DNA from: Endomicrobium sp.
GTDB lineage: Bacteria > Elusimicrobiota > Endomicrobiia > Endomicrobiales > Endomicrobiaceae
Reading direction: 5' to 3'
DNA: 64,000 bases
Assembly (NCBI GenBank): GCA_031266535.1
Contig: JAISAS010000004.1
Span: 192,531-256,530 of the forward strand
In this document: positions 1-64,000 of the stretch, in pieces
Numbering within the stretch: the stretch's first letter is position 1
How the letters are laid out: each line of letters opens with the position of its first letter
Made by a program: the position numbers and the translations under genes
The notes under the pieces: model-generated
Told to the model about the DNA's origin: nothing
Databases searched by the model: none
Seen by the model: the letters and a program-made list of their open reading frames with translations, nothing else

Positions 1-70
1 TATTTAATATTTTTTAGTTAAAAAAATAAGTGGTTTTACAATCGCTGATATAGACTCTCAAAAAATTCGA

Positions 71-1030
71 TTAAATATAATCTATTAATTCAAAAACATC
101 GGATAATTTAGATGCCTTATAAAAAGAAGCTTTTATTTTTGATGCACTTGGTAAATTTTTAACGTAATAATGAATGATTCTTTTTATCTTGACCAATCCT
201 TTTCTTTCGCCATAATGTAATATTAAATGTTGAATATGTTCTTTCAACCATTGCATTTTTTCTTCTTTTAAAGGAGACGGTGTTTTTTCACCGTTACTAA
301 AAAATTTCTCAAGTCTCCTAAAAATAGAATAATTAGCTATAGCTCCACGTCCTATCATAATCCCACTACAATTTGGTATCTTAAAAAAATTATGTGCCGT
401 CTCTTCATTTATAATACCTCCATTTGCTACAACAGGAATTTTTGCATTTTCACAAGCATCTGCAAATGATTTTAAATCTGGCGCTCCCATATGTTTTTGC
501 AAAACCGATCTAGCATGAACAACCACCATTTTTATTCCACAATCTTGAGCTATATTAATAATTTCTGGAGCTATATTTTGACCTGTTAAAAGACCTATTC
601 GTATTTTAATTGTTACTGGAATGTCAATACTTTTTACAACAGATTTCAAAATTTTAAAAATAAGCTTTTCATTGTCTAAAAGTTTTGCACCTCCACCTGA
701 TTTGAAAATTTTTTTCATAGGACATCCAAAATTTATATCTACAATATCAGCACCTATATCTCTAACAATTTTTGCCGCTTCCGACATATCATAAGCATCA
801 CATCCAAAAATCTGTACAGAAATAGGCCTTTCATGAGGAGATATTTTTATAATTTCTTTTGTTTTTTCACTGTTATGTATAAGCGCTTTTGCCGATATCA
901 TCTCTGTGTAAACAAGACCAGCTCCACCATTTTTAGCAAGACACCGCAAAGATATATTAGTTATTCCAGCCATAGGAGCAAGAATAATATTATTATTAAG
1001 TTTAATATTTCCTACACATAATTTTTGCAT
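71..1030 (-). CDS. dusB: tRNA-dihydrouridine synthase
   Basis: Dus family motifs LAPMAGITN, DINFGCPMKK (catalytic Cys), VTIKIRIG, NGGI. Confidence 0.93.
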   Translation of the reverse strand: MQKLCVGNIKLNNNIILAPMAGITNISLRCLAKNGGAGLVYTEMISAKALIHNSEKTKEIIKISPHERPISVQIFGCDAYDMSEAAKIVRDIGADIVDINFGCPMKKIFKSGGGAKLLDNEKLIFKILKSVVKSIDIPVTIKIRIGLLTGQNIAPEIINIAQDCGIKMVVVHARSVLQKHMGAPDLKSFADACENAKIPVVANGGIINEETAHNFFKIPNCSGIMIGRGAIANYSIFRRLEKFFSNGEKTPSPLKEEKMQWLKEHIQHLILHYGERKGLVKIKRIIHYYVKNLPSASKIKASFYKASKLSDVFELIDYI

Positions 1031-1070
1031 TTTTATTTATTCATACAAGAAGATTCTATAATCTAAATTC

Positions 1071-2111
1071 TCAACACCAATTCACAAGTTTAAGACGTGC
1101 TGACGATTTTAGATTATCTTGGTCATATTTTAAACCACATTTTTTTTGTTTTAGATATGCTGCACAACCAATCATTGCAGCATTATCCGTGCAATAAATT
1201 TTAGATGGAATAAAAATCTTTATTTTATTTTCATTCCCTATTCGTAGAAACATTCTTCTTATTAGTAAATTAGCACTTACACCTCCACCTAAAACAATTT
1301 TACGTAGATTAAATTTCTTTGCAGCATCAAATGATTTAAAACAAAGTGTTTCAACTACAGCTTGTCTAAAAGAAGCACAAATGTCATTTAAATGATTTTT
1401 ATTTTTTATAGGATTCCTTTTTAAATAATTTAAAAGAGATGTCTTTATCCCAGAAAAAGAAAAATCCCAGCTTCCTTTCATATAAGATCTTGGAAATTTA
1501 ATTGCTTCAGGATTACCTTTATCCGCTTTTTTATCTATAATAGGGCCACCAGGATAAGAAAAACCCAGCATTTTAGCAGCTTTGTCAAAAGCTTCGCCAA
1601 CAGCATCATCTCTTGTGTTACCAAGTATTTTATATTTACCAAAATCTTCAACTATTATAAGAGCTGTGTGACCTCCTGATATTATTAGGCTTAAAAATGG
1701 GGGCGTAATATTCTTTTTTTCAATAAAAATAGAATATATATGTCCTTCTAAATGATTTACAGATATTATTGGTTTTTTATAAATGCAAGCAATGGATTTT
1801 GCAGCTACCGCTCCCACAAGCAAAGCCCCGGATAAACCTGGTCCTGCCGTAAAAGCTACAGCATCTATTTGTTTATTAAAATTAATAAAATTTATACCAG
1901 CATCTTTTAAAGCTTTATGTATTACTAAATTTATATTTTCCATATGCGCTCTACTTGCAAGCTCAGGAACAACACCAAAAAATTTGGAATGTATCTTTAT
2001 TTGAGAAGAAATTACAACGGATTTTATTTTCGTCCCACCTAAAACTACAGATGCAGAAGTTTCATCACAAGAAGTTTCTATGGCAAAAATGTTCATATTG
2101 TTAAAATTCAA
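1071..2111 (-). CDS. tsaD: tRNA N6-adenosine threonylcarbamoyltransferase
   Basis: IETSCDETSASVV, VNHLEGHIYS, LSLIISGGHTALI, VLGGGVSAN motifs. Confidence 0.96.
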   Translation of the reverse strand: MNFNNMNIFAIETSCDETSASVVLGGTKIKSVVISSQIKIHSKFFGVVPELASRAHMENINLVIHKALKDAGINFINFNKQIDAVAFTAGPGLSGALLVGAVAAKSIACIYKKPIISVNHLEGHIYSIFIEKKNITPPFLSLIISGGHTALIIVEDFGKYKILGNTRDDAVGEAFDKAAKMLGFSYPGGPIIDKKADKGNPEAIKFPRSYMKGSWDFSFSGIKTSLLNYLKRNPIKNKNHLNDICASFRQAVVETLCFKSFDAAKKFNLRKIVLGGGVSANLLIRRMFLRIGNENKIKIFIPSKIYCTDNAAMIGCAAYLKQKKCGLKYDQDNLKSSARLKLVNWC

Positions 2112-2142
2112 CCTTTTAAATATCCATCAATTAATGCTTATT

Positions 2143-2559
2143 TTACCTACTATAAATAAAAGTTATACTATAATAATTTCTATTTGATAAATAAAATTTA
2201 TATGTTATGGAACCATCAGAATTATTCATTCTTCTTAAATTCATTCGCATAGAACGAGCAATATTTTTAAAATTTGTTTCAAAAGATTGCACAATTCTAT
2301 TATCTTTAAGTTTTATAATTTTATAAAACTTATTCCACTTGACTGTTTTTTCAGTTTTTTCCCTTACATACTGAATTAAAATATCATTTTGAACAATACC
2401 ATTCGCAACTAAAACATTTATTATTTTTTTTTCGAGAAGTACATCAGAGGATACTTTATGCTTTTGTATAAAATGTATGAAGATCCATATCCCAACACAA
2501 CACAAAAATAATAAAATTAAATATATTCCAACTAACACACCCTTTTTTATTATCTTCAC
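2143..2559 (-). CDS. hypothetical protein, N-terminal TM segment
   Basis: 138-aa ORF, hydrophobic N-terminus, same strand as neighbours. Confidence 0.55.
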   Translation of the reverse strand: MKIIKKGVLVGIYLILLFLCCVGIWIFIHFIQKHKVSSDVLLEKKIINVLVANGIVQNDILIQYVREKTEKTVKWNKFYKIIKLKDNRIVQSFETNFKNIARSMRMNLRRMNNSDGSITYKFYLSNRNYYSITFIYSR

Positions 2560-2677
2560 AACACTCTCCTCACAAAAATTAATCTTTAAATCTCAATTTA
2601 TTGTTTTTTCACCATCTAGCTTTTATCTTATGAACAAATTTCTGCTACTAAAAACAATAAAATATAAATAATAAGGA

Positions 2678-3856
2678 TTATTTTGCTTTAAGCCACAGCA
2701 CTGGATTGTCAGGAATATTTTTATATCTTATTTCAAAATATAATACACCATGCTCACCGCTACCAAGCTCTGCAATAATTTTTTCCTTAGGGACTACCTC
2801 TCCTTCCTTTACAAATATTTTATTTAAAAGACCGTAAATAGCAAAAATTTCATTTTTATGATCTATTATGATAATTTTACCATAAGTACGAAACGAACCA
2901 GTAAAAACCACGGTTCCAGAATTAATACTTTTTATGCTACTAAAATTAGCAGCATTTATTTTTATTCCATTGCTTATTATACAAGTATCAAGCTCTGGGT
3001 GCCTATTTCTACCAAAACTAACAACAATCTCCCCATCTACAGGCCAAGAAAAAGATTTTTTTATTTTTATTTGCTGCACAGACATAGATCTTTGTTTTTG
3101 TTTATTTGCTAAATTTATTTTATCTATTAAATTTTGTAATGCTCTTGCACTATCATTCAAAATCTTTATTTCTTTTTCTGCCATAAGCCTTTTATTTAGA
3201 GTTGTTTTTAAATACTTACTTTTTTCTAAAAAAATATTTTTATGTTTTGTTACCAATTTATTTTCTCTATATTGTAAATCTAAAAGATTTTTTTTTAATT
3301 TTCCACATCGTTTTATATTTAATGTTGAGATAGCAACATACTTTTTTTCCTTATCAATTTTTTTCTTTTCATATTCCAAACACTCACGTTTTATCTTATA
3401 TGCCATAGGATTCTGTTCATAAGAAAACATAAAAGTCATTTTGTTAAAAAAATTTATATCTATAATCATTATTTTATTCCAATTAGCCCTTCTCATAGAT
3501 GCATCCTCATAATTTTTTAAAAACTTTTTTAAATTAAATTGAACAGATTTAATGTCAGATAAACATTTTTCAAGTTTCTCCTCAGTTCTCTCTATATCAC
3601 AACTAAGAACTTTAATTTCTTTTTTAAAAATTTTTTCTTTTAAAATAAGATTATTTTTTTCCAATTCTTTTTCTTTCAGCGACTTCCTAATCTTATAAAG
3701 TTCTTGTGAATGTACCTGTATACTTTCACATTTTGCAATATCTATTGTGAAAATTTGGAAAATACAAAACAATAAAAAAAATAAAATCCGTGATATAAAA
3801 TCAACGTAAAATTTTAAAGATGATAGATAAATTTTGCAGTGTATTACTATTTTCAT
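2678..3856 (-). CDS. EnvC-like murein hydrolase activator: coiled coil plus degenerate LytM/M23 domain
   Basis: N-terminal signal/TM, long coiled coil, C-terminal M23-like fold (FSWPVDGEIVVSFGR...GTVVFTGSFRTYGKIIIIDHKNEIFAIYG) immediately downstream of ftsX. Confidence 0.8.
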   Translation of the reverse strand: MKIVIHCKIYLSSLKFYVDFISRILFFLLFCIFQIFTIDIAKCESIQVHSQELYKIRKSLKEKELEKNNLILKEKIFKKEIKVLSCDIERTEEKLEKCLSDIKSVQFNLKKFLKNYEDASMRRANWNKIMIIDINFFNKMTFMFSYEQNPMAYKIKRECLEYEKKKIDKEKKYVAISTLNIKRCGKLKKNLLDLQYRENKLVTKHKNIFLEKSKYLKTTLNKRLMAEKEIKILNDSARALQNLIDKINLANKQKQRSMSVQQIKIKKSFSWPVDGEIVVSFGRNRHPELDTCIISNGIKINAANFSSIKSINSGTVVFTGSFRTYGKIIIIDHKNEIFAIYGLLNKIFVKEGEVVPKEKIIAELGSGEHGVLYFEIRYKNIPDNPVLWLKAK

Positions 3857-3857
3857 A

Positions 3858-4601
3858 TTATCTCAATATAATTTCAAAAGCAGTTGTAAAAAATATTATC
3901 ACTCCTATTGATGTCATACAAATTGATAGAGGATAATGCATATAAAAGCAAATAATCAACAAAACAACATAACTAAAAATAGAAACCAATAAGTATAAAA
4001 AAATATTAGAAATTAATTTTTTAGTATTCTTATTTTTTTTAATCATAAAAAGAATACACTTTAAAATAAATAAAATAAAAATAATAATTGAAAATATAAA
4101 AAATACTCTCATATAAAACAATAATAAATTCTTAATTTTTACATAATTATTAAAAAGAAATGTATCATAAACTAATTCATCAATCGCATGAATTTTATTT
4201 AGCATGTTTTTAACATTTAAAAGAAATTTTTCATTAGGAATAAATTTCGGAACAGTTACAGCATATGATTGAATTATTTCAAAATTATTTTCTTCAACAA
4301 TATTTTTTAAAAATGGATTTTTTTCAATTGCTCGTAAACATGCTTCTTGAGCGGTTACATACTCTTTTACATCTACAAGTCCAGTATCTTTAATTTTTTT
4401 AATTACAGAAAGAGATAAATCATCGTTAAAATTTTTATTAAAGAAGACAATTATCTTAACATTATCATATAATTTAGAAGCATAGTCTCTAATTTTATAA
4501 TAATGATCTACTCCAAAGATACAAAATATATAAAAAAACGCTAAAGCAAAAAATTTTAAAATTTTATGTGCAAACTCTATTGTAAATTTTTTATTTACCA
4601 T
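3858..4601 (-). CDS. ftsX: divergent FtsX-like cell division permease
   Basis: four predicted TM segments, extracellular loop with KIIVFFNKNFNDD / VKEYVTAQEA pattern; located before EnvC-like gene. Confidence 0.7.
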   Translation of the reverse strand: MVNKKFTIEFAHKILKFFALAFFYIFCIFGVDHYYKIRDYASKLYDNVKIIVFFNKNFNDDLSLSVIKKIKDTGLVDVKEYVTAQEACLRAIEKNPFLKNIVEENNFEIIQSYAVTVPKFIPNEKFLLNVKNMLNKIHAIDELVYDTFLFNNYVKIKNLLLFYMRVFFIFSIIIFILFILKCILFMIKKNKNTKKLISNIFLYLLVSIFSYVVLLIICFYMHYPLSICMTSIGVIIFFTTAFEIILR

Positions 4602-4945
4602 TTTAAATATTTCCTCCGTAATCGTAATTATATAATTTTATACTATTATCTAAATTAATTATAAATATAACATTTATATATACACAAAAGACAGTAATTT
4701 TACTTCATTGAATTTTTTAATTATTTTTTTATGTACAAATATCATATACAATACACTTTAAATATAAATATCACAAAATCACATATCTTTATTACTGATT
4801 AATTTTCTAAAAATTTCCTATTTTTATATAATATCTTGCGTTTTGTTACTGTTTATATGAATATTAAGATGTATAAATGTAAATTTTGCTGTAAAAAATA
4901 AAAAAATTTACAATATTATATAAGTTTCATAAATAAGGTAAACAA

Positions 4946-5290
4946 ATGATAATCATACCAGCTATCGATATATACAGGAAAATTCTGTAGAATTAAAACA
5001 ATGCAGAATTGATACTGAAACTATTTATTCTACAAATTCGGTATTTATAGCTAAACTTTGTAAAGTAAAAGGTGCACAGTATCGTATACATGTTTATAGA
5101 TTTAGATAATACTTTGGATGGACATGCAAAAATTATAGTTACAAATGTAACCTCAGTTAGTATTTTAAAACATGTAAATGAGCCTAAAGATAGGTGCTCA
5201 AGAAATTTTGTATATCAATATATAAAGATATGAAATATCTATTAAGCTGATTTTATTGGACTAAAAAATTGTTCAAAATAAAAATAAGAA
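4946..5290 (+). pseudogene. hisA: hisA remnant (phosphoribosylformimino-AICAR ribotide isomerase), frameshifted and internally deleted
   Basis: ATG with upstream [17 protein letters not shown], then shifted frame [41 protein letters not shown], later GAQEILYINIYKDM; matches HisA consensus segments. Confidence 0.85.
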
Positions 5291-5476
5291 AATGGAAATA
5301 AAACTCTGTATAATCTGTATAATTTAAGATAGCCATAAAAATCAATTAAACATTGTTCAATAAATATTCATTTCTGAATTTGTTTAACTTGATAAATATA
5401 GAAAAAAACAATATATACGCAGTATCTTTTCTTGTCTAGTTAAAATGCTCGTATAATTTAGAAATAGAGGTTTAAA

Positions 5477-6439
5477 ATGAAAAAATTTATAATAGCTGAG
5501 CAAATTTTAAAAATAGAGTCTAAGGCCGTAAACAACCAAATTAAGCATTTAGATTCAAATTTTGAAAAAGCAGTCTCTTTCATTCAAAATTGTACAGGTC
5601 GTATTGTAGTTATGGGTCTTGGAAAATCTGGATTAATAGGAAAAAAAATTTCTGGGACTATGTCTTCCGTAGGTATACCTTCTACATTTTTACATTCATC
5701 AGACGGATTACATGGAGATATAGGAATGTTAATAAGAAATGACATTGTATTGATGCTTTCTTATTCAGGGGGAACAGAAGAAATAAAAAAAATCTTTTCT
5801 ATTTTAAAAAGAATAAAAATTAAAATTATAGCAATGACTGGTAAAATTAAAGCTCAAATATGGCAAAATTGTGATTGTATTATTAACTGTAGCGTTGAAA
5901 AAGAAGCTTGTCCATATAACATTATTCCCACTTCATCAACTACTGCAATGCTTGCAATGGGCGATGCTTTAGCACTTACAGTTTCAAACTTAAAAGGCTT
6001 TACAAAAAAAGATTTAGCAATATTACATCCTTTAGGTTCAATAGGAAAACGACTTACTGTAAAAGTAAGTGACATCATGAGAAAAGACAAAAAAAATCCA
6101 ATTGTACAGTGTACATCAACAGTTGAGGATGCTATTTTTATCATGACAAATACAAAAATTGGTGCCACAAGTATTGTTGATTCTGAGGGCAAAATTATAG
6201 GATTTTTTACTGATGGAGATTTACGTAGGCACATTCAAAAAAATTATCAAATACTAAGTGAAAATATAACTAATGTCATGACAAAACACCCCAAAACAGT
6301 AAAATCTGAAGTTATGGCCGTAGAAGCAATTAAAATCTTAAAAAAATATAATATAGATAACATCCCAGTTGTAGATAAAAACCAAAAACTTTTGGGTATT
6401 TTAGATCTAGGAGACTTATTATCCGAAGGAATTTCATAA
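5477..6439 (+). CDS. kdsD: D-arabinose-5-phosphate isomerase (SIS + tandem CBS domains)
   Basis: VVMGLGKSGLIGKKISGTMSS, LHPLGSIGKRL, two CBS motifs. Confidence 0.93.
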   Translation: MKKFIIAEQILKIESKAVNNQIKHLDSNFEKAVSFIQNCTGRIVVMGLGKSGLIGKKISGTMSSVGIPSTFLHSSDGLHGDIGMLIRNDIVLMLSYSGGTEEIKKIFSILKRIKIKIIAMTGKIKAQIWQNCDCIINCSVEKEACPYNIIPTSSTTAMLAMGDALALTVSNLKGFTKKDLAILHPLGSIGKRLTVKVSDIMRKDKKNPIVQCTSTVEDAIFIMTNTKIGATSIVDSEGKIIGFFTDGDLRRHIQKNYQILSENITNVMTKHPKTVKSEVMAVEAIKILKKYNIDNIPVVDKNQKLLGILDLGDLLSEGIS

Positions 6440-6475
6440 AAATAATCGACAATTCATAGAATTTAAGGAGAAAAA

Positions 6476-7279
6476 ATGAAAATAGTATCTGAAAATAGAT
6501 CTGAAAAGAAAGGTTTTCCAGCTGGTATTTGGACAAAATGCAAAAAATGTGACGAAATCTTTCTACAAAAAGATTTTGAAGAAAACTTTATGGTATGCCT
6601 TAAATGTGGTTATTATACAAGACTCAGTGCATATCAAAGAATCGAATTTACAGTAGATAAAAAAAGTTTTAAAGAAATAAACGCAGATATTAACAGCATC
6701 AATTTTTTAAATTTTCCTGGTTATTCTGATAAAATTGAAAATTCAAAAATAAATGAAGCTATAATTACAGGAGAAGCAAAAATTAATGGATTCAATGTTA
6801 TAATAGCAGTTATGGATTTTGAATTTATGGGTGGAAGCATGGGATCTGTAGTTGGTGAAAAAATAGTAAGAGCTGTAGAAAAAGCAATTAAAAAAAAATA
6901 TCATTTAATTATCATTTCAGCATCAGGTGGAGCAAGAATGCAAGAAGGAACAATGTCTCTTATGCAAATGGCTAAAACAAGCGCTTCCATTGCAAAACTT
7001 GCCGATAGTAAACTTGCTTATATTTCAATATTAACAGATCCTACAACTGGTGGTGTAGCAGCAAGTTTTGCTATGCTTGGTGATATAAATATTGCAGAAC
7101 CTAAAGCTTTAATAGGTTTTGCAGGCCCAAGAGTTATTGAACAAACAATAAAACAAAAACTTCCAGAAGGATTCCAACTTTCAGAATTTTTAGAAAAACA
7201 TGGAATGATTGATATTATCGCTGAAAGAAAAAATATGAAAGATATTTTAACTAAAATATTGAGATTTTTTAGTAAATAA
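6476..7279 (+). CDS. accD: acetyl-CoA carboxylase carboxyltransferase subunit beta
   Basis: zinc-finger CKKC...[37 protein letters not shown]. Confidence 0.95.
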
Positions 7280-7282
7280 ATA

Positions 7283-8537
7283 ATGTTTTATAAAAATTTG
7301 AAAGAATATGAAGGGATGAACTCAGGACTTTCAAGAATAAAAAAATTTCTTAAAAGTGTGAATAATCCTCAGACCAACATAAAGATAATACATATAACTG
7401 GCACTAATGGAAAAGAATCAACAGTTGCCTTTATATCAGAAATTTTAATAACAAATGGATATAAAACTACTTTATATACTTCTCCTCATATAGTTAATAT
7501 CACTGAAAGAATTAAAATCAATAATAAGAACATATCTTTAAAAGATTTTACAAATTTATCAAAAAAATACTTTAATAAAATCACGAAATATAAACTTTCA
7601 TATTTTGAATACTTAACCGCACTAGTTTTTATATATTTTACGAAACATAAAGTTGATATTACAATAATAGAAACTGAGCTTGTTGTAGGACGTTTTGATA
7701 CAACAAATGTCATAAAAAACCTTTTAATATGTGTAATAACATCAATTACAATAGAACATCAGGAAATATTAGGTAATAGTATCACAAAAATAGCTTCTGA
7801 AAAATTTGGAATAATAAAAAGAGGAACTTGTATCGTTTGTGGATATATCTCCAAAAAAGCAATTAGTATAATTAAAAATAAATCAAATTTCTATATTTAT
7901 GGAAAAGATTTTAAGGCAATAAATAATAAGTTAGGCAACAACCAAAAATTTGACTATATAAATAAAAATATGAAACTATGTACATCTCTTTTTGGTAAAC
8001 ATCAATTGATGAACGCTTCAGTTGCCATTTTTGTTGCAAACATTTTAAGTAAAATGGGCTACTATTTATATAAGACTAATATAAAAAAAGGTTTGAAAAA
8101 TACTATTTGGCATGGAAGATTTGATATAAGAAAAGTTATTAATAATTCAAAAAATTTTAAATTAATTCTATATGGTGCTCATATACATGGATTAAATGCA
8201 TTTTTTGAGATGTTTAACCAATTAGGATTTTCAAAAACAAAACAAGTTTTTATTTTTGCTGTTATGAAAGAAAAAAAATATAAATACATAATTAAAAAAA
8301 TAGTTCCTTACACAAAAAAAATAATATTACCTAAAATAAATAATGAAAGAGCAGTGAATCCTGAAATTCTAAAATTTGAGATTTTGTACTATACTACTGT
8401 AAAAAGTAAAATTTATATTGTAAATTCGATAAAAATGCTTCAGATATATTAATGGTGAAATCGCAATAACAATAGACTCTCTTTATCTTGTGGGAGAAAT
8501 TTTAAAATATCTTTTTTCTCAAAATACAAAAAAATGA
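7283..8537 (+). pseudogene. folC: folC-like folylpolyglutamate/dihydrofolate synthase, probable pseudogene
   Basis: ORF 7283-8452 shows FolC family but GTNGKES, YGAHIHG and loss of C-terminus; remaining C-terminus NGEIAITIDSLYLVGEILKYLF found in another frame at 8451-8537. Confidence 0.75.
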
Positions 8538-8614
8538 GTAAACTTAAGTGATGCAACTTAAATTTATTATAAAAATATAAACAGTATAAATGGGTTTTTA
8601 CAAATTAAAATTAA

Positions 8615-10567
8615 ATGAATAAATCGTACAAATTTACTATTTTTATTTTGATACTTTTTGCTATCAAAGCTTTCGCTCATAAAATTGATATAGTTGCAGA
8701 TAATTTAGAATATGATGATTTATATAGTAAACTTGATGCAAAAGGACATGTTGTTCTTTATTGGAAGAATATAAAATTACATGCCGATCATGTAGAACTT
8801 TTTATAGATAAAAAAATTCTTAATAGTGACGGTAATATTAAATTCGAAGAATCTAAAAATACAATTTATGCAAACAGATTAACATACAATTATAAAACAG
8901 AAAGTGGTAATATAGAAGAAACTTTTTCTTATTTACATCCTATATTTATTCGTGCATGTTCTATGGAAAAATTAAATAAAGATACATATTTGATTAAAAA
9001 TATAAAACTTTCAAATTGTGATTTAAATAATCCTCATGTATATTTTAAAGCAAAACGAGGAAAAATTAGTATGAATAAAAGAGTAACCCTTTATTGGCCA
9101 TTTTTTTATATTGGAAAAGTTCCAATATTTTTTTCACCAATAATTACAAAATCGCTTAAAAATAAAAAATCTTTTGCTTCAGATTTTGAAATTACAATTG
9201 AACCAAGCTATACAAATAATGAGGGTATATCTTTAAAAACTAAAATTTTATCACCATTAAATAAATATTCAACAGCTGGAGTTAAATATGATTATTTAGG
9301 AATTAGAGGACATGGTTATGGGGGAAATATTAAATACTTAAATAAAAATAAAAAATTAGACATTGATATATATACAATTAATGATTTAATTGAAAAAAGA
9401 AAAAGATGGAAGCTGAATACTTATTATGAACAAAAAATAAATAAATGGGAAGTAAAATCTGAGATAAAATTTATGAGTGACAAAGATTTTAATACTCATT
9501 TCGATAAAAATAACAAAAATATTGAAAATATCTTAAGATCTTATGCATATTTAATAAAGCAAGGGAAGAATACAGCTTTAGAAATATATGCTAAACGCTT
9601 CGATAAATATAATAAATTTAATAAAAATTATGAAATATTGTCTTCAGATATACCAATTATAAAATTCACATATTTTCCAAAAAGTATTTTATTTAATATA
9701 ACACATGATTTTATTTTTAAATATAAATATAACAATAATTATGAAGAACATACTCATACAAACATAAGTTCTTTAAATTATGGTTTAAAAAAAGCTTTTA
9801 CTTTAGGAAAATTCACATTAAAACCAAATTTTATAATAACTAAAAATTTATATGATAAAAATAAATTAAATAATAAAAGAAATATTTTTATAACAAAATA
9901 TTCAAACTCTTTAAATTTAAGATACAGAGCTACAAATTGGATAGATTGTGACATAAATTATTTGTTAAGAACTAGAACTAAGGAAAATTCCTTATATATA
10001 GATAGATTTGCAGAAGATCATGGGATAGAAATAAATAAATTTTTCTTTAAAAATTTTATGTATATTGGAAGCAAAGCCATAATCATAACCGATTTTTCGT
10101 ATAATTTTAATTCTCAACAACATAAGAATAATCAAAAAAAAGGAATATACATGCCACTTAAATCTGAAATAATATGGACCCCAAAACATTACTTTACAAC
10201 AAATATAACACAGACACACTTATTAAATCCTTTTCAATGTCAAAATTTAAACTTAGATTTAAAGATAGGAGATAGTGAAAAAATTTATTTAGAACTTGGA
10301 ATTTTTTACAAAAAACATAAACCAATAAATAATATTTTTGGTTTTGGTATATGGCTTACTCCAAAATGGAAATTTGATTATTACGCAACAGCAAATAATG
10401 AACATAAAATAAAACTATATAGAGACAGCCACTGTTATAATCTAAATATAGGATATAACATAAAGAAAAAAAAACACGAAGAATTCTTAAAATTTGATAT
10501 TAAAACAAATATGTCTTTTAACAAAAAAAATGAAAAATTTAATAATGATAAAAATTCATTCTATTAA
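8615..10567 (+). CDS. lptD: LptD/OstA-like outer-membrane LPS assembly protein
   Basis: signal peptide, N-terminal OstA domain (IVADNLEYDDLYSKLDAKGHVVLYWKNIKLHADHVEL), then beta-rich C-terminal part. Confidence 0.8.
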   Translation: MNKSYKFTIFILILFAIKAFAHKIDIVADNLEYDDLYSKLDAKGHVVLYWKNIKLHADHVELFIDKKILNSDGNIKFEESKNTIYANRLTYNYKTESGNIEETFSYLHPIFIRACSMEKLNKDTYLIKNIKLSNCDLNNPHVYFKAKRGKISMNKRVTLYWPFFYIGKVPIFFSPIITKSLKNKKSFASDFEITIEPSYTNNEGISLKTKILSPLNKYSTAGVKYDYLGIRGHGYGGNIKYLNKNKKLDIDIYTINDLIEKRKRWKLNTYYEQKINKWEVKSEIKFMSDKDFNTHFDKNNKNIENILRSYAYLIKQGKNTALEIYAKRFDKYNKFNKNYEILSSDIPIIKFTYFPKSILFNITHDFIFKYKYNNNYEEHTHTNISSLNYGLKKAFTLGKFTLKPNFIITKNLYDKNKLNNKRNIFITKYSNSLNLRYRATNWIDCDINYLLRTRTKENSLYIDRFAEDHGIEINKFFFKNFMYIGSKAIIITDFSYNFNSQQHKNNQKKGIYMPLKSEIIWTPKHYFTTNITQTHLLNPFQCQNLNLDLKIGDSEKIYLELGIFYKKHKPINNIFGFGIWLTPKWKFDYYATANNEHKIKLYRDSHCYNLNIGYNIKKKKHEEFLKFDIKTNMSFNKKNEKFNNDKNSFY

Positions 10568-10585
10568 ATAATATTATCATATACT

Positions 10586-10676
10586 GGAGAAGTGGCCGAG
10601 TTGGTTTAAGGCGTTAGTTTCGAAAACTAATATACGAATAAATTTCGTATCGGGGGTTCAAATCCCCCTTTCTCCG
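10586..10676 (+). tRNA. tRNA-Ser (anticodon CGA)
   Basis: cloverleaf with long variable arm: acceptor GGAGAAG/TTTCTCC, anticodon stem-loop TTAGT-TTCGAAA-ACTAA, TPsiC GGGGGTTCAAATCCCCC; 3' CCA not encoded. Confidence 0.95.
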
Positions 10677-10965
10677 ATAATACAGATAAAAATTAAAGCT
10701 TATATATTATAATTTTATTGTAATTATTGTAATAAAAATTTTTCTATAAATATTGTAGTATGTTCCTTAATAAAATTATTTAAAATTCAATACATAAATA
10801 GTATGTTTTAAAACGCTCAATATTTCAAGAATTAAAAAATTATATTAAGTTGTCACTTTCATAGAAATATTTGCTAAAATTAAGTTAAATTAATTTGAAA
10901 GAAGAAAAATAAAAAATTTTAATAACAAAAATAATATTTTTTAGATACGTAAAAAGGTAAAAAAA

Positions 10966-12228
10966 ATGTTAGATATCAAATTCATTAGAGAAAATTTAAA
11001 AAAAGTTAAACAAGCAATGCTTAATAGAAATATCTCTATTGATCTAGAAAAACTTTTAAATTTAGATGATAAAAGAAAAATTTTAATAACAAAAATAGAA
11101 CAACTAAGATCTAAAAGAAATACAGAATCTAAAAAAATAGGCAAATATAAAATAACAGGTAAAAAACCTTCACAAGAACTTCTTTCAGAAATAAATAAGT
11201 TAAGAAATAAAATACAGAAATATCAAAAACAATTTTTAGAAATCAAAAATCAAACAGATAATCTTTTACTACGTGTTCCAAATATTCCAGATGAAAATGT
11301 GCCTATAGGCAAAAATAATAAAATCATAAAATTTATTGGAAAACCTAAAAAATTTTCTTTTCATCCAAAACAACATTGGGAAATAGGAGAACAATTAGAT
11401 ATTCTTGATTTTATAGTAGCTTCAAAAATTTCTGGTTCACGTTTTGTGATTTTAAAAAATGAAGGTTGTGCTTTAGAAAGAGCAATTATTAATTTTTTTT
11501 TAGATACACATAAAGCTAAAGGATATAAAGAAATAATGACACCATATCTTGTAAATCAAACATCAATGATAGGAACTGGGCAATTTCCAGAATTTGAAGA
11601 AGAAGTATTCAAATGCAGTAACGAATTATATTTAATACCAACAGCAGAAGTATCAGTAACAAACATTTATAGAGATGTTGTTTTAGAAGAATCTATTTTA
11701 CCAGAAAAATATGTTTCCTACTCAGCGTGCTTTAGAAGAGAATCCGGAACTTATGGAAAAGATACAAGGGGACTTATCAGAAATCATCAGTTTAATAAAG
11801 TAGAACTTGTGAAGTTTGTTAAACCAGAAACTTCGAACGAAGAGCTTGAATCTCTTGTCAACGATGCTGAAAATATTCTTAAATTACTAAATCTTCCATA
11901 TAGAGTTATGCTTTTATCTACAGAAGATATAAGTTTTACGTCATCAAAAACCTATGATCTGGAAGTATGGTTCGCAGGAAATGCAACATATAGAGAAATT
12001 TCGTCATGCTCAAATTTTAAAGATTTTCAGGCAAGAAGGATGAATATAAAAATAAAATTACAAAATAAAAAAAAAGAATTCCTCCATACACTAAATGCTT
12101 CAGGTGTAGCAGTCGGAAGAACTTTCGCTGCAATATTAGAGAATTATCAACAAAAAGACGGTTCTGTACTAATTCCTGAAGTATTACGTAAATATACAGG
12201 GTTTGATATCATAAGTCCTAAGTTTTAA
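10966..12228 (+). CDS. serS: seryl-tRNA synthetase
   Basis: class II motifs [27 protein letters not shown] and [18 protein letters not shown]. Confidence 0.97.
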
Positions 12229-12427
12229 ATAAGTACATTTCACTCAATAGAAAATTTGAAAATATTTTGTTTGCTGTCTTTTGTCTTTTTTATAAAACAT
12301 AAAACACAGTTACATAATTTTTGTAAAAATTATAAAAACCCTAGCTTGTTTACATAAAACAAAATTTACTTACGTTTTACTTCAAACACTAATAAATAAA
12401 TTATTACAAAATCTTCATTGCTTTTTT

Positions 12428-13315
12428 TTACATATTCCTATTATTAAATGCTTTAAGCGTATTTTCTAAAAGCATTGCTATAGTCATAGGGCCTACTCCT
12501 CCAGGCACATGTGTTATTTTTATATTCATATTTTTAACAGCATCAAAATCAACATCACCACATAATTTACTTACTACTCTATTTATACCTACATCAATAA
12601 CAGTAGCACCATCTTTAATAAAATCTCCATTTATGAATTTAGGTTTACCTATAGCTACAATAAGAATTTCTGCAGATTTACATATTTCTTTAAGATTTTT
12701 AGTTTTTGAATGACAAATTATAACTGTGGCATTATTGGCAAGCAAAAGCATTGAAAGAGGCTTACCCACAAGATTTGATCTTCCAATAATAACAACAATT
12801 TTACCATCAATTTCAATATTAGAATGCTTTAATAGATATATCACCCCAAGAGGAGTACAAGAAATAAGAATGTTTTTTTTAATTATTTCATCCCAATTTT
12901 TTGATAAATTTAAAAGTCCTGCATTAGTAGGATGAAGCCCATCAACATCTTTTGAAGGACAAATTGCGTTAATACATTTTTGCGTATAATTGCTTTTCGG
13001 AAGTGGCAATTGTAATAAAATACCATCAATATTAGAATCGTTATTTAAATTTTTTATTAAAGCAATAATATTTTTTTGAGATGAATTTTTATCAAGATTA
13101 ATATGAAAAGATTTTATTCCAACACGTTTACAAGCTTGCATTTTTAATTTTATATAAATTTGACTTGCAGGATTATTTCCCACAAGAATTGTCATAAGAC
13201 TTGGAACAATTCCTCTACTATTTTTTATTTCATCAATTCTTTTTTTAATTTCGGCTATTTTATTATTAGAAATTTTTATACCATCAATAAGTTCCACTTT
13301 TATTACTCCATACAA
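12428..13315 (-). CDS. folD: methylenetetrahydrofolate dehydrogenase/cyclohydrolase
   Basis: LLQLPLP, PSKDVDGLHP, GRSNLVGKPL, PGGVGPMT. Confidence 0.96.
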   Translation of the reverse strand: MYGVIKVELIDGIKISNNKIAEIKKRIDEIKNSRGIVPSLMTILVGNNPASQIYIKLKMQACKRVGIKSFHINLDKNSSQKNIIALIKNLNNDSNIDGILLQLPLPKSNYTQKCINAICPSKDVDGLHPTNAGLLNLSKNWDEIIKKNILISCTPLGVIYLLKHSNIEIDGKIVVIIGRSNLVGKPLSMLLLANNATVIICHSKTKNLKEICKSAEILIVAIGKPKFINGDFIKDGATVIDVGINRVVSKLCGDVDFDAVKNMNIKITHVPGGVGPMTIAMLLENTLKAFNNRNM

Positions 13316-13438
13316 AATAATGTAGTATCTACAAAACTTTAAGCAATTATCAAAATTAAAAAAAACAAAAAAATAACAATAAATGAATTCTTATTTTTCT
13401 TTTACAAAATTAATTTAAATATGTAAAACTAAATAGAA

Positions 13439-14011
13439 TTAAATTTTTTTATTATTTTTAATTATAAAATTAACTGCTTGCTTTAAATTTTTACATACAA
13501 AAAATGGTTTAATTTTTTCTAATGTTAAGTTTTTTTGATGTTTTTTACCCTGACCTGTAAGAATTAAAATACCTTTGCCACCCATAGCAAAACCAAGTAA
13601 ATAATCTCTTATACTATCACCTATAGTATAAGATTTTGAAAGATCTATATTAAAATCTTTTGCTGCCTCCAACACCATTCCTATCCTCGGTTTTCTACAG
13701 GAGCAATTATCAGAATCAATATGTGGACAATAATAAAGACCATCAACTTTTGCTCCTTTATTATGGAGCATAAATAAAAAATTCTTATTAATTTTATGTA
13801 AATCTTTTTTAGTTAATAATCCTCTACGAACAGCAGACTGATTTGTCACTATTATTATTTTAAATCCCGCTACACGTAGCTTATTTATACTTTCTGCAAC
13901 ATATGCATAAAACTTTATATTTATGGAAGACCTTAAATAATTTTTATCAAAAATAACTGTACCATCTCTATCTAGAAAAACTGCAGATTTTTTAATACTT
14001 TTTTCCCCCAT
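13439..14011 (-). CDS. gmhB: D-glycero-beta-D-manno-heptose 1,7-bisphosphate 7-phosphatase (HAD)
   Basis: FLDRDGTVI, VTNQSAVRRGLL, CRKP, GDSIRD; next to lpxK. Confidence 0.88.
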   Translation of the reverse strand: MGEKSIKKSAVFLDRDGTVIFDKNYLRSSINIKFYAYVAESINKLRVAGFKIIIVTNQSAVRRGLLTKKDLHKINKNFLFMLHNKGAKVDGLYYCPHIDSDNCSCRKPRIGMVLEAAKDFNIDLSKSYTIGDSIRDYLLGFAMGGKGILILTGQGKKHQKNLTLEKIKPFFVCKNLKQAVNFIIKNNKKI

Positions 14012-14997
14012 TCTTCTTCTCCAATTTCAAATTTAGGCTTTACAATAAGAACTACAATTTTCTTTTTTATATTTATGTCAATATTTTGAAATTTAACAGC
14101 ATCTTTAGCTGTAATAATAAAATATGAATTTTTTTTATTTAGATTGTTACTTCTTATTATCTTACTAATCATACTATTATTGTAATAACTGTGATCCCTT
14201 AACACTATATTACACTTTATTTTTACTCCTGATTTCTTAATAGAATTTTCAAAACTTTTATTAAACCCTATCGCACTTAATGAATATACTTCAGATTTTT
14301 TTAACAAATCTAAATCAAAATTTGTTTTCAAATCTGTATTTTTATATTCAAAATCTCCATAATAAGTTACAATAGGTTCTTTACCTGAAAAATTAAATAA
14401 AGTTTCTTTTAATTTTTTAAGATCTTCATTTGAAATCATATCAGAGTTCGTAATAATTACAATCATAGCCCTTTTAAGAGCTTTTGGTTTTTCTCTTAAA
14501 ATTCCTGCTGGTATAAGCATTCCATTGCCAAAAGGATTAACTGCATTGACACAAACTATATCTAAATCCCTATTAATACTCCAATGTTGAAACCCATCAT
14601 CTAAAATATAAATATTAGAATTTATTTCATTTTTAAATTTTAAAGCATTGTCATATCTATCAGCACCTACTACTACAATAGATTGCGGAACACTTCTAGA
14701 AATTAAAAGAGGTTCATCTCCGGTATCTAACACATTAACTCCTACTGCTCCATCTCTTAGAATTATCGGATGTTTAGCATATCTAAAATAACCCCTCATT
14801 AAAACTGCAGGTTTAAAATTTTCTTTAATAAGTAATTTCAAAAGTTCAATTACAATCGGAGTCTTACCTGTTCCTCCCCATGTAATATTGCCAACACTTA
14901 TTACAGGCACTGAGAACTTTCTATGAATACTAAAAAATCTGTCCATTTTTAATAAAACAGAATATATCAAAGAAAATGGATACAAAAGTCTATTCAT
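13972..14997 (-). CDS. lpxK: tetraacyldisaccharide 4'-kinase
   Basis: SVGNITWGGTGKTPIVIELLK Walker A, DDGFQHWSINRDLDI. Confidence 0.94.
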   Translation of the reverse strand: MNRLLYPFSLIYSVLLKMDRFFSIHRKFSVPVISVGNITWGGTGKTPIVIELLKLLIKENFKPAVLMRGYFRYAKHPIILRDGAVGVNVLDTGDEPLLISRSVPQSIVVVGADRYDNALKFKNEINSNIYILDDGFQHWSINRDLDIVCVNAVNPFGNGMLIPAGILREKPKALKRAMIVIITNSDMISNEDLKKLKETLFNFSGKEPIVTYYGDFEYKNTDLKTNFDLDLLKKSEVYSLSAIGFNKSFENSIKKSGVKIKCNIVLRDHSYYNNSMISKIIRSNNLNKKNSYFIITAKDAVKFQNIDINIKKKIVVLIVKPKFEIGEEEWGKKVLKNLQFF

Positions 14998-15776
14998 TTA
15001 TTTAAATTTGTTCCCTTTTGAAGTTCCCAAAGTTTTATATACTTCATTAAGGTATAAAAAAAAGAATACAACAAAGCAAGTATTAACCCTACAAAACCAT
15101 CAAGAAATCCTAATTTTATAAAATACATTTTAAAAAATATAACTATTGGATTCCCAAAAAGATTTACAATTTTACATTTTTTACCTTTCTGAAACATTTC
15201 TTTAGAACATAAATCTGTATATAAATCAGATTTTCTTATAAATTGTTTTATATTACTATAAGGATAATGAACAATATCTCCATTAAAATAATATTTCTTG
15301 CCTTTATAATCAACATTCTCATGAACTAACTGATCTTTGTAATAAACTTTTTTTTTGTTAAAAAAAACTGGATGTCTATAATCCGGATACCAACCAGAAT
15401 GCAAAATCCATTTGTCTATAAACTTATTTTTTCTTGGAGCAAAAAAAATATTACTCCTTGGAAAATTTTGCAATTCATATTTTATCTCCATTTTCAATTT
15501 TGTTGTTATTCTTTCATCAGCATCGAGACATATAACCCAATCATAAGAACATTTCGATAAGGCAAAATTTCTCTGTCTACTAAAATATTCAAATTTATTT
15601 TGCACAATTCTACAGCCCATTTCTTCTGCAATTTTTACCGTATCATCTATACTAAAACTATCAATAATAACGATTTCATCAACCCACTTAACACTTTCTA
15701 TACATTCTCTAATGTACTTTTCTTCATTTCTTGTTAAAATATATGCTGAAACTTTTTCCACATTATAACTCCCCAC
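14994..15776 (-). CDS. family 2 glycosyltransferase (WaaE/KdtX-like)
   Basis: SAYILTRNEEKYIRECIESVKWVDEIVIIDSFS, CLDADERIT. Confidence 0.88.
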   Translation of the reverse strand: MGSYNVEKVSAYILTRNEEKYIRECIESVKWVDEIVIIDSFSIDDTVKIAEEMGCRIVQNKFEYFSRQRNFALSKCSYDWVICLDADERITTKLKMEIKYELQNFPRSNIFFAPRKNKFIDKWILHSGWYPDYRHPVFFNKKKVYYKDQLVHENVDYKGKKYYFNGDIVHYPYSNIKQFIRKSDLYTDLCSKEMFQKGKKCKIVNLFGNPIVIFFKMYFIKLGFLDGFVGLILALLYSFFYTLMKYIKLWELQKGTNLNK

Positions 15777-15809
15777 ATTAATATATTAATAATATGAAAT
15801 CTTATAATT

Positions 15810-16925
15810 TTAATTAAAATCTGAATTTGTTATTCTACTGTAAACTTTTAATATGTTATTAACCATATTATCCATAGAAAAATTCATTTTTACAAAATAT
15901 TTACCAGCAATACCCATTTGTTTTGATAAATTAGGATTATCAACAAATTTTTTTATGGCTTCTGAAACTTGAAAAGAATTAGAAGGTCCAACCATAACAC
16001 CTGTTATACCATTAATAAACGACTCAGAATTACCACCTATATTTGTTACAATAACTGGTTTGCCAAGCATCTGAGCTTCAATTACGACATTTGGCATACC
16101 CTCAGTATGCCAGGACAATAAACAAAAAATATTCATTATTAAAATAAATTTTTGAACTTGTTCTTGATGTCCCGTAAAATAAACAATATCATGAACATTT
16201 AATTTTTTTGCATAATCCTTCTGCTTTGCAATTCCTTTTCCATCACCTACAATTAAATATCTCAATTGAGGATATCTATTTTTTAAAATTTTTGCTGCTT
16301 CAATCAAATATATTTGTCCCTTACCTTTAAAATTTAAAGCTGATCCGACTGTGCCAACAACTATTTTATTTTTTAAATTATATTTCTTTACAATTTCATC
16401 ACAATTAATACGACAATTATTAAATTTATCAAAATTCACACCATTATAGATCACGCTAATCTTATTAAATGGCACTTTTTCATATTTAATCAATCCTTCA
16501 GCTACAGCCCTAGAAACAGCTATGACTGCATCAGCAAAATAATAATGAACTTTACTTATAAAACCATGTCTTGTATCCTGTCTTCTATGAAAAACAACTT
16601 TAATTCTAAAATAAAATATTTTTGCGAATAATGCAGTCCAATATAATTTTCCTTGATGAACATGCACTATATTAATTTTATATTTTTTAATTATCCTAAC
16701 AAGTGCCAAAATTCCAAATGGATCAAGAGAATTATTTGTTTTGAAGTGAACAGTTTTAAAATCCTGATAAACCGCTTGTTCAAATAGTTTACTATTCTTA
16801 GGAACAGCAACTATATTTATACTTTTTTTTGATTTTTGAAGATTTTTGGCCAAAAGGAGCATAGCTCTCTCAGCACCACCCATAGAATATGATGAAAAAA
16901 TATGTAACACTTTATATTCTTTCAT
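15810..16925 (-). CDS. family 4-type glycosyltransferase
   Basis: SSYSMGGAERAMLLL, LSWHTEGMPNVVIEAQMLGKPVIVTNIGG. Confidence 0.88.
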   Translation of the reverse strand: MKEYKVLHIFSSYSMGGAERAMLLLAKNLQKSKKSINIVAVPKNSKLFEQAVYQDFKTVHFKTNNSLDPFGILALVRIIKKYKINIVHVHQGKLYWTALFAKIFYFRIKVVFHRRQDTRHGFISKVHYYFADAVIAVSRAVAEGLIKYEKVPFNKISVIYNGVNFDKFNNCRINCDEIVKKYNLKNKIVVGTVGSALNFKGKGQIYLIEAAKILKNRYPQLRYLIVGDGKGIAKQKDYAKKLNVHDIVYFTGHQEQVQKFILIMNIFCLLSWHTEGMPNVVIEAQMLGKPVIVTNIGGNSESFINGITGVMVGPSNSFQVSEAIKKFVDNPNLSKQMGIAGKYFVKMNFSMDNMVNNILKVYSRITNSDFN

Positions 16926-17635
16926 TTAAATATTTTTCGTCCTAAATCTATATATTCTTTAACTGTAGCTCTAAAAAAAGTTTCAGCATATTGCATAGGT
17001 GGAGTTTTTATTTCACCCCAATATTGATTTAACCCTCGTGCAATTTTAACATAATCTCTAGTAATAATTTGTGTTTTATAACATTCTATAGCTTTTTTCT
17101 TAAGTTTCCAAACATCACTTATATCAAATAAACAATTAGGATTTAATGTTGTCCAAATAGAATAAGAATAAATCATGAAATTCAAATTTATTTCTTTTTT
17201 TATATCCATTAAAACTACAGAAACTGCTCTATGATCTTCATGTTTATCAAACCAAAAAGGAAGAAATATAACATCAGGAGCAATTTTATTTATTAATGAA
17301 AACAAACTGTACTTAAACTCTTTATTGTTATATAAATTCCTTATAGAAAATTGCATATAATAATTTTTAAATGAACCAATAATTAAAGTTGCTTTTTTAG
17401 ACTCCTCCATTCTTTCTGAAGTATCATGTGTACAAAAAATTACCTCAACACGTCCCCCATTCTGAACATGCTTTATTAAAGTTCCAGCACACCCTATAGC
17501 TTCATCATCCTGATGTGGAGCAATAACTAAAACTTTATCGCCATAAATTACTTTTTCTCTTGGAACAGAATAATTTATAAAAGGCTGTACATATTCATAC
17601 ATCTTAAATAAATGTCTATTTTTTAAATATTTCAT
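16922..17635 (-). CDS. PIG-L family deacetylase
   Basis: VLVIAPHQDDEAIGCAGTL and FDKHEDHRAVS. Confidence 0.88.
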   Translation of the reverse strand: MKYLKNRHLFKMYEYVQPFINYSVPREKVIYGDKVLVIAPHQDDEAIGCAGTLIKHVQNGGRVEVIFCTHDTSERMEESKKATLIIGSFKNYYMQFSIRNLYNNKEFKYSLFSLINKIAPDVIFLPFWFDKHEDHRAVSVVLMDIKKEINLNFMIYSYSIWTTLNPNCLFDISDVWKLKKKAIECYKTQIITRDYVKIARGLNQYWGEIKTPPMQYAETFFRATVKEYIDLGRKIFK

Positions 17636-17726
17636 TATTTTTGATAACCTATATAAAAAAACATCTCTTCTATTATATCTTTAACAGATTAATTTTTTGT
17701 ACTATAGATCTAATAGAGAAAACTTA

Positions 17727-18953
17727 TTAATCAATACTCATCTCAATTTTTGCCATCAAACTTCCTCTAGAAAGACGCACGTTAATACTATCACCTGAGT
17801 TAACATTTTTTGAACTTGTAACAATTTTATTATTACTATCGAAACAAATAGAAAAGCCTCTTTTTAAAACAGATGTAGGGGATACAATATTCAATTTATA
17901 AGAAATATTTTTCAATTTTTCAGATTTTAAGTCAAATATTCTTCTAATATTTTTTAGAAAATGACTATTAAGCATATCTATATAAGATATTTTATCTTCA
18001 TATATTAAGCAAGGTTTAGTCATTGCCCTAGATAATACAAATCTATCAAGTTTACTTTTACAATCATTTAATATGGAATACATAGCATTAATTAGAGATT
18101 TTTCCAAAAAATCTATATGAATCAAAATACTATTTCTATTCCTTAGAATCATTTCAGCTGCCGCAGATGGTGTTGGAGCTCTCACATCTGAAACAAAATC
18201 TGCTATTGTAAAATCAACTTCATGTCCTATACATGATACAATGGGTATTTTTGAATAAAAAATCGCCTTAGCTACAGATTCTGTATTAAAAGCCCACAAA
18301 TCTTCTATTGAACCTCCACCTCTACCTACAAGTAAAACATCTAAATTACTATGATACAAATTCAAATATTCTATCGCTTCCAAAATTTCTTTTTCAGATT
18401 CTTTCCCCTGAACTCTTACAGGATACACCAAAACTTCCACATTAGCATTCAAATCATCAATAACTTTCAAAATATCTTTCAATGCAGCCCCATCTTGAGA
18501 CGTAATAATACCTATCTTATTTATAAAATTTGGTATTTTTTTCTTCACATTCTTGTCAAAAAAACCTGCAGACTTCAATTTTTCTTTTAATTTTTCATAA
18601 GATTGATATAAATTGCCTTTTCCATATTGTTCTATATGATTCACAATTATTTGATAATCACTATATCTAACATAAGAACTAATCTTTCCACAAATTAAAA
18701 CTCTCATTCCATTTTCAGGAATAAAAGTTAAAGCTACGTTTATTTTTTTGAATATTACAACTTTTATTTGAGCATTTAAATCTTTAATATTAAAATACAT
18801 ATGCCCAGAATTATAAAACTTAAAATTTGAAATTTCTCCTTCTACCCAGACCAAATGATATGAATTTTCAAGAATTGATTTTATCTCATTACTTAATTCA
18901 GTAACTGTATATACCAATCTATTATCCTCATTACTAGTAGTTTTATGCATCAA
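17727..18953 (-). CDS. xseA: exodeoxyribonuclease VII large subunit
   Basis: N-terminal OB fold WVEGEISNFK, GRGGGSIEDLWAFN, SCIGHEVDFTIADFVSDVRAPTPSAAAE. Confidence 0.96.
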   Translation of the reverse strand: MMHKTTSNEDNRLVYTVTELSNEIKSILENSYHLVWVEGEISNFKFYNSGHMYFNIKDLNAQIKVVIFKKINVALTFIPENGMRVLICGKISSYVRYSDYQIIVNHIEQYGKGNLYQSYEKLKEKLKSAGFFDKNVKKKIPNFINKIGIITSQDGAALKDILKVIDDLNANVEVLVYPVRVQGKESEKEILEAIEYLNLYHSNLDVLLVGRGGGSIEDLWAFNTESVAKAIFYSKIPIVSCIGHEVDFTIADFVSDVRAPTPSAAAEMILRNRNSILIHIDFLEKSLINAMYSILNDCKSKLDRFVLSRAMTKPCLIYEDKISYIDMLNSHFLKNIRRIFDLKSEKLKNISYKLNIVSPTSVLKRGFSICFDSNNKIVTSSKNVNSGDSINVRLSRGSLMAKIEMSID

Positions 18954-18989
18954 TTCTTTTTTATAAAATTCAAAAAATATATTGTTACA

Positions 18990-20546
18990 TTATTTCGCCA
19001 CATCTTGAGCTCTTATTTCTCTTATTACTGTTATTTTAATTTGTCCTGGATATTCTAACTCTTGTTCCACTTTTTTTGCTATATCATGTGCCAAAACACT
19101 AGTATGTTTATCATCTATCTTTTCTGGTTCTACAAGCACCCTTACTTCCCTTCCAGCCTGTATAGCATAAGCCATCGAAACCCCACTGAATTCTCTAACA
19201 ACTTTTTCAAGTTTCTCAAGGCGCTTTATATAATGTCCTATAGACTCCATTCTTGCACCTGGCCTAGATGCTGAAATTGCATCCGCTGCTGCTATAACAA
19301 ACGCTTCAGGACTAGATGGTATTTCAAACCCTTCGTGATGAGATAAAATTGCATTTATCATTTTCTTGGATTCACCATATCTTTTAGCCAAATCTGCAGA
19401 AATTTGATGATGTGTGCCTTCAACTTCATGATCAACCGCTTTACCTATATCATGTAGTAATCCAGCTTTTTTACAAAACATTATATCAAGTCCAAGTTCA
19501 CCAGCAATAGCACCAGCAAGCCATGCAACTTCTAAAGTATGTTGAAGTTGATTTTGTCCATATGAAGTTCTATATTTTAATTTTCCAAGTAATCTTATAA
19601 TTTCCGAATTAAGACCAGGAACTCCAGCATCTATTGTGGCTTGTTCTCCAATATCTTTGATATGCTGTTCCATTTCTTTACTTACTCTATCAACAATTTC
19701 TTCAATTCTTGCTGGATGTATTCTTCCATCAACAATCAATTTCTCTAAAGCAATTTTTGCTATTTGCCTCCTCACACCATCAAAAGCTGAAATTGTAATT
19801 ATCTCAGGAGTATCATCAACTATAAGGTCAACACCTGTTACTTGTTCAAAAGCTCTAATATTCCTACCTTCTCTTCCTATAATCCTTCCCTTTATTTCAT
19901 CATTTGATATATGTACAGTAGAAACAGTAATATCTGCAGTGTGTTCTACAGCTACACGTTGAATTGCAACAGAAAGAATTGTTTTAGATTTTTTATCAGC
20001 ATTTTCTAGCATTTCTTGTTCAATTTTTTGCATTAAAATTGAGGCATCTTGTTTTGCTTCATCTTCCATTTCATTTATAAGATTTTTTTTTGCTTCTTCT
20101 CTTGTCATACTTGAAATTTTTTCAAGCAATTTTCTTTGTTCTTCTTTTATTTTTTCTACTTCAACAAATTCCTTACAAAGTTTTTGCTCTTTTATATCAA
20201 AATTTTTCCATTTATCAATTAAATCCTTTTCTCTCTTGTCAACTATATCTATTTTTCGATCTAAATTTTCTTCACGCTGAATAATCCTATTTTCTGTACT
20301 TTTTATAAACTGTCTCTTTTCTCTTATTTCTTGCTCAAATTCTCTTCTTTCTTTATCAGCAAGAATTTTAGCCTCTAGAAGAATTTCTTTTGATTTTGCT
20401 TCAGCTAGAAGATTAGCTTCTTTTATAGCTCTTTCTGAAATTTGTTCCATTGATTTAACATTTAATTTTGCATAAATAATTCGCAAAATATACCCTATAA
20501 CAAGAAATATAAAAGCAATTATAGTGATTATTATTAATTTATTCAT
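18990..20546 (-). CDS. rny: ribonuclease Y
   Basis: N-terminal TM + coiled coil, KH domain [17 protein letters not shown] motif [12 protein letters not shown]. Confidence 0.97.
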
Positions 20547-20557
20547 TCTTTACTCCT

Positions 20558-21142
20558 TTAAATACATATAATCCTTTTTTCAGTAATGACGGAACCAACA
20601 GGAATATCATATTTTTCATTTGGAAGTTTATCTATTACCTGAAAATCATAAGCAAGTCCTATAGTTTTTTTATGCGACTTACTAAGCCACATATCATAAC
20701 ACCCTTTACCATACCCTATCCTATAACCTCGAATGTCAAAAATAAGTCCAGGTACAAAAATTAAATCAATATTATCCTGTTCTATAACATTACTCATAAT
20801 TATTTCAGGTTGCCTTATACCATAAATAAACTGAGAAGCATCTGAGAGCTGAGAAATCTTTACAGCATACATTTTCATATATTCAAAATTAGAAAATTTT
20901 AAAGCTGGTACAGCAACAGTTTTTCCTTCACTAATAGCAGAATTTATCATATTATCTGTAATAACCTCAGACCCACAGGATATATAAAACATAACAATTT
21001 TAGCTTCATTATAAATTTGAATATTTTGAATTTTAGTAAAAATATTAACACTACTAACTAAAGCCACATTTGGCATTATTTTATTTCTTAAAATTAAAAA
21101 TTTATATCTTATTTTCCTTTTTTCCGATTTTAAATCATCCAT
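20558..21142 (-). CDS. 5-formyltetrahydrofolate cyclo-ligase
   Basis: FVPGLIFDIRGYRIGYGKGCYD motif. Confidence 0.92.
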   Translation of the reverse strand: MDDLKSEKRKIRYKFLILRNKIMPNVALVSSVNIFTKIQNIQIYNEAKIVMFYISCGSEVITDNMINSAISEGKTVAVPALKFSNFEYMKMYAVKISQLSDASQFIYGIRQPEIIMSNVIEQDNIDLIFVPGLIFDIRGYRIGYGKGCYDMWLSKSHKKTIGLAYDFQVIDKLPNEKYDIPVGSVITEKRIICI

Positions 21143-21267
21143 AAAGTTTATCTTTGTTTTTTCTCAAATTTATACTGCAATAAAACCAAAAAAACTAATC
21201 TAGCAAATTAACACCATATACCATCTTTATAATTAAACACATTAAATTTTAAAACTAATTTTTCTCC

Positions 21268-21302
21268 CAACCCTTCCTTTTCCACCCCCCCCCAAAAAAA
21301 AA
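21268..21302 (-). repeat. G-rich tract (G9 plus several G2-G3 runs) flanked by A9/T7 homopolymers
   Basis: minus strand reads GGGGGGGGGTGGAAAAGGAAGGGTTGGGAG, plus-strand C9 at 21285-21293. Confidence 0.9.
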
Positions 21303-21573
21303 TTTTTTTAGTTATTTATAATGCATTTTAATCAACAAAATTTACATATCTCTAATTAGCAATTTGATATGTACATAAAAATACTTAAAATCACTTAATA
21401 CAAATTTATACAACTTTTTCAAAATAAATATCTTAAATTAAATCAATAAATCTTTACAAAAAAAAACTAAAATATATCTTATTCTTGTCAAAATTCTCTC
21501 ACTCTAACTCATAAACTTTTCAATCACATATGATACCGTAAATCCATGACATTGTTTCCAATAACATTTAAAT

Positions 21574-21864
21574 TCATTTTTGATGATCATATTCATCTAA
21601 ATGCATTATAAGTTCCTTAATTTTGCTTTCATAATTATTCAAAATATTTTTTTGTAGATCCCCTAGTTTAAATAATTCCACTACAATTTTTACAGCTGTT
21701 AAAGCCGCTATTTTTTGAGTATCAGGAACACAAACATTTTCATTTTTTACCTCTAGCCATTTTTCATTTATAAAACCCACAATTCTATCAAAATATATCT
21801 CATCTATATCATCTATACTAAAATTAATATCTCTTCCCATAATTTTTTTTCTTGTAGTTATCAT
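21574..21864 (-). CDS. zapA: cell division protein ZapA-like
   Basis: small ORF, TQKIAALTAVKIVVELFKL segment; synteny with the cyclo-ligase gene. Confidence 0.75.
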   Translation of the reverse strand: MITTRKKIMGRDINFSIDDIDEIYFDRIVGFINEKWLEVKNENVCVPDTQKIAALTAVKIVVELFKLGDLQKNILNNYESKIKELIMHLDEYDHQK

Positions 21865-21868
21865 AAAC

Positions 21869-22105
21869 CTAAACTCTTATTGTATCGATCTTTTTTATAA
21901 TTCTTTCTATCTTAATAACAGCTTCTTCAGTATTTTTTTTTAATATTGTATATCCATTTATTTGTTTTTTATTATATTCACATTCTTTTTTAAAATATTC
22001 TAGTTCTAACATAAGCATATGATTTTTCATATTAAGTATTTTTAATTTTTTCATTACTTCATTTATTTTTGTAGTTAGGATATCAATATCATTCATAATT
22101 TTCAT
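21869..22105 (-). CDS. short coiled-coil protein (ZapB-like?)
   Basis: 78-aa heptad-rich ORF directly upstream of zapA. Confidence 0.55.
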   Translation of the reverse strand: MKIMNDIDILTTKINEVMKKLKILNMKNHMLMLELEYFKKECEYNKKQINGYTILKKNTEEAVIKIERIIKKIDTIRV

Positions 22106-22335
22106 TCTATAAATTGCTTGTTAAAATTGTCAATCATTTCATAAAAATCAATACAAATATATTTTTCAATCTAAAATTATACTAAGGATATGAAAAAACA
22201 AGTCTTATTTTTTCATAAAAACAAATATACTAACCTATACGCATGCAAAACTTAATTCACTTGATTTTATCAAACACAAAATCAATTCATTAATAAAGCT
22301 CAAAAACTAAATATTTAAATCTTCATTTGGTGTGG

Positions 22336-22736
22336 AGGTGGCGGGAATTGAACCCGCGTCCGAAAATGTTTTAGTAAGACCAACTACAGGTTTAGTTTGG
22401 AAATATTCTCTTATTTATAACGCCATCTTCCAAACAGGAAACACGTTACAAACCAGTACCGTTTTATTTTTTTATTTTAAATAGACGGAACAAGCTATTT
22501 AAAAGCTACCCTATTTCTGCCACTTTTCATTCTCCTAGCTTTTATAATCTAAGAGATAAAATAAAATCAAACTAAGCAACCATAGGTACTACATTTGAAT
22601 CAACAAAGCTATTAAAGTTTTGCGTTGAAATAATTTCATTGTCGTTTATTTTTTAGTCGATTTTTTCGGAGCCATCGACTAACTCCGACCTGCTGTCATT
22701 ACCTCTACCATTTCCGTCGAATCCTGTCACCCCCCC
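22336..22736 (-). ncRNA. ssrA: transfer-messenger RNA
   Basis: minus strand 5' GGGGGTGACAGGATTCGACGG and 3' GGGTTCAATTCCCGCCACCTCC (T-arm plus acceptor); internal tag frame INDNEIISTQNFNSFVDSNVVPMVA-stop. Confidence 0.95.
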
Positions 22737-22787
22737 CTACATAACAAAAAAATAAACACCATTGCTATTATTATTTATAGATATTTT

Positions 22788-23252
22788 TTATCTTTTTTCT
22801 TTAAAAAATTTTTGTATAACATCAGCACATTGTGTACTTAAATATTTCTTTTTACCACCTACAATTTCTATTTCATGATTAAGTTCTTTATTAAATCCCA
22901 TTCTAAAAATACTCATACAAGCACCAGATTTACCATTAAAAGCTCCAAAAATAATTCTTTTCAATCTTGCGTTTATCAAAGCACCGAAACACATAATACA
23001 CGGCTCGATTGTAACATATATATAACAACCATTCAAACGATAATTTCTAAGTTTTCGAGCTGCTTTTTTCAAAACTAAAATCTCAGCATGAGCACTAGGA
23101 TCAGACAACGTAACACATCTATTAAATCCTCTAGCTATTATTTTATTATCCTTAACTACAACTGCCCCAACTGGAACCTCTTCCATATCTCTGGCCTTAT
23201 AAGCCTCCTTCAACGCTTGAGACATGAAATAAATATTATCCTTTACAATCAA
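22788..23252 (-). CDS. tadA: tRNA-specific adenosine deaminase
   Basis: PSAHAEILVLKKAA and EPCIMCFGALINAR zinc motifs. Confidence 0.93.
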   Translation of the reverse strand: MIVKDNIYFMSQALKEAYKARDMEEVPVGAVVVKDNKIIARGFNRCVTLSDPSAHAEILVLKKAARKLRNYRLNGCYIYVTIEPCIMCFGALINARLKRIIFGAFNGKSGACMSIFRMGFNKELNHEIEIVGGKKKYLSTQCADVIQKFFKEKR

Positions 23253-24066
23253 ATTTATTCCTCAAAATAAAATTCATCATTCTAAAATAATAATATCATG
23301 TAAAAAATGCAATTACTGTAAGTAATTAACAAATCTTCACTAAAACAAAATTAATTGTTTTATTTCTACACTAAAACTATTTCTTTTAAATATACAACAA
23401 AACATAACGTGATTACATGTTAAATAAACAAATCTATAGTATATTTTGATTTATATAAATTATACAAATCAAAAATACACCCATATACACTTCATATAAA
23501 ATTCGAAACTAAAGAAATTTATCATTTCCACAATTATTATAATAAAAGAAACACAGTAAATAAACATTCCAAAATATTACATTTACAATTAATGAAACTC
23601 AAATTACAACAGAAAATAAAGTTTTCACTATTCAAAATATAACAGATATTATATCAGATAATTAATACCATTAACAAAAACTTTATATTCGTACATCCAT
23701 AATATAAAAATAACCTAAAGTTATATGTTAATCTGCTATAGATTCATGATAAAAAACAAACATAATTAAATGAATACAATCATATCAAATATATTTCTTT
23801 ATACACTACTTTTGTAAATGAAAATGCTCAATTATTACACTCTATTTGCATTAACTTTCTTAATTCACACAAACAACACAAAATAGTCTAAAATTATAAT
23901 TAATTCTTACAGCACAAAATCATATTCTTTAAAAACAGATTATTCTTTATTTTAAAAAAATTTTGATTTATTAATAAATGTTATTATGAATAAATCACGG
24001 AAAACGAATTATCACTACTACAATGATGCATCAGCTTTGATATCACTAAAATTTATTTCTTCTCAT

Positions 24067-24597
24067 TTATATTCTTTTGTTTTTTTTCTCAATTTTTGAA
24101 AGATTAATAATACGTTTTTTCATTTTTTCTTCTACATATTTATGCACAAAACCCTTAATATCACCTCCCAAAATTGCAATTTCTTTTACAATACTGGAAG
24201 AAAGAAAAGTATAGTTTTGATCTGTCATTAAAAATACAGTTTCAATTTTTTTATTTAATTTTCTATTCATAAGTGCCATTTGAAATTCATATTCAAAATC
24301 AGAAAGTACTCTCAATCCTCTTATCAACACAAAAGAATTAATTTGTTCAACATAATCCACTAATAATGAATCAGAGAAGGATACAATATTTACATTTTTC
24401 AACCCTTTTGTAATCTTTTGCACTAGACTAATTCTCTCATGCTTACGAAACATATACTTCTTATTTATATTATCCGTAACCGCAATTATTATTTTTGGAA
24501 ACAAACGAGAAGCCCTAATTATAATATCCAAATGTCCATTTGTAGGAGGATCAAAACTTCCAGGGTAAACAGCTGAAATTATTTTTTTCATAAACAA
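24067..24597 (-). CDS. coaD: pantetheine-phosphate adenylyltransferase
   Basis: YPGSFDPPTNGHLDII, RGLRVLSDFEYEFQ, SSSIVKE. Confidence 0.97.
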   Translation of the reverse strand: MFMKKIISAVYPGSFDPPTNGHLDIIIRASRLFPKIIIAVTDNINKKYMFRKHERISLVQKITKGLKNVNIVSFSDSLLVDYVEQINSFVLIRGLRVLSDFEYEFQMALMNRKLNKKIETVFLMTDQNYTFLSSSIVKEIAILGGDIKGFVHKYVEEKMKKRIINLSKIEKKNKRI

Positions 24598-24711
24598 TTT
24601 AATTTCTTAAATTTACTTTACATTTTATAATATATTTTGAAAAAATCCTATAAAACTAAAACAGAACCTATCATATAAAAAACAAGAAAATTACATATCT
24701 CCCACTAAGTA

Positions 24712-25926
24712 TTATATATACTTTTTCGTATAATTTTTTGTTTGATATTCTAATGATTCCTCCAAAATTTTTATAGCAAAATCTACATCAGACTCTTTGA
24801 TTATCAATGGTGGCAATAATCTTAAAACGGTATCACTAGTGCAATTTATAATTAATCCATTATTCATGCAACATGTTACTATATCTCTACCATTTATCAT
24901 AAGATCCACTCCAACCATCAAACCAATCCCTCTTATACACTTTATGATAGAAAACTTTTCTTTTAATTCTTCAAGTCTTACATATAAATATTTTGCAACT
25001 TTTAAAGAATTATTCAAAAATTCTGAATTAACAATTTTTAACACCTCTAGAGAAGCAGCACACGATACTGGATTTCCCCCAAAAGTCGAACCATGATCAC
25101 CATATTCAAAAGCATAAGCACATTTTTTATTAGCAATAGTAGCTCCTAATGGTAATCCATTAGCTAAAGATTTCGCTAGGGTTACAATATCTGGTTTAAC
25201 ATCATAATTTTCAAAAGCATAAAATTTCCCAGTTCTTCCTACACCACACTGTATTTCATCAAAAATTAAAAGAATATTTTTATCATCACAAAGTTTTCTT
25301 AACGCTTTTAAAAACATCTTATCTGATGGGAATATTCCACCTTCCCCTTGTATAGGTTCTATCATTACAGCAACTGTTTTATCATTTATAAGTTTTTTTA
25401 CTGAATTGATATCATTAAATTTAGCAAAAACAAATTTCTCTTGCAAAGGCATCAGATATTTATGAAATTTCTCTTGTCCAGTTGCAGATATAGTAGCAAG
25501 TGTTCTTCCATGAAATGAATTATTAAAACACACTATCTCATATTTATTACATATTTTTGAAGAATTTAAAAATCCCCATTTCCTTGCAAGTTTAATGGCA
25601 CATTCATTTGCTTCTGCCCCTGAATTTGAAAAAAAAACTTTTCCTTTTTCAAATGTACGACTAACAAGTTTTTTAGCTAAAATAATCTGAGGTGATCCAT
25701 AATATAGATTTGAAATATGTATAAAATTATTTATTTGATTTTTCACAGCATCAACAACCAATTTATTACAATGACCAACATTGCAAACACTTATACCTGA
25801 AAAAAAATCAAGGTATCTTTTTCCATTTTCATCCCATAGAAATTGATCTTTAGATTTTTTTATAACTAAATCATTGCGTTTATACGTTTGCATAATATAT
25901 TCACTTTCAATTTTTTTTATATTCAT
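24712..25926 (-). CDS. argD: acetylornithine aminotransferase family
   Basis: class III PLP aminotransferase: FSNSGAEANECAIKLAR, LIFDEIQCGVGRTG, TLAKSLANGLPLGA; next to argB. Confidence 0.92.
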   Translation of the reverse strand: MNIKKIESEYIMQTYKRNDLVIKKSKDQFLWDENGKRYLDFFSGISVCNVGHCNKLVVDAVKNQINNFIHISNLYYGSPQIILAKKLVSRTFEKGKVFFSNSGAEANECAIKLARKWGFLNSSKICNKYEIVCFNNSFHGRTLATISATGQEKFHKYLMPLQEKFVFAKFNDINSVKKLINDKTVAVMIEPIQGEGGIFPSDKMFLKALRKLCDDKNILLIFDEIQCGVGRTGKFYAFENYDVKPDIVTLAKSLANGLPLGATIANKKCAYAFEYGDHGSTFGGNPVSCAASLEVLKIVNSEFLNNSLKVAKYLYVRLEELKEKFSIIKCIRGIGLMVGVDLMINGRDIVTCCMNNGLIINCTSDTVLRLLPPLIIKESDVDFAIKILEESLEYQTKNYTKKYI

Positions 25927-25942
25927 TCTATACCCTCTCTTA

Positions 25943-26692
25943 TTAAGATTTTAATAATGTTCCATTTATATTAATTACTCCAGATGCTCCATCTGCTATC
26001 CAAATTTCTTTCACACCCTTCTTAACTGAAACAACACAGGCCTTAATTTTTGGTATCATACCACCTGTTACAATTTGATTTTTTATTAAATTACCCACTT
26101 CATTAACTCTAATCTCTTCAATTTTATTTTTATTTTTATCAAAAACCCCAGAAACGTCTGTTAAAAATATAAGCTTTTTTGCCTTAAAAGACACAGCTAT
26201 CGAAGCAGCTAGAGTATCAGCATTAACATTCATAATATTACCATTAGCATCAGAAGCAATAGAAGCTATAACTAACAAAAAGCCAGCTTTCATCAAGACA
26301 TCTATAAGTTTTTTGTTAATTTTAATTGGTTTACCCACGAAACCAAGACTTTTAATTTGTTTACAGATAACACTTTTACCATCTTTACCAGATATTCCTA
26401 CAGCATTAACACCATTTTTTATAAGGCCAGTAGTTAAAAATCTATTTACTTTCCCACTTAAAGCCATCTCAACAATTTCAATCGTACTTGCATCAGTAAA
26501 TCTCAATCCATTTACAAATTTACTTCTCAATGAAAACTTTTTAAGTAATATATCTATTTCTTGTCCACCACCATGTACTAAAATAACATGTTGTTTCCGT
26601 GAAATTATAGCAAGCTCTCTAAAAAATCTATTCTGTATTTCAACATTTCTAACCAAACTTCCCCCAAACTTAACCACCGTCAAAGATTTCAT
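25943..26692 (-). CDS. argB: acetylglutamate kinase
   Basis: VKFGGSLV, LVHGGGQEID, VNADTLAA, VTGGMIPKI. Confidence 0.95.
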   Translation of the reverse strand: MKSLTVVKFGGSLVRNVEIQNRFFRELAIISRKQHVILVHGGGQEIDILLKKFSLRSKFVNGLRFTDASTIEIVEMALSGKVNRFLTTGLIKNGVNAVGISGKDGKSVICKQIKSLGFVGKPIKINKKLIDVLMKAGFLLVIASIASDANGNIMNVNADTLAASIAVSFKAKKLIFLTDVSGVFDKNKNKIEEIRVNEVGNLIKNQIVTGGMIPKIKACVVSVKKGVKEIWIADGASGVININGTLLKS

Positions 26693-26750
26693 TTATAATA
26701 AAAACCTCTTTTTCAATAATCAATAAATTTTGTACATACATAATTTAATT

Positions 26751-27482
26751 TTATTTTTCTAGATCCTTAACTGAAGAATATTCACATTTTAATTTAAAAT
26801 CACATATCTTACATTTTAAAATATTTGGACAAAATTTTTCAGACTCTATATTTTTTGCAATCTCTATAGCAATATTTACTGCATTGGTTATACTATCTTT
26901 AGATCTCTGAGTATAAATTTTCCTATTTTCAGATAAAAAATAAATTGACATTTTACTTACATTAAAATCAAAAACATTTTTACAAGCATACGCATAAAAA
27001 CTCAATTGTAAATCTTGATCTATTTTTTTTTGTGACCATATTTTACTATGAGTTTTATAATCTGTAACTTCATATTTACCATCATTACATTTATCAATTC
27101 TATCAATAATACCTATAAATTTATATTTACCTATATTTGTATAAAATGCTTTTTCAACATATAAAATTTTTGCATTCAAGTTAGTAAAAGACTTATAATA
27201 GTCAACAAGCATTTGTTTCCCACGGCTATAATACTCAAAAATCTGCTGAGAATCCTTAAATCCATCATTTTTCCAAGCATCATCATAACACTCAAATAGA
27301 GTATCATAAATTTGTTTTCCATTTTTATGAAATCGTTCTAACGTTTTATGAATAATATGCCCGAAAGTAATATCCGCATTTACTGGTATATGAAAATCGT
27401 CAAGGTATATAAGCTTGTATTTATATGGACAAAATAAATATGTATTAATTCTTGAATAACTTATTTTAAAATCTTGTTTCAT
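26751..27482 (-). CDS. PD-(D/E)XK superfamily nuclease with Cys cluster
   Basis: YSRINTYLFCPYKYKL, GHIIHKTLE, EVTDYKTH, CKICDFKLKC (RecB/AddB-like C-terminal nuclease). Confidence 0.85.
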   Translation of the reverse strand: MKQDFKISYSRINTYLFCPYKYKLIYLDDFHIPVNADITFGHIIHKTLERFHKNGKQIYDTLFECYDDAWKNDGFKDSQQIFEYYSRGKQMLVDYYKSFTNLNAKILYVEKAFYTNIGKYKFIGIIDRIDKCNDGKYEVTDYKTHSKIWSQKKIDQDLQLSFYAYACKNVFDFNVSKMSIYFLSENRKIYTQRSKDSITNAVNIAIEIAKNIESEKFCPNILKCKICDFKLKCEYSSVKDLEK

Positions 27483-27499
27483 TTTTCATACTTTTATCA

Positions 27500-28069
27500 T
27501 TATTTTTTATAAAAAGAAACTATAGTATCACCATATTTTTTTATTCTAAAACATTTTAAATTTACAATATCTTTTGAGAACTCTTTTATATATTTTTGTA
27601 CCACAACAATAGCACCATTATTTAAAATATCGTACCTTACTATATTACTTAAAACTGGATATGTAAAGGCACAAGAACTATCTGTATTATCTTTTTTATA
27701 CGGAGAACCTACAAAAACTATATCATACTTACCTTTTAAAATATAAAAATTTTTAACTATATCACATTTAATAATTTCAGATCTACTGCCAAATCCCAAC
27801 ATATTTACATTATGTTTAATTAGAGATAACGAAATAGTATTTAACTCTGCAAAAACTACTTTTTTTGCACCTCTAGAAAGAGCTTCGATCCCAACCGAAC
27901 CTACTCCTGCAAATAAGTCAATAAAAACAGAATTATAAATTTTAAGCTGCATTATATCAAAAATAGATTTTTTAATTCTACCGAGTATAGGCCTTATAGA
28001 CAGATTCCCATAAGGTAATGTTTTCAACATTCTTCCTCGAGCAGTACCTGCAATAACTTTCAAAACCAA
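27500..28069 (-). CDS. rsmD: RsmD-family 16S rRNA (guanine-N2)-methyltransferase, motif IV altered
   Basis: VIAGTARGRMLKTLP, FIDLFAGVGSVGIEALSRGA; expected DPPY reads GSPY. Confidence 0.88.
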   Translation of the reverse strand: MVLKVIAGTARGRMLKTLPYGNLSIRPILGRIKKSIFDIMQLKIYNSVFIDLFAGVGSVGIEALSRGAKKVVFAELNTISLSLIKHNVNMLGFGSRSEIIKCDIVKNFYILKGKYDIVFVGSPYKKDNTDSSCAFTYPVLSNIVRYDILNNGAIVVVQKYIKEFSKDIVNLKCFRIKKYGDTIVSFYKK

Positions 28070-28071
28070 TT

Positions 28072-28473
28072 TTATTCTCCAAAAATTCCAACAAAAATTT
28101 TTCTAATTCTTGGTCTATTATCAAAATCTACCAAAATTATTTGTTGCCAAGTTCCCAATATTAATGATTTAGATACAAGCGGTATAGTTTTTGATATACC
28201 TACTAGCGAAGAACGCACATGTGAAAAACCATTACTTTTATGATTATAAACACCTTTTACCGGAGCAACTACCTCAAGAGCTTTGCGAAAATCCGCAATA
28301 AGTCCTGGTTCAAATTCAATAGTTGTAATAGCAGATGTAGAACTTGTTACACTTAAAGTTACTATACCATTTTCAATATCAGAACGAAAAATAATTCTTT
28401 TAACATCATCAGTTATATCGAGAATATCATTGTAACCTTTAGTTCTACAATTTATGTATTCTGAATAAATCAT
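28072..28473 (-). CDS. YjbQ family (UPF0047) protein
   Basis: NGFSHVRSSLVG and LGTWQQIILVDFD characteristic segments. Confidence 0.9.
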   Translation of the reverse strand: MIYSEYINCRTKGYNDILDITDDVKRIIFRSDIENGIVTLSVTSSTSAITTIEFEPGLIADFRKALEVVAPVKGVYNHKSNGFSHVRSSLVGISKTIPLVSKSLILGTWQQIILVDFDNRPRIRKIFVGIFGE

Positions 28474-28577
28474 TTTAAATCCTTACATTACAGAAAAATT
28501 ACTAAAATACAATTAATTCAATTTTAAACACAACAGTATCAATATATTTACATTTAATCTACATACCGCTATTTCAA

Positions 28578-28650
28578 TGGAGCTAAGGGGGATCGAACCC
28601 CTAACCTCTTGCATGCCATGCAAGCACTCTTCCAACTGAGCTATAGCCCC
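28578..28650 (-). tRNA. tRNA-Ala (anticodon GGC)
   Basis: GGGGCTA...CTTGC-ATGGCAT-GCAAG...GGGGTTCGATCCCCC...TAGCTCC-A; CCA not encoded. Confidence 0.96.
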
Positions 28651-29013
28651 ACATTAATCAAAACTTACTTAGCAACACATTTATAAATTTAAATCTTGAT
28701 ATAAAAATCTTTTTACTTCCAGATAATACGTCACACTTTTATCATAAATAATTCACTTTTACTATTTCTTTTCCTAATAAGTACAATTTTTACTATATAC
28801 GACAATATACATTATGCACATATATCAAATTGCAATAAAAAACATTTTCTTTATATAATTACATGATTAGTTACGTGGATTATAGCGAAAATGTGCTAGT
28901 ATTGTCAATAAAATAATTTTAATAAATTTCTCGTGTGATTTTTTTCTATTAAAAAAAATAAGCACAAATTAGTGATAATGATGATAAATAGTATTTATTT
29001 TGGATAAAAGACT

Positions 29014-29838
29014 TTGAGTTTAAATTTTTGTATCCTTTCAAGTGGATCGAGCGGTAATTGTTCAGTAATTTGGACTGAAAAAGCAACTATTTTAATTGAT
29101 TGTGGATGTAGTATTAAATATATAACAAAAAATCTTAGTAACTTAGGTATTTCTACAAAAAACTTAACTGCAACAGTTATAACACATGGCCATACAGATC
29201 ACATGAGTCCATCAGTATTTAGCCTTTTGTTTAAAAATAACATTCCAATTTACCTACACAAAGATGTCTTTGAAGATCTTTTTAGAAAATACGGTAAAAA
29301 AATTGAAAAATGTACTAATATACTTTTTAATAAAACTTTTAAAATTGAAAATATTTATATTAAACCTTTTTATGTTCATCATAAAGATCAATATGTTACT
29401 CGTACGTTCGGTTTTACATTTTCATCTATAGTAAATACAAAAGAATACAAAATAGGATATATTACAGATACCGGAAAAATATGTAATGAAATTATAAAAA
29501 ATTTAGTTAATAGCAATATTTTAATAATAGAATCAAATTATGATGAAGCAATGTTGGAATCAAGCCTTAGATTTCATGATAACAAAAAATGGGTGTCAAG
29601 TGATTGGGGACATTTATCAAATGAAAGTGCTGCTGACGCCATTGTTAAAATTAGACAACTTTCTAATAATAAAGAAAATCTAAAATACGTTTTTCTTGCA
29701 CATATAAGTAAGCATCACAATAATGTCAAAATAGCTATAGACACTACAAAAAAAATACTTACGAAGAACGGTATTTCAAATATAAGTCTATTTGCCACTA
29801 AAAATAAGAAACGATGCCCATCTATTAAAATTATTTAA
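29014..29838 (+). CDS. MBL-fold metallo-hydrolase (WalJ/YycJ-like), TTG start
   Basis: ILSSGSSGNCSVI and THGHTDHMS motifs. Confidence 0.9.
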   Translation: MSLNFCILSSGSSGNCSVIWTEKATILIDCGCSIKYITKNLSNLGISTKNLTATVITHGHTDHMSPSVFSLLFKNNIPIYLHKDVFEDLFRKYGKKIEKCTNILFNKTFKIENIYIKPFYVHHKDQYVTRTFGFTFSSIVNTKEYKIGYITDTGKICNEIIKNLVNSNILIIESNYDEAMLESSLRFHDNKKWVSSDWGHLSNESAADAIVKIRQLSNNKENLKYVFLAHISKHHNNVKIAIDTTKKILTKNGISNISLFATKNKKRCPSIKII

Positions 29839-29858
29839 AGCTATACATAAATATAGCT
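29839..29858. terminator. possible bidirectional terminator between convergent genes
   Basis: perfect inverted repeat AGCTATA-CATAAA-TATAGCT followed by T-rich run. Confidence 0.5.
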
Positions 29859-29937
29859 CAAATTTTTCAAAAACTATAATATGTAACAACCAATGCATTT
29901 TATTTTACGGCTATATTACAAAAAATTATTTATCAAT

Positions 29938-30939
29938 TCATTTAAGTAACATAATTGCACTTATTAAATAAATATCATCTGGATTAACACCTCTGCTTAA
30001 ATCACTTACTGGAAAAGCAAGTCCCTGAATTATGGGTCCTAAAGCCTGAAAACCTCCATATCTTTCAGCGATTTTATAACCAATATTTCCAGAATTTAAA
30101 TCAGGAAAAATTAAAATATTTGCATTACCAGCAACAAGAGAATATGGAGCTTTTCTCTTACCAATACTCTGAACAACAGACGCATCAAATTGAAATTCCC
30201 CATCAATATTTATATCAGAATTTTTTTTAAAATAATTCTTTGTAGCTTCTACAGCTTCCTTTACTTTTAATAAAATTTCACTGTTTGCACTACCTTTGGT
30301 TGAAAAAGAAAGCATTGCGACATTTACCTGTTTACCTGGAAAAAGCTTTCTAAAATTAATAACTGTTGATATTGTTATATCTTTTAAACCTAATGCTTGA
30401 GGATCTGGATTTACTGCACAATCTGCAAATATTACAGGTTCTTTTGCTAAAAAATGCCCTTTTGGAGGAATCATAAGAAAATATGAAGAAACTAATTTTA
30501 CACCTTCTGCTGGACCAATTACACGAATTGCTGCTCTTAAAACATCCGCAGTATCATAAACAGCTCCTCCAACACAAGCATCACACCTACCACTTTTTAA
30601 ATACATCATTGAAAAATACAAAGGCTCATTTAAAAGATTTAACGTATCTTGCACATCAATCCCTTTTTGTAATCTTACATTAATAAATTCTTTAACCTTC
30701 TTTTCATCAAGAAGATTTTCATTTATTTTAATTATTTCAATACCATTTAAGTTTATATCTGATATCAACGCTAATTTCTCAATTTCTCCAACACTTTTTA
30801 CAGGTAATACAACTGAAGCTATACCATCTCTCACAAGCATTTGTGCGGCTTTTAAAACTCTTACATCAAAACTTTCAGGAAAAATCACTTTTCCTTTTAT
30901 TTTCTTCGCTAAATTTAAAATATGCTCTCGCATGTTCAT
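29938..30939 (-). CDS. pta: phosphate acetyltransferase
   Basis: VIFPESFDVRVLKAA, SYFLMIPP, FADCAVNPDP, LVAGNANILIFPDLNSGNIGYK. Confidence 0.95.
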   Translation of the reverse strand: MNMREHILNLAKKIKGKVIFPESFDVRVLKAAQMLVRDGIASVVLPVKSVGEIEKLALISDINLNGIEIIKINENLLDEKKVKEFINVRLQKGIDVQDTLNLLNEPLYFSMMYLKSGRCDACVGGAVYDTADVLRAAIRVIGPAEGVKLVSSYFLMIPPKGHFLAKEPVIFADCAVNPDPQALGLKDITISTVINFRKLFPGKQVNVAMLSFSTKGSANSEILLKVKEAVEATKNYFKKNSDINIDGEFQFDASVVQSIGKRKAPYSLVAGNANILIFPDLNSGNIGYKIAERYGGFQALGPIIQGLAFPVSDLSRGVNPDDIYLISAIMLLK

Positions 30940-30974
30940 TTTAAATAATTCCTCCTAAATGAACTAGATTCAAA

Positions 30975-32639
30975 TTATTTCAACGGCACTATATTATTTT
31001 TCTTTATTTCTTTTCTTTTAATTTTTCCACTTATTGTCTTTGGAAGTTCCTCTACAAATTCAATAACTCTAGGATATTTATAGGGAGCTGTAACTTTTTT
31101 AACATGATCTTGAAGTTCCATTGCAAGTTTTAAACTTGGTTGATATTTTTTTACAAGAACTATCGAGGCTTTTACTACAGTACCTCTATCTTTATCAAAC
31201 ACTCCAGTTACTGCACATTCTAAAACACAAGGATGTTCCATTAAAACACTTTCAACCTCAAAAGGACCTATTTTATATCCAGAACTTTTTATAATATCAT
31301 CAGAACGACCAACAAACCAAATATATCCATCATTATCCTTATACGCTACATCTCCAGTATCATAAATGCCATTTTTCCAAAAAGTTTTCGTAATATTTTC
31401 ATTTTTATAATATTCCGAAAACAAACCTATAGGCTTTTGTTCCCCAGTTCTTATTACAAGCCGTCCTTCTTCACCACAACTACAAGGATTATCTTCCATA
31501 TCAACAATATCAACATCCCAACCTGGAGATGGTTTACCTATAGCCCCAGGTTTTACTTGTATCCATGGAAAAGTTGCTGCAAAAGCAACAGTTTCAGTCT
31601 GACCAAATCCCTCTTTAATTTCAATACCCGTATATTTTTTAAACTCATAGAAAACTTCAGGATTTAGTGGCTCTCCAGCAGTCGTAGCATATCTTAATTT
31701 TGATAAATCATATTTGGAAATATCTTCTTTAATTATATGCCTATAAACAGTGGGTGGAGCACAAAATGAAGTTATTCCATATTTTGCTATTTTTTCCATT
31801 AAATCTCTAGAATTAAATCTTTCATAGTCATAAGTAAAAATACATGCTCCACATAACCATTGGCCATACATCTTCCCCCATGCAGCTTTTGCCCAGCCAG
31901 TATCAGCCACAGTAAGATGCAAACTTGAATCATTTAAATTTTGCCAAAACCTAGCGGTCAAAATATGCCCTAAAGGATACGCGAAATCATGACATACCAT
32001 CTTAGGCATCCCAGTAGTTCCAGAAGTGAAATATAACAAAAACTTATCTTTTATATTTGTAGCCTCTATGCCTTCTAATCTTTTAAAAACATCAGAAAAT
32101 TTTTCAACTTCTTTAGAATATTCAAACCAACCATGAGCATAACCATTTACAGAGACTAAAGTTCGTAACTCTATCAAATTTTTCCTTGCTTCATTAATAA
32201 CATCTATAATTCTTCTATCAGCTGCTGCAATAATCATAACAACACCAGCTACTTTAACTCTATATTCTACATCTTTAGTAGTTAAAAGATGTGTAGCAGG
32301 AATTACCATAGCCCCTAATTTATGAAGAGCAATTGTACAATACCAGTACTCATAGCGCCTTTTTAGCATAAGCATTACGGCATCACCTTTCTTAATCCCT
32401 AAAGATTTAAAAAAATTTGCAGCACGATTACTTTCTTTTTTTATATCATCAAAAGTAAATACTTTCTCTTCTCCATAAGGATTACACCATATCATTGCTT
32501 TTTTATTAGGCAAAATCTTTGCAATTTCATCTACAACATCAAAAGCAAAATTAAAATTTTCAGGGACATATATCTTATAGTTTTTTACAAAATCTTCATA
32601 CGATTCATATCCGATCTTCACATATTTATCTGCTAGCAT
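30975..32639 (-). CDS. AMP-forming acyl/acetyl-CoA ligase
   Basis: LYFTSGTTGMPKMVCH, EGFGQTETV, YDTGDVAYKDNDGYIWFVGRSDDIIKSSGYKIGPFEVES, KTISGKIKRKEI. Confidence 0.93.
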   Translation of the reverse strand: MLADKYVKIGYESYEDFVKNYKIYVPENFNFAFDVVDEIAKILPNKKAMIWCNPYGEEKVFTFDDIKKESNRAANFFKSLGIKKGDAVMLMLKRRYEYWYCTIALHKLGAMVIPATHLLTTKDVEYRVKVAGVVMIIAAADRRIIDVINEARKNLIELRTLVSVNGYAHGWFEYSKEVEKFSDVFKRLEGIEATNIKDKFLLYFTSGTTGMPKMVCHDFAYPLGHILTARFWQNLNDSSLHLTVADTGWAKAAWGKMYGQWLCGACIFTYDYERFNSRDLMEKIAKYGITSFCAPPTVYRHIIKEDISKYDLSKLRYATTAGEPLNPEVFYEFKKYTGIEIKEGFGQTETVAFAATFPWIQVKPGAIGKPSPGWDVDIVDMEDNPCSCGEEGRLVIRTGEQKPIGLFSEYYKNENITKTFWKNGIYDTGDVAYKDNDGYIWFVGRSDDIIKSSGYKIGPFEVESVLMEHPCVLECAVTGVFDKDRGTVVKASIVLVKKYQPSLKLAMELQDHVKKVTAPYKYPRVIEFVEELPKTISGKIKRKEIKKNNIVPLK

Positions 32640-32791
32640 TAATTTCTCTTTTACACAATTTTTTGTTAAATATATTTAAGTTTTATCTCTTTATTATATA
32701 AGAAAGTCTATAAAAATAACAAATACCCTAATCAAGCAACTCCTCCATACATTAACTGTCTATTACACTACAGATTTGCCAACTCTATATA

Positions 32792-33514
32792 TTATTTTAT
32801 CAACAAATTTTCATTATTGAATAAATAATAATTTTTTATAGGTATTAAATTTTTATCAAATTCATAAATAAGCGGACTCGCAGTAGGAATATTTAAATCT
32901 ACTATACGATCATCGCTTATTTTATCAAGATATTTTATTAAAGCTCTCAAACTATTACCATGAGCTACTATAATAATTTTTTTACGCATTTTCATATTAT
33001 GTATAATCTCTTTCTCCCAGTAAGGTACAACTCTTGTTACAGTATCTTTTAAACACTCTGTTAAAGGAATCTCCTTTTTTTGAAGACACGAATACCTTAT
33101 ATCATTACCTGGGTACCTATCATCATTTTCATTTAGAGGAATCGGAGAAACAGAATAACTCCTCCTCCAAAGTTTTACTTGAGTTTTTCCATATTTCACA
33201 GCTGTTTCTGATTTATTTAATCCTTGTAAAGCACCATAATGCCGCTCATTTAATCTCCAACTCTTAATTACTGGAATCCACAGTAAATTCATTACATCCA
33301 AAATATTCCACAAGGTCTTAATCGCTCTTTTAAGAACTGAAGTATACGCTATATCAAAAGTAAATCCATTTCTTTTCATTTGCTCTCCAGCCAGTAAAGC
33401 TTCCTCTTTCCCTTTTTCAGATAGATCAACATCAGACCATCCTGTAAATATATTCTCCTTATTCCAAACACTTTCACCATGTCTAATTAAAACAATTTTA
33501 TACATTTCATTCAC
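32792..33514 (-). CDS. gpmA: 2,3-bisphosphoglycerate-dependent phosphoglycerate mutase
   Basis: [51 protein letters not shown]. Confidence 0.95.
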
Positions 33515-33615
33515 CTCTATAACATAAAAACTTAAATATTATAAATATAAATATAACAAGATAAATATTATAACTTAAACACACAACTGAATCAAATAAA
33601 ATATATAAAAATTTA

Positions 33616-35100
33616 TCAAATCAATTTACTTGGTTGCTTAATATGCTTTAATTTTAAAGAAATTATTCTAAAAGCTCCATCTGTATCATGAACTTTACCT
33701 TCTTGTTGTGCCTCAAAGACTAAATTTAGAAGCTCACCAATTAATGGTCCTGATTTTAAATTAAATTTTATCATTATCATATTTCCATCAATAATTTTAT
33801 GTGTAAATGTTACTTTTTTTAGTTCATAGTAATATCTTAAAAGTTCTTCTATGAATTTTTCTTGAAATTTTAATGTTTCTTTAGAAAAAATTCTTAATTC
33901 CTTATATGAGTGCCAATCAGACATTGAAAGAATGAGCAAATCTGGTGTATTATCACCTATATCTCTAAAAAATTTTAATGCAGCTTTTCTTGTTATCGTA
34001 CTATTCCTTACTAAAGTAGAAGGACGCATATGTTTCTTTATTAACAACGTTACAAATTCGATATCTTTTTTGCCAAATTTTAGGTTAGACATAATTTTTT
34101 TTATTTTTTCTGCTCCTATTTCTTCATGTCCAAGAAAATGTAATTTTCCTTTTTCAAATTTTGCAGTTTCTGGTTTTGCATTATCATGAAAGAAAGCAGC
34201 AAATTTTAACAACCCTATCCTTGTAACATTTTCAGAAAAAATATTGTCATTATTAAAATGTTGTTGAATATTTAAATAATTTCCAGGAAAATATTTTTTT
34301 AAATTATTCAGAATATTTTCTATGGATCTCATAGTTTCAAAAGAGTGTTGGAACAATCCTCCAGAATGATAATAATATTTTTTACAAATTTCCTTCATAA
34401 TATTAACTTCGGTAAAAACTTCTGAAAATAATCCACTTTTATCCATTTTTTCTATAAATATTACACTATTGTTAATTGCTAATATTTTAAAGAATTCATT
34501 TTTTATTCGTATAGGTGATACTTTAGATATGAGCCTTACGTTTTGCTTTATTTGTTTCAATGTTTTACAAGAAATATTAAAATTCAGCTCAGCAGCAAAA
34601 CGAAATGCTCTCAACATTCGTAACGGATCTATTCTAAATGATTCAATTGAAACTACATTTATAACCTTCAATTTAAAATCTTTTAAAACATTTTTATTAA
34701 CTAAAATAGGATACTTATTAAAATTTTTAAAAAATTTTAAATCAAAAGCTACCGCATTAATTGTAAAATCTCTATTCTGTAAATCTTGCCATATAGTTTT
34801 ACCATGAATAAGAGAAATATCTATATTATCAACAATATAATTTTCAAGTATTATTCTATAAATTTTATTTTTATCATCCAGAATTACAAGTTTGGATTTC
34901 AAAGCACACGCTATTTTCTCAGAATAGTTTAAAGCATCTTTGTTAACAACTAAATCAATATCATTACATCTACGTTTTAGAATAAGATCTCTTGAGAATC
35001 CACCCACAGCATATACTTTAAAATCTTGTGATAAACTATTTATCTTATTAATAAGCTTATTCAATTCTAAAATCCATTGCATGTTTGATATAGTCATCAA
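33616..35100 (-). CDS. cca: CCA tRNA nucleotidyltransferase / polyA polymerase family with HD domain
   Basis: VGGFSRDLILKRRCNDIDLVV, RDFTINAVAF, RMLRAFRFAAEL, HDNAKPETA. Confidence 0.9.
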   Translation of the reverse strand: MMTISNMQWILELNKLINKINSLSQDFKVYAVGGFSRDLILKRRCNDIDLVVNKDALNYSEKIACALKSKLVILDDKNKIYRIILENYIVDNIDISLIHGKTIWQDLQNRDFTINAVAFDLKFFKNFNKYPILVNKNVLKDFKLKVINVVSIESFRIDPLRMLRAFRFAAELNFNISCKTLKQIKQNVRLISKVSPIRIKNEFFKILAINNSVIFIEKMDKSGLFSEVFTEVNIMKEICKKYYYHSGGLFQHSFETMRSIENILNNLKKYFPGNYLNIQQHFNNDNIFSENVTRIGLLKFAAFFHDNAKPETAKFEKGKLHFLGHEEIGAEKIKKIMSNLKFGKKDIEFVTLLIKKHMRPSTLVRNSTITRKAALKFFRDIGDNTPDLLILSMSDWHSYKELRIFSKETLKFQEKFIEELLRYYYELKKVTFTHKIIDGNMIMIKFNLKSGPLIGELLNLVFEAQQEGKVHDTDGAFRIISLKLKHIKQPSKLI

Positions 35101-36341
35101 TCCTCAATTTGAGAATTGATAATTATAGTCACAGGATATTTAGAAAATATTTTATTAGTTATATTCAAAATATCTTTTGTTGAAATCTTATTTACATCAT
35201 TAAGATATTCAGTATCATATTCATAACCTTGCCCAATAATTTCTCGCCATCCGTAATAGTAAGATTGTTTATTTACGGTTTGTCGTTCCATAGCATAAAG
35301 ACTTTTTATATATATTTTAGCATCTTTTAGTTCTCTATCTGAAATTTCTGTAACACAAAAATTTTTTAAAATTTCATATATTTTATCTAATACTAAATCA
35401 ATATTTTTTTTATCAAGCCCTACATAAATTGCAAAATAACTTCCTTCTACTCTTGGAGGGTATATAGAACCCACTTCATAAGCAAGCCCAAAATTTTCTC
35501 TTAATTCAATAAATAATCTACTACTCATTTTTCCACCTAAAATAGTATTTGCAATTTTCATAGGAATAAAATCTAAATCAAAAATGCTAGGAGCCTGAAA
35601 TCCCATATATATATAAGATTGATCAAACTTTCCATCAATTTCTTTTTTTATTGGCTTATAATGCTGTACGTTATTAAAAGCAGATTTTTTTGACTTCATT
35701 CCATCAGGAACTAATGAAAAATATTTCTCTAAAGACTTTTTTACAACATTTTTATTTATATTCCCTGAAACGGAAATTAAGATATTAGAAGAATTGTAAG
35801 AATATTCATACCAATGCTTTACATTTTCTCTACTAATTTTTTTAACTGATATATTTGTACCAAAAACAGGTACAGCATAAGGCGTTTTATAATAAAATAA
35901 CTTTATAAATTCATCATAAGCAACATCTCCTATATTATCCTTTCGTGATTTAAGAATCGCTATAACTTTTTGCTTTTCAAAAAACAAATTCTTATCATCT
36001 AAAGTAGGATTTAACACTACATCAGAAAGAATTTCAACTGCTTTATTAAAATATTCGCTAGTAAACGTCATACAAAACCCAGATATATCATAGTCAGTAA
36101 AAGCATATAATTGTGCTCCTATATTTTCTATATCATTTATAAGAATTTCATTCGAGCGGTTTTTTGTAGATCGTATCATAAGTTTCGAAGTAATATATGA
36201 TATTCCCGCATTATTCAAAATTTCATTTACAACAGAAACAGATGTAACCACTCTTAATGCAACAACATCAGCTCCACTAGTTTTATTAAATACAATTTTA
36301 ACATTATTTTTAAGAATAAAATTCTCCACCAGACCCTCCAA
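35097..36341 (-). CDS. M16 family peptidase-like protein, lacks HxxEH
   Basis: M16 fold segments (VISVSGNINKNVVKKSLEKYF, NTILGGKMSSRLFIELRE) but N-terminal zinc motif absent. Confidence 0.88.
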   Translation of the reverse strand: MEGLVENFILKNNVKIVFNKTSGADVVALRVVTSVSVVNEILNNAGISYITSKLMIRSTKNRSNEILINDIENIGAQLYAFTDYDISGFCMTFTSEYFNKAVEILSDVVLNPTLDDKNLFFEKQKVIAILKSRKDNIGDVAYDEFIKLFYYKTPYAVPVFGTNISVKKISRENVKHWYEYSYNSSNILISVSGNINKNVVKKSLEKYFSLVPDGMKSKKSAFNNVQHYKPIKKEIDGKFDQSYIYMGFQAPSIFDLDFIPMKIANTILGGKMSSRLFIELRENFGLAYEVGSIYPPRVEGSYFAIYVGLDKKNIDLVLDKIYEILKNFCVTEISDRELKDAKIYIKSLYAMERQTVNKQSYYYGWREIIGQGYEYDTEYLNDVNKISTKDILNITNKIFSKYPVTIIINSQIED

Positions 36342-36400
36342 ATTTAACTCGTAAACACACTTTTTATAAATAAAACTCTATCAAAAGTAAACACAATTTT

Positions 36401-37672
36401 TTATTTTCTTACATATGAAGCAAATGTTTTAGGCAATAAAGCCACATTAGAAATTGTTTTTGATAAGTAATATTTTTCAAAAAAATCTTTTATATCTGTA
36501 GTTGTTATTTTATTTAATTTTCTTATATATTTTGTCATAAAATTAGAGTTGTTCATTAAATGCCAATATCCAATATTTTCTGCAACGTCAATAGATGTTT
36601 CAAAAGAAAAATTTAAATTTGTTTTTATCGAAAGTTTTGCCCTATCCAATTCCTTCTTAGTAACACCAATATCGATAATATTTTGAATTTGATTTTTTAT
36701 TTCATTTTTAATATTCATCATATTTTTTGGATTAAAAACAGACATAATACAAATATTTCCAGCTTCTTTCTTATGAACAAAAAAAGAAACTATGGAAAAT
36801 ACTAAATGTTTTTCTTCGTACAAAGATCTATAAAGTCTTGAGCTCTTTCCTCCACCTAAAATATCTACAGCTAAATTTGCTATATATATATCCTCTTCAT
36901 CTAAACTTGGCCCAAGAAAACCACTAAGCATGTACCCAATTCCAACTTTTCCATAGTCTATTACATCTTTTCTATTATGAACATCTTCAACAAATAACGG
37001 CTTTGTTGGTAAAAATCGTTTAGGAAATTTACCAAAAGTTTCATCTACAACCTTCTTAATTTTTAATTCATTAAAATCACCTGATATAGAAAGTACTATG
37101 TTACTGGGAACATAATGCATCTTGTAATAATTATATATCTCTTTATAAGAAATATTTTCAATAATTTGTAATTTCCCTATAACACTATTTTTTAATGTAC
37201 TTTTTACGTAAATAGATTCATAAAATTTTTCATAAAGAACAGCTACAGGATTATCAAAATATCTCCTAATTTCTTCAATAACAACCTTTCTTTCTTTATC
37301 AATCTCATACTTAGAAAAAAGTGGATTTTGTATAATATCGGCAAGTATTTTTATACATTTTTTCATTCCATTTTTTTGAATATTTACATAATACATAGTA
37401 TATTCTTTTGTTGTAACAGCATTTATATACCCACCCATATTTTCAATATTTTTACATGCCAAATCACCTGGATAATTTTTACTACCTTTAAACATTAGAT
37501 GTTCTAAAAAGTGAGATAATCCAGATTGAAAAAACTGTTCATTAACAGAACCCACTTTCACAAAAATAACCACAGAAGCTATAAAATTATTTTTATTGTT
37601 TTTTAAAACTAATTTAAGTCCATTTTTATATTTTACAGTTTTTGCTCTCATTATAAAATAAATCCTTGTCAT
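36401..37672 (-). CDS. M16 family zinc peptidase
   Basis: HFLEHLMFKG (HxxEH) and DILGGGKSSRLYRSL. Confidence 0.93.
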   Translation of the reverse strand: MTRIYFIMRAKTVKYKNGLKLVLKNNKNNFIASVVIFVKVGSVNEQFFQSGLSHFLEHLMFKGSKNYPGDLACKNIENMGGYINAVTTKEYTMYYVNIQKNGMKKCIKILADIIQNPLFSKYEIDKERKVVIEEIRRYFDNPVAVLYEKFYESIYVKSTLKNSVIGKLQIIENISYKEIYNYYKMHYVPSNIVLSISGDFNELKIKKVVDETFGKFPKRFLPTKPLFVEDVHNRKDVIDYGKVGIGYMLSGFLGPSLDEEDIYIANLAVDILGGGKSSRLYRSLYEEKHLVFSIVSFFVHKKEAGNICIMSVFNPKNMMNIKNEIKNQIQNIIDIGVTKKELDRAKLSIKTNLNFSFETSIDVAENIGYWHLMNNSNFMTKYIRKLNKITTTDIKDFFEKYYLSKTISNVALLPKTFASYVRK

Positions 37673-37742
37673 AAAAAAATATTTATCTATAATAAAGAAA
37701 GATCAAATTACAACAAGCATCTTTCACACATAAATATTCTAC

Positions 37743-37768
37743 TAATTGTTATAATGTTATAACAATTA
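37743..37768. promoter_or_regulatory. perfect palindrome, possible operator or transcript end
   Basis: TAATTGTTATAA-TG-TTATAACAATTA, intergenic between ftsB-like gene and M16 pair. Confidence 0.5.
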
Positions 37769-37966
37769 CAAATTTTTCACCTAAACTTCATTCAATATAA
37801 AAAAACGTTTAATACATGAGACTTATAATTATTTATTTAACATAGTTATTTTTCTATATGAGAACAAAAATTTTTATTTTTCTCAAATTTTACTTTAAAT
37901 ATTTATTGCAATTCTTCCTCAATAAAATAAATAGATAAACTAGACAAGTACTAATTTTATGTTTTA

Positions 37967-38251
37967 TTATATATTAAATCTATACTCTATTTCATATTGT
38001 GCCGTAACATCCAATTCACTACGAACCATTTTCTCTAAATAGATTGGTTCTTTTTCAAGATAATATATTCTTTTTTTAAACAAATCATTTTGACGGCAAG
38101 CATTCTTTATATTTTTTTTCAATTTATATTGACTAAAAAAATTTTCTAAAAGAACTCTATTCCCTTTATTGAGAATTAAAATCAATAAAATCACCATAAA
38201 AACCACATAACGAACTTTAAATTTTTTCATATAAAAATTATTTTGGAACAA
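37967..38251 (-). CDS. FtsB/DivIC-like septum formation initiator
   Basis: short bitopic coiled-coil protein next to eno (classic eno-ftsB order). Confidence 0.7.
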   Translation of the reverse strand: MFQNNFYMKKFKVRYVVFMVILLILILNKGNRVLLENFFSQYKLKKNIKNACRQNDLFKKRIYYLEKEPIYLEKMVRSELDVTAQYEIEYRFNI

Positions 38252-38297
38252 CAGAACCTTATCAATTAATTTTAAAACATTTATTTAAAAGATTACC

Positions 38298-39617
38298 TTA
38301 TTCCATCATCTTTATACTTGAAAATGCAGATTTTCCTAAATAACTCGCTCTAGAACCCAATTCTTCTTCAATTCTTAACAATTGATTATATTTACATATT
38401 CTATCAATCCTTGATACAGATCCAGCTTTAATCTGCCCTGTATTTAAAGCTACAGCCAAATCTGAAATAATATTATCTTCAGTTTCACCTGAACGATGAG
38501 ATATAATCGCAGTATACCCAGCTTTATAAGCCATTTGAACAGTCTCAATAGTCTCTGAAAGCGAACCTATTTGATTAACCTTTATTAAAACTGAATTTGC
38601 AACATCATTATCAATTCCTCTTTTTAATATTTTAGAATTAGTTACGAAGAGATCATCACCCACAAGTTGAAGTTTCGATTTCAAATTTGCTGTTAAAATT
38701 CTCCATCCACTCCAATCAAATTCACTCAATCCATCCTCAATCGATATAATAGGGTATTTTCTCAGAAGATTTTCATAAAAATCAATCATTTCTTCCGATG
38801 TTTTTACTTTATTTAATATTTCTCCTTTAAATATATAATTATTATTTTCATATAATTCATTTGCAGCAACATCTAAAGCAAAAACAATATCTCTACCTAT
38901 GCTATAACCGGCAGTTGTAACAGCTTCGCACATTATTTCAAGAGCCTGATCATTATCCCTTAAATTTGGAGCAAACCCCCCTTCATCTCCAACACTTGTA
39001 GTATAACCTTTTTTATTTAAAATCTTTTTTAAACTATGAAAAACTTCGCAACCTACCCTCAAAGCTTCATGAAAATTAGGAACATTCACAGGAACTATCA
39101 TAAATTCCTGTAAATCAACATTATTATCTGCATGTTTACCTCCATTAATGATATTCATAAGTGGTACAGGTAAAATATATTTATCATTCTGAATATTATA
39201 AATTTTTCTTATATATTCATATATTGGAAGTTTGTTTGAATTTGCACCAGCTTTAGCACAAGCAAGTGATACTCCTAAAATTGCATTAGCCCCTAAATTA
39301 CTTTTAGAATCAGTCCCATCAAGTTCTATCATTATATTATCTATTTCTTGTTGTTTTGTTATTTCAAAATTCAATAATTTAGGTGCAATTACATCATTAA
39401 TATTTGAAACTGCCTTTAACACACCTTGACCTTTAAATCTTATGTTATCAATATCTCTAAGTTCTAATGCTTCTCCTGAACCAACCGATGCTCCTGACGG
39501 AACAGCAGCTCTTCCTAAAGTCCCATCACTAAGCCTTACATCAGATTCAACAGTAGGATTTCCACGCGAATCAATAATTTCCCTCCCTACAATTTTTACA
39601 ATTTTAACCATAACCAA
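38298..39617 (-). CDS. eno: enolase
   Basis: [42 protein letters not shown]. Confidence 0.98.
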
Positions 39618-39623
39618 GCCCTC

Positions 39624-40046
39624 CTATTTTCTATGATCAAGCTTATTGAATAATCTAATTGATAACATTTGCGCTAATAAGCTATTATTAGAAATAACTT
39701 CAATTTTGGAATTAAAATCATCAATTTTTGTTACAAAAATAGCTATCTCAGTCGAATCTAAACAACAATTAAAATCCTTTGAAAAATTAAAAGCAACTAT
39801 GTATCCTTTATTGAAATTTTTATGAGTTATTCTTGCTTCAAAAGTTTTTATTAAGCTAATAACTTTATTAAAGCAATCTTTTTTTTGCATCGCAAAAATC
39901 TTAACAAATCTTCCTGAATTCTCATTCTTAAATTTCACAATAGAAAAACCCAACATACGTGTCGAATAATCAAGAACTGAGCACGACATCATTAAAAACA
40001 GAAAAACAAAAATTAAAATAGAAAAAAATCGCATAAAAAATCGCAT
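39624..40046 (-). CDS. putative lipoprotein
   Basis: signal peptide with lipobox-like LMMSC; 140 aa. Confidence 0.6.
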   Translation of the reverse strand: MRFFMRFFSILIFVFLFLMMSCSVLDYSTRMLGFSIVKFKNENSGRFVKIFAMQKKDCFNKVISLIKTFEARITHKNFNKGYIVAFNFSKDFNCCLDSTEIAIFVTKIDDFNSKIEVISNNSLLAQMLSIRLFNKLDHRK

Positions 40047-40204
40047 ATAACTAAATTATGATTATAGCAAATCACATAAATAAACAGTACATAATTGAAA
40101 ATTATTTACTATTGTTTACCGTTTATTTTAATAAAAATTTAGAAATATTAGAAACAATAAACAATTTTAATGTAATCTGTTTTTTTGCTACAATAAGTGG
40201 GCAT

Positions 40205-41254
40205 ATGATAAGTACTAAAAACATATTAAGCAAAGCTATACATTTTCACACGCTAAATAAAAACGAAATATTATATATTCTTAAAGAAAAAAACACAAAA
40301 ATGCTTTTTTATATGGCTAATAAGATACGAAAAGAATACGTTGGAGATGAAGTTCATTTACGTGCTCTTATAGAATTTTCAAATTACTGTATACGAAACT
40401 GTCTATATTGCGGTTTAAGAAAAGATAATTATCGGCTAGTACGTTATAGATTAGAACCATGGAAAATTATAGAATTAGCACAAAAAGCAAAAAACTGTAA
40501 TTATAAAACGGTTGTTTTACAATCTGGAGAAGATCCGTATTATACCACTAAAAAAATGAAAGATATTATTTCAGCTATTAAAAGCTTAGACATTGTTGTT
40601 ACGTTAAGCATTGGAGAAAAAACTTTTAACGAATACGAAGCATATCGCAATAGCGGAGCTGATAGATATCTGCTTAGAATAGAAACCACAAATAGTATCC
40701 TCTACAATAAACTTAATCCAGAGATGAATTTAAAGAATAGAATGAAATGTATTGAGTATATAAAAAAATTAGGATATGAAGTAGGATCAGGAATAATGGT
40801 AGGACTTCCAGGTCAAACATTAGAAAGCATAGCAAAAGACATACTGTATCTTAAGTCAATTCCTGTTGATATGGCAGGCATAGGTCCATTTATTTATCAT
40901 CCTAATACTCCAATAAGTTTAAAAACTAATTCTCATGGAACAAATAATGCATTTGAATTGTCTCTTAAAGTAATGGCAATTTTACGTTTACTTATGCCAT
41001 GGATTAATATACCTGCAACAACTGCAATGGAAACTTTAAATACACAAGGACGTCTAATAGCTTTACAAAGCGGAGCAAATGTAGTTATGCCAAACGCAAC
41101 AGAAACAATTTATAGAAAATACTACGAAATATATCCTGGTAAAATTTGTCTAAAAGATTCCACACAATACTGTAGATTTTGCATAGAAAATAAAATCAAA
41201 TCAATAAATAGATACGTATCAAATGGAAAAGGATTTTGCAAAAAAACAAAATGA
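40205..41254 (+). CDS. hydE: [FeFe] hydrogenase H-cluster radical SAM maturase HydE (start probably internal to the 40058 ORF)
   Basis: LRALIEFSNYCIRNCLYCGLR (CxxxCxxC), YKTVVLQSGEDPYY, GSGIMVGLPGQT, IGPFIYHPNTP. Confidence 0.87.
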   Translation: MISTKNILSKAIHFHTLNKNEILYILKEKNTKMLFYMANKIRKEYVGDEVHLRALIEFSNYCIRNCLYCGLRKDNYRLVRYRLEPWKIIELAQKAKNCNYKTVVLQSGEDPYYTTKKMKDIISAIKSLDIVVTLSIGEKTFNEYEAYRNSGADRYLLRIETTNSILYNKLNPEMNLKNRMKCIEYIKKLGYEVGSGIMVGLPGQTLESIAKDILYLKSIPVDMAGIGPFIYHPNTPISLKTNSHGTNNAFELSLKVMAILRLLMPWINIPATTAMETLNTQGRLIALQSGANVVMPNATETIYRKYYEIYPGKICLKDSTQYCRFCIENKIKSINRYVSNGKGFCKKTK

Positions 41255-42321
41255 ATATACTAACTGGACTAAGTGGTGGAGTTGACTCTTCTGTTGCCGC
41301 TTATTTATTAAAAAAACAAGGACATAAAGTAATTGGTGTAATAATGTCAATATGGGATAAGTCTTTTAAACCACATGAAATTAAAAACACAAATACTTGC
41401 TTTGGTCCTGAAGATGATGATATAGAAGCAGCACAAAGAACAGCTGATTTTCTCAAAATTCCTCTACATATAATAGATTGTAGCAAAGAATATAAAAAAA
41501 TTGTTATTGAAAATTTTAAAATTGAATATAAAGAAGGACGTACTCCAAATCCATGTATACGCTGTAATGCCTATATTAAATTTTTAGTTCTACCTTCAAT
41601 CGCTAAAATTAAAGGAATATTTTTCGACAAATTTGCTACTGGACATTATGCAAACATAAGATTTAATAATTTTCTAAATATGTATCAATTGTGCAGAGCT
41701 ATTGACTCAAGCAAAGACCAAACTTATTTTTTATACAGACTTGTACAAAAAATTCTCTCAAAAACTTTTTTTCCTCTTGGTTCTTATACAAAAGAACAAG
41801 TAAGAAATATCGCTAAAAAAATAGGTCTCCCAACAGCTGAAAGACCAGATAGTCAAAATTTTTATTGTGGAGATTATAAAAATATTTTACAATTTCGAAA
41901 AAATTGTGGAAATATCATAGATAAAAATGGCCAAATTCTTGGACAACATAATGGAATTTGGAATTATACCGTAGGAAAACGCAAAGGTCTTGGACTCAAT
42001 GGAGGAACAAAACAACCACTATACGTTATAAATATTTCAGCTAAACAAAATACTATAATAGTAGGAGAAAAAGAAGATTTATACGTTTCATCTTTTATAG
42101 CCGAGAAAGTATTTTGGAGTTCAATTCCTATTCCAAAAGATATTTTTGAAGCAACCGCAAAAATACGTCAACATCATAAACCAGCAAAAGCTATAATTAT
42201 TCCACAAGAAAAATCAAGAGTAAAAGTTAAATTTTATGAACCTCAAATGACCATTACACCAGGACAAAGCGTTGTATTCTATAAAGATAATATAGTATTA
42301 GGTGGAGGAATATTATTATAA
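41251..42321 (+). CDS. mnmA: tRNA 2-thiouridine(34) synthase MnmA-like
   Basis: LSGGVDSSVAAYLL PP-loop, NPCIRCNAYIKF, ATGHYA, KDQTYFLYRL. Confidence 0.88.
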   Translation: MNILTGLSGGVDSSVAAYLLKKQGHKVIGVIMSIWDKSFKPHEIKNTNTCFGPEDDDIEAAQRTADFLKIPLHIIDCSKEYKKIVIENFKIEYKEGRTPNPCIRCNAYIKFLVLPSIAKIKGIFFDKFATGHYANIRFNNFLNMYQLCRAIDSSKDQTYFLYRLVQKILSKTFFPLGSYTKEQVRNIAKKIGLPTAERPDSQNFYCGDYKNILQFRKNCGNIIDKNGQILGQHNGIWNYTVGKRKGLGLNGGTKQPLYVINISAKQNTIIVGEKEDLYVSSFIAEKVFWSSIPIPKDIFEATAKIRQHHKPAKAIIIPQEKSRVKVKFYEPQMTITPGQSVVFYKDNIVLGGGILL

Positions 42322-42760
42322 ATTTTCGTTTCATTTAATATAGTTACAACAAGCTTTACTATATTTAGACATTTATAGCCCTTATAAATATCAACAAAAT
42401 CAAATTTTATAATAAAATTAATTCACATAAGAAAAATATGTTCTTGAAACTTTATGATAGTCTTTGTAAAATAAAAAAGTAAAAAATAATTTGAAATAGA
42501 ATTTATAATTCTCATACACAAAGGTAATTACAAAAGAAATAAAACAAAATTAAAATTGTACTTTAAATAACTAAGTTCTCAACGTGTTCTATAAAATAAA
42601 ATTTTAAGCACAATATTTAAAATAAAGTTATTATAATTTAGAACAAATCATATGTTTGATATAATATAAAGGATTTGTTTGTAAGTACAATTAATATTTT
42701 TTTACACATATTCATATAAAATAAGATGAGAAGGATATAAATAATTTTGGAGGTAAGATT

Positions 42761-45175
42761 ATGTTAAAAAATATTCTCAAGCTCAAAAATATCTTAGTGA
42801 TTTTTATCTCTATGTTTACGTCAATAAGTTTATCTTTCGCAAGCGAAGCTAGTTTAATTATTCCTGATTTGACGTCTGTTAGCTTTTTAAAAAATTTAGT
42901 TAATGGTAAAACATTTTTATTATTTGGTTTTTTTATTTGTATTTTTGGATTATTATTTGGACTCTATTGTTTCTTTAATATTAAAAATCTTCCAGTACAT
43001 AAATCTATGGAATCTGTTTCAGAGCTCATTTATGAAACTTGCAAGACATATCTTATAACACAAGGTAAATTCATAATCATACTTGAAATTTTACTTGCAA
43101 TTACAATAATAATTTATTTTGGCTTTTTACAACATTTTGGAATAGCAAAAGTTTTTACAATAGTATTATGTAGTATTATCGGAATTTTAGGAAGTTACGT
43201 AGTATCATGGTTTGGGATGAGAATTAACACATTTGCAAATTCAAGAACTGCTTTCGCAAGTTTAAAAGGTAAACCTTTTCCACTTCATGCAATACCACTC
43301 AGAGCAGGGATGAGTATAGGAATGCTCTTAATAAGTGTAGAGCTATTTATAATGCTTGTAATTTTACTTTTTATCCCATCAGATTTTGCTGGTGCATGCT
43401 TTATAGGATTTGCAATCGGGGAATCTTTAGGAGCATCAGTGCTTAGAATAGCAGGGGGAATATTTACAAAAATTGCAGATATTGGTTCAGATTTAATGAA
43501 AATTATATTCAAAATTAAAGAAGACGATGCAAGAAATCCAGGAGTTATCGCAGACTGCACGGGAGATAATGCTGGGGACTCTGTAGGGCCTACTTCTGAT
43601 GCTTTTGAAACTTATGGAGTGACAGGAGTAGCTTTAATAACCTTCATAGTACTTGCAATAGGCAATTTAGAGTTACAAGTTAAACTTTTAGTGTGGATTT
43701 TTGTAATGCGTTTAACTATGCTCTTATCAAGCGCTATTTCTTACATTATTAATTCTGTAATTACAAAAATAAAATATTTTTCTTTGGAAAAAATGAATTT
43801 TGAAGCTCCTTTAACATCTTTGGTGTGGATAACTTCTATAGTTTCGATAATACTAACTTTCATTGTCTCAAACCTGATAATTGGTGATTTCGGAGATGGA
43901 ACTTTTTGGTGGAAACTTTCACTAATTATAAGCTGCGGTACAATAGCTGGAGCAATTATTCCTGAAATTGTAAAAATTTTTACTTCTGTAAAAAGTGTAT
44001 TTGTACAAAACATTGTTACATCATCAAAACGAGGAGGAGCTTCACTCAACATTCTTGCAGGCCTTACAGCTGGAAATTTCAGCGCATACTGGATGGGGAT
44101 TGCAATTATAATCCTTATGAGTATTTCTTATGCAATAAGTTTAAGCGGTCTTGCTTCAATTATGATAGCTCCAGCTGTATTCGCATTTGGTCTTGTAGCT
44201 TTTGGATTTTTAAGCATGGGGCCTGTCACAATAGCAATTGATTCTTACGGTCCAGTAACTGATAACGCACAATCGATATACGAACTCTCACTTATTGAAA
44301 ATATCATTAACATTGACAAAGAAATAGAAAAAGATTTTGGATTTAAGCCATATTTTGATAAATCAAAACTATTACTTGAAGAAAATGACGGAGCTGGTAA
44401 TACATTTAAAGCTACAGCAAAACCAGTCCTTATAGGAACAGCTGTAGTAGGTGCGACTACAATGATATTTTCGACAATATTTGTACTTACAGAATGCCTT
44501 ACAACAGGACTCGAAAAATTATCACTGCTACATGCACCTTTTCTACTAGGATTAATTGCCGGTGGAGCAATCATTTATTGGTTTACAGGAGCTTCCAATC
44601 ATGCCGTAACAAGTGGAGCTTACAAAGCAGTGGAATTTATTAAAGATAATATAAAACTTGAAAATAATGCAGAAAAAGCTTCTACTGAAGATTCTAAAAA
44701 AGTTGTTACAATATGCACAAAATATGCACAAAAAGGTATGATAAACCTATTTCTTGTTATTTTCTTCACAACTTTTTCTTTCGTATTTATTGATCCTTAT
44801 TTTTTTATAGGATATCTTATTGCAATAGCTTTATTTGGCTTATTTCAAGCAATATTTATGGCAAATGCCGGTGGAGCTTGGGACAATGCAAAAAAATATG
44901 TTGAAGTTGACTTGCATGAAAAAGGAACTGAACTTCACAAAGCTGTTATTATTGGAGATACAGTTGGAGATCCATTTAAAGATACTTCTTCAGTTGCAAT
45001 GAACCCAATAATTAAATTTACAACACTTTTTGGACTTTTGGCCATGGAACTCGCATTAGTACTTGCTAGAAAAAAAATATTAAATCTTATATTCGCAACA
45101 ATATTCTTTATTATTGCAATAATATTCATAATAAAATCGTTTACTGATATGCAAAGTAAAGATAAAGAAATATAA
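42761..45175 (+). CDS. hppA: membrane-bound proton-translocating pyrophosphatase
   Basis: multi-TM protein, DCTGDNAGDSVGPTSDAFETYG, GPVTDNAQSIYE, GNTFKATAK, NAGGAWDNAKKYVE, DTVGDPFKDTSS. Confidence 0.96.
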   Translation: MLKNILKLKNILVIFISMFTSISLSFASEASLIIPDLTSVSFLKNLVNGKTFLLFGFFICIFGLLFGLYCFFNIKNLPVHKSMESVSELIYETCKTYLITQGKFIIILEILLAITIIIYFGFLQHFGIAKVFTIVLCSIIGILGSYVVSWFGMRINTFANSRTAFASLKGKPFPLHAIPLRAGMSIGMLLISVELFIMLVILLFIPSDFAGACFIGFAIGESLGASVLRIAGGIFTKIADIGSDLMKIIFKIKEDDARNPGVIADCTGDNAGDSVGPTSDAFETYGVTGVALITFIVLAIGNLELQVKLLVWIFVMRLTMLLSSAISYIINSVITKIKYFSLEKMNFEAPLTSLVWITSIVSIILTFIVSNLIIGDFGDGTFWWKLSLIISCGTIAGAIIPEIVKIFTSVKSVFVQNIVTSSKRGGASLNILAGLTAGNFSAYWMGIAIIILMSISYAISLSGLASIMIAPAVFAFGLVAFGFLSMGPVTIAIDSYGPVTDNAQSIYELSLIENIINIDKEIEKDFGFKPYFDKSKLLLEENDGAGNTFKATAKPVLIGTAVVGATTMIFSTIFVLTECLTTGLEKLSLLHAPFLLGLIAGGAIIYWFTGASNHAVTSGAYKAVEFIKDNIKLENNAEKASTEDSKKVVTICTKYAQKGMINLFLVIFFTTFSFVFIDPYFFIGYLIAIALFGLFQAIFMANAGGAWDNAKKYVEVDLHEKGTELHKAVIIGDTVGDPFKDTSSVAMNPIIKFTTLFGLLAMELALVLARKKILNLIFATIFFIIAIIFIIKSFTDMQSKDKEI

Positions 45176-45864
45176 TGAGATTCATAAGAAATATTTTTGC
45201 GATTTTATTAATACCTGTAATTAGCGTGTCTGGTTATATTCTTGCCAAAGATTTTCTATATTTTACAGTATTATATGGAGATAGATATGTTTTGTTTTGG
45301 ATTGGAATATTATCTTATATAATATTCCATATGCTAATTTATAGACCCACAAAAATTTATGTGTTTGGGCATGAACTTTCTCACATACTAATAGGGATTT
45401 TAAGCGGGGCAAAAATTAAAAAATTCAGCATTAATAGAAAATCTGGTAGTGTAGTTTTAACTAAAGATAATATTTGGATAACTCTCGCCCCATATTTTTT
45501 CCCCATATACACTTTTGTGTTAATAATAATTCATATTTTCTTAGGATGGTTTGTAAATGTAGAACAAATTTATGGATATTTTCTTTTTCTTATAGGATTT
45601 TCTATAGCTTTTCATATAGCTTTTACAGTATATATACTCTATATAAAACAACCAGACTTAAAGATTTATGGAAGATTTTTTTCTTATACTATAATTCTTA
45701 CAGCAAATATTGCGATATTCACTTTGTTCATGTTATTAGTTTTTCAATATAAAATAAATATAAAGGATATTTGTCTAAAAATGTTAAAAAATACAATAGC
45801 TGTTTATAAATTTATATATATTGGAGCATTAGATATATGGTTAACATTCCAAAAGATGAAATAA
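45175..45864 (+). CDS. membrane protein with HExxH motif (possible M50-like metalloprotease)
   Basis: several TM segments and VFGHELSHILIGILSGAKI. Confidence 0.65.
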   Translation: MRFIRNIFAILLIPVISVSGYILAKDFLYFTVLYGDRYVLFWIGILSYIIFHMLIYRPTKIYVFGHELSHILIGILSGAKIKKFSINRKSGSVVLTKDNIWITLAPYFFPIYTFVLIIIHIFLGWFVNVEQIYGYFLFLIGFSIAFHIAFTVYILYIKQPDLKIYGRFFSYTIILTANIAIFTLFMLLVFQYKINIKDICLKMLKNTIAVYKFIYIGALDIWLTFQKMK

Positions 45865-46430
45865 AAAGAAAAGGAATTCACTTTGCAACACTTTTATACG
45901 TTCTTGGATACTGGTATTTTTCTAAAACAATAGTTATCTCTGGACTTATTCTTTTGATTGCAGTTATTGCATTTCTTGAATTTTTAAGATTTAAAATTAT
46001 TAAACTAAATAATTTTTTTAAGACTAATTTTAAGGGATACTATAGAAATGAAGAAACTAATAAAGTCAGCGGTTTGATAGGTACATTATCAGGAGCTTTA
46101 CTTACAATATTAATGTTCTCAAATAGACATATAGTTCTCGCAAGTTTTCTCTATCTTGTATTTGGTGATTCTTTAGCTGCTTTAGTTGGAAAAAGTTTTG
46201 GCAAACACAGAATAATTTTCACAAAAAAAACTTTAGAAGGTACTCTTGCATGTTTCTTTGCTTGTTTTTTTATAGGTATCTTTATATTTAATTTACAATT
46301 TGCATTTATCGGAGCTATTATATCAGCTATAGTCGAAGCAATACCATGGAAGATAAATGATAACTTTTGGATGCAAATACTTAACGCTTTATTTTTAACG
46401 TTGTTATCAAATGCTATATGCATAAGATAA
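45837..46430 (+). CDS. SEC59/dolichol kinase-like integral membrane protein
   Basis: ELKRKGIHF-like start, YLVFGDSLAALVGKSFGKHRI, KTLEGTLACF. Confidence 0.82.
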   Translation: MVNIPKDEIKRKGIHFATLLYVLGYWYFSKTIVISGLILLIAVIAFLEFLRFKIIKLNNFFKTNFKGYYRNEETNKVSGLIGTLSGALLTILMFSNRHIVLASFLYLVFGDSLAALVGKSFGKHRIIFTKKTLEGTLACFFACFFIGIFIFNLQFAFIGAIISAIVEAIPWKINDNFWMQILNALFLTLLSNAICIR

Positions 46431-46448
46431 TCAATCGAAACAATTATA

Positions 46449-46493
46449 AGTTTTTTCTTTATTTTTATTTATTTCAAGAAATATAAAAAAACT
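46449..46493. terminator. possible shared terminator between convergent genes
   Basis: AGTTTTTT...AAAAAACT inverted repeat between the dolichol-kinase-like gene and rplS. Confidence 0.35.
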
Positions 46494-46947
46494 AAGATTT
46501 TGATATATTATTCTTCATATCAACAAATGATTTTTTTAAGTTTTTTCTAAAAGAAATTTCTGAAATTCTTGCAGCTTTCCCTGAAAGATTTCTCAGATAG
46601 TAAAGCTTCGATCTACGTATTTTTCCGCGCTTTACAATTTGAATTTTATCAATACGCGGTGAATTTAGAGGAAAAATTTTTTCAACTCCTACGCCAAAAG
46701 AAACTTTTCGTACTGTAAAAGTTTTCGAAAGTCTACTACCTCTTATACGTATAACTATACCTTCAAAAATTTGTATTCTTTCATTTTCACCTTCGATTAC
46801 TCTTAAATATACCTTTAATTGATCTCCCGGCTTAAAAATAACTTCCCAAATTTTTTCTCGTGATGCTTGAACTTGATCTAACAACGATAATGCCACCTTT
46901 GCTACTCCTTTAGAAATAATACGTAAACCGGCAACCACCGCATACAT
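46492..46947 (-). CDS. rplS: 50S ribosomal protein L19
   Basis: [62 protein letters not shown]. Confidence 0.96.
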
Positions 46948-46948
46948 A

Positions 46949-47656
46949 TTATTTTTTTATTTTTAATAAATCTGGACGACGTTCTTTTGTTCTTTTATAC
47001 GATTCTATCTGTCGCCATTTGCTAATTTTCTTATGATTTCCTGACAAAAGAACTTTTGGAACTTTATATCCTCTAAATAATGCGGGCCTCGTATAACTTG
47101 GATAATCTAACATACCATTATAAAATGAATCGTTCTGAACAGAAAATGCTTCTTTAACAACACCAGGAATCATTCTTGTAATACTATCTATTAAAACCAT
47201 AGCCGGAATTTCTCCACCTGTAAGAACATAATCTCCTATAGATATTTCATCATCTACATAATTAACAATGCGCTCATCAATTCCTTCATAATGACCACAT
47301 ACAATAACTAAATGTTTAAATTTCACAAGACGCTTTATAATATTATCATTCAATGTCTTTCCCTGAGGAGACATTAATATAACATAAGGTTTTGTATAAG
47401 GATTCTTATAAAACATATTTTTTCTTTTCACCCCTATACTTCTTATGGCATCATACAATGGCTCAGGCTTCATTACCATACCATTTCCACCACCAAAAGG
47501 TCTATCATCAACTTTCTTATGTTTATCCTTACAAAAAGACCTCACATCTATTAAACTAATTTCAATAATTTTTTTTTCTAATGCCCTGCTTATCAAGCTT
47601 TCTGTAAGAGGGCCTTTGAACATTAATGGAAATATCGTAAGAACATTAATCTTCAT
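46949..47656 (-). CDS. trmD: tRNA (guanine-N1)-methyltransferase (start taken at internal Met)
   Basis: [13 protein letters not shown] start, [42 protein letters not shown]. Confidence 0.95.
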
Positions 47657-47963
47657 ATACAAAATAACAGTTATACTCAAGAATATTATCTGCAGACTTC
47701 ACGTGACCATAAATATCTTCATATACTTTTGGCAAAACAACAAAAATTTTCTCCCCTACGATACTTACTTTTTTTATTATATCATTCAACGCTGGTATTA
47801 AAATTTCTTCATCATAATCTTTTACAACCCAAATATCATTACTTTTTGTTGACATAACATCAGAGAAAACTCCTAATCGGGTCCCATTTTGATTAAAAAC
47901 TTCAAAACCCAAAATATCTGAAATCTTCCATCTTAGATTTAAATTACTTCCTTTATGTTCCAT
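47646..47963 (-). CDS. rimM: RimM C-terminal PRC-barrel domain only, N-terminal domain missing
   Basis: ILGFEVFNQNGTRLGVFSDV...NDIWVVK...EILIPALNDIIKKV matches RimM C-terminus; 105 aa versus about 170 expected. Confidence 0.85.
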   Translation of the reverse strand: MEHKGSNLNLRWKISDILGFEVFNQNGTRLGVFSDVMSTKSNDIWVVKDYDEEILIPALNDIIKKVSIVGEKIFVVLPKVYEDIYGHVKSADNILEYNCYFVYED

Positions 47964-47970
47964 TTAATAA

Positions 47971-48085
47971 TTATTCAACTACTTCAATAACCACCTTTAA
48001 TTTCTTTTATCTCTACTCGATCTGAATTACCAACTAAAGACTTAGTGATTAAAAGAACTAAATCTTTCTTAAATGCACATATTTC
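47971..48085 (-). pseudogene. khpA: khpA (KH-domain RNA-binding protein) N-terminal remnant
   Basis: minus-strand translation KKDLVLLITKSLVGNSDRVEIKEIKGG, then shifted VVIEVVE-stop; sits between rpsP and rimM where khpA is normally found. Confidence 0.75.
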
Positions 48086-48139
48086 TTTTTAATTACTAAT
48101 CAACATATCAACAACATAACAATACAATACATAAATACA

Positions 48140-48439
48140 CTACTTAATCTTTATGAGTGATTTTTTTATTAACGTAGCCACTGTACCTGAAGCTTTAGCT
48201 CCAACACCTAGCCAATAACTCACCCTTTTCACATTAACATCAAACTTATCATTATCAGCAATAGGATCATACCTACCAAGAATCTCAATCGGTTTTCCAT
48301 CTCTTCTTGATCTTCTATCAATTGCTACAATTCTGTAATGAGGCTTTTTAGATCTTCCTTTCCTCTGTAAACGTAACCGAACTACCACCTGTTTCTTTAC
48401 CTCCATAACCTCATGTTGAGCATACAAAAAACCCAACAA
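48140..48439 (-). CDS. rpsP: 30S ribosomal protein S16
   Basis: VVRLRLQRKGRSKKPHYRIVAIDRRSRRDGKPIEILGRYDP. Confidence 0.97.
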   Translation of the reverse strand: MLGFLYAQHEVMEVKKQVVVRLRLQRKGRSKKPHYRIVAIDRRSRRDGKPIEILGRYDPIADNDKFDVNVKRVSYWLGVGAKASGTVATLIKKSLIKIK

Positions 48440-48608
48440 AAATTATAAACTACACAATTCAACACACAAAATAGATTATATATAAGTAACGCATAAATTG
48501 TCAACTTTAATAGTAAAAACTTTTTTCTTATATTAAATCAATTTTCTTTAACATAAAACTAGCAAATAGTAAATTTAGGTGATAAAATAAGACAATAAAT
48601 AAAATTAA

Positions 48609-50747
48609 TTAAAAACCTTCTTTTTTTTCCAGATTTAAATTTTGTCTTTTATAATCTGAAATTGTTTGATCATGGTATTGTTTTGGAACTGTTCCTTCTT
48701 TAAATGCTTCTAAAAGTATATCTGAAGTTTTATTTAAAGCTAAAAGTCCAGTATTTGAATTAATTAAAGCCAATTCAATATTTTCCGGTTGTATAAAATC
48801 CAGTATTGGTTCTCCATCTAGAACCTCTTTCATAAATTGTGTCCATACTGGACATGCAATTACTCCACCTGTAGATCTACTACCCAATGATATTGAACGA
48901 TCATCATATCCTATCCATACCCCAGCAACTAGTTGTGGTGTATATCCTATAAACCACGCATCACTTGAATTATTTGTTGTGCCCGTTTTACCTGCACACG
49001 GTCTTCCTAAATTTTTCGCCTGCCATCCACTACCTTTTTCTATAACAGCTTTAAGCATATTTGTTATGATAAAGCAAGTCTGTGGAGAAAGAACCTCCTC
49101 ATGATGAGGAATATTTTGTTCCAAAATTTTTCCATATCTATCAGTTATTTTAGTTATAATATAAGGTGTGAATTTAATCCCATCCGAAGCAAAAACTGAA
49201 AAAGCTGACACCATTTCTTGTAAAGTTACATCACTTGACCCCAAAGCAAGAGAAAAAGAATTTATAAGGGGGGTTGTTATACCTAAATTTTTAGCAATTT
49301 GTATAACTTTAATTGGAGTTACACGCATAATTGCTTCAATAGCACATATATTAATAGATAAAGCAATAGCTGTTCTTAACGTCACATGACCTCTATATTT
49401 TTTTCCATAATTTACAGGGACCCAAACTTTATTTGTATTAATTAAATCTTTTTCAGGCATAATCTCAGCTATAGTCTCAATTGTTGTTATATCTCTTGAT
49501 ATTAATTTCCAAGAACCTCCTTCATTAATAAAAACCATAGGTTCATCATTAAAAATAGTTGCAGGAGTAAGTCCATCTTCAATCGCTGCAAGATATACAA
49601 ATGGTTTAAATGATGAACCAGGTTGACGTTTAGCCTGAACAGCCCTATTAAATTGAGATTCTCTAAAACTACGTCCACCTACCATAGCTCTTATTGCACC
49701 GTTTTTAGGATCTATAGCTATTAACGCACCTTGTACTTTTACAAATTTTTGTTTTGCTCTATTAAAAGTCTTAAACTTACTTTCATCAAATTTTGTAAGC
49801 GCAACTTCAATTATTTTTTCAGCAGCAACTTGAGCTCGCATATCTAAAGTAGTATAGATTGAAAGTCCTGCATTAAATAAAATATTTGTTCCATATTTTG
49901 ATTCAAGAATCACTCTTAAAAGTTCTAAAAAATAATCTCCTACATTTTCTATTTTTTCTTTTATAGGAAGAGGAACCTCAAATGCTTCTTTTTCTTGCTC
50001 TTTTGTAATATAACCTAATTTTCTCATCCTAGATAGAACAAAATTCCTTCTAATAAGAGCTTTTTTTGAATTTCTAAATGGATTATAATAATTTGGAGAT
50101 TTCGGTATAGCCGCAAGCATTGCACATTCTGCAAGATTTAAATTTGCAATATCCTTATTAAAATATACTAAAGATGCTGTTTGAGCTCCATAAGCTCCAC
50201 TTCCGAAATATATCTGATTTATATAGAATTGTAAAATTTCATATTTAGAATATTTTTTTTCAAGTTGTATAGTTAACAATATTTCTTTAATTTTTCTAGG
50301 AAATGTTTTTTCACGTGTTAAAAATATAGTCTTTGCTAATTGTTGTGTTATTGTTGACCCACCTCCCTCGATTTTTCCATTTAAAAGAATTCTCAAAGTA
50401 GCCCGTATAATTCCTTTGATAGAAATACCCCAATGTTTAAAAAAATCATTATCTTCAACAGATATAAAAGCATTTTGAAGATTAATCGGTATTTCATTAA
50501 TAGATACAAGAATACGTCTTTCTGTAAAAAATTCAGATATTAAATTATCATTTTTATCATAAATTTTAGTTGACAAATTAGGAATATAATTATTAAGTTG
50601 TTGTATAGACGGTAAATTATTTATAAAATTTATTACAATTTTACTAGCTAAAATTATTATTAACATTACTATAATAATTAATGTAAATGATTTTGAAAAA
50701 AATTTATTTTTTAATTTATTTTGTCGTATCATGCTCGTATGGTTCAA
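48609..50747 (-). CDS. penicillin-binding protein 1A family
   Basis: transglycosylase EDNDFFKHWGIS, GGSTITQQLAK; transpeptidase GSSFKPF, SIN, KTGTTN. Confidence 0.95.
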   Translation of the reverse strand: MNHTSMIRQNKLKNKFFSKSFTLIIIVMLIIILASKIVINFINNLPSIQQLNNYIPNLSTKIYDKNDNLISEFFTERRILVSINEIPINLQNAFISVEDNDFFKHWGISIKGIIRATLRILLNGKIEGGGSTITQQLAKTIFLTREKTFPRKIKEILLTIQLEKKYSKYEILQFYINQIYFGSGAYGAQTASLVYFNKDIANLNLAECAMLAAIPKSPNYYNPFRNSKKALIRRNFVLSRMRKLGYITKEQEKEAFEVPLPIKEKIENVGDYFLELLRVILESKYGTNILFNAGLSIYTTLDMRAQVAAEKIIEVALTKFDESKFKTFNRAKQKFVKVQGALIAIDPKNGAIRAMVGGRSFRESQFNRAVQAKRQPGSSFKPFVYLAAIEDGLTPATIFNDEPMVFINEGGSWKLISRDITTIETIAEIMPEKDLINTNKVWVPVNYGKKYRGHVTLRTAIALSINICAIEAIMRVTPIKVIQIAKNLGITTPLINSFSLALGSSDVTLQEMVSAFSVFASDGIKFTPYIITKITDRYGKILEQNIPHHEEVLSPQTCFIITNMLKAVIEKGSGWQAKNLGRPCAGKTGTTNNSSDAWFIGYTPQLVAGVWIGYDDRSISLGSRSTGGVIACPVWTQFMKEVLDGEPILDFIQPENIELALINSNTGLLALNKTSDILLEAFKEGTVPKQYHDQTISDYKRQNLNLEKKEGF

Positions 50748-50822
50748 AAATATTCATTATTCATCATATTAAAATAAGTCAAATATTTAATTAAAACGCT
50801 AACTTATATGGGTTCCAAAGCA

Positions 50823-50830
50823 CCCCCCCC
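50823..50830 (-). repeat. G8 homopolymer tract (GGGGGGGGTG)
   Basis: plus strand CACCCCCCCCTAAA, about 80 nt upstream of the PBP1A start. Confidence 0.9.
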
Positions 50831-51520
50831 TAAAAACTTTTTAAACTTTCCTAATTATTTCAAAAAAATCATTGTGTAAAAAATCTCTCGACCACATAAT
50901 TTCTACGATCTTTCATAATTTTATGGTTATTAGCTATAATTATTTCTAAAATGGTCAAATAATTTATCAGAAACTTCTGTATTTTTTACATACGCAAAAC
51001 ATCTTTAAAAATATGAGTCATCAACATCATATATTTTATTTAAGATTTTTTCTTTTAATAGATTAAAACATAATATGGAATTTTAAAACACCAAAAATCG
51101 AACATACTAAAAATTATTCCCATATCCTACACTTAATTTATCCGTAGTAACAAAATTTAAAACTATTATCACTCTCCAGACGAAGACGTTTTAAGTATAA
51201 GTAACTACTTTCAGAACAAATTGCAAAATTATTTTATTAACAAAATTCTGTATATGTTGTATTCGTTTCTTCCAAGAGAAATAACTGCTTCACAATAACG
51301 AGTAAATATATTTAAGAAATACTTTTAACTTTCTTTTCAATTTCATTAAGTTCCTTACAAAAAAAATTCAAGTTGAATTATTAAAAACAGTACAATGCTT
51401 TGCGATATAAATACTTAATACCTCTAACAAATTTACACTAGATTAATTATACATATACAAAATTTCTTAATTTAACATTCCATATTCTTTTTTAATCATT
51501 TTTTTTATTTTTTTATATAT

Positions 51521-52912
51521 CTAACTTTCACTTGCAACTTTGTTTCTATCAACTTTATCAACAATAACAAACATAAACTCAGCTTCTGCCGTCAACTTTC
51601 CATCAACATAGGCTTCACCTTTCATTTTTCCACGTCTTCCGCTATCTTTTAACACTTCAACCTTAAGTTCAAGAACATCTCCAGGTTTTACTGGTCTACG
51701 AAACTTTGCTTTATCTATAGACGTAAAATATGCAAGACAACCCCTAAGTTTAGGCCTTGAGAGAAACATAACACATGATGTTTGAGCCATTGCTTCAATA
51801 ATTAAAACACCAGGCATTATAGGAAATCCTGGAAAATGTCCTTGAAAAAAATTTTCATTAGCACTCACACACTTATATCCTATAGCTTTCAAAGGACTTG
51901 CAACATTTATTTTCACTTTATCAATCATCAAAAATGGATATCTATGAGGAATATAATTCAAAATCTCTTCTAATCCTAATATTTTTTCTGTTTCTGTTTC
52001 TGTTTCTATAAAACTTAGATTCATCGTACTTTTGTCCGTTATATTATTTGCAATTTCATCTTTTTCAACAACTGCTTTTTTTAAAAATTCTTTTACAAAA
52101 TTTATATTATTGTTATGACCTGGCTTATCAGCAATTATTTTAGCTTTTATAGGTCTGCCTGCCAAATATAAATCTCCTATTAAGTCAAGAATTTTATGCC
52201 TTACAAATTCATCTTTATAACGTAATGGTTCTTTATTATGTATTCCATTTAACGCTATAACTATTGCATTATCCATGGATCCACCTAAAGCAAGTCCCTT
52301 TTTTTGTAAAACTTCTATTTCATAGTCAAAACAAAATGTTTTTGCAGAAGCAATATGTGTTAAATAAAAATTCTTATCTAAATTTTTTAAAATCATTTTT
52401 TGAAATCTTAGAAATGGATGATCAAATCCTATGGTACATTCTATCTCAAGTTGTTCTGATGGTTGTGCAAATATTTTTGTTTTACCAGATTCAAAATATA
52501 CAGATTCTTTTAAAACATAATATTCTTTAACAGCACTAAATTCCTTCAATCCTCCATTTAATAGAATTTCTGTAAATATTTTTGCACTACCATCTAAGAT
52601 AGGAGGCTCGCTATTGCTCAATTCTATAATTAAATTATCTATACCTAAAGCAAAACAAGCCGACATAATATGTTCTATTGTATGAATTTTTATACCATTT
52701 TTTTCAATAACTGTTCCTCTTACAGCTGATCCTGCAATAGTATTTGATAAAAGAGCTTCAACCACAGGATTACCAGGTAAATCCGTTCTAATAAATTTAA
52801 TACCATATCCAGAGTCAGGAGCAGGTTTAAAAATAATAACACTTTTATTTCCTGTGTGGAGTCCTATACCTTCCACGGAAACTTCTTTTAAAATAGTTGT
52901 TTGCTTAGCCAT
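51521..52912 (-). CDS. lpxC/fabZ: LpxC-FabZ fusion (UDP-3-O-acyl-GlcNAc deacetylase / hydroxyacyl-ACP dehydratase)
   Basis: Lpx[24 protein letters not shown] and [12 protein letters not shown]...GHN; Fab[30 protein letters not shown]. Confidence 0.96.
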
Positions 52913-53954
52913 ATCTATTATTTTTTTTACCTATCTTTAATTTTTTTTTAATTTGATTCAAATCTTTATACATTTCCGGTAATTTTCTCATCAATGTCCT
53001 TATTTTAATACTTTGATTTATGGGGGCTATAGGATTCCCACCAACTTGTTTATCATCTCCTATATTTTTTGAAACACCTGACTGACTTGCTATCATTACA
53101 TTGTTACCTATTTTTAAATGTCCAGCAAGTCCTGTTTGACCACCTATTGTTACATCATTTCCAAGATTAGTTGATCCTGCTATACCAGTTTGAGCAACAA
53201 TTATACAATTTTCACCAATCTGAACGTTATGTGCTATTTGAACAAGATTATCAACCTTTGTCCAATTCCCTATTCTCGTAGTATCAAATGTGGCTCTATC
53301 AACTGTAGTGTTTGCACCTATTTCAACATCATTTCCTATCTCAACTCTACCTATTTGAGGTATTTTATGTGTTCTATTTTTTATTTTTATAAAACCAAAA
53401 CCATCGCCACCTATAACAACTCCCGGTTGAATAGTAACTCTATCCCCTATTACAGTATTTTCTCTTATGACGACATTAGGGTATATAAGACAATTTTCTC
53501 CAATTTTTACATTTTTACCTATATAAACATTAGGGAATATCCTTACATTATCACCTATTTTAACTTCATTTTCAATAACAACATTTTGCCCTACATAAAC
53601 ATTTTTTCCGATCTTTGCATCATTCGATATTGAAGCTGATTCATGTACACTTCCTACTATTGAATTTAATCTCTCTTTTTCAATAATAGAAAGTACAATA
53701 CTGTAAGCATACTGTGGATTCAATACTTTAATAAAATTCTTGTTTTTAATTTTAGAAATATCCATATCAGTTCTAACTAAAATAACTCCTGCTTTGCTTT
53801 TTAAAGCTAAAGATAAATATTTTAAATTTCCTAAGAAAGAAATTTCATTTTTCTTAGCATTTGCAAGTTCATTTATTCCAGTTAAAATAATATTACTATC
53901 ACCAACAAGCTCTCCAGAAACAATTTTTGCAAGTTCAAACGAGCTAAGTTCCAT
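52905..53954 (-). CDS. lpxD: UDP-3-O-(3-hydroxyacyl)glucosamine N-acyltransferase
   Basis: hexapeptide repeats, [29 protein letters not shown]. Confidence 0.95.
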
Positions 53955-53987
53955 TTTTTAATTCCTCAATTAACATAATAAAATATC

Positions 53988-56294
53988 TTAAAAAGTATTT
54001 CCAATATTAAAATAAAATTGTTGTAATGCCTCTCCCTTCTTATGATTTAGCCCATAACCCCAATCGAGTCTTAAAGGAAATATTGGAGTTACAAATTTTA
54101 TACCAAAACCAACTCCAGATCGCAAATCTTTCGAACTTGTTCCTAAATGTAGTCTCACATCACTTGAATCTTTCCAAACCCCACCTATATCGTAAAATAT
54201 TAATCCATGAATAACTGGCTTATTTTCTCGAAAAATTAACGGAAATTTATATTCGATGTTAATCAAACACTTAGCTTTACCTCCATTAGAAGGTCCAATT
54301 TCTGTTCTATATGCATAACCTCTAACACTATCCGCTCCACCTAAGTAAAATTTTTCAGATTTAAGAATCCTATGCTGACCAGTAAGTGTTTTAATAACCC
54401 CACATTCAAAATTAACTTTCAATATAAATTTCCAGAAAGTCGGAAAATACCAAGTTGACATAATATTTCCTTTAATAAAATTCTCATTACTCCCTAACAA
54501 AGCACTCGCAAACTCAACATCTACAGATTGTCTATTACCTTTTGAAGGATCGAATATATAATCTCTTGAATCATATACTATTCCTGGAGAAATACTAGAT
54601 ATTCTACTAGAATTAATTTCATCTGATTCTAATTTTTTCTTTACTCTTTCTTTCATATGTAAAAATTCAACATATTCATATTTATACATAGACGATAATG
54701 TTACATAACTATTAATTCTATAGTTTATTTTTGCCATACCACCAATTTTATGTTCATCATAAGTAAGATCTGTTTTTTTCTTATAATCATGCTCTTTTTT
54801 TTGTCTATAATCTCTTTGTTTGTTAAGATCAAACACCCCTAAAGCAAAATCCATATTTTTGTCAAAAACCCATGGATACACCCAATTTATTTGATAATTT
54901 TGTCTTTTTGAACCAAATTCACACGAAAAATTTAATTTTTGAGCTAATCCAAACATATTCATATGTCGCAATTGAAATGATCCTATAAACTCATAAATCG
55001 AAGAATATCCAACACCCATACTAAAAATTCCAGCCTTACCTTCAGTAATAGAAAAATTTAAATCTACAGAATCAGTTGTTTGAAAAAAATGTGGTTCTAC
55101 TTTTTCAATAAAACCCAGATTATTAATTTGTTCAAGACTTCTCTGTAATTTAGTAACTGAAAAAACATCGCCTGATGTCAAAAGAATCTCTCTTCTTATA
55201 ACTTTTTCTTTTGTAGAAATAAGCCCATCAATATGAATATCTCCAACATAAATAATTGAATTTTCTTTAATCAATAAACTTATATCAACAAGACCTTTAG
55301 TACATGTTTTACTAAAAGATGGTATAATTTCAGAGTGTAAATATCCATTATCCAAATAAATTTTAGATATATTCTTTATTGTTTCGATAACTTTATTTTG
55401 ATTAAAAATTTGTCCTTTCTTAATTTTAATTACCCTTTTTATTTTTTTATCATCGATCACAAAATTACCATAAAAAACTACAGAATTAATCTTATACTTC
55501 ACCCCTTCACTAATATTTAATTTTAAAAATATTTTCGTTCTAGATTCATTATACAAAGTGGTTAAGGAAATAAACTTATAATCTATAAAACCATTATTTT
55601 TATAAAACTTTTTTATCAATTTTAAATCATTTCGATATATGTCTTCTTTAAATATTTTTGCTGGTTTCATTTTTATAAATTTAAGGATTTTTTCTTTTTT
55701 AAAATATACAACGCCTTCTACATCAACACCACCGATGACTATTTTATTGTTTTCAGTTATAAGAAAAGTTACTACCATTTTATTCGTATTAGAATCAATA
55801 GTAGGATAAATTTCAATTTTGCAATCAACATAACCATTATCTGCATATAATTTTCTTATACTTCTTTTTGATTTTTCAAGTTTCGAAATATCATAATAAT
55901 CTTTTTCTTTTAAAGCACTTAGATTTTTAAGCTTTCTCTTAGAAAATTTAAAATTTCCTTTAAAAACAATAGATTTTATATAAGGTTTTTCGATAATTAC
56001 ATAAGTAAGTTTACCTGTGTTATCATCAAATTTAGACTCAACATTATCAAAATTTCCTAATTTAAGAATAGAATAAATATCTTTTTTTATAAGATCGCTT
56101 GAATAATAATTACCTTTCTTTAGGCTTATAGATGATAAAATATATTTTAATTCTATATTTTTTAACCCTTTAATCGAAATCTCAGAAATTTTAGTAAAAT
56201 TCGCAATATTCTCTGCAACCTTATCATTGGAATAAACAGAGACAGAAAAAAACATCAAAAATACCGTTAAAACAAGACGACACAACAACTTCAT
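53988..56294 (-). CDS. bamA: outer membrane protein assembly factor BamA
   Basis: signal peptide, POTRA repeats, C-terminal barrel with SEKFYLGGADSVRGYAYRTEIGP, terminal FNIGNTF. Confidence 0.94.
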   Translation of the reverse strand: MKLLCRLVLTVFLMFFSVSVYSNDKVAENIANFTKISEISIKGLKNIELKYILSSISLKKGNYYSSDLIKKDIYSILKLGNFDNVESKFDDNTGKLTYVIIEKPYIKSIVFKGNFKFSKRKLKNLSALKEKDYYDISKLEKSKRSIRKLYADNGYVDCKIEIYPTIDSNTNKMVVTFLITENNKIVIGGVDVEGVVYFKKEKILKFIKMKPAKIFKEDIYRNDLKLIKKFYKNNGFIDYKFISLTTLYNESRTKIFLKLNISEGVKYKINSVVFYGNFVIDDKKIKRVIKIKKGQIFNQNKVIETIKNISKIYLDNGYLHSEIIPSFSKTCTKGLVDISLLIKENSIIYVGDIHIDGLISTKEKVIRREILLTSGDVFSVTKLQRSLEQINNLGFIEKVEPHFFQTTDSVDLNFSITEGKAGIFSMGVGYSSIYEFIGSFQLRHMNMFGLAQKLNFSCEFGSKRQNYQINWVYPWVFDKNMDFALGVFDLNKQRDYRQKKEHDYKKKTDLTYDEHKIGGMAKINYRINSYVTLSSMYKYEYVEFLHMKERVKKKLESDEINSSRISSISPGIVYDSRDYIFDPSKGNRQSVDVEFASALLGSNENFIKGNIMSTWYFPTFWKFILKVNFECGVIKTLTGQHRILKSEKFYLGGADSVRGYAYRTEIGPSNGGKAKCLINIEYKFPLIFRENKPVIHGLIFYDIGGVWKDSSDVRLHLGTSSKDLRSGVGFGIKFVTPIFPLRLDWGYGLNHKKGEALQQFYFNIGNTF

Positions 56295-56441
56295 TAAAGA
56301 CCTCCATTAAATTACACAAAAACTTGTATAAATCTAGACATCTTAATTTTTTTACTTACTTGTATAATATTTTTGTATAATATTTTATAGTCTTCTTATA
56401 TAGATTCACAAAACAATTTTTCAGAAAGAAACATTATTTTA

Positions 56442-57116
56442 TCATATACTAATTTTACCATCATTGATTTTTATTATTGTATCAGCTTTTAAAGCAAACT
56501 CTTTATTATGAGTAACAAAAATAAGAGTTGAACCAGTTTGCAAAGAATTTTCGAATAATAAATTTTCTATTTCGAGGCCTGTGGACTGATCTAAATTACC
56601 TGTTGGTTCATCAGCAAAAATTATTTTAGGATCATTTATTAAAGCCCTTGCTAAAGCAACTCTTTGTTGCTCTCCTCCAGATAATTCATTTGGAAAATGA
56701 TCTTGCCTATTAAAAAGACCAATTTTCTTTAAAATATACTTTGCATATTTAAATTTTATACTCCTTTCGCTCCATACAGGTAATAAAATATTTTCTAACA
56801 CAGTAAAATCAGACATGAGATAATGAAATTGAAAAATAAATCCTATATTTCTTTTTCTCATATTACATAAATATTCATCATTACACGCAAAACAATCAAT
56901 ATCTCCCATATACATTTTACCATATGTCGGTCTGTCCATAAGTCCTAAAATATGTATCAAAGTACTCTTACCTGATCCAGATGGTCCAATAAAAGCTACT
57001 TTTTGTCCAGATATTATTTCAAAATTAACATTTTTTAATACTTTAACAATTTGCGAATTTTTTTTATTATAGTTATTGATATAATTCTTACTTAAATTTT
57101 TTATCTTTATGTTCAT
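56442..57116 (-). CDS. lolD: lipoprotein-releasing ABC transporter ATP-binding protein
   Basis: [42 protein letters not shown]. Confidence 0.92.
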
Positions 57117-57122
57117 TAAATC

Positions 57123-58349
57123 TTATCCATATTTTATAGCCTTAAGCGGATCCAACTTTGAAATTTTATATGCAGGATAAATTCCCGTTAATATCGTAAT
57201 GATAAAAACACTTACAGCAATAATAACTATATCTGACGGTACTATCATTACAGGTAATTTATTAACATAATAAATATCTTCAGGTAATTTGAATATATTA
57301 AAATATTTTAATACAAAACTCACAACAATACCAACTATAATCCCAAAAATATTCCCAATGAATCCTATACTAATTCCTTCATAAAAATATATCTTCGAAA
57401 TCATAAATTTTGAAAATCCCATAGCAGACATTATACCTATATCCTTAAATTTTTGAACACTTAAAAACAAAATATTTGAAATAATATTAAATGCAGCTAT
57501 AAGGACTATAAGCCCTAAAATTAAGAACATCATTATTCTTTCAAGTTTAAGCGCGGAAAAAAGATTTTTATTCATTTCAATCCACGTCTTCACTCTATAC
57601 TTATAATGTAAATTATCTTGTAATTGCGATGCTATCACTACAGCTTTATCAAAATTGTTTATATTTATATCAAAACCAGAAATCTCATCCCACATAGAAA
57701 AAAGTCTTTGCCCTTCATCAAGATCAATAAATCCAAAAAAAGAATCAAAATCATACATACCAAATTCTGCAATAGCTACAATCACAAATTTATGTATTTT
57801 AGGAGCATTTACAAAATCATTTGAAAACATTAAAACAATTTCATCACCTACATTAGAAGCAATATTTTTTGCTAATTCTTTGCCTAGTATTATTGATTTT
57901 TTTCCTATTTTTTTGTTATCAAAACTTATGTTTGAAACTTTTATTTGTTTTGAAATATTTAGTATTTTATTTTCTTCCTCATAATTTACAGCCTTCACCA
58001 ATATGTTAGTTAAAACTGATGAGTTAAAACTTCTTATAATACCCTGTCTACATATAAATGGAGAAATATATAAAACAGATTTATTTTCTTTAATTTTATT
58101 TTCAATGGTAAGGTAATTTTTAAATGCAGATTCATTTTTAGTAACAATTATATGTGGCTGCACCCCTAGAATTTTATTTCGTATATCATTCTGAAATCCA
58201 TTCATAATTGCCAGCGCAACTATAAGAACTGCTACTCCCAAGGCAGTACCACCAACAGCCACGAAAGTAGTAAGCGTAGAAAAAAAACCACTCCTTCTTG
58301 CTTTTAAATATCTAAAAGCTATAAAAAATTCTACTGGTAGCATATACAT
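57123..58349 (-). CDS. lolC: lipoprotein-releasing ABC transporter permease (LolC/E)
   Basis: FIAFRYLKARRSGFFSTLTTFVAVGGTALGVAVLIVALAIMNGFQ, YPAYKISKLDPLKAIKYG. Confidence 0.92.
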   Translation of the reverse strand: MYMLPVEFFIAFRYLKARRSGFFSTLTTFVAVGGTALGVAVLIVALAIMNGFQNDIRNKILGVQPHIIVTKNESAFKNYLTIENKIKENKSVLYISPFICRQGIIRSFNSSVLTNILVKAVNYEEENKILNISKQIKVSNISFDNKKIGKKSIILGKELAKNIASNVGDEIVLMFSNDFVNAPKIHKFVIVAIAEFGMYDFDSFFGFIDLDEGQRLFSMWDEISGFDININNFDKAVVIASQLQDNLHYKYRVKTWIEMNKNLFSALKLERIMMFLILGLIVLIAAFNIISNILFLSVQKFKDIGIMSAMGFSKFMISKIYFYEGISIGFIGNIFGIIVGIVVSFVLKYFNIFKLPEDIYYVNKLPVMIVPSDIVIIAVSVFIITILTGIYPAYKISKLDPLKAIKYG

Positions 58350-58368
58350 GAATATACCATAAAAAATC

Positions 58369-59826
58369 TTACTCTGGTTTCATAACTGGAAATGTTATTA
58401 CCTCTTTGATTGATTCTGTACCTGTCAAAACCATAACAAGCCTATCTATACCTATACCTAAACCACCAGTAGGAGGGAGTCCTTGTTCAAGGGCAAAAAT
58501 AAAATCTTCATCATATAATGCAAAAAACTCGTCATTTTGTTTTTTAGACTCTATTTGTTGAATAAACTTCATTTTTTGAAGTTGCGGATCATTAAGTTCA
58601 GAATAAGCATTTCCTATTTCTACACCATTCATATAAAGTTCAAATCTTTCAGCTATTTCAGGTTGGTCAAATTTAGCTTTGGAAAGTAACGAATATACAG
58701 CAGGATAATCTATTACAAAGGTAGGATCTTTTAAATTGGGAACAACTTTTTCATCAAAAACTTGATCTAAAACTTTTTTATCAGTTGCATTTTCAGGTAG
58801 ATTAAGATTTAGATGTTTTACACGATCAAACATTTTTCCACTTTCGACATATGATAGTAATTTAAGACCAGTATATTCTTCTATTAAATCGAACATTTTT
58901 GCTTTTTTAAACTCTAAATTAAAATTTAAATTTATTTTTTCAGCAGCTACCTTAATCAAAACTTCGGTAATTTGCATCATATCATTGTAATCAGCATAAG
59001 CTTGATAAAGTTCGAGCATAGTAAATTCTGGATTATGATTTTTATCTACACCTTCATTCCTAAAATTTCTTCCTATCTCAAAAACTCTATCCATACCTCC
59101 TACAACAAGACGTTTTAAAAAAAGTTCAGGTGCAATTCTTAAAAATAAATCCATATCTAAAGCATTATGATGCGTCATAAACGGTTTTGCATTTGCTCCA
59201 CCAGCAATGGGTTGTAAAATAGGAGTTTCAACCTCAATAAAATTAAGACCTTCAAGTTCATGTCTTATAGCAGAAACAATTTTACATCTATTTACAAGAA
59301 TATCTTTCACTTTACTATTCGCAATTAAATCAAGATATCTCTGCCTATATCTCGCTTGGGTATCTTTTAGCCCATGCCATTTTTCAGGAAGTGGTCTGAA
59401 TGCTTTAGTAAGCATAGTCCACTTTTCGACCATTATACTAAGCTCATTTGTTTTAGTTTTAAAAAGTATTCCCTCAACAGCAATAATATCAGATATATCA
59501 ACCATGTCCATAAAAAATTTATATTGTCCAGCTACTAAATTATCCTTTTTAACATAAATTTGAATTTTTGCATAACCATCTCTTATATCAAGGAACATAG
59601 CTTTACCCATATTCCTGCATGTCATAACTCTACCCACAGCCCTAATCTTTATATTTGATATTTTCCCAATTTTAAGAAAATTAAATGTTTTTTGTATATC
59701 AGCATTATTTTTATCTAAATTATATTTTGCAGGATAAGGATTCATTCCTAAATTTACAAAATCTTTAGCTTTTTGTTTTCTTTGTTCAATTATATGTTCT
59801 ATAGGACTCTGTTCTTTAATTCTCAT
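58369..59826 (-). CDS. lysS: lysyl-tRNA synthetase, class II
   Basis: [55 protein letters not shown]. Confidence 0.97.
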
Positions 59827-60177
59827 TTTTTTTATTTTTCCTTTTGTTCATATCATGATATGATTGTCAAACATTTTGAAAACACAACAATAATTTTCAA
59901 CCACAAATTATTACAAACCTTAGGGATTATATCATTTTTTTTAGAATTCAAACAAATTATAGGTTTTGTAATTTTGCAAAAAATTAAAAAAAAATAAACT
60001 AAAAAAACAAATATAAATTTGATAGAATAAAAAAATAAGATAAACATAATTTTCAAAATTTCTATGTAACAGATATTATTATATTTAGTTTTTATGTACT
60101 AGACTTTTTAAAATTTTGAGACAAGATATTTTTTTATTACGTGTCATATAACTGATGTATAATTCAAGGAGATAGCA

Positions 60178-61440
60178 ATGAATATTTACACTTCTTTTAT
60201 ACTTTTTTCTATCGTTGTCATATACATGTTTAAAACTACAGCAGATTTACTTAATATTAAAAATATTTCAACTGACATTCCTGAAGAATTTAATAAATAT
60301 TTTGATATAAAAAAATATACAAAAGCACAAAAATATTTAATATCTAATACAAAATTTTCTTTAATTTCATCAACTTTTTTTTTAATAATACAAATTGTCT
60401 TTATAGTTTTTGGAGGATTTAACAGTATAAATAAAATAGCAACGTCTTTTAGGTTTAATTATATTTTAACTGGGCTTATCTTTGTGTCCATTCTTTTTTT
60501 AATTTCTGAAATTTTAAAAATACCTTTTTCAATTTATCATACATTTGTGATAGAAGAAAATTTCGAGTTCAATAAAACAACCGCAAAAATATTTATTACA
60601 GACCTGTTAAAATCATGGATCATAAATATAATGATATTATGCATCATTTTTTCTGTAATATTATATCTTTTTACAAGTAATCATAAAAATATATTGCTAT
60701 ATATTTTTATGATTATTGTAATATTTGAACTTTTTATCATATTTATTGCTCCTGTAACTATAATGCCTCTATTTAACAAATATACTCCATTAGAAAATGG
60801 AGAACTCAAAAATTCTATTGAAGAATACATAAAAAAAGAAAATTTCAAAATGAAAGGTTTATTTAAAATGGACGGCTCAAAACGCTCAACTAAGTCAAAT
60901 GCATTTTTTACTGGATTTGGAAAATTTCGCAGAATAGTTTTATTTGATACTCTTATAAATAAACACACAACAGATGAATTAATAAATATTTTAGCACACG
61001 AAATGGGACATTTTAAATTAGGACACATTGTAAAACATATTATCTTTTCATTCATTTCAATTGGAGCAATGCTTTTTACATCTTCATTTTTTATATATCA
61101 AAAATGGCTTTATGCTGCTTTTTTTATGCAAAGTAGACCAATATACGCTGGAATAATATTTTGCGTGTTTTTATATACACCTATTTCATTCATAACATCA
61201 ATAATATTAAATTATATTTCACGCAAATATGAATATCAAGCTGATAATTATGCAGTAACAACATATGAAAAACCTGAAGCTATGGTAAGTGCTTTAAAAA
61301 AACTTTCAGTTGATAATTTATCAAATTTACACCCTAATAAGTTAAAAGTATTTTTAGAATATTCACATCCACCTATTTTAGAAAGAATTAAAGCCATAAA
61401 AAACATAGCGAAAATTAATGAAAAATTAAAAACAAAATAA
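60178..61440 (+). CDS. M48 (Ste24/CaaX protease 1-like) metallopeptidase
   Basis: multi-TM, SKRSTKSNAFFTGFG, LAHEMGHFKLGHI (HExxH), YEYQADNYAV. Confidence 0.93.
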   Translation: MNIYTSFILFSIVVIYMFKTTADLLNIKNISTDIPEEFNKYFDIKKYTKAQKYLISNTKFSLISSTFFLIIQIVFIVFGGFNSINKIATSFRFNYILTGLIFVSILFLISEILKIPFSIYHTFVIEENFEFNKTTAKIFITDLLKSWIINIMILCIIFSVILYLFTSNHKNILLYIFMIIVIFELFIIFIAPVTIMPLFNKYTPLENGELKNSIEEYIKKENFKMKGLFKMDGSKRSTKSNAFFTGFGKFRRIVLFDTLINKHTTDELINILAHEMGHFKLGHIVKHIIFSFISIGAMLFTSSFFIYQKWLYAAFFMQSRPIYAGIIFCVFLYTPISFITSIILNYISRKYEYQADNYAVTTYEKPEAMVSALKKLSVDNLSNLHPNKLKVFLEYSHPPILERIKAIKNIAKINEKLKTK

Positions 61441-61491
61441 ATTAATATCTATTTATGTTAAAATAAGATATTACATAATTTCGATAGATTT

Positions 61492-62139
61492 TTATTTACT
61501 AGAAAGCTGCTTAGGACATATAGAATTTAGAGGACAAATTACATGATTTTGGTTTCTTGCTTTACAAATTCTTCTTCCTAATATTTGCATCAAAAAAGGT
61601 AACTTTATCCAATATTTTTGTGGAACTATTTTCATTAAATCTTTTTCAATTCGTACAGAATTATTATTCTCTGTAAGTTCAAGCAAATTTGAGATCCTCA
61701 TAACATGAGTATCAACAACAATACCTTCAATTTTTTTAAAAGCACTGCTTAAAACAACATTTGCAGTTTTCCTTGCAACTCCTGGTAGTTTAAGCAACTT
61801 TTTCATTGTTTGTGGTACGTTACCATTATATTCACTCATTATTAATTTTGCAGATCCAACAATATTTTTCGCTTTGTTCCTAAAAAAACCTGCAGACCTT
61901 ATATAATTCTCAATAACAGAAACGTCAGCTTCTGCATATTCCTTTATATTTTTGTATTTTTTAAAAAGAATTTCTGTTATCTTATTGATCCTTTCATCCT
62001 TACATTGCGCAGATAAAATCGTAGCAACAAGAAGTTCAAATGGATTCGAAAAATTGAGAGTACATCCCGCAAACTTATAATTTTCACTTAATATATCTAT
62101 TATATTTAATACGTAGCTTTTCTTCTTATTTATTATCAT
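61492..62139 (-). CDS. nth: endonuclease III with altered [4Fe-4S] motif
   Basis: LLSAQCKDERIN, LPGVARKTANVVLSSAF, VDTHVMRISN; C-terminal CKARNQNHVICPLNSIC. Confidence 0.92.
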   Translation of the reverse strand: MIINKKKSYVLNIIDILSENYKFAGCTLNFSNPFELLVATILSAQCKDERINKITEILFKKYKNIKEYAEADVSVIENYIRSAGFFRNKAKNIVGSAKLIMSEYNGNVPQTMKKLLKLPGVARKTANVVLSSAFKKIEGIVVDTHVMRISNLLELTENNNSVRIEKDLMKIVPQKYWIKLPFLMQILGRRICKARNQNHVICPLNSICPKQLSSK

Positions 62140-62253
62140 TTATATATTTCAATTTTAAAAATCAAAGAAAGTAAAATAACAAATCATACACAAACAAATT
62201 AATCCTTCTACATATAACCTAATTTTAAACCATCCTTATGAATTTCTTATTAC

Positions 62254-63533
62254 TTATTCATCTTTCATAGCACAAAAATTCCCACACATTGTACATACAT
62301 CTTCTTGTTGTGATAATAATTTAGATCTTTCTTTCATAAATTTTATTTGATCTATACAATATTCTTTTTGTTTTTCCCAATTCCTCAATTTACGCCACTT
62401 AGACATTTCGTTATCACGTTCCTTAGCACCCTAATACCTTTAACAATATCAGCAGCATGTCCAGCTATTCTCGCAGAAATAACACCCTCATGAACATCTT
62501 GAATATCAGGAAGTCTCAAATGTTCTGCAAGGCGTAACATAACATATAAAATCAACCCCATAAATGGTCGCTAATACGCTTCCAATTGCAGCTGTTATAT
62601 GGGTTCCATAAACCTGGAGCTATATCAGTTATAAGTGGCCCTAAAAAATATAAAGGAACATCGTAACCTAATCTCTTTGCAATAATTACATTTGCTTCAA
62701 TCTGATTTATAGAGATATGACCTGGTCCCTCTATCATTATAGATTGAACACCCATTTTTCTTGCTTTTAAACAAGTTCTCTCACCCAAAACTGAAAGCTC
62801 AGCAAATTGAGAAGCATCTTGAAGCATCAAAAAAACAACCTGGTCTAAAACCATCCCCTAAGCTCAGTATAACATTGTACCTTTTAGCTATTCTTAGAAG
62901 TCTATCAAAATTTTCAAATAGAGGATTTTCTTTTCCTGTGGCATTTATACATTTAACCGAGAAAGATCCTCCTCTACTTACATACAATGCCTGCAAGACG
63001 TCCATGACGCCTTAATATTTCCACATTTGCCTTATTAACCACACAGTGAATAGTCATAAAATCTACACCTTGTTGAGCCTGTTCCTCTATTATGTCAAAT
63101 AATAATTCCTCATCAATTTCAAATATTTTTTTACCTTTGGCAACAGCTCTACATGCAGCCTCATAAATAGGCACAGTACCTACCTGAACAGAAGAAGCTG
63201 CAAGAATTTCTTTTCTTATATGAGTTAAATCACCTCCAGTAGATAGATCCATTACAGCATCAGCACCAGCTTTAACAGCAACATCAAGTTTAGCAAGTTC
63301 TTCAGCAATATCAATATGATCAGGAGAAGTCCCAATATTAGCATTAACTTTTGTTCTCAATCCTTTTCCAATACCAACAATTTTTTCAAATTTTCTATTA
63401 ATATTTTTCGGAATCACAATTGTGCCTGAAACAATTCCATTTCTTATAAATTCTTCATTTAAATTTTCGATCCGTGCAATACTGCTTATTAAATTATTAT
63501 TTTTTTATTTTGAGCATCTTCCATCAATCCCAT
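62254..63533 (-). pseudogene. thiC: thiC (HMP-P synthase) pseudogene, multiple frameshifts
   Basis: ThiC segments spread over different frames: NEEFIRNGIVSGTIVIPKNINRK, TKVNANIGTSPDHIDIAEEL...[44 protein letters not shown]-terminal CTMCGNFCAMK. Confidence 0.93.
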
Positions 63534-63599
63534 TTTTACAGTCCTTAAACTTTATAGTTAACACTACACTTATACTATTTTAAAATAATAGAATTAAAA

Positions 63600-64000
63600 T
63601 TAGATATTTAAAAAATTTTTATACCTTAAGTAAACTAATTTCTCCATAACATATATAGCATATCTTTCTCTCTTAAAACATATAGAAACCGTAGGTTCAA
63701 AAATTTTCGAATATTCTTCTAAAACTCTCAAGGATTCTTGAATACGCTTAAAATTTGAAACTATCACATCAGACATTTTTTTTTTGGACGTTTCCATCAA
63801 CCATTTGCCAAAATCATCATGAGAATTTCTCTTTTGCATAAACTCTGCATATCGATTCCTAAAAATTTTATCTATATCATGACGTATAGAACGAATCTTT
63901 TTATAAAAAATTTCATCATTTAATACAAAACGCAAACTATCTTCAATAACCCTTAACCCTTCTCTGCAACGATTTAAATTAGCATCAAGTATTCTTTTAA
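63600..64000 (-). CDS. ThiD2/ThiE N-terminal-like domain protein, 5' end outside window
   Basis: LKRILDANLNRCREGLRVIEDSLRFVLND...YKKIRSIRHDID, no ThiE barrel before the stop at 63600. Confidence 0.7.
   Translation of the reverse strand, partial: KRILDANLNRCREGLRVIEDSLRFVLNDEIFYKKIRSIRHDIDKIFRNRYAEFMQKRNSHDDFGKWLMETSKKKMSDVIVSNFKRIQESLRVLEEYSKIFEPTVSICFKRERYAIYVMEKLVYLRYKNFLNI

Follow-up and report, generated by a model that had tools for sequence, protein, structure and literature searches.

An open folC frame with lost catalytic motifs in a reduced Endomicrobium genome, very probably a recent pseudogene

The window, by which we mean the whole analysed stretch of 64,000 nucleotides, comes from a reduced, AT-rich genome of the Endomicrobium type (Elusimicrobiota). 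Members of this genus are described as endosymbionts of termite-gut flagellates (PMC11257099), and the genome presumably belongs to such a flagellate endosymbiont. On the forward strand it carries the gene series kdsD-accD-folC, in which folC, the gene of the bifunctional dihydrofolate/folylpolyglutamate synthase, is present as a residual ORF of 389 amino acids (7283-8452, forward strand) downstream of an intact accD (6476-7279, forward strand). Beside folC lies an ORF of 650 amino acids (8615-10567, forward strand) that has orthologues in the relatives and gives weak LptD_N and LptC matches, although according to PMC11257099 all Endomicrobiaceae lack LptD.

The folC ORF scores 265 bits with the family model TIGR01499 (cut-off 162.65) and thus belongs to the FolC family. 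It is homologous over residues 12-364 to enzymes such as those of E. coli (1W78), L. casei (FPGS, 1FGS) and T. maritima (1O5Z), and is 66-68% identical to its nearest relative. With these enzymes it shares the lysine and serine of the P-loop and the lysine of the EKxGIIK motif, which reads EKFGIIK (7799-7819, forward strand); this lysine we take to be the residue that is carbamylated in Mur-type ligases, and the residues that we assume to be the Mg-binding glutamate and histidine are retained as well. In contrast to them, it lacks the P-loop glycine, the GLGG loop, the aspartate and asparagine of DGAHN, and the C-terminal strand.

These losses are of differing kinds, and all coordinates given below are on the forward strand. 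In the P-loop (7400-7420), GTNGKGS is replaced by GTNGKES, a change of glycine to glutamate at residue 45, at a position that is glycine in all relatives and that corresponds in the alignment to Gly51 of L. casei FPGS. The glycine loop (7670-7708), ETGL-GGRFDATN in the relatives, reads ETELVVGRFDTTN; one codon has been inserted at about 7684, and the pattern E-x-GLGG-x-x-D-A-x-N is no longer present. At the DGAHN site (8171-8191) the ORF reads YGAHIHG, aligned as YGAH-IHG, in which the asparagine is deleted and tyrosine takes the place of the aspartate, whose aligned counterpart in L. casei FPGS is residue 313. Further length changes are a 9-base deletion of three codons near 7981 (within 7978-7990), ahead of the (L)LGKHQ motif, 3-base gaps near 7938, in a variable loop, and near 8178, and three additional bases near 8398. 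Between 8432 and 8451 the frame is finally lost, as seen from alignment gaps not divisible by three and from a change of the tblastn frame from +2 to +3, and the ORF terminates early. The missing C-terminus, with its GSLYL(A/V)GE strand and the accompanying helix, is encoded out of frame only, as the remnant NGEIAITIDSLYLVGEILKYLF (8436-8537), of which the tblastn match begins at about 8436 or 8451, ends at 8513 and is identical to the FolC of one relative (L005) at 14 of 21 positions. Rescue of the frame by polymerase slippage is unlikely, because the longest single-base run at the break comprises only five A. The open frame, the two altered motifs and the displaced C-terminus had already been described in a sequence-only reading of this DNA, the coordinates of which proved correct throughout.

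That reading had also named what would speak against a dead gene, namely relatives with the same residues, and no complete folC of the genus has the P-loop, glycine-loop or DGAHN lesions. Among the 41 genomes searched, folC was detected in 21 of the 24 other members of the genus and, without exception, in the 16 that represent the order and class; completeness is 34, 66 and 52% in the three same-genus genomes in which it was not detected. Wherever the respective site is covered, the relatives have GTNGKGS or GSNGKGS in the P-loop, a GLGG-type glycine loop (GVGG in one) that is free of an inserted residue, and Asp-Gly-Ala/Ser/Val-His-Asn at the C-terminal motif. Their FolC proteins extend for about 30 more residues at the C-terminus, including a strand of the (L/F)Y(L/F) type. 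One relative has its folC in two overlapping ORFs of 112 and 343 amino acids (L025/L036, on G011:C136), which may be damaged or misassembled. The smallest same-genus assembly (G021; about 200 kb in 4 contigs, 66% complete) contains folK, folP and a MetH-like ORF, and folC was not detected in it.

The extent of the damage was quantified by leaving out each taxon in turn and counting how many of the columns without variation among the remaining 22 genus members it breaks. The folC of the window breaks 17 of 84 such columns and the other taxa 0-5; five of the 17 stem from the lost C-terminus and two are possibly alignment effects of the inserted codon. For the columns invariant across the order, the count is 10 of 49, and the other taxa break 0-3. 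Of the neighbouring genes in the genome of the window, accD breaks 1 of 87 columns and kdsD 8 of 130; the comparison was confined to these two, as conserved synteny is too short beyond them. Compared to its closest relative, the genome evolves about 1.6 times faster overall. Among 19 genes the folC ratio of 1.98 is no outlier, although none of the others reaches its absolute rate of unique changes (0.145). The base composition has shifted as well: G+C at the first codon position (GC1) is 0.267, compared to 0.389 in the closest relative, and relative to the orthologue in G001 it has changed by -0.121 (genome mean -0.025, SD 0.029), a shift exceeded by only one among 261 genes.

It might be argued that folC is intact and that the frameshift and some of the substitutions are artefacts of sequencing or assembly, as the genome is a draft assembly that is only 53% complete. 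However, many independent lesions of differing kinds fall on invariant sites, the first codon positions have moved towards AT, accD and folD stand intact alongside, and other genes of the genome are also found as remnants in several frames. Catalytic motifs are no preferred targets of sequencing errors, and we regard this explanation as exceedingly improbable.

The sequence-only reading had proposed a dN/dS comparison with relatives, and this gave a divided answer. Under a plain codon branch model, omega is 0.105 on the branch of the window and 0.081 elsewhere, which is no significant difference, and omega = 1 across the entire branch is rejected, so that folC is constrained during most of its separate history. 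A codon mixture of three site classes, in which one branch may end in an unconstrained, neutral phase, in contrast assigned such a phase of 0.106 substitutions per codon to the window branch (2dlnL 5.26, p about 0.011) and of about zero to each of four control branches; all of these selection figures are rough, given saturated dS and a base composition that is not stationary. Over 389 codons, a neutral phase of this length is expected to yield only 1.1-2.4 stops, with a probability of 0.09-0.33 that none occurs, and the absence of stops is therefore unsurprising; the open frame is compatible with a recent pseudogene. The internal indels point in the other direction. All five are multiples of three, for which the chance (at least five of about seven) is about 0.01-0.05, and this hints that the frame was maintained while some of the lesions arose; it is the sole sign of this kind. 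Taken as a case against a recent pseudogene, these in-frame indels stand beside the unremarkable rate ratio of folC and the plain branch omega, which does not separate the window from the other branches and excludes omega = 1, at saturated dS. In favour of one, the lesions are absent from functional relatives, and relaxed selection is indicated by the mixture model and by GC1, although not by the simple branch omega.

If translated, the ORF is very unlikely to give an active enzyme, as judged from the residues that it has lost. The product is predicted to be inactive because the P-loop glycine, the glycine loop, the aspartate and asparagine of DGAHN and the last C-terminal strand are all gone. 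One could nevertheless imagine a divergent but working FolC that tolerates altered motifs and dispenses with its C-terminal end, and the long open frame, the in-frame internal indels, the branch omega of 0.105 and the retained lysine and serine of the P-loop, lysine of EKxGIIK and presumed Mg-binding residues would be in line with it. Against this, L. casei FPGS loses its activity when Gly51, the same P-loop position, is changed to serine (Smith and colleagues 2006, ref. 114 of PMC4790348). Moreover, the DGAHN residues have been lost along with the glycine loop, the GSLYL strand is no longer part of the ORF, and the relatives share none of these changes, which makes a working enzyme a very improbable explanation. 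Loss of FolC would halt not only folate polyglutamylation but also the dihydrofolate synthase step. For polyglutamylation the sequence-only reading had offered loss, supply by the host or takeover by another enzyme, any of which may apply.

A protein without catalytic function could in principle be kept for some other role, and the absence of stop codons and the in-frame indels would fit with this. But the end of the C-terminal fold has been frameshifted away, and the signal of relaxed selection fits a recent pseudogene that needs no such role, so that retention of the product in this form is the most remote of the explanations that we consider. In a related scenario, which we also hold to be very doubtful, the motifs would have been lost while the frame was still selected, an inactive FolC-like protein being kept for a while in a role other than glutamylation, and imported host folates would feed GlyA, Gcv, FolD, Fmt and MetH without a FolC of the symbiont's own.

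A second FolC had been suggested as a point to check, and the answer reaches as far as the assembly does. In the 395 kb available the window folC is the sole FolC, the two other matches both lying in a single Mur-ligase-type ORF of 520 amino acids that scores under the family cut-off; the assembly is just 53% complete. The window folC would be a dead, redundant copy if another FolC, or a ligase unrelated to it, had taken over elsewhere in the genome, half of which may be unassembled. There is a precedent in the chlamydiae, which have substituted the CofE-type FolC2 (COG1478) for FolC (PMC1971073), a known route to folC loss. However, no ligase of the CofE/FolC2 type was found in the genome assembly or in six relatives, and each relative has one folC (split in one of them). 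We therefore think that such a replacement is unlikely.

The folates themselves still appear to be used, and this is a point that can be held against the loss of folC. As the sequence-only reading had stated, the window contains intact genes for FolD (12428-13315, reverse strand; PF00763, PF02882 and the NCBIfam FolD models) and 5-formyltetrahydrofolate cyclo-ligase (20558-21142, reverse strand; PF01812, 125.5 bits). GlyA, Fmt and a MetH-like ORF of 801 amino acids are apparently intact as well, and genes that we take to encode GcvH, GcvPA and GcvPB are retained. The genes folK, folP and folE were not found in the 395-kb, 53% complete assembly, but a block of about 35 kb that surrounds them in a relative (G001:C2, about 120-155 kb) has nearly no match there. 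The missing block also includes what we take to be rpsF, rpsR, rplI, dnaB, uvrA, tilS and ftsH. As essential ribosomal genes are missing together with folK and folP, a loss of the pathway was rejected as the reading of their absence; with the surrounding block unassembled, nothing can be concluded from the failure to find folK, folP and folE. The same holds for dihydrofolate reductase (PF00186), which was found in none of 12 same-genus genomes tested and was rejected as evidence for this genome. ECF S-component and BT1 folate transporters were not found in the 53% complete assembly. Mycoplasma species and Borrelia use folate without folC, and salvage has been proposed for them (PMC1971073). 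The present genome resembles them in its folate-dependent enzymes and its presumed lack of a functional FolC, but it differs in having a recognisable folC remnant and in that the remaining pathway is unreadable from a half-complete assembly.

The decay of folC does not stand alone. A survey in which 263 proteins of the relative G001 were compared with the assembly revealed broken purF, purL, thiC, hisA and polA genes elsewhere in the genome. purF is distributed over two frames and fragments of purL over three (G000:C3:150368-151634 and 105952-106750), and purC and purQ close to them are still open. thiC lies within the window as fragments in three frames (62260-63533, reverse strand), and thiamine synthesis has probably been lost. 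Directly 5' of kdsD-accD-folC, a hisA remnant of 40 residues (4975-5094, forward strand; PF00977 in the intact relative) is all that remains of the his genes at a place where G001 has hisI-F-A-H-B-D. polA is reduced to its first 280 residues, the 5'-3' exonuclease part of DNA polymerase I, and the polymerase domain is missing (G000:C3:144908-145744). The hisS ORF (G000:C3:65740-66972) encodes 415 amino acids as compared to 570 in G001 and lacks, in frame, about residues 359-461 of the relative. folC thus adjoins a collapsed operon in a genome that is losing purine, thiamine and histidine synthesis, which the sequence-only reading had not reported and which supplies an ordinary context for the loss of folC. 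In its reduced, AT-rich genome and its decaying biosynthetic genes it is like the Endomicrobium flagellate symbionts, for which 10-37 pseudogenes per genome are reported in PMC8809381 and gene losses are reviewed in PMC11257099. It differs from them in that a loss of folC is not mentioned in the text passages of these two papers that we consulted.

Taken together, the case is ordinary in kind, that of a recent pseudogene of a reduced symbiont genome. The claim of the sequence-only reading that folC is dead, with its catalytic motifs destroyed, is supported by the motif and frame lesions, by their absence from relatives and by the signal of relaxed selection, and we consider it very probable that folC was recently inactivated in a reduced, AT-rich genome that is still shedding genes. 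We infer the order of events as follows. Selection on folC would have ended late on the lineage of the window, after which the gene would have gained missense changes at invariant sites, small indels and, as the last step, the frameshift by which the C-terminal domain lost its end. It would still look like an ORF since the substitutions were too few to make a stop codon likely, and its product, if made, would be inactive. The folate is probably taken from the host, which is the source that we prefer, and the breakage of purF and purL, with which purine synthesis de novo is decaying, may have lowered the need for formyl-folates and with it the demand for folate.

The folC of the window scores about 100 bits above the FolC cut-off, and annotation pipelines would report it as intact despite its lost active site. 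As a gene without its active site passes the family cut-off in this way, pathway tables of eroding symbionts may overstate biosynthetic capacity. A complete genome would permit asking whether the symbiont sustains its glycine-cleavage and formyl-methionine chemistry on the folates of its host.
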